Positions 1 through 36,324 of a DNA stretch of 36,324 bases are shown here, in pieces (the stretch's first letter is position 1; each line of letters starts with the position of its first letter). Position numbers and translations under genes: made by a program. Below the pieces are notes generated by a model, which had not been told where the DNA came from, ran no database searches, and saw only the letters and a list, made by a program, of their open reading frames with translations. The stretch comes from an uncultured Woeseiaceae bacterium (GTDB lineage: Bacteria; Pseudomonadota; Gammaproteobacteria; Steroidobacterales; Woeseiaceae): assembly GCA_947259145.1 (NCBI GenBank), contig CAMYLB010000301.1, forward strand, positions 1 through 36,324, given 5' to 3'.

Positions 1-1
1 T

Positions 2-646
2 GGCACAAAGGGCGTAGCGGACGATTTCTCGCGAGACAAGCAGGTCTTCGGCGTGCCCTGGGGCAAGGCCATGATGTGGATATTCCTGCTCAGCGATACC
101 TTTATTTTCAGCTGTTTCCTGGTCAGCTATATGTCCGTGCGGATCTCCTCGACGGATCCGTGGCCGATCCCCAGCGAAGTATTTGCACTGACCCTGTTCG
201 GCACTTCAATCCCGCTGGTGCTGATCGCGATCATGACGTTTATCCTGATCACCTCATCCGGCACCATGGCGATGGCCGTGAACATGGGCTACCGCAAGGA
301 CCGCAACAAGACCTTCTGGCTCATGGTCGCGACGGCTGTCCTCGGCGCGTCTTTCGTGGGCATGCAGGCTTTCGAGTGGACGAAGCTGATATCGGAAGGC
401 GTTCGTCCCTGGGGTAACCCGTTCGGCGCCGCACAATTCGGTTCGAGTTTCTTCATGATCACGGGCTTTCACGGCATGCATGTATCGGCCGGCGTTATTT
501 ATCTTTTGGTCATAGCGTTCAGGGTCAAAAACGGTTTTTACGAAAAGCATGGCGGCAACTATGAGATCGTCGAAATCACGGGCCTGTATTGGCACTTCGT
601 CGATCTCGTCTGGGTATTCATTTTCGCATTTTTCTATCTCTGGTAA
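2..646 (+). CDS. Haem-copper (cytochrome c) oxidase subunit III, 5'-truncated by the window edge
   Basis: Frame is open to the window start (GTKGVADDFSRDKQVFGVPWGKAMMWIFLLSDTFIFSCF...). Multi-TM protein with GFHGMHVSAGVIYLL and YWHFVDLVWVFIFAFFYLW, typical of subunit III. Confidence 0.93.
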   Translation, partial: GTKGVADDFSRDKQVFGVPWGKAMMWIFLLSDTFIFSCFLVSYMSVRISSTDPWPIPSEVFALTLFGTSIPLVLIAIMTFILITSSGTMAMAVNMGYRKDRNKTFWLMVATAVLGASFVGMQAFEWTKLISEGVRPWGNPFGAAQFGSSFFMITGFHGMHVSAGVIYLLVIAFRVKNGFYEKHGGNYEIVEITGLYWHFVDLVWVFIFAFFYLW

Positions 647-668
647 GGGACCTCAGGAGTCTTTGGCT

Positions 669-1016
669 ATGGCGGAAGAAGCACAGCAACACCCTCTCAG
701 CGTCTATTTCTGGATCTGGGGACTGCTATTCGTGGTCAGTTTCTTTTCCTACATGGTGGACTACATGCAGTTTCAGGGTGCACTGCGCTGGACTTTGATT
801 CTGATTTTCATGTTTGTGAAGGCCGGGTTTATTGTCGCGATTTTCATGCACATGAAATGGGAGCGGCTTGCGCTGAAGCTCGCCATCCTGGGACCGCCAA
901 TTGCCCTACTCGTGCTCATTTGGTTGATGTCTTACGAGGGCCTTTACATCGAAGACACGCGCGTCGAATATTACGGTGAAAGCACGATGGAGCCGCAGAC
1001 GCCAGCGCATCATTAA
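669..1016 (+). CDS. Cytochrome c oxidase small subunit IV-like (prokaryotic COX4-type) membrane protein
   Basis: ATG at 669 with AGGAG upstream. 115 aa with 3 predicted TM segments (FVKAGFIVAIFMHMKWE), directly downstream of subunit III. Confidence 0.85.
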   Translation: MAEEAQQHPLSVYFWIWGLLFVVSFFSYMVDYMQFQGALRWTLILIFMFVKAGFIVAIFMHMKWERLALKLAILGPPIALLVLIWLMSYEGLYIEDTRVEYYGESTMEPQTPAHH

Positions 1017-1036
1017 GCCGTGATACATTGTGATGT

Positions 1037-2242
1037 ATGGCAAGGGCAATAATCCTCGTACTTGATTCTTTCGGTATCGGCGCGACGGCTGATGCAGACA
1101 AGTTTGGCGATGTCGGATCCGACACGCTCGGCAACATCGCACGCGTGCGCGCAAAATCAGCCGACGGTCCGTTGCAGCTCCCCAATCTCTCGAAACTGGG
1201 TCTCATGCATGCCAGCAAAGAGAGCACGGGTAAATTTCCGGCAGGTGTCGAGCAAAATGTCGAAATTATTGGCGCGTACGGTCACGCGGCCGAACTCTCG
1301 AGCGGTAAGGATACGCCCAGCGGTCACTGGGAGATCGCCGGCGTCCCGGTGTTATTCGATTGGGGATACTTCACTCGCAAAACGGACACGTTTCCACCCG
1401 AGATGCTCGAAGAACTCATTGCCAGGGCGGATTTGCCGGGCGTACTCGGCAACTGCCATTCCTCCGGTACTACGATTATTGCTGAACTCGGCGACGAGCA
1501 TGTTCGCACGGGCAAGCCGATCGTCTATACCTCGGCCGACAGCGTATTTCAGATTGCCTGCCATGAAGAGGCGTTTGGCTTACAAAGACTTTATGACCTG
1601 TGCGACATAGCACGCGAGCTCGTTGACAAGTACAACATTGGACGAATCATCGCGCGACCATTCGTCGGTGACGGTCCCGACAGCTACGTGCGCACGGGCA
1701 ATCGACGTGACCTGACGACGCCTCCGCACGCACCGACGGTGCTCGACAAGCTCGTTGAAAGTGGCGGCGAGGTATACAGCATCGGGAAGATCGCCGATAT
1801 CTACGCGCACAGTGGAATCACGAAGAAAATAAAGGCAACGGGAAACGAAGCACTGTTCGACGCAACGTTGGACGCGATGAAAGAGGCCGGCGACAGCTCC
1901 ATCATATTCACGAATTTCGTCGACTTCGACATGCTGTACGGGCATCGTCGTAACGTCGAAGGCTATGCTGCTGCACTGGAGTATTTCGACCGGCGTTTGC
2001 CCGAGTTGATGCAGCAAATGCAGGATGACGACCTGCTGGTTCTGTGTGCAGACCACGGCTGCGACCCGACCTGGCCGGGCAGCGACCACACGAGGGAGAA
2101 CATTCCGGTCCTCGCTTACGGTGCAGGTATCAAACCGGGGTCTCTCGGCCTGCGCGACACCTTTGCCGACATTGGGCAGACCATCGCGGCGCATCTTGGA
2201 TTGTCACCGATGGATTACGGTACCAGCTTTCTGAACAATTGA
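1037..2242 (+). CDS. deoB: Phosphopentomutase
   Basis: 401 aa, colinear with DeoB from memory: [66 protein letters not shown]. Confidence 0.97.
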
Positions 2243-2281
2243 TTTTTCGGCCAAAGGGATCCTCAGCCGACCTTTCTCATA

Positions 2282-3058
2282 TCAGGAGGTCGCGTAGGTC
2301 TCCGTCAGGTACCGAATAATGTCCTCAGACTCGGCCATCTCCATTCCAGTGTTCGGGTCCACGAGGTACGGAATCGAGACCCGGCCAGCGCGCTTCAACA
2401 ACGCTTTGCGATTCTCTTGATCGGGATCGGACTGCATGTTCAATGAATCGCGCATAGCTGGCGGTACCCAGTCCGACACACGAGTTCGTCCGGCCGAACG
2501 CAGAACATAGGGAATCTCGAGTTCACAGAGAAGGTCCCTGACCAGGCGTGCAAACGGGCTGGATTCGAAGCTGTACAGCTGCAGAGGCTTGGCCGGGCGT
2601 TTGGAGGGCCGTGCTCGCATCCCACCCATGCCCCGAGCGATGCCGGTGATGGTTGAGCCGAATTTTTGCAACGGCCCGACGCGCCATTTCAATGGCAATG
2701 GACGCTCCCCATAGGTTTCAAAAAGATAGGCAATGATGTCCATTGACTCGTACATTTGTTCGCCGTTATTGGGATCGACGAGCAGCGGGAACTGCGCCTT
2801 GCCGCCCAACTTGATGGCCCGAGGCCGGAAGCGCTTGCCGCCCTTGGGGCAGGGATAAATCATGGCGTCCAGATCCAGTTCCGTTAGCGCTTCACGCACG
2901 ATGCGGCAGTAAGGGCAGCCTTCGAACTCATAAAGTTGCAGCAACTTGGCTGGTTTTTTTGCGGCCGGATTAGCGGTAATGCCAACGCCCGTTCGGAGTG
3001 CGGTTGCCAGACTCGAACTGGCAAGGTTGACACGATATTTCAGGGAGTTTGCGTCCAT
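2282..3058 (-). CDS. Tandem glutathione S-transferase N-terminal / glutaredoxin-like two-domain protein
   Basis: Two internally similar halves: LLQLYEFEGCPYCRIVREAL...PLLVDPNNGEQMYESMDIIAYLFETYG and PLQLYSFESSPFARLVRDLL...PYLVDPNTGMEMAESEDIIRYLTETYA. Confidence 0.85.
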   Translation of the reverse strand: MDANSLKYRVNLASSSLATALRTGVGITANPAAKKPAKLLQLYEFEGCPYCRIVREALTELDLDAMIYPCPKGGKRFRPRAIKLGGKAQFPLLVDPNNGEQMYESMDIIAYLFETYGERPLPLKWRVGPLQKFGSTITGIARGMGGMRARPSKRPAKPLQLYSFESSPFARLVRDLLCELEIPYVLRSAGRTRVSDWVPPAMRDSLNMQSDPDQENRKALLKRAGRVSIPYLVDPNTGMEMAESEDIIRYLTETYATS

Positions 3059-3191
3059 GATCGGCTCTCAACGAGTTAGGCAAGGCAGTTAGCCATAACC
3101 CGTCACGGCCATTCAAGCTAATTATTTCCTCGCTACTAGTCCGACTGGTAAGCCGTTGACCAGTTACCAGGTCATCCTGACCCGGTGTTGG

Positions 3192-6035
3192 CTAGATTGC
3201 CTGCAATGCTGTGCGGAGCTTACGTTCCTTGCCGTGAGATTCTATCAGGCGGCGAAAATCCTTGAGCGGCAGCGGTTTGCTGTACAGGTAGCCCTGTCCC
3301 ACGTGTACGCGGTAATTCTTCATGAATGCTTCCTCTGCGCGAGTCTCGATGCCCTCGGCAATGATAGTCTTTTCGAGCTCGTGGGCCATCGTGATGATGG
3401 CACGGCAAATGTTGTTCGCATTCTTGTTGTTGCCGATGGCGCGCACGAATGACTGATCGATCTTGAGATAATCGAACGGTAATTCGGTAAGGTAGCTGAG
3501 AGACGAAAATCCCGTGCCGAAATCATCCATCGCGATCGCAACGCCCCGGTCACGCAAATGTTTCAATGCATCTAAAGCAACGTCTAAGTTATTTGCGATC
3601 GCCGTCTCCGTAATTTCCAGCTTGATCATGCCGGGATTGACATCGTGCCTGGTGAGCGCGTCACTCACCATCGATATCAGTCTATAATCCTGAAGCTGGC
3701 GGCCGGACACGTTGATCGAAATGGTTTTGCAATCGATCCCTTGATCGGCGAAATGCCGAATATCCTGGCATGCCCGGTCCAGTACCCAGTTGCTGATTTC
3801 AAAAATCAGATCAGTCTGCTCGGCGATCGGAATGAATTCGGCTGGCGAAATATCGCCCAGCGTTCGACTTCGCCATCGCAACAGGGCCTCGGCCCCATGC
3901 AACTTGCCATCGGACAGGTCAAACTGCGGTTGGTAATGTAATTGCAGTTCCCCCGCTTCGATCGCGGTGTGCAGTCCGCGTTCGAGCGTCAGTCTGCGTC
4001 GGCTCACTTCGTTGAGCTGCTTGCTGAAGTATTCGAACTTGCCGCGTCCAGCGCTCTTTACACGATTGAGGGCAGCGTCCGCGTTTCGAATCAGAACTTC
4101 ATTAACATCGCCATCATCCGGGAATACCGCGATCCCAATGCTGGCACCGATAAAGTGTTCATTACCGTTGGCTTCAAATTTCTGCGCCAGTCGTGACAGG
4201 AGTCTTAACGCAAAATCACCGGCGTCATCGGCAGTCTCAATTTCCGGCATAACTACGGCAAACTCATCATCTCCGAGCCTTGCGACGGTGTATTTCTCCC
4301 GCGCTTCGGCAAGGAGCCGAACTGCAACCCGCCCAAGGATCAGGTCGCCCGTCGAATGACCGAAAAGATCGTTGATCTTCTTGAAGTGATCCAGATCAAG
4401 CAATAACAACGCGCCGGTTTTATTCGAGTGCTGCGACGTGGAAATTGCCTGCCCGAGCCGGTCTTCAAGCAGCGCACGGTTAGGCAATCGGGTCAGGTTG
4501 TCATAGTGTGTTTTCTGGTAGAGGGCCTGCTCTCTTTCGGCGTTCGACACGCCTACTGCGATGCGTTGCGAGAGATTCTCGCAATGCCGGATAGCCGTGG
4601 CAATTGCTGCATCCTTGTTTCTTGTTCCGAGTACGATGACCCCACGTGAATGGGCATCGAACGAGACCGGTATGTCACGGAAATGCCGGAAGCCGGCATT
4701 TTCGTAGTGCTTGCGCAACGGCGCTGCCAGATCTTGCCGCCCATACCAGTCGTCGCCCATGTTCGGCCTGACTCTCTGCGTCAAATGCGGATCGAAAATG
4801 ATCAGTTCGTTTTCGAGCTGCTGATTTTTCCAGACTAACAGTTTCGCCCGGGCCGACTCGTCTTCTGTTCGCAGGATAATTGCGCACGGCTGGCCACCGA
4901 GCTGTGTACTTAAGTGTGACAGCACGACTCCACAAATTTCGTCGACCGATGCTAGTAACATTATCAGCCGGTCGACGTCCGACATTGTGCGCAACAGGCT
5001 CAATTGCTGACTCAAACTGGTTGCCATGTCGTTGAAAGCATGCCCAAGCTGCTGGAATTCGTCGCCCGTCTGAATATTCACGCGCACGTTGAGGTCGCCA
5101 CCCGCGAATTCTTCAGCCGCATTTTTCAATAGCTGTACAGGAACAAGGTTTTTGTGCACGATCCGGAAACTGAAAAAAGCGATGAGGACCGCGGCCAGCC
5201 CTACGACCAGAGGAAAGACGGCCCGTAACTCTCGCACAATTCCAAATATGTGTTCCCGGTTCACGGTAACGACGACGTCGACAGAATCGAACGCAATCCG
5301 TCCCAAAAACGGTAACTGCCAGAGTGCCGAGAGCATATCAACACCGTCGTTTTGCCATTCAATGAGCGCCGACTTGCTGTCGTCATCCAGATCAGCGATC
5401 CGTAATGTACCTGACTCGCCGGCACCACTGGAGCAAAAGAGCAGCTGTCCGCCGCTCTTGTAAATGCAATATTGAGATTGATGGGGCAGGTATTCTTGCG
5501 GCGCCCATACCGCTCCCGCGGACATACGAAACGCGATAATGCCCGCCGCGTCGTCGTCGCGATCGGCGAGCGTTACAAGCAGCCAGGCGGGTGCGGCAGA
5601 ATCATTGCTTAGAATTAGCTGGCTTCGACTATTGGAAAGCTGAGTCCTATCGATCGCGTTGTCGTCGAAATCCACGAATGCGGTGCCGTGCAGGGGCGTT
5701 ACGCGATTGTCAGGCGCGATTTTCCAGATCGCTTCGAAGTGATTCGTTGATCCACGAATTGTAGCGCGTAGATGTTCAGGGTTTTCGTTTGCGGCGCGCG
5801 CGATCAACTGCGCGGTACCCGATACATCATTCAGGTTTTCGCCGATGCGCATGCCGATAGACTTGGCATTTTCGCGCAAGCTAGCCAATGTTTCTCGCCG
5901 CAATCCCTCAGTAATTTTGGCATAGGACAGGTACGCCATTAGCAACATTGGCAACAGTCCAACCAGCAGGAACAGGCCAAAGATCCGGCGTCGTACATGG
6001 CCGCGAAAGGCGCCAACTCCCGGAATTCGCCGCAT
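3192..6035 (-). CDS. Membrane-anchored HAMP-GGDEF-EAL c-di-GMP signalling protein
   Basis: Two N-terminal TM segments around a periplasmic domain, HAMP-like segment, GGDEF variant RLGDDEF, and complete EAL motifs (EALLRW, NVSGRQL, LEITET, DDFGTGFSS, LKID, AEGIET, GQGY). Confidence 0.93.
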   Translation of the reverse strand: MRRIPGVGAFRGHVRRRIFGLFLLVGLLPMLLMAYLSYAKITEGLRRETLASLRENAKSIGMRIGENLNDVSGTAQLIARAANENPEHLRATIRGSTNHFEAIWKIAPDNRVTPLHGTAFVDFDDNAIDRTQLSNSRSQLILSNDSAAPAWLLVTLADRDDDAAGIIAFRMSAGAVWAPQEYLPHQSQYCIYKSGGQLLFCSSGAGESGTLRIADLDDDSKSALIEWQNDGVDMLSALWQLPFLGRIAFDSVDVVVTVNREHIFGIVRELRAVFPLVVGLAAVLIAFFSFRIVHKNLVPVQLLKNAAEEFAGGDLNVRVNIQTGDEFQQLGHAFNDMATSLSQQLSLLRTMSDVDRLIMLLASVDEICGVVLSHLSTQLGGQPCAIILRTEDESARAKLLVWKNQQLENELIIFDPHLTQRVRPNMGDDWYGRQDLAAPLRKHYENAGFRHFRDIPVSFDAHSRGVIVLGTRNKDAAIATAIRHCENLSQRIAVGVSNAEREQALYQKTHYDNLTRLPNRALLEDRLGQAISTSQHSNKTGALLLLDLDHFKKINDLFGHSTGDLILGRVAVRLLAEAREKYTVARLGDDEFAVVMPEIETADDAGDFALRLLSRLAQKFEANGNEHFIGASIGIAVFPDDGDVNEVLIRNADAALNRVKSAGRGKFEYFSKQLNEVSRRRLTLERGLHTAIEAGELQLHYQPQFDLSDGKLHGAEALLRWRSRTLGDISPAEFIPIAEQTDLIFEISNWVLDRACQDIRHFADQGIDCKTISINVSGRQLQDYRLISMVSDALTRHDVNPGMIKLEITETAIANNLDVALDALKHLRDRGVAIAMDDFGTGFSSLSYLTELPFDYLKIDQSFVRAIGNNKNANNICRAIITMAHELEKTIIAEGIETRAEEAFMKNYRVHVGQGYLYSKPLPLKDFRRLIESHGKERKLRTALQAI

Positions 6036-6038
6036 CGC

Positions 6039-9000
6039 TCAGGCTGTCTTCGTCTGGCTGACCGACCGCGATTGTTCTATTCGTACACAGCCGTCGTCAA
6101 GGAGCCCGTCGAGATTCGACTGTAGCGCCTGATACAGGCTATCCGATGAGCGTTGCCACGATATTCCATGAATGCCGACCCAAGCATTGCGTTCCTGCTT
6201 CGCCCGGTACATCGCAGCGTCAGCCACGCCCAGAACCTGCTCCCAGTTGAGGAGGTCGGTAGCACCGTGTATGAATGGAAAGCTTGCGAATCCGATCGAA
6301 CAGGTCGTTCGAACCACCTGGCCGTTGCCGACTGAGAAAACGGTCTGCGCAATCTGCGCGCGCAGACGTTCAACAAGCCCGCTGGCATCGCTGTGAGTCG
6401 CTTCCCGGCCCACAATCAGGAATTCGTCTCCGCCCCAACGAATCACGATGTCTGACGTGCGGCAAACGGATTGAAGGACATCGCGAACTTGCAGCAGAAC
6501 AAGGTCGCCGGCAAGATGTCCGCAGTTGTCATTGATCGGCTTGAACTTGTCGAGGTCGACCATGATAAAGACCATGTCGTTCTTTTCGATTGACTCTGCA
6601 TACCGCGGATCGTGCTTGCGGCGCACGAGTTCGACGTCTTTAAGAACTTCCTCGAACAGGTAGCGTCGGTTGCGTAATCCAGTGAGCGCATCTGTCAGGC
6701 TCGCCTCGCGCAGTCTGTCGTTAGCATCGTGCAGTTCGGAATTACTGTCCGCGAGTTCGCTGGTTCGGTCGCGGACTTCCGACTCTAGACGTCGGCTGTA
6801 GTCCGCTTCGCGAGCAAGCTTGCGCGCGTGAATTCGATACAGCAGGTACACGGCACCTAGAGCGGCAAGAAAATAGAGGACAAAAGCCCATGGCCTGAAC
6901 CACGGCGGCTGCTCGACATGGACTGCCAGTGCAAGGTCGGATTCACTCCAGACGCCGTCGCTGTTCGCGCCCTTGACATGAAATTCGTAACGACCGCCGG
7001 ACAGGTCGGTGTAGGTTGCGCGCCGGTTGACGCCAGCCTCGACCCAGTCGCGGTCGAATCCTTCAAGCTTGTACGCATAACGATTTAGCGCCGGCGCCGT
7101 GTAGTCGACTGTCGCGAAAGTGAAAGTCACCATGTCGTCCGTATACTCGAGGTCGATATCGGTCAGGGTTTCGAAGGCCACACCCGAATAGGCCGGTTCG
7201 TTGAATTTGCTTATGCCTGTAAGAACAACTCTCGGTGGTTCAGACTCGAACGTGAGGCTGCCTGGATCGAAGGCGTTGAAACCATTGTGACCGCCAAAGA
7301 ACAGCATGCCCTCATCGTCTGCGAAGTAAGCGCCGAAATTGAATTCTTCGCCCTGCAGGCCGTCGCTCAGGTGAAAATTGCGGATATTGCCATTCTCGGG
7401 ATCGTAACGGCTGATGCCATAATTCGTACTTAGCCAGAGCTTGCCTTCTGAATCGGAGAGTATGCCGTAGATCGCTTCATTGGGGAGCCCGTCGCTCTGT
7501 GTGACGGTTTGAAAACTCCCGCCACCGACCTGTCCGTCGTCGTGCGGCACAAAAAGGTTCAGCCCGGAACGTGTGCCCACCCAAAGTCTGCCGGCCCGGT
7601 CGACATGCAGTGAGTAAGCGGCGTTGCCGCTCAAACTGGTGTCGTCTGTCGGATCGTTAAGGTAGTGCACCCAGTCGCCGTCTGAAGTCAGCCGGTTAAG
7701 ACCGCCTCCGCTGGTCGCGACCCAGAGCACGCTGTCGGCATCCTCGATGATTGCAGTCGCATTGGGGTTCGATAACGATGTTGGCACATCCGGTTTATGC
7801 TGGTAATTGACGAAGTCGTTTGTGTCGCGGTCGTAGCGGCTGACACCGCCGCCAAACGTCCCAATCCAGATCGTGCCGTCTTTTGCAGCGTAAAGTGACA
7901 TGATGCCGTTTGCAGGGAGGCTCCGCGGATTACCGGGGTCATGCCTGTAAACCGAAATTTCGCCCGTCGTCGGGTCGATTCGATTCAGACCGCCGTGCAT
8001 CGTTCCGGCCCAGATATGTCCGTCGGTGTCGGTCAGCATCGTCATGACAACGTCGTCGCTGAGCCCGCCCTGGCCGTCTGTGCGTTTTCGAATCTGTGTT
8101 TTCTGTTCGAGTTCCGGGTCGAGTACAAGGATGCCGCTGCCGAAACTGCCGACCCAGAGTTGTCGCTGTTGATCGCGAGTGAATGAAGTAATTTTTGGTG
8201 TGTGATTGTCTTCGTTGCTGTTCGACTTTGGGCGTACGTGACCGAACAACCAAGACCGTGAATTCCACTTGTTGATGCCGCCTGTTTTCGTACCAAACCA
8301 CAGCACACCGCCGGCATCTTCGAATATCGAAATTACATAGCTGTCGCTTAGGCTGGTCGGGTCGGTTGGGTCGTTTCGATAGCGCGTGAACGAGCTGCGC
8401 TCGTCGTTCATCAGGTTGAGGCCATTGTTGGTGCCAATCCATAGGCGCTCGGCCGAGTCCTCGTAAATGACCTCCACTCGGTCACTGGCGAGCGCGCGAG
8501 AATCATCCTCATCATGACGGTATACGTCGAGTTTGCCGTCCGCCTCATTAAATCGCGCGAGGCCGTGCTGCGCCGATCCTATCCACAGGGCGCCGCGGCT
8601 GTCGCGCCGGATAGCCAGGATGCGATCACCGCCGGCAAATTTATTGTCAGAAGTTCCAAGCTGATAGCGGCGTATGTCGCCCGTTTCAGGGTCGAGGCGA
8701 TCGAGCCCTGCGCCCGTACCAATCCAGAGGATACCGTCGGCGTCGAGCCACAGCGCATAAACGCGGTCATCACTCAGCGAAGCCGCATCGCTGTCATCGT
8801 GGCGGTAAACGACGATCTCACCGCTGGCCGGATCCAATCGACTCAGGCCATGCCGCATTGTGCCCACCCAGATCCAGCCGCGCGGATCGGCCAGTACCCG
8901 GCGCAAGTTGTCGTCGATTAATGAATCGGGATTCGCTGGATCATTACGATAAATGTCTCGATCGACCGGATTGTCGTCGTGGTGAACGAGGCCGCCGCCG

Positions 9001-9431
9001 TCGGTCGAAATCCAGAGATCGCCGGTCTCATCCACCGAGATGTCGGTGATGAAATCATTTGACATCGTGTCGAGCTTGCCGCGTCCTCGGCGGTAGACCG
9101 TAAAGTCGTAACCGTCGAAGCGGTTCAGGCCGCTCTCGGTCGCGAACCACATGAATCCTGACGTATCCTGGACGATTCGGTTGACAGCACTTTGTGACAG
9201 TCCGTCGTCGCGATCGTACTGCACGAAGTGCATCGGATGCGATTGCCGGGAAAGTGTCGATGCTTGGGCGGTGGAATGTGTGCCGAGAAGAATGGCCGTC
9301 AGGAGCAGCAGGATCGAGAATGCCGTGGCCTTTGCGGCAGCAGCACACGTGACCATACCAATGCCGTCAGCGCGAAATATTGATGTATTCGCTACCGGGA
9401 GGAGTTGTGGCGTGCTCATGAAGCGTCGCAT
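6039..9431 (-). CDS. Two-component-regulator-propeller (Reg_prop) / Y_Y_Y sensor with GGDEF diguanylate cyclase output
   Basis: About 14 propeller repeats ending in [LI]WxGTxxGGLxRxD-type motifs, Y_Y_Y-like region (YAYKLEGFDRDWVEAGVNRRATYTDLSGGRYEFHVKGAN), one TM, coiled coil, intact RWGGDEF. Confidence 0.94.
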   Translation of the reverse strand: MRRFMSTPQLLPVANTSIFRADGIGMVTCAAAAKATAFSILLLLTAILLGTHSTAQASTLSRQSHPMHFVQYDRDDGLSQSAVNRIVQDTSGFMWFATESGLNRFDGYDFTVYRRGRGKLDTMSNDFITDISVDETGDLWISTDGGGLVHHDDNPVDRDIYRNDPANPDSLIDDNLRRVLADPRGWIWVGTMRHGLSRLDPASGEIVVYRHDDSDAASLSDDRVYALWLDADGILWIGTGAGLDRLDPETGDIRRYQLGTSDNKFAGGDRILAIRRDSRGALWIGSAQHGLARFNEADGKLDVYRHDEDDSRALASDRVEVIYEDSAERLWIGTNNGLNLMNDERSSFTRYRNDPTDPTSLSDSYVISIFEDAGGVLWFGTKTGGINKWNSRSWLFGHVRPKSNSNEDNHTPKITSFTRDQQRQLWVGSFGSGILVLDPELEQKTQIRKRTDGQGGLSDDVVMTMLTDTDGHIWAGTMHGGLNRIDPTTGEISVYRHDPGNPRSLPANGIMSLYAAKDGTIWIGTFGGGVSRYDRDTNDFVNYQHKPDVPTSLSNPNATAIIEDADSVLWVATSGGGLNRLTSDGDWVHYLNDPTDDTSLSGNAAYSLHVDRAGRLWVGTRSGLNLFVPHDDGQVGGGSFQTVTQSDGLPNEAIYGILSDSEGKLWLSTNYGISRYDPENGNIRNFHLSDGLQGEEFNFGAYFADDEGMLFFGGHNGFNAFDPGSLTFESEPPRVVLTGISKFNEPAYSGVAFETLTDIDLEYTDDMVTFTFATVDYTAPALNRYAYKLEGFDRDWVEAGVNRRATYTDLSGGRYEFHVKGANSDGVWSESDLALAVHVEQPPWFRPWAFVLYFLAALGAVYLLYRIHARKLAREADYSRRLESEVRDRTSELADSNSELHDANDRLREASLTDALTGLRNRRYLFEEVLKDVELVRRKHDPRYAESIEKNDMVFIMVDLDKFKPINDNCGHLAGDLVLLQVRDVLQSVCRTSDIVIRWGGDEFLIVGREATHSDASGLVERLRAQIAQTVFSVGNGQVVRTTCSIGFASFPFIHGATDLLNWEQVLGVADAAMYRAKQERNAWVGIHGISWQRSSDSLYQALQSNLDGLLDDGCVRIEQSRSVSQTKTA

Positions 9432-9472
9432 TCATACTTCGCCGGACCATAAGTAAATGAAATTAAAAAGGA

Positions 9473-11380
9473 TTAGGCGGTCAAAGGGCGTGATTCAGTT
9501 CTCACATCCGAGCCAAATACGCCAGAATCCGTGGCCCGGACGCCTGCCGCGCGGCGAAACTGCTCTTTGACGCCAGGTATTGCAACGCTGAGCATCTCTG
9601 ACGCTGCGACTGGCGGCGAGAAGAAATTACCCTGAAATTCGTCGCAGCCCCAGTTGCGCAGCCGCTGGATCTGGGCACTTGATTCCACGCCGACGGCCGT
9701 GACGGATAAGTCGAGCCTCCTGGCAATAGCGACTATTCCAGCCCCGATCGCATCGGAGCGCCGGTCCCGGCGCGATCCACTGACACGTCGGCGTTCGATT
9801 TTTACGGCATCCAGAGGCAACTCCTCCAGCAGAGCGATAGAGAATGCACCGGTGCCAAACTGGTCGATGACAATTCGCACACCGAGACCCTTGAGCTGAT
9901 GGATTACGTCGAATACTCCCTCGCTCCTGTTCAGCAGATCGCTCTCGCAGACCTCGACCTGTAGTTGTTCTGCAGCGACGGCGTGTTTTGCGAGAGATTC
10001 CTGGATCAGTTCAACCAGGTTTCCGGAAATAAGCTGTGCGTGCGACACGTTAACAGCAATTCGACTCGGTGCGTCGGAGGTTTCGGCCCACTCTGCAGCC
10101 TGACGAACGACCTCTGCGATCACGAATTCGTTAATATCGGCAACCAGGTCGGACCGCTCGGCAATTCGCATGAATTCATCTGGCGAGATCTCACCGGCCT
10201 CTGGATGATTCCATCGCAACAGCGCTTCGGCCGCAACAACGCTGCGACCGTGCCAGTCCATGATGGGCTGGTAAACAAGCGTAAGCTGCCCCCGCTGCAG
10301 TGCGGCATGAAACGTATCCTCGAGCATGAGCGAACGTGCGTGCAGGTTGGTAGAGGCGGCGTCAAAAAACTTGAGGGGAATGTTCTCGGTGCGCGCCTCC
10401 CCGAGCGCCTGCTCGGCGAGACCCAGGAGATTACACGCTGGCGCGCGGTCGTCGATCATGCGTGCCGCTCCCATCGTGATCGACAGGTAGATACTCTGAC
10501 CGTCAATCTCGAACGGGTGCTCAAAGTTACTGCCAATCGCACTTGCAATGCGCTGTATTTCGTTGGCGTTGGTAAGCGAAAGCAACAAGCCAAAGCGGAC
10601 GCCCGCAACGCGGCCTGCGGTTGCGGTCAATGTTGTCGTTTCAGACTCGCTCAGAAGGTCGTTCTTCTCCAGCAGCGCGTGCAAACGCTCTGCGAACTCG
10701 CGCAACACCTGGTTGCCGATTGCGTGGCCTGCGGCGTCGTTGATCAGGTCGAAACGGTCGATGCCGATTACGAGGACGGCCGGGTTGCTGTCTTCTTCGG
10801 AGTCGCCTTTCAGACGTGAAATGTGGCTGACGAATCGTTCTCGTCCGGGTAGGCCGGTTAATGAGTCTATGCCGCGCATCAGGAGTACATGACGTTGTGC
10901 GCTGGTGGCGTCGAGCTTGGCCTCGGTCAGTGCTTTGTGAGCGTGCTCGAGTTCCTGTTGCATATTGTGCGTTGCTGCCGCGCGCATGATCCGTTGCGAA
11001 AAAAGTTGCCAATTGAATGGCTTGCGCAGGATTTCCGCTTGCTCGTGCCTGGCGACCTCATTCATATCGCGTGCCGAATTGCAGAGTACGAAGACTTTCG
11101 CATTGTCGCGGCGCTTTTCGAGGACTAGTTCGTACAGGCGACGGCCCGTAACATCGCGTATGCGGGCGTCAACAATGACGACTGAGGGACGCAGGTCGGC
11201 AATATGTCTCAAGGTATCGTCGACGTTCGCGGCGCTCTTGACGTCAAATCCTGCTCGGGAAAGCCAGCGCTTGCCCCAGGATAGCTGTCTCGAGTTCTTG
11301 GTTACGAGCAGCGCTGTGCCGAGGCTGGCGCTATACAGGTCTGGAGAGACCGCAACATCCTTGTCACGTTCCACGAGCAT
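9473..11380 (-). CDS. Degenerate REC-GGDEF-EAL protein
   Basis: ATG at 11380 preceded by AGGAG. Receiver-like domain (VVIVDARI...LRKPF), GGDEF domain with RFGLLL at the signature, EAL domain with EALLRW but DQFGTG and AVGVE. The ORF track start at 11398 is a TTG. Confidence 0.9.
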   Translation of the reverse strand: MLVERDKDVAVSPDLYSASLGTALLVTKNSRQLSWGKRWLSRAGFDVKSAANVDDTLRHIADLRPSVVIVDARIRDVTGRRLYELVLEKRRDNAKVFVLCNSARDMNEVARHEQAEILRKPFNWQLFSQRIMRAAATHNMQQELEHAHKALTEAKLDATSAQRHVLLMRGIDSLTGLPGRERFVSHISRLKGDSEEDSNPAVLVIGIDRFDLINDAAGHAIGNQVLREFAERLHALLEKNDLLSESETTTLTATAGRVAGVRFGLLLSLTNANEIQRIASAIGSNFEHPFEIDGQSIYLSITMGAARMIDDRAPACNLLGLAEQALGEARTENIPLKFFDAASTNLHARSLMLEDTFHAALQRGQLTLVYQPIMDWHGRSVVAAEALLRWNHPEAGEISPDEFMRIAERSDLVADINEFVIAEVVRQAAEWAETSDAPSRIAVNVSHAQLISGNLVELIQESLAKHAVAAEQLQVEVCESDLLNRSEGVFDVIHQLKGLGVRIVIDQFGTGAFSIALLEELPLDAVKIERRRVSGSRRDRRSDAIGAGIVAIARRLDLSVTAVGVESSAQIQRLRNWGCDEFQGNFFSPPVAASEMLSVAIPGVKEQFRRAAGVRATDSGVFGSDVRTESRPLTA

Positions 11381-11384
11381 CGTC

Positions 11385-13148
11385 TTACTCCTGGTCAACC
11401 CAGGTGTTGATCGACATCGTCTCGGTCAGCCCGTTGGTCCACAGGTAACCATTGGTCCAGAGGTAGCCGTTGGTCCACAGGTAGCCATTCGACCAGAGGT
11501 AGCCGTCCGACCAGAGGTAGCCGTTCGCATCAACTCTGCCGTCCGTCCACAGGTAGCCGTCGGCCCAGAGATAGCCGTTGCTCCAGAGATAGCCATTCGA
11601 CCAAAGATAGCCATTGCTGTCGACGCCACTGTTGCTCCAGAGGTAGCCGTCGAGGCCCATCAGGTAGTAGTTGCCGTTTGCGTCCTGGTTGGCGCGACCA
11701 CCGAAGTGTTTCGTGCCGGCGATATCGGCTTCGATATCGAGACCGTTATTGGCGCAGTCGTGGGTCCAGTCAAACACGGCGTCGTGAGCATTGACCATGC
11801 CCGCGCCCTGCTGAAAAATACTATAAGCAAGATTGCCATTTTCATCCAGAGCGGGGCGCGCACCTTTCATGATCTTGCATTTGACGGCGTCGGGAGAAAT
11901 TCCGGGCTCCATCTGCAGTATCAGTGCCGCGATGCCGCTGACGACAGCGGTTGCCTGCGAGGTACCCGACATCTGGAAGAAATTCGCGCCCAGGTAGAAG
12001 TCCGGGTAATCCGTCGCAATCTTGTCAGTGCCTTCCATCGAGGCCATGATGTGGCCGCCCGGCGCGACGATTTCGGGCTTGACGAAGCCTTCATAGGTCG
12101 GTCCGGCGGCGGAAAATGTGGCCAGGCGATCGTCGCTGCCGACGGCCGGCGTGTAGCTGTCGGTCATGGCGCCGACCGTAATTACGTACGGCACGTTCCC
12201 GGGCACTCCGATCGACTGCGCGTCGGGACCCGAGTTGCCCGCCGATACCACGACCACGATGCCGTCGTTCCACGCCGCCATAACCGCCTGGTTCAGCGGG
12301 TCGTCCCAGTAATGAGACTGCGGCGGTGCGCTCAGCGACATGTTGAGCACTTCAATCTGCAGGGACTGGCGGTTTTCGACGACCCAATCGACGCCGCGAA
12401 TTACGTCGGCATAAGTGCCGCGACCTTCAGCGTCGAAAACCTTCACGGCGACGATTCTTGCCGCCGGAGCGATACCGTTGTACTTGCCGACGTTGGACAG
12501 TTTGCCGCTCGTTGCCACTCCGGCGACGTGCGAGCCGTGACCGCTCTCATCAATATCGATTTCGGCAAAATCTATTTTGCTCTTACCCTTGCCGCCTTCG
12601 ACATACTCATAGTCTATCGTTGCATCGTATACGGCCTTCAAGCGGTCGAAACCATAGCGGTCTTGCGAAATGCCCGGACCCGAATAGATACCGCTGTCGA
12701 CGATAGCTATCGTCACGCCCCAGCCGTCGATGCCCTGGTCGTGCAGCAGGTCTGCATCAACGAGGCTCGGAAATTCCGAGTAGCCATCACCCGGCATTTC
12801 TTCTTCCGAGGGTTCTTCCTCTGGTGGAGGCGATTTCTTGCCACCGCCTTTGCCGGCAGCTGCCACAGCGTTATTGCCGTACAAGCGGCGAACCGCCGGA
12901 TGATTGCGGAGCCGATCGGCCTCGGGCTCAGTCAGATTGACAGCAACAGCGCGAATAATCCCAAGCTCGTGAGTGACCTCGACATCGAACTCACCGACTG
13001 CGGCCAGTACTGCATCGAAGCTCGCACCCTGCACGATGTAGCTCGTGCGGGTCTCGGGTTCAGCCGTGGGGATCGATGCGGCGACGCAAAGAGTTATTGC
13101 GAGCGTTGCGGCGATTACCATTTTCTTCAGCGACGTGAGCGTTGTCAT
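11385..13148 (-). CDS. Secreted subtilisin-like (S8) serine protease with C-terminal GYLW hexapeptide repeats
   Basis: Signal peptide (MTTLTSLKKMVIAATLAITLCVAASIPT), I9-like propeptide, catalytic motifs AIVDSG, GHGSHVAG, GTSQATAVVSG. ATG at 13148 with AGGAA SD. Ten GYLW[STA][ND] repeats at the C-terminus. Confidence 0.95.
   Translation of the reverse strand: MTTLTSLKKMVIAATLAITLCVAASIPTAEPETRTSYIVQGASFDAVLAAVGEFDVEVTHELGIIRAVAVNLTEPEADRLRNHPAVRRLYGNNAVAAAGKGGGKKSPPPEEEPSEEEMPGDGYSEFPSLVDADLLHDQGIDGWGVTIAIVDSGIYSGPGISQDRYGFDRLKAVYDATIDYEYVEGGKGKSKIDFAEIDIDESGHGSHVAGVATSGKLSNVGKYNGIAPAARIVAVKVFDAEGRGTYADVIRGVDWVVENRQSLQIEVLNMSLSAPPQSHYWDDPLNQAVMAAWNDGIVVVVSAGNSGPDAQSIGVPGNVPYVITVGAMTDSYTPAVGSDDRLATFSAAGPTYEGFVKPEIVAPGGHIMASMEGTDKIATDYPDFYLGANFFQMSGTSQATAVVSGIAALILQMEPGISPDAVKCKIMKGARPALDENGNLAYSIFQQGAGMVNAHDAVFDWTHDCANNGLDIEADIAGTKHFGGRANQDANGNYYLMGLDGYLWSNSGVDSNGYLWSNGYLWSNGYLWADGYLWTDGRVDANGYLWSDGYLWSNGYLWTNGYLWTNGYLWTNGLTETMSINTWVDQE
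11431..11664. repeat. 18-bp tandem repeat array (13 units in register) inside the subtilase CDS, encoding 6-aa GYLW[S/T/A][N/D] units
   Basis: Units such as ccattggtccagaggtag, ccgttggtccacaggtag, ccattcgaccagaggtag. Ten units encode GYLWxx; two in-register units encode GVDSNG- and RVDANG-type variants. Confidence 0.95.
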
Positions 13149-13198
13149 TTGTCTGTTCCTGTTTGTGTCATCCCGGGCCGACATGTTCTTTGGTAAAG

Positions 13199-13214
13199 TG
13201 TGACGTGCGTCACA
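13199..13214. promoter_or_regulatory. Predicted CRP/Clp-family binding site TGTGA-N6-TCACA upstream of the subtilase
   Basis: Sequence TGTGACGTGCGTCACA is a perfect match to the CRP core (TGTGAnnnnnnTCACA), centred about 58 bp upstream of the subtilase ATG. Confidence 0.7.
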
Positions 13215-13225
13215 TAATGGGGGTG

Positions 13226-14976
13226 TCAAATCGCCCTGTAGAGGTGGAAACGGGTGCGTATTGTGTCGAGGTCGACAACCTTGGGGTCGGATGCGGCGCC
13301 AAGGTGCGGTGCTATAAAATCCGGAACATTCTCGGGCCGCAACGGTTCGGTGATGACAAAACCCTGCAATGCGTGGCAGCCCTGATCGCGCAGGAAATCG
13401 ATTTGCTCGGTGTTCTCGACGCCTTCGGCAATGACGGTAAGATTCATGCTGATCGCAAGCGCTATAATCGCCGAACAAACCGAACGTTCGTCGTCATCGA
13501 ACTGACATCGGTCGACAAATGTACGGTCGATCTTGATCGCATTAACCGGCAGTCGTATCAGACGACGCAGCGAGGAATGACCTGCGCCGAAATCATCGAC
13601 GACCAGGCCCACGCCAATGTTTCCCAGTTTCTCGAGAATGAGGTCGGCGTCGGCCGCGCGCATCAGCGTTCTTCAGGCGGCAGCCCGGAAGTTTGCAGGG
13701 CGTTAAGGATTACGGCATCAAGACCGTCACGAGTAAACTCGGCTTCGGAAAGATTGACTGACACGGGCGGCATGCCGGTAATGTCGCGGCGCCAACTGGC
13801 CGCTTGCAGGCATGCCGACTCGAGGATCCATTCGCCGAGCGGCCGCATCAAGCCGGTGGCCTCTGCCAACGGGATAACCTCGTCCAGCGCAACCATGCCA
13901 CGCAGTGGATGTTCCCAGCGCAGCAGTGCCTCGAGGCCGCCCACGTGACCGGTCTTGAGATCGACTCTCGGCAAGTAATGCAGGCCAAGCTGATCGTTCT
14001 CGAGGGCCCAGGCGAGCTCAGTCTTGCCGTCGAGGCGCTGCAGGGCGCGAAACTTCATCGTCGTGGAATAAAACTCGTAGCCCTGGTCGCTGCGAATTGC
14101 GGCCTCGTCGAGTGCAACGCGCGCGCGCTTTAGCAAGTCGTCGGAGCTGTCGCCGTCGCTCGGGTACAGTGCGATGCCTATCGCAGGCTCAATCGTGAAT
14201 TTGTGCCCTTTATAAGCCAGCGGATTCGCGAACGCTTTGCGAATTCGGTCTGCGACCTGGCCGGCCGCGTCACGACGATCAACGCCGTTCAGCACGACGA
14301 GAAATTCTTCGCTGCCGAGCCGGGCCAAATCCGCAAAATTATCGTCATCCGAACCGGCGCGCCCGGCTCTGTGTTGCGATCTGAGGCAGTCCTCGATACG
14401 TTGCGATGCGATCGAGAGCATCGCGCGACGAACCGGTTTCCCGATCCGCTTCGTCAGGCGCACGAGCTGCTCGAGGCCGACGACCATGACGGCGATGCCA
14501 CGCTCGCGCAGTCTGGCATCGTCGACCGCAGCGTCGAGTAAGGTTGCGGCACCGGGAAGACGAGCGGATACACTGGCGTCGGCCGCTGCCGCCTTCGTGC
14601 CGACGGCAGGAAAACGACGCAGATCACGCAATACCCCCATGACTTTCTTGCGGCCGACGACGATCAAACGCAGTTCGTAATACTGGGAGTCTGGTTTGCC
14701 ATCGATTTCGAATGTGAATGCGACGTCGGCACGGTTACGCAGCGCTTTGCCGATATTCATTTTTATGAGTTGGGCAATCGCGTCAGGCAGGTCGGCTGTG
14801 ATATCCGCGTCGGCCTGTCGGTCGGGGCAGAAATTCGCTGCAGCCGCGGCGCCGGTCACGGTTTCGAGGAGCATGCCTTTGTCGGAGGCTAAAAACGTCC
14901 AGTCCGGCAAGTCGTCGTGCGATGCCAGTTGAGAATCTCTTTTTGTTCCGTCATCCCTCAATGCGATCTGCCTCAC
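13226..14976 (-). pseudogene. GGDEF-EAL protein split by an internal deletion/frameshift in the EAL domain
   Basis: ORF 14976-13663 ends ...SGLPPEER*; ORF 13663-13226 resumes MRAADADLILEKLGNIGVGLVVDDFGAGHSSL...AEGVEN in another frame. The expected LExTE segment is missing. The ORFs overlap at ATGA. Confidence 0.85.
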
Positions 14977-15062
14977 ACCCGAATTGCCGTGCAGAGAATC
15001 AGGTTAACGACGTTTGCCGGCGGGTTGAGTGATCCAGTTCGCCTTTTACCGTGCTGTACGGG

Positions 15063-15520
15063 TCAGTTCGCGTTCTTCCAGGAATCAGGAACGCGAATCG
15101 CGATGACCTCACCTTCCGCCGTCTGGATTCCGTCCGAATACACCCGGGATTTTACGCGCGTCTTTCGCTCGCCGACTTCCTCGATGGTCGACCTGACTTC
15201 GATTTCCTTATCGATGGGTGTCGGTGCCAGGTAGTCGACCGTCAGGCGTCCCGTGACGCACCAGATCTCCGGCGCTGCACCAATATCGCGCCCTTCCAGT
15301 TTGTAATAATTTGAGAGTGCGGTACCGACGCTGTGACAATCGATCAGGCTTGCGATCGTGCCGCCGTAAACGTACTCCCGGCACATTGCTCAGGCCGCGG
15401 CATGTAATGGCAGACGCATTCGTCGCCGTGCCAGTGACTCTTGATTTGCAGGCCTTTTTCGTTGTCGGCGCCACAGCCATAACAATGATTGTGGGGCAGC
15501 TGATCCTGAACGGCCGTCAT
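15063..15520 (-). pseudogene. PaaI-type hotdog thioesterase with apparent 1-nt frameshift
   Basis: Frame 1: MTAVQDQLPHNHCYGCGADNEKGLQIKSHWHGDECVCHYMPRPEQCAG. Frame 2: EYVYGGTIASLIDCHSVGTALSNYYKLEG...VPDSWKNAN. One extra G in the GGG run near 15377-15379 would join the frames (CAGEYVYGGTIASL). Confidence 0.8.
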
Positions 15521-15930
15521 TCAGCCTCGCTAGCTGTGCTGGCGCCAAACGTCATGCCGAGCCATGCCGCAACGACGATGCCAACCAAACCGAGAATCGA
15601 GAACCAGAGCGGGTGCGGGATCGTCACAAGATTGAATAGGGTAGCGATCAGCATGAGTCCGCCGACGACGACGGCAAAAATCATCGGTTTGGCATCACCG
15701 ATCCTGCAAGCGGCGAACGTGCCGCCCAATGTGCCGATAAACCAGGCGGCAGCGACGAACAGCAGAGCGCCGAGTGGCAGCATATCGATATAGGCGCGCA
15801 TCGCATCAGGATCAGCGAAGTTCAGGTCCGTCGGTGGTGGGTAAACAGCGTGCCCCAACATCTCGACCAGCCAGACGAGCAGTCCGGCGATGACGACACC
15901 GGCGATGCCGGCAGCAATATTCTTCCCCAT
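15517..15930 (-). CDS. Conserved small membrane protein of unknown function
   Basis: 137 aa with about 4 TM segments; its stop overlaps the thioesterase start (ATGA). Confidence 0.7.
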   Translation of the reverse strand: MGKNIAAGIAGVVIAGLLVWLVEMLGHAVYPPPTDLNFADPDAMRAYIDMLPLGALLFVAAAWFIGTLGGTFAACRIGDAKPMIFAVVVGGLMLIATLFNLVTIPHPLWFSILGLVGIVVAAWLGMTFGASTASEAE

Positions 15931-15958
15931 GATTGTCTCCTCAGCTTTCTTGTTGTTG

Positions 15959-17407
15959 CTATGGTGACTGATTTCTTTGTTTCAGCGCCGCCTGAATGCG
16001 AGCAGCGAGGGCCGTTGCTTCAGCAGCAACGCGGTCCGTCTCGATAGTGAGCATCTCATTGTCTTCCATCAGGACCTGTCCATCGACGACTACCGTCGCC
16101 ACGTCCTGTTCGTCGGTGACCCACACGAGGTGCGATACGATGTCATACGTCGGCACGTGATGGACGTCATCAAACACAACCTGGATGAGATCGGCTTTCT
16201 TGCCAACTTCAAGGGAACCGATGCTGTCGCCCAGGCCGATAGCGGTTGCACCGCCGCGGGTTGCCATCGTCAGGACCGTCGTCGCTGACAGCGCTTCGGG
16301 ATCCATGCGATCGACCTTCTGCAACAAGGATGCCAGGCGCATCTCTTCCCAAAGATCGAGGTCATTGTTGCTTGCGGCGCCGTCGGTGCCGATGCCGACA
16401 CGAACTCCCGCCGCGAGCATCTCAGTGATTGGCGCGATCCCGGAGGCGATCTTCATGTTCGACGTCGGGTTATGGATAACGCCGACTTTGCGTTCCACAA
16501 GGATCGGAATTTCTTCCTGCATCGGCCAGACGACATGCGCTGCGATTGTAGGCCCGTCGAAGAAGCCGATCGAGTCAAGCATATTGATACTCGTTGTACC
16601 GTAGGTGTCTTTCGAATATTGCACTTCGAACGGCGACTCCGATAAGTGGATGCTGATCGGCACACCGAACTTCATGGCGGCAGCGCGAGTCGCCGCGAGT
16701 TTGTCTTTATTGAGAGTGTAGTTGGCGTGTGGGCCAAAGATTGGAGTGATGCGATCGTTCTTGCCCTGCCAGCGCTCAATGAAGCCGATGCCCTTCTGAA
16801 TGGAGTCGTCTGCATTCTCGGCATCCGGGCTGCGTTGATCGATGACGGTGGCGGATATCAATGCGCGCATGCCACAGCTGTCGACGACCTCGGCAATGGT
16901 GTCCGGGTAGTAATACATGTCGACAAACGTCGTGGTACCGCCACGAATCATTTCCCAACAGGCAAGTTCGGTACCGACGCGCACAAACTCGGGATCGACA
17001 AACTCGACCTCGGCCGGAAAAATATAATTGTTGAGCCAGTCCATGAGCGCCAGGTCGTCGGCAACACCGCGAAGCAGTGTCATGGCCGCATGCGAATGGC
17101 CGTTAACGAGCCCGGGCATGACAATGCGATGCTCGCCATCGAGCGTTTTTGCGGTGGAATACTCGGCATGAATGTCTGCGGCGGAGCCGATCGCCAGGAT
17201 CAGGCCGTCGTCGATGGCGACGGCACCGTTCTCATAGACAGTACCATCGACATCCATTGTGACGATGTAACTGCCCTCTATGATCAGGTCGATACCAGGA
17301 TGATCCGGCTCAGCAACACCTGGTTCATTTGCCGGCGAACAGGCCGTCAGCGCAAACGCCAACACCCCGGCCAGCAATTCCGCCAGGTGCATCTTTCGAT
17401 AGTCCAT
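15959..17407 (-). CDS. Exported (lipoprotein) amidohydrolase of the MTA/SAH deaminase / TRZ-ATZ family
   Basis: Lipobox LTAC in MDYRKMHLAELLAGVLAFALTACSPAN. Metal motifs NGHSHAAMTLLRG, GPHANYT, ISIHLSE, GTDGAASNNDLDLWEEMR. GAAGG SD upstream of 17407. Confidence 0.88.
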   Translation of the reverse strand: MDYRKMHLAELLAGVLAFALTACSPANEPGVAEPDHPGIDLIIEGSYIVTMDVDGTVYENGAVAIDDGLILAIGSAADIHAEYSTAKTLDGEHRIVMPGLVNGHSHAAMTLLRGVADDLALMDWLNNYIFPAEVEFVDPEFVRVGTELACWEMIRGGTTTFVDMYYYPDTIAEVVDSCGMRALISATVIDQRSPDAENADDSIQKGIGFIERWQGKNDRITPIFGPHANYTLNKDKLAATRAAAMKFGVPISIHLSESPFEVQYSKDTYGTTSINMLDSIGFFDGPTIAAHVVWPMQEEIPILVERKVGVIHNPTSNMKIASGIAPITEMLAAGVRVGIGTDGAASNNDLDLWEEMRLASLLQKVDRMDPEALSATTVLTMATRGGATAIGLGDSIGSLEVGKKADLIQVVFDDVHHVPTYDIVSHLVWVTDEQDVATVVVDGQVLMEDNEMLTIETDRVAAEATALAARIQAALKQRNQSP

Positions 17408-17487
17408 TTTCATCCTTCGATCTTCGAGCTCTGTTGTGTTTACATTGTAACGCGATGGAAGGCGCCGTAAACCTATCGGCATCAAAC

Positions 17488-18484
17488 ATGACTGAAAATA
17501 ACTTTATGAATTATAAGGAAATACCCAAGGCAGAGCTGCATTGCCACCTGGAAGATCGGCAATACGCTGGGAATGGACGTTCCACAGGATCCTGCGGTAT
17601 TTCATGAAGAATGGCTATTGTCCAGGCCGCTGGAAAATCTCGAGGTCGCGCTCAAGCGCTTTGTCGATATCCAGAAAGTCTGGTGTTCGGAGGAGGTCAT
17701 CGAGCGGCTGGCTTTTGAGGCTGGCGAAGATGCAGTGGAGCAGGGCATTCGCATCATGGAATTTCGCTATGCGCCCGATTTTATCGCCTTCGACAAGCCA
17801 CACTTGTCGTTTGAGCGGATACACGCGGCCATTGTTCGTGGTCTCGATCGGGCAGCTCATGCCGACCTTGCTGTCGGGCTGATCGGAATCGTGCAAAAGA
17901 CTCTCTCACTTAAAGACGCTGCAAGAACGATCGACTTCATCGTCGAGAATGCCGATACCTTTGTGGCGCTCGACTTCGCTGACAAAGACACCCATGACCT
18001 CCGCAGTTATGCCCCGCTCGTAGACAAAGTGCGACGTGCGGGGTTGCACTTGACGACGCACGCCGGCGAAGACCCGGGCCCCCGGTCACCAAACGAGGTC
18101 CGTGAAGCAATCGAAGTGCTGCAGGCTGAACGGATCGGCCATGGCATTCATATTATTCACGACGACGATGTCATGGCGCTTGTACGAGCAAACGATGTTG
18201 CGCTCGAGGTCTGTCCGACCAGCAACTGGTTGACGAGTGCCGTCCCGACAACGGCCGACCATCCGATTCGCCGCTTGATGGAGGAGGAAATCGCGGTGAC
18301 GATCAATTCGGACGATCCGGGGCTTTTTGGTATCGATCTGTGCCACGAGTACGAAATCCTGCATCGCGAACATGCCTATACGGCCGAGGAGTTCGATCAC
18401 TGCAATGACATCGCCGCTGCGCACAGTTTTTTGCCTTTGAAAGAACGGCAACGAGTCTGGCCAAGAACGATCGGTGGGGTCTGA
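17488..18484 (+). pseudogene. Adenosine deaminase, interrupted by an N-terminal deletion/frameshift
   Basis: Start MTENNFMNYKEIPKAELHCHLE (HxH motif) in one frame, then IGNTLGMDVPQDPAVFHEEW...THAGEDPGP...ERIGHGI...CPTSNW...INSDDPGLFG in another. About 10 aa missing between HLE and IGNTLG. Confidence 0.87.
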
Positions 18485-18493
18485 GCAAAAAAA

Positions 18494-18517
18494 AGAGCCG
18501 GTCGAAAGACCGGCTCT
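18494..18517 (-). terminator. Intrinsic terminator for the minus-strand TonB receptor
   Basis: AGAGCCGGTC-GAAA-GACCGGCTCT, a perfect 10-bp stem. On the minus strand it is followed by a T-run (A-run at 18487-18494 on the plus strand). Confidence 0.85.
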
Positions 18518-18542
18518 CAAGGCAAAGTGGTTCCGTTCGTCG

Positions 18543-20693
18543 CTAGAAATCCTTGACGAAGCGCAGCCCGAATTCACTCGCGTCATTGCTTAAAATATCG
18601 AGTATGTAGTCGCCAAGGTTGATAAGTGCCTGTGTGTAGCGCTCGTCAGTCGCATTCCGACCGTAGATTCCAGCCGTCCAGCTTTCATCGGCCGACGTGT
18701 ACGAGAAATCAAAATTGATGATGTCCCGACTGGGGATTTGCGTCATCCGACCAGGATCGTCGCTGGGCTCGCCCCACATTTCGTCACGATACGAGTAGTC
18801 CGCGCGGAGTACCACTTCGCCGCCACTCGCCATCGGGATATGCAATTCCGGGCTTATCGTCCAGGTTAGTTCCGGCGTCAGCGGCGCTACGGGTTTTGTG
18901 GTGCCCTGCTGGTCGACGTCAACATCGATGTAGCCGAGTGTCGCCTGGAAAAGGAATGTGTCTGTCAAGTACGCCGTACTTTCCCATTCAAAGCCAGTCG
19001 AAGTCTGGTCCACGATCAGGCTAACGGTCGAGAAGCCACCACCACTCGTCGAGCTGACCTGGTAGGGCAGGTCCGAGTACTCAGTGTAGAACACTGCGGC
19101 ACTCATTTGCAGACGTTCCAAAGGTTGACCCTTGATGCCGACCTCGTAGTTGACTGCCGTAATATTGTCCGCGGGAGCGGAGAAGCAGTCAGGCCAGGTA
19201 CCAAAACAGAACGGGCGCGGATTGAACTGTCCGGACTGGTAGCCGCTCTGGACGCTGCCATAGACATTCAGTCCATTGTTCAGCGAATAGCTTGCTGACA
19301 AGTCCCAGCTGATATCGTCGTAGTCAACGCTCTTAAGCGACCGGGGCAGGCCATCAGAGATTTGGGCGGCTGCGTCCTTGTCGTCCTCGGAGTAGCGAAG
19401 TCCGCCGGAGAGGCGCAGATTGTCCGAGATATCGTAGCCGACGTTCGCAAAGATGCCAATGCTATCCACTTCCTGATCGAGCGTGAAATCATCTGCCGGA
19501 ACCCCCCCACAAAGAAAGCAGCCCTCGGCCTGCAGGTTGCCGCCGTCCTCGGTGAAATAATAAAGGCCGCTGACGAAGTCCCAATCGCCGTAGTCACCAT
19601 TGATCTGCACCTCGATCGAGGTCTGGTCGGCGTCGCCAACCTCCGGGAACGTCAGAACATTGTCCGCGAAGCTGTCATCGTCGAGTCCGGTCTTGTATTC
19701 GGAGCTGCGAGTGCTTGCGATGATCTTGGTCGCGATGTTGTCGTTGATATCCCACTCGGCGGTCACCGCCAGGCCACTCGCCTTGTGTGAGACGCGGACC
19801 TGGTCAGACTGTGTCGTGGCGTTGTCGTAGGGGTCGGCCGCCGTATCTGAGTTGCGGTAGCCCAGCGAATACAGGAGTCCGTTAGGTAATTCATCGATCA
19901 GCGTCGTATAGGGCCGTAAGCCACCGTCGCCATCAGCACCATCGGCGGTGATGGTCAACGAAAAATCGTCTCTCGGCTCCCAGTAAAATGCGAGCCGCGC
20001 AAACGATTCATGCATCTCGCCAACGCGCATACCAGCGTTCCGCAGATTGATGAAATCACCGACGCCGTCGCGGTTCTTGAAACCGCCAGACAATGAAATT
20101 GCGGCGTTGTCGCTGAGTTCCGTGTCACCGTAAAAGGTGCCGTTAAGACGCTCGCGGCTACCGACTTCAATGCCAACACGCGCACCTGGATCCGATCCCG
20201 GTCTCTTGGTAATGATATTGATGGCGCCGCCGATGGAGTTTCGTCCATACAGCGTACCCTGCGGCCCACGCAGCACCTCGAGGCGCTCTATGTTTGGCAA
20301 GTTCCAGTTCTGTCCGATCTGGCGACCGAGGTACACGCCGTCGATATAAACACTGACGCCGGGATCGGTCGTAATCAGATGATCCTGCAGACCGATACCG
20401 CGGATGAACGGATTGGACGAGGATACCTGTCCGCCGGAGAACGACGTCACGTTCATATTCGGTACGAATTTGCCAATGTCGACCAAATTTGAGATGCCTT
20501 GTTGAGCGAGCTTGTCACCTTGAAATGCGCTGACAGCGACCGGCACCTCATAGATGCTCTCTGCCCGTTTCGTGGCCGTGACAGTGATCTCTTCGAACAG
20601 ACTCGTGTCGTCCTGTGCAAACGCAGCCGGAGATGCGCCAAGCAACATTCCGCTCGCGGCAAGTACGATTACAGTAATCCCGTTTTTCTTCAT
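18543..20693 (-). CDS. TonB-dependent outer-membrane receptor
   Basis: Signal peptide, plug domain (ITVTATKRAESIYEVPVAVSAF, VEVLRGPQGTLYGRNSIGGAINIITKRP-type), beta-barrel, C-terminal ...LRFVKDF. Confidence 0.95.
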   Translation of the reverse strand: MKKNGITVIVLAASGMLLGASPAAFAQDDTSLFEEITVTATKRAESIYEVPVAVSAFQGDKLAQQGISNLVDIGKFVPNMNVTSFSGGQVSSSNPFIRGIGLQDHLITTDPGVSVYIDGVYLGRQIGQNWNLPNIERLEVLRGPQGTLYGRNSIGGAINIITKRPGSDPGARVGIEVGSRERLNGTFYGDTELSDNAAISLSGGFKNRDGVGDFINLRNAGMRVGEMHESFARLAFYWEPRDDFSLTITADGADGDGGLRPYTTLIDELPNGLLYSLGYRNSDTAADPYDNATTQSDQVRVSHKASGLAVTAEWDINDNIATKIIASTRSSEYKTGLDDDSFADNVLTFPEVGDADQTSIEVQINGDYGDWDFVSGLYYFTEDGGNLQAEGCFLCGGVPADDFTLDQEVDSIGIFANVGYDISDNLRLSGGLRYSEDDKDAAAQISDGLPRSLKSVDYDDISWDLSASYSLNNGLNVYGSVQSGYQSGQFNPRPFCFGTWPDCFSAPADNITAVNYEVGIKGQPLERLQMSAAVFYTEYSDLPYQVSSTSGGGFSTVSLIVDQTSTGFEWESTAYLTDTFLFQATLGYIDVDVDQQGTTKPVAPLTPELTWTISPELHIPMASGGEVVLRADYSYRDEMWGEPSDDPGRMTQIPSRDIINFDFSYTSADESWTAGIYGRNATDERYTQALINLGDYILDILSNDASEFGLRFVKDF

Positions 20694-20833
20694 TATGATC
20701 TTCCCCTGGAGAGGTTTCGCCGTTGTTAATGGACTCGATGATGATCGCGGCCCTTATCGGATGAATTATAGCTGATCGTATGACTTGTCTGCCCCAGTAA
20801 CGTGCTCTAAGGTACTGAAGTGCGAAAAATGAC

Positions 20834-21721
20834 ATGAAAAATACAGCCGAAATACCGTCCTACGCCGCCCCGACGGGCGGGCGACTCTCGGATGACATGC
20901 TCGCCGACTTCAAAGACGCCGGCGTGCTAGCGCTGCGCGACTTTGCCAGTGTTGATGCCTGCGACGCACTGCGCGCGCGGGCGGCGAAACTGGTGGAAGC
21001 GTTTGACCCCGAGGAAGTACGCAGCGTCTTTTCAACAACGGAGCAGACACAGCTTAACGACGACTATTTCATCGAATCCGGTGACAAAATTCGTTTTTTT
21101 CTGGAAAAGGAAGCAATTGACGAAAACGGCAGGCTGCGGCAGAAAAAGGAGCACAGTCTTAACAAGATGGGGCATGCCATGCATGACCTGGATCCGGTAT
21201 TTGATCGGTTTTCGCGGACTCCCGAGCTCGCAGAGGTCGTAAAACGAATCGGCTTTGTGGAGCCGGCCATCGTGCAGTCGATGTATATTTTCAAGCCACC
21301 AGGTATCGGTGGCGAAGTCGCGTGTCATCAGGACTCCACCTACATCTACACCGAACCGGAGTCCTGTGTTGGCTTCTGGTTCGCGCTTGAAGATGCAACG
21401 CTTGAGAACGGCTGCATGCAGTTCATACCCGGCGGGCACAAGTTGCCGCTTAAGAAACGCAATTACCGCGGTGCCAACGGCAAGCTCGTCACGGAGACGC
21501 TCGACGACTCACCCTGGCCCGAGGAGAAAAAACGGCCGGCTGAAGCGCCTGCCGGCACGCTGGTTATTTTCGATGGCCGTGCGCCGCACCTGAGCGCCGC
21601 GAATCGTTCGTCCAAATCACGCCATGCCTACACTCTGCACGTCATCGACCAGCAATGCCGCTACCCGGCTGAAAACTGGCTGCAACGCCGTGCCGATCTG
21701 CCGCTGCGCGGATTCAACTAG
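20834..21721 (+). CDS. Phytanoyl-CoA dioxygenase (PhyH) family Fe(II)/2-oxoglutarate oxygenase
   Basis: HxD in ACHQDSTYIYTEP, GFWFALEDATLENGCMQFIPGGHK, C-terminal SRHAYTLHVID. Confidence 0.9.
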   Translation: MKNTAEIPSYAAPTGGRLSDDMLADFKDAGVLALRDFASVDACDALRARAAKLVEAFDPEEVRSVFSTTEQTQLNDDYFIESGDKIRFFLEKEAIDENGRLRQKKEHSLNKMGHAMHDLDPVFDRFSRTPELAEVVKRIGFVEPAIVQSMYIFKPPGIGGEVACHQDSTYIYTEPESCVGFWFALEDATLENGCMQFIPGGHKLPLKKRNYRGANGKLVTETLDDSPWPEEKKRPAEAPAGTLVIFDGRAPHLSAANRSSKSRHAYTLHVIDQQCRYPAENWLQRRADLPLRGFN

Positions 21722-21729
21722 GGAAGACG

Positions 21730-23043
21730 ATGTTATTCACCGATGTAATCCGCAAGAAGCGTGATGGTGGCGAGCTGTCTGAGAATGAAATCCAGTTCTT
21801 CGTCGACGGGCTTGCCGACAACAGCCTGCCCGCAGAGCAGGTGTCTTCGCTCGCGATGGCGATATACCTGAACTCCATGAGCTTTGAGGAGGCCGGCAAG
21901 CTGACGCTCGCAATGGCGGCTTCGGGCACGGTCCTTGACTGGTCGAAAGAAGCCCTCGATGGTCCCGTGATCGACAAGCACTCGACGGGCGGCGTCGGCG
22001 ATAAAGTCAGCTTCATGCTGGCACCAATCGCGGCCGCTTGCGGTTGCTATGTGCCGATGATATCCGGGCGTGGCCTCGGGCATACCGGCGGCACCACGGA
22101 CAAGGCCGAGTGCATACCGGGGTACAACGCGACGCCCGACTTCGACACGTTTCGCAGAGTAGTCAAAGAGGTTGGCTGTGCAATTATCGGCCAGACGGCT
22201 GATCTTGCGCCGGCTGACAGGCGCTTCTATTCCATCCGTGATGTGACGGGTACGGTTGAATCCGTGCCGCTGATCACGGCGTCGATACTGTCGAAGAAGA
22301 TCGCCGCTGGTCTGCAGGGGCTGGTCATGGACGTGAAGGTCGGCAATGGCGCGTTCATGGAGACGCCGGAACGAGCGCGGGAACTCGCGAAGAGCGTCAT
22401 CAAGACTGCCGCGAAAGCGGGTCTGACAACACATGCATTGATTACCGACATGAACGAGGTGCTGGGCACTACGGCTGGCAACGCACTCGAAATCGAGGAA
22501 TCGGTCTTGTATTTGCGCAACGAGCGACGCGACGCTCGACTCGACGACGTGACCTTGTCTCTGTGCGCCGAGATGCTGGTTGTCGGCGGCATCGAAACGG
22601 ATCGCGACAAGGCGCGCGATCTGTGTGCCGAGTCGGTAACGAGTGGCCGCGCGGCCGAGACATTCGGCCGGATGGTGGCCGCACTCGGCGGGCCATCCGA
22701 CTTTGTTGATCACTACGACAAATACCTCGCGAAGGCGCCGATCATACGGCCGGTGCATGCCTCCGGTATTGTGACGGCGATCGATACACGTGGTATCGGC
22801 AACGCGATTATCGAGCTCGGCGGTGGCCGGCGCAGTGTCGGTGAGAATCTGGATCTCTCTGTCGGTTTCGAGCACATTGCCGCTATCGACACCAAAGTGG
22901 ATGAGGCAACTCCGCTGGCCGTCATTCACGCCGCCAGCGAGGCCGATGCGGTGGTAGCGGAACGCAATCTGCGTGCGGCGGTAACGCTGGATGACGCGAT
23001 GCACGCCGAGCGGCCCGTGGTACTGGAGATTCTGGCCGGCTGA
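21730..23043 (+). CDS. deoA: Thymidine phosphorylase
   Basis: 437 aa: DKHSTGGVGDKVS, SGRGLGHTGGTTDKAECIPG, VPLITASILSKKIAAGL, MDVKVGNGAFM. Colinear with DeoA from memory. Confidence 0.95.
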   Translation: MLFTDVIRKKRDGGELSENEIQFFVDGLADNSLPAEQVSSLAMAIYLNSMSFEEAGKLTLAMAASGTVLDWSKEALDGPVIDKHSTGGVGDKVSFMLAPIAAACGCYVPMISGRGLGHTGGTTDKAECIPGYNATPDFDTFRRVVKEVGCAIIGQTADLAPADRRFYSIRDVTGTVESVPLITASILSKKIAAGLQGLVMDVKVGNGAFMETPERARELAKSVIKTAAKAGLTTHALITDMNEVLGTTAGNALEIEESVLYLRNERRDARLDDVTLSLCAEMLVVGGIETDRDKARDLCAESVTSGRAAETFGRMVAALGGPSDFVDHYDKYLAKAPIIRPVHASGIVTAIDTRGIGNAIIELGGGRRSVGENLDLSVGFEHIAAIDTKVDEATPLAVIHAASEADAVVAERNLRAAVTLDDAMHAERPVVLEILAG

Positions 23044-23105
23044 AGCGCCGCTTTGCGGTATGCTTGTGTTGGCTGAACAATAACAAACTGCCTTGGGGGA
23101 GATCT

Positions 23106-24329
23106 ATGCCGGCCAACCTGATCGGACTCGTCGGAATTGTCGTGATTCTGGCTATCGCAGTCGCCTTCTCAAGTAACCGAAAAGCAATCAACCTGCGTAT
23201 TGTTGGTGCGGCGTTTGGCCTGCAGGTCGCGATCGCCACGTTTGTTCTTTATTTCGACACAGGGCGGGCCGTCATCGATACCCTGAGCACCGGCGTTCTC
23301 AAGGTTATTGGCTATTCGAAGGCCGGCATCGACATGGTATTTGGGCCACTCGCCGATACCAACGTTATTGGTTTCAGTTTTGCGATCAACGTGCTGCCGA
23401 TCATTATCTTCTTCGCTGCCCTGATGTCGGTCATGTACCACCTTCGAATCATGGAGTGGGTCGTGAAGCTCGTCGGCGGATTTCTGCACAAGGTTATTGG
23501 TACCGGCGCCGTCGAATCGATGAACGCCGCGGCGAATGTCTTCATTGGCCAGACGGAGGCACCGCTGGTCGTAAGGCCTTATCTTAAAAACCTCACGGAG
23601 CCGCAGATGTTCGCGGTGATGGTCTCGGGCCTGGCCTCGATTGCCGGCACGGTCCTGGCAGGTTACGTACTCATGGGTGCGGAACTCAAATACCTGCTGG
23701 CCGCAGCCTTCATGGCTGCGCCAGGCGGTCTGCTGATGGCGAAAATCATCATGCCCGACGAACAAGTGGTCAAGGCCGGCGAACATGAGAAGCTCGTCAT
23801 GGAGCCCAGCCAGCATCGCAACGTCATCCTGGCGGCCGCGTCCGGCACGACCGACGGTCTGCGCCTCGCCGCCAATATCGGCGCGATGCTCATCGCGTTC
23901 GTTGCCCTCATCGCCCTGTTCAACGGCATTGTCGGTGGCATTTCCGGGTTGTTTGGTTACGAGCTGACCCTGGAGAAGATCCTCGGCTGGATCTTCAGGC
24001 CGCTGATGTTCCTGCTGAGCGTTCCCTGGTCCGAGGCGCAGGCGGCGGGCGCACTGTTTGGCGAGAAGCTTATTCTCAATGAGTTCGTTGCATTCAGTCA
24101 TCTCACCGAGCGCCTCGCCGGCATGAGCGATCGGACGCACGCGGTCGTGACGTTTTCACTGTGCGGTTTCGCGAATTTGTCATCCATCGCGATCCTGCTC
24201 GGCGGCCTCGGTGTACTCGTCCCGGAAAAACGGGACCTGATCGGTGTGCTTGGTATCAAGGCTGTCCTGGCGGCGTCGCTGTCGAACCTCATGAGTGCGG
24301 CATTGGCAGGGCTGCTGCTGACGTTCTGA
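23106..24329 (+). CDS. Concentrative nucleoside transporter (NupC/CNT family)
   Basis: Multi-TM; GQTEAPLVVRPYLKNLTEPQMFAVMVSGLASIAGTVLAGY and FSLCGFANLSSIAILLGGLGVLVPEKR are CNT hallmarks. Start taken as ATG 23106. Confidence 0.93.
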   Translation: MPANLIGLVGIVVILAIAVAFSSNRKAINLRIVGAAFGLQVAIATFVLYFDTGRAVIDTLSTGVLKVIGYSKAGIDMVFGPLADTNVIGFSFAINVLPIIIFFAALMSVMYHLRIMEWVVKLVGGFLHKVIGTGAVESMNAAANVFIGQTEAPLVVRPYLKNLTEPQMFAVMVSGLASIAGTVLAGYVLMGAELKYLLAAAFMAAPGGLLMAKIIMPDEQVVKAGEHEKLVMEPSQHRNVILAAASGTTDGLRLAANIGAMLIAFVALIALFNGIVGGISGLFGYELTLEKILGWIFRPLMFLLSVPWSEAQAAGALFGEKLILNEFVAFSHLTERLAGMSDRTHAVVTFSLCGFANLSSIAILLGGLGVLVPEKRDLIGVLGIKAVLAASLSNLMSAALAGLLLTF

Positions 24330-24331
24330 CC

Positions 24332-24599
24332 AGGGCCTGTTAACGCTTGCCAGATCGCTCCGACGGGCACCCATTTTGTTCAATACAAGGAACGATGAAC
24401 GCGATGTACTCCATGTACATTAGTGAAGAGAGACGCCGTAGTGGGCAAAATGGGACCCGTCCCTTCGGGTTGTTGTCGCAAATGGCCCCATGCTGCGTTG
24501 CTCGTCACTCATTTGGATTCACCAAACCACGCTTCTCGCGCCTTGCTTGGGGCCATTTGCGCCAGCAACGGAGCGATCTGGCAAGCGTTAGCAGGCCCT
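24332..24599. mobile_element. MITE-like / nested-palindrome repeat element with 31-bp terminal inverted repeats
   Basis: 24332-24362 agggcctgttaacgcttgccagatcgctccg is inverted at 24569-24599 (30/31 identical). Nested perfect 14-bp inverted repeat cgcaaatggcccca (24477-24490) / tggggccatttgcg (24548-24561). No ORF of substance. Confidence 0.75.
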
Positions 24600-24600
24600 A

Positions 24601-25496
24601 GTGCCTCCACGCCCAATCATTATCGACTGCGATCCGGGTCAGGACGACGCCGTGGCGTTGTTTCTTGCCATGTCATCACCCGATGAACTCGAGGTTCTTG
24701 GCGTCACGACAGTAGCCGGCAACGTACCGCTTGCGCTCACGCAACGTAACGCACGCATGATGTGCGATATTGCCGGGCGCGCGGATATCCCTGTTTTCGC
24801 AGGCTGTGAGAAGCCCATGGTTCGGGAGGCGATCACTGCCGAATACATTCACGGCAATACGGGTATCGACGGAGTGGCTGTTTTTGAGCCCGATACGCCG
24901 CTACAGGAACAGCATGCCGTCGAGTTCATCGTGCAAACACTTCTCGATGCAGACAAACACTCGGTTACGCTCGTACCAACAGGGCCATTGTCGAACCTTG
25001 GCACAGCTTTCCGGAAGGAACCAAGAATACTGCAGCACGTGAAAGAGATCGTGGTCATGGGCGGCGCCATGCGTGAAGGCGGTAATCGCTCGCCTTCGGC
25101 TGAGTTCAATATTCTCGCGGATCCACAGGCGGCGGACATCGTGTTTTCGTGTGGCAGACCTATTACGGCCATGGGGCTCGATGTGACTCACCAGGTGCGG
25201 AAGCGACCGCGGGAATGCTCAGTTTTTTTCATCGCTACGACACCAAGAAATACGGAACAGAAGGCTCACCATTGCATGATCCATGTACGATCGCCTGGCT
25301 GCTGAAACCGGAACTTTTTCAGATAAGAATGTGCAATCTTTCAGTCGAAACTGAATCCGAATTGACGATGGGGCATACGGCGATCGATTTCTGGCATGTC
25401 ACAGACCGGCCCAACAACGTGCACTGGACGCACGCCGTCGATGCAGACGGTTTCTTCGAACTGTTGACAGACCGGCTCGCCCGGTTTGAGCGGTAA
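24601..25496 (+). pseudogene. Inosine-uridine-type nucleoside hydrolase with internal deletion/frameshift
   Basis: Frame 1: PPRPIIIDCDPGQDDAVALFLAM...FNILADPQAADIVF...MGLDVTHQV. Frame 2: GAEATAGMLSFFHRYDTKKYGTEGSPLHDPCTIAWLLKPELF...FELLTDRLARFER. About 18 aa missing between. Confidence 0.87.
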
Positions 25497-25502
25497 CAGA
25501 TA

Positions 25503-26345
25503 ATGTCATCTATCGTTGTAGTTGGTTCCGTAAACGATGATATTGTCGCCAGCGTTTCGCGTTTGCCTGCGCCGGGTGAAACGGTGACTGGTGCAGAGCT
25601 GGGTCGGTTCCCGGGCGGGAAGGGCGCCAACCAGGCGCTTGCAGCACAGCGGCTTGGTGCAGACGTCAGCTTGATTGCTTGCGTTGGCGATGACGCTGCG
25701 GCAGACGAGGCTCTCGCGCTTTTACGGCGAGGCGGCGTCGACCTCTCGAAATGCCGGCGTATCGAAGGTGCGACCACAGGCACCGCTTTGATCGCAGTCG
25801 CGCCTTCCGGCGAAAACCATATCATTGTTGCGCCCGGCGCAAATCGAATGCTCACGCCCGATGACGTTGAGGCCATCCACGCTGATGCGCTGATCTGCCA
25901 GCTCGAGGTGCCGGTACCGGTTGTCGTCGAGGCGGCCAGGGCATTCCGAGGCTTTTTTTGCGTCAACCTTGCGCCCGCCGCGGAGATCGACGTCGAGGTT
26001 CTGCAGCGCGCCGACCTGGTTGTTGTCAACGAAACGGAGTCGAACTGGTACGGCGGCTCGCTTAAGGCCTGTACCGGGCTCGTCGCGACCACGCACGGTG
26101 CCGGCATTGCAACGCTTGCGCGAGACGGACAGCTTATTGCGGAGGCAAAGCCGCCAAGCGTACAGGCGGTAGATACAACGGGCGCGGGCGACACCTTTAC
26201 CGCAGCGCTCGCGGTTTCGCTCGTGGAAGGGCAGGAGCCGGAACAGGCATTGCGCTATGCCTGTGCGGCTGGCGCCGTTGCGACTATGAAAATGGGCGCA
26301 CAGCCGTCGCTGCCGGATCGCGATTCCGTATTGAAGTGGTTGTAA
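25503..26345 (+). CDS. Ribokinase (PfkB family)
   Basis: FPGGKGANQALAAQRLGADV, VAPGANRMLTPDDV, VNETES, DTTGAGDTFTAALAVSL. Confidence 0.93.
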   Translation: MSSIVVVGSVNDDIVASVSRLPAPGETVTGAELGRFPGGKGANQALAAQRLGADVSLIACVGDDAAADEALALLRRGGVDLSKCRRIEGATTGTALIAVAPSGENHIIVAPGANRMLTPDDVEAIHADALICQLEVPVPVVVEAARAFRGFFCVNLAPAAEIDVEVLQRADLVVVNETESNWYGGSLKACTGLVATTHGAGIATLARDGQLIAEAKPPSVQAVDTTGAGDTFTAALAVSLVEGQEPEQALRYACAAGAVATMKMGAQPSLPDRDSVLKWL

Positions 26346-26363
26346 GGGTTACGCCAGTCCGGA

Positions 26364-26819
26364 CTAATTGGTCTCGGCATCCGAGTCGCTGTTCGTCAGG
26401 TACGGCATGCGAACCAATTCAAGGTGGCGCCCACTGCTGTGGTGCGGAAAAGCACGGAAGTGTAAGCCCACCAGGCCTTCGTCATTGACGCCGAGAAACA
26501 GTCGTGCTTCTCCCAGCTCAGCGAGGGTCAGGAAAGAAAAGCTGCGGAGCTTGCTGGCGCGTCCCAGGATACCGGAGTCCTGAAAATCGAAATTACTCAT
26601 CGGTCGCGACGAGTCATCGGCATAGGTCATCGTTTCGATCGGTTGGGTCAGTCGCCAGCGCGGCGCATGCGCGGGTTGCACCTGCAGCGATTCAAGCGAG
26701 AGGGCCAGAACCGGCGCTGGTTCGCCGTCGCCGCGGAAGACAGTCGCATCATCGGCAGGAGCGGCTGCCGGAAGCAGCGTGCCGACAATCAAAAGCACCA
26801 TCCAGTTAATTCTTAGCAT
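26364..26819 (-). CDS. Hypothetical exported protein
   Basis: 151 aa with plausible signal peptide (MLRINWMVLLIVGTLLPAAAPADD); no recognised family. Confidence 0.6.
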   Translation of the reverse strand: MLRINWMVLLIVGTLLPAAAPADDATVFRGDGEPAPVLALSLESLQVQPAHAPRWRLTQPIETMTYADDSSRPMSNFDFQDSGILGRASKLRSFSFLTLAELGEARLFLGVNDEGLVGLHFRAFPHHSSGRHLELVRMPYLTNSDSDAETN

Positions 26820-27024
26820 GACCTAACTCCCTTGAGTCATGACGTCATATGTCACACCGTTCGGCTTAGCCAATCGGTATTGATATACGTTGTTACAATC
26901 TGACAGAAACCACCGCGAAATTCGTTTGTCCGCATCACGAAATAGGACTTTAACTGCGTCGGGGGTTATGTAAGGTAGCGGCCGTACGTAGAATACTGAT
27001 GTTGGAAACTGGGATACCTGCTTG

Positions 27025-28164
27025 ATGATTGACACATTTCGTGACTTCCTGAAACTCGAAACCGCCAGCGGCATTCTCCTTGTTGCGGCCGCCGTGCTGG
27101 CGATGCTAGTCGCCAACTCGCCGCTGGCGCCGCTCTATGGCTCGTTGATTGATTTGCCCGTCGGCATTCGGGTCGGCGCGTTGGAAATCGAGAAACCGCT
27201 CCTGCTGTGGATCAATGACGGGCTGATGGCCATTTTCTTTTTCCTGGTCGGCCTGGAGCTCAAGCGGGAAGTCCTTGAGGGCCAGCTGTCCGATCCCAGG
27301 GAAATCGTCTTGCCGGCGCTCGGCGCGTTCGGTGGAATGGTATTTCCCGCGGCCATCTATATCTGGATCAACCAGGGCGACAGCACGGCGATTCAGGGCT
27401 GGGCGATTCCAGCCGCGACCGATATTGCGTTCGCACTGGCTATTCTCGCGTTGCTTGGAAGCCGTGTGCCTGGTGCGATTGCCATTATTGCGTTGTTCTA
27501 TACCAGCGATCTTTCGGTCGCGGCTTTGGTCACGGCAGGAGCATGCTTGCCCGTGCTCGCGCTTCTGAACCGGCGGGGCGTCCTCGAAAGGACGCCGTAT
27601 ATTCTCATCGGGCTTGTCATGTGGATCGCCGTGCTCAAATCGGGTGTCCACGCTACGCTTGCCGGTGTAATTCTGGCCGTGTTCATTCCGCTGCGGGACC
27701 GGGCGAAAGAGCGTTCTCCGCTCCACGAAATCGAGCATGACCTTCATACCGCCGTAGCCTTCGGCATTCTGCCTATATTCGCTTTTGCAAACGCAGGAAT
27801 TGCGTTGGGCGGCCTGTCGTTCGAATCGTTTCTTCACCCTGTTCCACTTGGAATAATGGCCGGTCTTTTCGTTGGCAAGCAGGTCGGTGTCGGTGTCTTT
27901 GTGTTCTGTGGTCTTGGCGTCATGTTGGGCATTGCTCGCCTGCCTGACGACCTGCGCTGGGCGCACATCTACGGTACGGCACTTCTTTGCGGCGTCGGTT
28001 TTACCATGAGCCTGTTCATCGGGTCGCTGGCGTTCGAAGCAACCGGCGTAAACCTGCTCTTCGACGAGCGGCTCGGAATTATCGCGGGGTCGCTGCTTTC
28101 CGGAGCCTGTGGATACCTGGTCTTGAGAATGACGTTGCCTGAAAGGATTCGAAGCGAATCCTAG
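27025..28164 (+). CDS. nhaA: NhaA-type Na+/H+ antiporter with an in-frame internal deletion of the IDD region
   Basis: Colinear with NhaA ([25 protein letters not shown]...[14 protein letters not shown]...[11 protein letters not shown]), but about 16 aa corresponding to LALKIFLMALAIIDDL are absent between SRVP and [15 protein letters not shown]. Confidence 0.92.
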
Positions 28165-28736
28165 GGTAGCGCTTCGAGCATTCTCATCGCGGATTGCCGA
28201 ATCGATTCGTCGCTGCCGTTCTCTGCTGCGGTTGTGAGCGCCTTGCGCGCTTGCTCGACGTTGCCGACCTGGCTGTTGACGTAACCGAGTGTCAGCCAGA
28301 TTCTCTGATTGTCGGCGTTTACCGCAATACCGTCGTTGAGTCGGCGCAAGGCCTCATCGGAACGACCCAGGTAATGCAGCGTCAAACCCAGATTGTTGTA
28401 AATTTCCGCGTTGCTCGGGTCGAATGTGAGGAGTCGTTCGTACGCGTTCGCCGCCTGCTGGTATTGCCCGTTCGTAAAGAACCGGTCTGCCTGGCGGGAT
28501 ATTTCAGCCGGATCCTGTGCGGGCGATTCGCCGAATACTCCTGGCGCAAGACGGGCGATGTCGGATTCCGTGATGCCCTGCGGCCACACGCTGCCCGAAG
28601 AAGTGATCGTCGTTGGGTGCGCGCTGGCCTTTGCCGGCTGCTGCGTGTAGAAATCGCGCGTTATCGCGAAAACGGCGAGCCCGAAGAGGACCTGGAATAC
28701 GGCCATCGAAAGCCAGAACTTGGTATTGCGGATCAT
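28161..28736 (-). CDS. Membrane-anchored tetratricopeptide-repeat protein
   Basis: N-terminal TM ([19 protein letters not shown]), then TPR units ([47 protein letters not shown]). Confidence 0.8.
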
Positions 28737-28913
28737 GTGTCGTCGAACCTTTATGATAATTGTCAGTCGGATAACCGACAATGTCGGGAAGATCAGCTGA
28801 CAATAACCAGCCAGTCGGAGGAGATCAATGACTCCGGCATCAGCGACCCTGGGCACAGCAACTACGGTATCATCCCACCGACTTCGGCCGACCGTAAACA
28901 CAGGAGCTGACGC

Positions 28914-31116
28914 ATGCGCGTAATCACCGTCGTATCATCACTTGCCTTAATCACAGCGATTTACGGCTGCGGGGAATCAAAGGAATCAGCTATGCAGACA
29001 GCCAGAACGGAAACCGCAACGATGACCGTTCTCGCCGACATCGGCAAGACGGCGGATGCGCTGTTCGCAGCGATCCCGGCCGCGGATGCCGAAAATGACG
29101 AAGGCAACGTGCTGCTGTCCGGGTACTCCGGTCCCTATGGCGGGGTACCACATTTCGACACCATGAACGTTACTGGCGTCAAATCCGCACTCGAGGCCGG
29201 CATGGCGCGTACGCTCGCCGAAGTCGATGCGATTGCGAACAACCCGGAGCCGGCCGATTTTGCCAATACGATCGTCGCGCTCGAACGTACCAGCGAGGAC
29301 CTGGGCCGCGTCTTCGCCTATTGGGGTATCTGGAGGTCCAATATGTCGACGCCGGAGTTTCGCGACATCCAGCAGGAAATGGCGCCCGTACTTTCGGAAT
29401 TCGGTTCGAAGATCAAACAGAACGATGCCCTCTTCCAGCGCGTCAAGAGCGTTTACGAAAGCGATGCAAGCAGGTCGCTGCCGCCGCATGAACAGCGGCT
29501 CATCTGGCTTACCTATGACGGTTTCGCCAGCGACGGGGCGACGCTGCAGGGTGAAGCAAAACAACGTTATGCGGCGATCGATCAGCGGCTCGCCGAGCTT
29601 CACACCCGCTTCGCAAACAATGTTCTCGCCGACGAGGAAGGCTATGTAACCTACATCACGTCGAAACAGCTCGGCGGCTTGCCTGAATCGTTTGTCGCCG
29701 CTGCCAAAGCCGCGGCCGGGGAGCGCGGACAGGCGGGTAAATACGCGATCACGAATACGCGGTCGTCAATGGCTCCGTTCCTGACTTTCTCGGACGAACG
29801 TAAGCTTCGCGAGAAGGTTTGGCGCACCTATTACAGTCGCGGCGACAATGGCGATGAGCACGACAACAACGCGATCATTGCCGAAATCGTGAAACTGCGT
29901 GACGAACGCGTTGCGCTGCTCGGCTACGACAATTACGCGGCGTGGCGCTTGCAGAACCGGATGGCAAAAGAGCCGGAGCAGGCGTTGGCGCTGATGGAAG
30001 CTGTCTGGCCCGCCGCCGTCGGCCGCGTGCGCGAGGAAGTCGCCGATATGCAGAAAATCGCCGACGCGGAAGGCGCTGACATCGCCATCGAGCCGTGGGA
30101 TTACCGCTACTACATGGAGAAGCTGCGCAAGGACCGTTATGCGCTCGATTCGGACGAAGTAAAGCAGTATCTCCAGCTGGATAAACTGCGTGAGGCAATG
30201 TTTTTTGTCGCGGGCGAACTCTTCAATTTCACATTCACTCCGGTCGCAGCAGGCTCGGTGCCCGTATGGCATCCGGATGTAAAGGTCTGGGAAGTCACTG
30301 ATACGACCTCGGGCGAGCATGTCGGCCTCTGGTATCTTGATCCGTTCGCACGGCAGGGCAAGCGATCGGGCGCCTGGGCAACCGGTTATCGAAGCTACGA
30401 AACCTATAACGGCAAGCAGACACCGCTTGTTTCCAATAACTCCTTCGTGGGACGACGCGACGACGCTCTTCCATGAATTCGGACACGCACTGCATGGCCT
30501 GTCGTCAAATGTCGCTTATCCGACGCTCAACGGTGGTGTGCGGGACTACACTGAACTCCAGTCGCACCTACTTGAGCGTTGGTTGATGACCGACGAAGTC
30601 ATCGACAACTACCTGGTGCATCACAAGACGGGTGAGCCGATGCCGGCGGCGCTTGTGCAAAAAATCAAGGATGCCTCGACCTTCATGCAGGGCTTCGGCA
30701 CGACGGAGTATCTTGCGTCAGCTCTCGTTGACATGCGCTACCACATGATCGACCCCGAGGGTCTCGATCCGGATGCTTTCGAAAAAGCGACGCTTGCGGA
30801 CCTTGGCATGCCGAAAGAAATCGTCATGCGCCACCGCAGTCCCCACTTCAGCCACATTTTCTCGGGCGAGGGCTATTCGGCCGGATACTACAGCTACATG
30901 TGGGCCGATGTGCTGACGGCAGACGCCGCGGAAGCCTTCAAAGAGGCGCCGGGTGGTTTCTACGACAAGGGTTTGGCCAGGCTACTCGTCAATAATCTCT
31001 TTTCCGTTCGCAATGCCGTCGATCCGGCGGACGCGTATCGGGCCTTCAGGGGTCGCGACGCTGAAATCGGTGCCCTGATGCGCGATCGTGGGTTTCCCGA
31101 GCCAGCGAAAAAATAG
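28914..31116 (+). pseudogene. M3-family (Dcp-like) metallopeptidase, frame-disrupted just before HEFGH
   Basis: Frame 1: ...DPFARQGKRSGAWATGYRSYETYNGKQTPLVSNN then stop at 30476. Frame 2: SWDDATTLFHEFGHALHGLSSNVAYP...GYYSYMWADVLTADA...LMRDRGFPEPAKK. About 13-15 aa expected between NN and SWDD are missing. Confidence 0.88.
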
Positions 31117-31125
31117 AGAACAGCA

Positions 31126-31716
31126 ATGACTCTGGCATCGGCAACCGTACTACTGTTCCTGGTCATCGATCCGTTTGGCAATGTACCGTTTTTCGTTGCC
31201 GCCCTGAAACAGGTAGATCCGGCGCGGCGCAGACGTGTGATTGTTCGCGAGCTCTTGATCGCGTACGCCGTGATGGTTGTCTTCCTGTTCTTCGGGCAGC
31301 CGCTCTTGAAGGTCCTTGGAATTTCCGGACCGGCATTGACGATCGCCGGCGGCGTCATACTCTTTCTGATCGCACTGCGAATGGTCTTTCCCATGCGCGG
31401 ACGGACCTCCCAGGAAGAAATTGAAGGCGAGCCCTTCATCGTACCGCTCGCCATTCCCTACGTGGCCGGACCGTCCGTGCTGGCAGTGGAGATGCTGCTG
31501 ATGAGCGATGAACCGACGCGATGGCCTGTCTGGCTGGTCGCAATTTCGATCGCATGGGCGGCCACATCGGTGATCGTCCTGTTCGGCAGCCAGGTGGCCG
31601 AGCGCCTGGGTTCGCGGGGCCTCATCGCGATCGAGCGCCTCATGGGCATGATACTCGTCGCCATCGCCATCCAGATGTTCCTGACGGGCGCGGACACGTA
31701 TTTTGGCCGAGGCTAA
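31126..31716 (+). CDS. MarC/UPF0056-family membrane protein
   Basis: LFLVIDPFGNVPFFVAALKQ, GGVILFLIALRMVFP, PLAIPYVAGPSVLAVEMLL, IERLMGMILVAIAIQMFLTG. Confidence 0.9.
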   Translation: MTLASATVLLFLVIDPFGNVPFFVAALKQVDPARRRRVIVRELLIAYAVMVVFLFFGQPLLKVLGISGPALTIAGGVILFLIALRMVFPMRGRTSQEEIEGEPFIVPLAIPYVAGPSVLAVEMLLMSDEPTRWPVWLVAISIAWAATSVIVLFGSQVAERLGSRGLIAIERLMGMILVAIAIQMFLTGADTYFGRG

Positions 31717-31719
31717 GAA

Positions 31720-31782
31720 AACCGGGGTCGAAGCGAGGTTTTAGAGCCGGGGGTTTTCAAGAACCTCGGTTCGACCCCGGTT
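31720..31782. repeat. 21-bp inverted repeat (REP-like palindrome / bidirectional terminator candidate)
   Basis: aaccggggtcgaagcgaggtt (31720-31740) and aacctcggttcgaccccggtt (31762-31782), 20/21 complementary, 21-nt loop, between convergent marC-like and cdd genes. Confidence 0.85.
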
Positions 31783-32179
31783 AATCGAGGTGGAAAGATT
31801 CGGGCAGCAGCTCGGCCGCTGAGTATTCCTGCCATTCCTTGCTGTCGTCGATGACGATGACAACCGTGTTCTTGTCGGCAAATTCATTGATACGCTGGCG
31901 GCATCCGCCGCAGGGTGTGCAGGATCCGATCTCGGAATGACCGCCTGCGACTGCGATGCGAACGATGCGTTTGCCGCCTTCCTGAACCATCGCGGCAATC
32001 GCGGCCGCTTCCGCGCAGTTGCCAAGATTGTAAGCGGCATTCTCGACGTTGCAGCCGATGTGCAGGCGACCCTGATCGTCGACAATAGCTGCCCCGACGC
32101 TGTAGTTTGAATAGCGACTGTAGGCGTTCTTGCGAGCCTCTTTGGCCGCATTGATGAGATCGTCGTTCCGTATGGCCAT
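31781..32179 (-). CDS. cdd: Cytidine deaminase
   Basis: CNVENAAYNLGNCAEAAAI and CTPCGGCRQRINEF zinc-binding motifs; 132 aa. Confidence 0.93.
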   Translation of the reverse strand: MAIRNDDLINAAKEARKNAYSRYSNYSVGAAIVDDQGRLHIGCNVENAAYNLGNCAEAAAIAAMVQEGGKRIVRIAVAGGHSEIGSCTPCGGCRQRINEFADKNTVVIVIDDSKEWQEYSAAELLPESFHLD

Positions 32180-32180
32180 C

Positions 32181-33479
32181 TTATTTCGTCTTCCGCATCG
32201 GGTTATTCGGGTGTGTCGTCCAGTTGGCTTTTTGCAGCGAGATCGGCTCTCCTGTTCGCGGGTCACTGCCCTCCGTCAGCTGATGCATGGAAATACAGCT
32301 CTCTACGGGACAAACACTGACACACAGGTTGCAGCCAACGCATTCGGAATCGATTACTTCAAATCGCCGTTCGCCGTTGACCGTATGCGTGATGGCCTGG
32401 TGCGAAGTGTCCTCGCAGACGACGTGGCAGCGACCACACTGGATGCACAGGTCCTGATCGATGACGGCCTTTTCTACGTAGTTCAGGTTCAGGTACTGCC
32501 AGTCGGTGACGCTGGGCACGGCTTTGCCGATCAGTTCGTCGAGAGTCAGCTGTTTGTCGTCGAGGAAACGGCTCAGGCCGTCAACCAGGTCGTCGATAAT
32601 CTTGAAACCATAGACCATCGCAGCCGTGCACACCTGCACATTGCTGGCGCCCAGCGCCAGGAAATCGACAGCGTCGCGCCAGTCTGTGATGCCGCCAATA
32701 CCAGAGATAGGAAGCGACCGGGTTTCTTTCGTGCGCGCAATTTCAGCCACCATGTTTAACGCGATCGGTTTCACGGCTTCGCCGCAGTAGCCACCGTGCG
32801 TGCCCATGCCATCCGTCGTCGGGTACATCGTCAGTGAGTCGTAGTCCACGCGCATGATGGAGTTAATCGTGTTGATTAACGACACGGCATCGGCGCCGCC
32901 GTCGAGCGCTGCTCTGGCCGGCGGCAGGATGTTCGTGACGTTCGGTGTGAGCTTCACAATAACCGGCACTGACGCGGCTTTCTTCGCCCACTCAGCGGCC
33001 ATCTGAATGTATTCTGGCACCTGGCCGACGGCCGCACCCATGCCACGTTCGGACATGCCGTGCGGACAACCGAAATTGAGTTCGAACGCATCGATGCCGG
33101 TTTCCTCGACCATGGGCAGGTACTTCGCCCAGGTCGGTTCGTTCATCGGCAGCATGACGGATGCGACCAAAGCGCGATCCGGCCAGTCTTTCTTGATCTG
33201 CCGCATCTCGTCGAGGTTGGTCTGCAGCGGCCGGTCGGTAATCAGCTCGATGTTGTTGAAACCGATGACCCGCCGCTCGTTGCTGTGGAGCGCGCTGTAG
33301 CGTGGGCCGTTGACATTGACGATGTGTGGATCTTCCCCCAGCGTTTTCCAGACAGCGCCACCCCAGCCGGCTTCAAACGCACGATTAACGTTGTAGGCTT
33401 TGTCGGTCGGTGGCGCCGATGCGAGCCAGAACGGGTTTGGTGACGAGATGCCGAGGAATGTCGTCTTCAGGTCCGCCAT
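32181..33479 (-). CDS. preA: NAD-dependent dihydropyrimidine dehydrogenase, PreA-type subunit
   Basis: FELNFGCPHGMSERGMGAAVGQ, KLTPNVTNI, GGYCGEAVKPIALNMV, C-terminal 2x4Fe-4S ferredoxin motifs (CIQCGRCHVVCEDTSHQAI, CVGCNLCVSVCPVESC). Confidence 0.95.
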   Translation of the reverse strand: MADLKTTFLGISSPNPFWLASAPPTDKAYNVNRAFEAGWGGAVWKTLGEDPHIVNVNGPRYSALHSNERRVIGFNNIELITDRPLQTNLDEMRQIKKDWPDRALVASVMLPMNEPTWAKYLPMVEETGIDAFELNFGCPHGMSERGMGAAVGQVPEYIQMAAEWAKKAASVPVIVKLTPNVTNILPPARAALDGGADAVSLINTINSIMRVDYDSLTMYPTTDGMGTHGGYCGEAVKPIALNMVAEIARTKETRSLPISGIGGITDWRDAVDFLALGASNVQVCTAAMVYGFKIIDDLVDGLSRFLDDKQLTLDELIGKAVPSVTDWQYLNLNYVEKAVIDQDLCIQCGRCHVVCEDTSHQAITHTVNGERRFEVIDSECVGCNLCVSVCPVESCISMHQLTEGSDPRTGEPISLQKANWTTHPNNPMRKTK

Positions 33480-33481
33480 GT

Positions 33482-34834
33482 CTATTCTCCCCTCAGCCGA
33501 CGGTCGATATCGATGGCCGCGACTTTGCCCTGCTGCACGGCCGTAACGGTGAGGTCGTCGCCACCGGCAACGCAGTCGCCGCCTGCCCAGACATCCGGAA
33601 GCGTGGTTCTGCCGGCCTCGTTGACGACGATACGGTCGTGTCGAATCTCGAGGCCTGCAGTATTGCCAAGCACGCCCACGTCGAGTATTTGTCCGATCGC
33701 CTTGAACACAGTATCCGCGGCGAGTTCGAAGCGATCACCTTTTGACGTCAACCGGCCATTGCTGTCGAGTGCCGTTCGCTCAAAGCGGATAGTCGTGACG
33801 TAGTCGTTGCCGAGCAGCTCGACCGGCTTCGCCCAATGATGAATCGTCACACCGTTGATCTGAGCCAGGTTCTGCTCATACCGGCTTGCGCCCATCTGCT
33901 CGGGCCCGCGGCGGTAGACGAGGTCGACAACCTCGGCGCCCAGGCGTTTGCTTTGCACGGCAATGTCGATGGCCGTCATGCCGCCGCCGATAACCACAAC
34001 ACGCCGCCCGACCGGCAGCTTGCCGAGGTCATCTGCCTGGCGAATTTCCGCGATGTATTCGATGGCACTGCCGACGCCCGGCAGTGACTCGTGGTCGAGG
34101 CCAATCTTATTGGTCGATCCCAGACCGACACCGATGAACACCGCGTCATAGGAATCACGAAGATCCTGCAGCGTGAAATCCTTGCCGAGTGCTTCGCCAT
34201 TGCGAAGTTCGATACCGCCGATCGACAAGATGTACTCGACTTCCTTCTGTGCAAAATCGTTTATCGTCTTGTACGCAGCGATGCCGTACTCATTCAGGCC
34301 GCCGGGTTTGTCGTCACGATTGAGAACTACGACGTCGTGGCCAAGCACTGCAAGCCGATGCGCGCAGGACAGGCCCGCAGGACCGCCACCAACTACTGCG
34401 ACCTTCTTGCCTGTGGCAGCAGCCCGGGAAAAAAGCGGAGATTCCTGGTCGAAGATCGGATCGGTCGCGTAGCGCTGCAGCAGTCCGATTTCCACGGGCT
34501 TTTCTTCATGGGTATTCCTGACGCACGCTTCTTCGCAAAGCACTTCGGTCGGGCAGACACGCGCGCACATGCCGCCCATGATGTTTTCCCTGAGGATGGT
34601 GTGCGCCGAACCGCGAATGTTGTTGCTGCGTATCTTTTGAATGAAGCCCGGTATGTCAATGCCCGTTGGACAAGCCGTGGTGCAGGGTGCGTCATAGCAG
34701 AAATAACAGCGATCGGCTGCGATCAGCGCTTCGGAGCGAGACAACGGCGGATGCAGGTCGCCAAAATTGCCCGCTAGCTCGTCTTTGTCCAGACGGTTGC
34801 TGCGGATATCTGCTTGCTGTTCGCTTTTGCTCAT
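33482..34834 (-). CDS. preT: Dihydropyrimidine dehydrogenase, PreT-type flavin/Fe-S subunit
   Basis: Cys-rich N-terminus (CYFCYDAPCTTACPTGIDI, GGMCARVCPTEVLCEEACV), VVGGGPAGLSCAHRL, PGGLNEYGIAAYK, VIGGGMTAIDIAVQ, WAGGDCVAGG. Confidence 0.95.
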   Translation of the reverse strand: MSKSEQQADIRSNRLDKDELAGNFGDLHPPLSRSEALIAADRCYFCYDAPCTTACPTGIDIPGFIQKIRSNNIRGSAHTILRENIMGGMCARVCPTEVLCEEACVRNTHEEKPVEIGLLQRYATDPIFDQESPLFSRAAATGKKVAVVGGGPAGLSCAHRLAVLGHDVVVLNRDDKPGGLNEYGIAAYKTINDFAQKEVEYILSIGGIELRNGEALGKDFTLQDLRDSYDAVFIGVGLGSTNKIGLDHESLPGVGSAIEYIAEIRQADDLGKLPVGRRVVVIGGGMTAIDIAVQSKRLGAEVVDLVYRRGPEQMGASRYEQNLAQINGVTIHHWAKPVELLGNDYVTTIRFERTALDSNGRLTSKGDRFELAADTVFKAIGQILDVGVLGNTAGLEIRHDRIVVNEAGRTTLPDVWAGGDCVAGGDDLTVTAVQQGKVAAIDIDRRLRGE

Positions 34835-34847
34835 CGGAGTAACGCGA

Positions 34848-36323
<1,476 letters not shown>

Positions 36324-36324
36324 T

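Follow-up and report, generated by a model that had tools for sequence, protein, structure and literature searches.

The coupling of secreted proteolysis to c-di-GMP decisions in bacteria is an open question, and the locus described here raises it in a particular form. In a stretch of 36,324 nucleotides from an uncultured Woeseiaceae bacterium (contig CAMYLB010000301.1, here called the window), a gene for a subtilisin-like peptidase ends in a string of tryptophan-containing hexapeptides and is followed on the same strand by genes for a c-di-GMP turnover protein and a propeller sensor (Table 1). What might such a tail do, and does the protease belong with its neighbours?

Table 1. Positions of the subtilase, its parts, and the neighbouring genes in the window.
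Feature	Position	Strand	Basis
S8 (subtilisin-like) peptidase, 587 aa, with W-repeat tail	11385..13148	-	Translation; Pfam; motifs; fold match
Probable Sec signal peptide, residues 1-28	13065..13148	-	Hydrophobic segment at residues 4-22; cleavage site inferred
N-terminal prodomain-like domain, residues 35-97	12858..13046	-	Confident AlphaFold2 alpha/beta domain; pro-subtilisin structures among top fold matches
S8 catalytic domain, residues 144-441	11826..12719	-	Pfam
Conserved pre-repeat module, CANxGLDIxADLxGTxHFGGRAN..YYLMGLD	11649..11756	-	Alignments
Array of twelve 18-bp units, ten GYLW[STA][ND] and two VDxN interrupters, residues 501-572	11433..11648	-	Translation; Tandem Repeats Finder
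Conserved extreme C-terminus LTETMSINTWVDQE (consensus xNxWVxQE)	11388..11432	-	Kept in relatives across phyla
Receiver-GGDEF-EAL protein (c-di-GMP turnover), directly downstream of subtilase	9473..11380	-	Pfam EAL 5e-64, GGDEF 4e-25, Response_reg 7e-7 (just below cut-off)
Reg_prop/Y_Y_Y propeller sensor with GGDEF output	6039..9431	-	Pfam Reg_prop 1.8e-55, Y_Y_Y 4.3e-16, GGDEF 6.7e-34
HAMP-GGDEF-EAL protein, next in same gene run	3192..6035	-	Pfam
GGDEF-EAL gene upstream of subtilase, split within EAL domain (ORFs 13663-14976 and 13226-13663)	13226..14976	-	Pfam EAL, profile positions 4-115 of 236 only

The subtilase and its tandem repeat

Domain score and catalytic motifs together identify the gene product as an S8 peptidase with predicted proteolytic activity. 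The Peptidase_S8 domain (PF00082) is matched at E 2.5e-49, with 168.6 bits against a curated Pfam cut-off of 21.8, and the catalytic Asp, His, and Ser motifs are all found (DSG at residue 151, HGSH at 204, and GTSQ at 395). The coding sequence likely begins at the ATG at 13148, with a hydrophobic, signal-like segment following it, and the start assigned by the ORF tool is likely too long; this N-terminal segment makes export likely. Modelling with AlphaFold2 and 32 relatives produced good models of the prodomain and catalytic domain, for which the top Foldseek match is pro-Tk-SP (3afg). Antisense to most of the gene runs a 743-codon open frame (10965-13196, plus strand), which looks like a by-product of codon bias.

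An earlier note, made from the sequence, had described a secreted subtilase with an in-register tandem tail of six-residue units. This description is borne out, with export as a prediction, by the S8 domain, the signal-like segment, and an 18-bp period that Tandem Repeats Finder recovered independently (11434-11616, 76% matches). The translation also contains the ten GYLW[STA][ND] units and two VD[SA]N hexapeptides that had been reported, and the interrupters, SGVDSN (11613-11630) and GRVDAN (11523-11540), are in register with the rest. A small correction applies to the extent of the array, which has 12 units over 11433-11648 where 13 over 11431-11664 had been counted. At least two GYLW motifs arose in none of 2000 shuffles of the window protein, and no other locus in the genome of the window matches the GYLW codon pattern in consecutive units.

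Distribution of tailed subtilases

Three GY[FLIMV]Wx[ND] units in a row were sought across 84,980 species genomes, and the 89 stretches recovered are distributed among Woeseiaceae, other Gammaproteobacteria (Colwellia, Thalassomonas, Pseudomaricurvus, Steroidobacteraceae, and Lysobacterales), Acidobacteriota, Gemmatimonadota, and Chloroflexi. Because many of the carriers are metagenome bins, an isolated odd placement, such as that in an archaeal bin, should be distrusted. The search for GYLW[ST][ND]-type arrays on other S8 peptidases, suggested in the earlier note, was successful: 85 of the 96 array ORFs match the S8 profile, 10 run off the end of a contig, and one (L139) looks like a remnant left by an internal deletion. 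All assignable arrays among these 96 ORFs are on S8 peptidases, and none was seen on carbohydrate enzymes or adhesins. The idea of a mobile binding module carried by other enzymes was rejected on the same ground. The remnant itself (L139:1528-1872) is a 115-aa ORF in which the start of a subtilase catalytic domain is fused directly to a W-repeat tail, as if the middle had been deleted, and could be a misassembly.

In a maximum-likelihood tree of 56 catalytic domains, all 45 tailed S8 peptidases fall within one clade (support 95/93) that holds no tail-less member; the 11 tail-less S8 peptidases in the tree were hand-chosen from the same order, and the single-clade statement is therefore limited to this sample. 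Two subfamilies can be distinguished. Type I proteins have the pre-repeat module CANxGLDI.. and end in xNxWVxQE, and type II proteins have the pre-module ..LWGD.. and end in ..LxDD. One Thalassomonas locus (L182) contains five consecutive tailed subtilase genes, whose units are GSIWNE, GYLWAD, and GYVWAD; after them come a receiver-GGDEF-sigma54 gene and propeller-GGDEF genes. Contigs often break inside the W-repeat array (for example L112, L122, L123, L124, and L130), and as a result both tails and their linkages are undercounted in short-read genomes.

Linkage to propeller sensors

The usual gene set around type I genes consists of the subtilase, a (receiver-)GGDEF-EAL gene, and a propeller sensor. 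It recurs in genomes G012, G027, G029, G051, and G101, and is also found in Acidobacteriota, Thermoanaerobaculales, Steroidobacteraceae, and Thalassomonas; near type II genes the sensor often lies upstream. The sensor in the window is predicted to have transmembrane segments at residues 31-49 and 849-867, with about 800 aa between them outside the cytoplasm.

The association was counted in several sets of genomes, and all of the linkage counts are inflated by one clade's inheritance of an ancestral operon, while the P values, which ignore shared ancestry, are indicative only. Across 296 genomes of the order, among the matches listed, which leave out the weakest, a Y_Y_Y sensor is present in 60 of 62 tail-positive genomes versus 26 of 234 tail-negative ones. 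Among the same listed matches, tail-positive genomes have 121 sensors, of which 60 are encoded no more than 10 kb from a tail gene, compared with 2.5 expected; 58 of the 60 share its strand. The co-occurrence is also seen within the window's genus (26/27 tail-positive versus 6/26 tail-negative, among the genomes listed). In a set of 12 genomes, a tail lies near 16 of 22 Y_Y_Y proteins (0.42 expected), and a Y_Y_Y match lies near 19 of 32 tailed S8 peptidases versus 1 of 36 tail-less ones. This lone exception adjoins a weak, below-cut-off Y_Y_Y match, and the scan gave no propeller match for the protein that carries it. Outside that set, 15 genomes from Acidobacteriota, Gemmatimonadota, Colwellia, Thalassomonas, and others have 14 of 47 sensors near a tail (0.79 expected), a count that leaves out a sixteenth genome, Algicola, which has 95 Y_Y_Y matches and a pair within 10 kb.

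Pairing is not universal. Among the 32 tailed S8 peptidases, 13 have no sensor within 10 kb, and no sensor was found in the stretch read around the closest two orthologues of the window gene (L039 and L040), so the link between protease and sensor need not act in cis. In one Anaerolineae genome (G310) the tail is matched four times and Y_Y_Y not at all. There is also a second group of Y_Y_Y proteins, approximately 1370-1413 aa long (G029:C33, G010:C9, G012:C80, G030:C7, G060:C5, and G022:C30), to which no tail match lies closer than 10 kb, which indicates that the linkage concerns only some propeller sensors.

The linked sensors have a Reg_prop ectodomain in common, and nearly all have Y_Y_Y, while their outputs vary: GGDEF is the usual one, and others are HisKA-HATPase-receiver, with or without Hpt, and PAS-sigma54. 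A constant ectodomain joined to varying outputs suggests an extracytoplasmic site for the functional link to the protease.

Two further features of the window concern its other genes. The split GGDEF-EAL gene, whose two ORFs overlap, has an intact relative (L047:1856-3649, 82% identity over 434 residues), and the split may be either an assembly error or a real break. The block at 15959-23043, which encodes an amidohydrolase, an adenosine deaminase, a TonB receptor, a PhyH-type dioxygenase, and a pyrimidine nucleoside phosphorylase, possibly serves nucleoside salvage.

A proposed protease-sensor circuit

We give about an even chance to the view that the tailed, exported subtilases partner Reg_prop/Y_Y_Y propeller sensors outside the cytoplasm, the two being encoded together with a (receiver-)GGDEF-EAL protein as a conserved cassette. 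The single clade, the restriction of the array to S8 proteins, the gene linkage, the co-occurrence across genomes, and the varied sensor outputs are observed; that the protease is exported, what the sensor reads, and what the tail does are what we infer. The exported protease would act on protein outside the cytoplasm, and the propeller ectodomain would read either the released peptides or the protease itself; the sensor would then change c-di-GMP through its GGDEF domain and the GGDEF-EAL partners, or, in other lineages, act through a phosphorelay or sigma-54 transcription. Sensing of peptides or protease is proposed by analogy with the HTCS of Bacteroides, in which the same ectodomain families bind the products of neighbouring enzymes. 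Most likely the tail is a flexible, multivalent string of xLW motifs by which the protease is held at its work site, docked either on the sensor or on a surface or substrate, and it is in one of these ways that it probably positions the enzyme. If instead the sensor regulates the protease, the linkage would be accounted for and the tail need have no part in it.

A further extension of the circuit, which we think unlikely, makes the tail the signal. Whole tailed subtilases, or tail fragments freed by proteolysis, would then dock on the linked sensor at its propeller ectodomain, and the cell would measure its own extracytoplasmic proteolysis and convert the result to c-di-GMP. If true, this would be a protease-to-second-messenger circuit common to several phyla, with the tail as a new kind of multivalent ligand.

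Fold and possible roles of the tail

The earlier note recognized no named family for the tail, and this stands after searches with the single sequence and a profile against Pfam, NCBIfam, and PDB, in which all matches were sub-threshold or due to chance. The best Pfam match to the window tail, WXXGXW (PF12779), scores 13.3 bits against a cut-off of 18 (E 0.089), the single NCBIfam match came from one member (E 0.026), and the best PDB match has E 0.75. Like the tail, PF12779 is a short repeat of Trp and Gly, and it is weakly matched by 9 of 21 tails; the spacing in the tail, W-x-x-G-x-x-W, is one residue longer. The GxLWxGT blade motif in the sensor's own propeller also resembles GYLW, a likeness kept only as a lead, since each motif is short and rich in tryptophan.

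Structure prediction of the C-terminus, which the earlier note had proposed as a check on a possible beta-solenoid, did not bear that fold out. The tail has a pLDDT of 21-47 in the AlphaFold2 model of the full protein and of 41 when modelled alone with 21 relatives; values as low as these in both runs are no proof of disorder, and they allow no fold to be claimed. The tail-only model has long strands with turns approximately every 18 residues, which at a pLDDT near 41 is not evidence. A beta-solenoid or other stable fold was rejected as neither run gave a confident regular coil. In other clade members the W motifs are kept at a period of about 10-12 residues, some with GYLWTDGGGINAN-type units, and the sensor-linked relatives L179, L181, L194, and L195 have LW, IW, or MW motifs at longer spacing. 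A period that varies within the clade is not easily compatible with a regular solenoid, and the comparison of tails favours a flexible multivalent string over a fixed one.

A string of this type could hold the protease in place with no part in signalling. In this reading, which we regard as possible yet rather doubtful, the tail is a substrate- or surface-binding module that uses its aromatic repeats to retain the protease on glycans, on particles, or at the outer surface, and the sensor regulates only attachment and expression of the protease. Attachment is commonly under c-di-GMP control, in keeping with such a role. Multivalent tryptophan arrays are typical of weak aromatic binding, and tryptophan is present in 100% of the counted units of 102 arrays, as the way of counting dictates, and in almost all units of the alignments. 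The reported use of both protein and polysaccharide by Woeseiaceae, which have many peptidases (PMC12175321), also fits with binding. However, usual binding modules occur on carbohydrate enzymes or adhesins, whereas the array was seen only on S8 peptidases, and it is matched by no binding module in Pfam or PDB.

It is distinctly unlikely that the repeats and the xNxWVxQE end form a C-terminal sorting signal or propeptide, needed for export, surface anchoring, or maturation and later removed. Such a role would agree with the retention of the extreme C-terminus even where the repeats differ or degenerate, and with the best fold match, Tk-SP, being a protease made as a pro-form; but type II proteins share the repeats and have the other end, and so many identical motifs exceed what sorting needs.

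Age and homogenization of the tail

The earlier note took high DNA identity between units as a sign of copy-number variation among strains. The identity is in fact moderate among the GYLW units (mean 0.80, range 0.67-0.94), and with tail length constant in near relatives it does not indicate such variation. Comparison of repeat number, as the note had advised, divides the claim: the tails of 15 clade members, that of the window included, are all exactly 123 residues long, and only across wider distances does the number of units vary, from 4 to 18. These 15 tails are 55-89% identical to that of the window and have the second interrupter at the same slot despite differing unit sequences. Synonymous codons in the window's units (row L059) match at 0.54, where the codon usage of the gene itself predicts 0.44; this excess is slight, and the units are therefore not fresh duplicates. 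Recent slippage in the window gene was rejected on the basis of the synonymous differences and the conserved length.

Unit identity is 0.82 within arrays versus 0.59 between them, each array having been homogenized to its own variant (GYTWSQ, GYLWNN, GYQWTD, GLIWND, GYVWAD, and others). The low synonymous excess, constant length, and fixed interrupter slot argue that the tail is old and under selection, and not a product of fresh slippage, although homogenization over long times does occur. A neutral low-complexity expansion by replication slippage is highly improbable and already disfavoured: this homogenization, and an excess of synonymous identity in some arrays, speak for it, but the tail is kept in every sampled clade member, length and interrupter slot do not change in the near relatives, tryptophan is never lost from counted units, and units of equal protein sequence differ at synonymous sites.

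Comparison with known systems

The component families are each known, and the tail and the combination of genes appear to be undescribed; no description of the tail or of the protease-sensor pairing was found in the open-access literature, a scope outside which most subscription papers fall. We know of no ligands for most Reg_prop/Y_Y_Y sensors outside gut Bacteroides. In this respect, a conserved, testable protease-sensor pair would provide a candidate input for hundreds of sensors, notably in Woeseiaceae, an abundant family of marine sediments, and the recognizable tail would serve as a sequence tag for locating such loci.

The window protein resembles pro-Tk-SP and other subtilisin-type S8 peptidases (PDB 3afg and 9ues), its top sequence and fold matches, in having a prodomain, a catalytic domain, and the Asp/His/Ser motifs. 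Tk-SP has folded C-terminal domains after its catalytic domain, whereas the window protein has a tryptophan hexapeptide string with no PDB match. PorZ, like the cassette sensor, has a double propeller, and it acts together with a protease-like enzyme, one that processes C-terminal domains. It differs as a surface protein without transmembrane signalling, and the hosts of the cassette are mostly Proteobacteria; no similarity of the GYLW tail to the T9SS C-terminal domain was detected.

The closest parallel concerns gene arrangement. In Bacteroides, the HTCS are large sensors with a periplasmic Reg_prop double propeller and Y_Y_Y, encoded beside degradative enzymes whose oligosaccharide products they detect (PMC3243724). 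The window sensor likewise has a Reg_prop double propeller and Y_Y_Y between two transmembrane segments, and tail loci resemble HTCS/PUL loci in that the sensor gene adjoins a gene for a degradative enzyme, within 10 kb and nearly always on the same strand. Unlike an HTCS, the window sensor ends in GGDEF and has no histidine-kinase phosphorelay in one polypeptide, although some of its relatives have HisKA-HATPase-receiver. The enzyme also differs, being a tailed protease, as does the usual output, GGDEF with GGDEF-EAL partners. On this likeness, which is one of genes and in which product sensing is putative, we propose that the cassette is a protein-degrading counterpart of the HTCS/PUL loci of Bacteroides.
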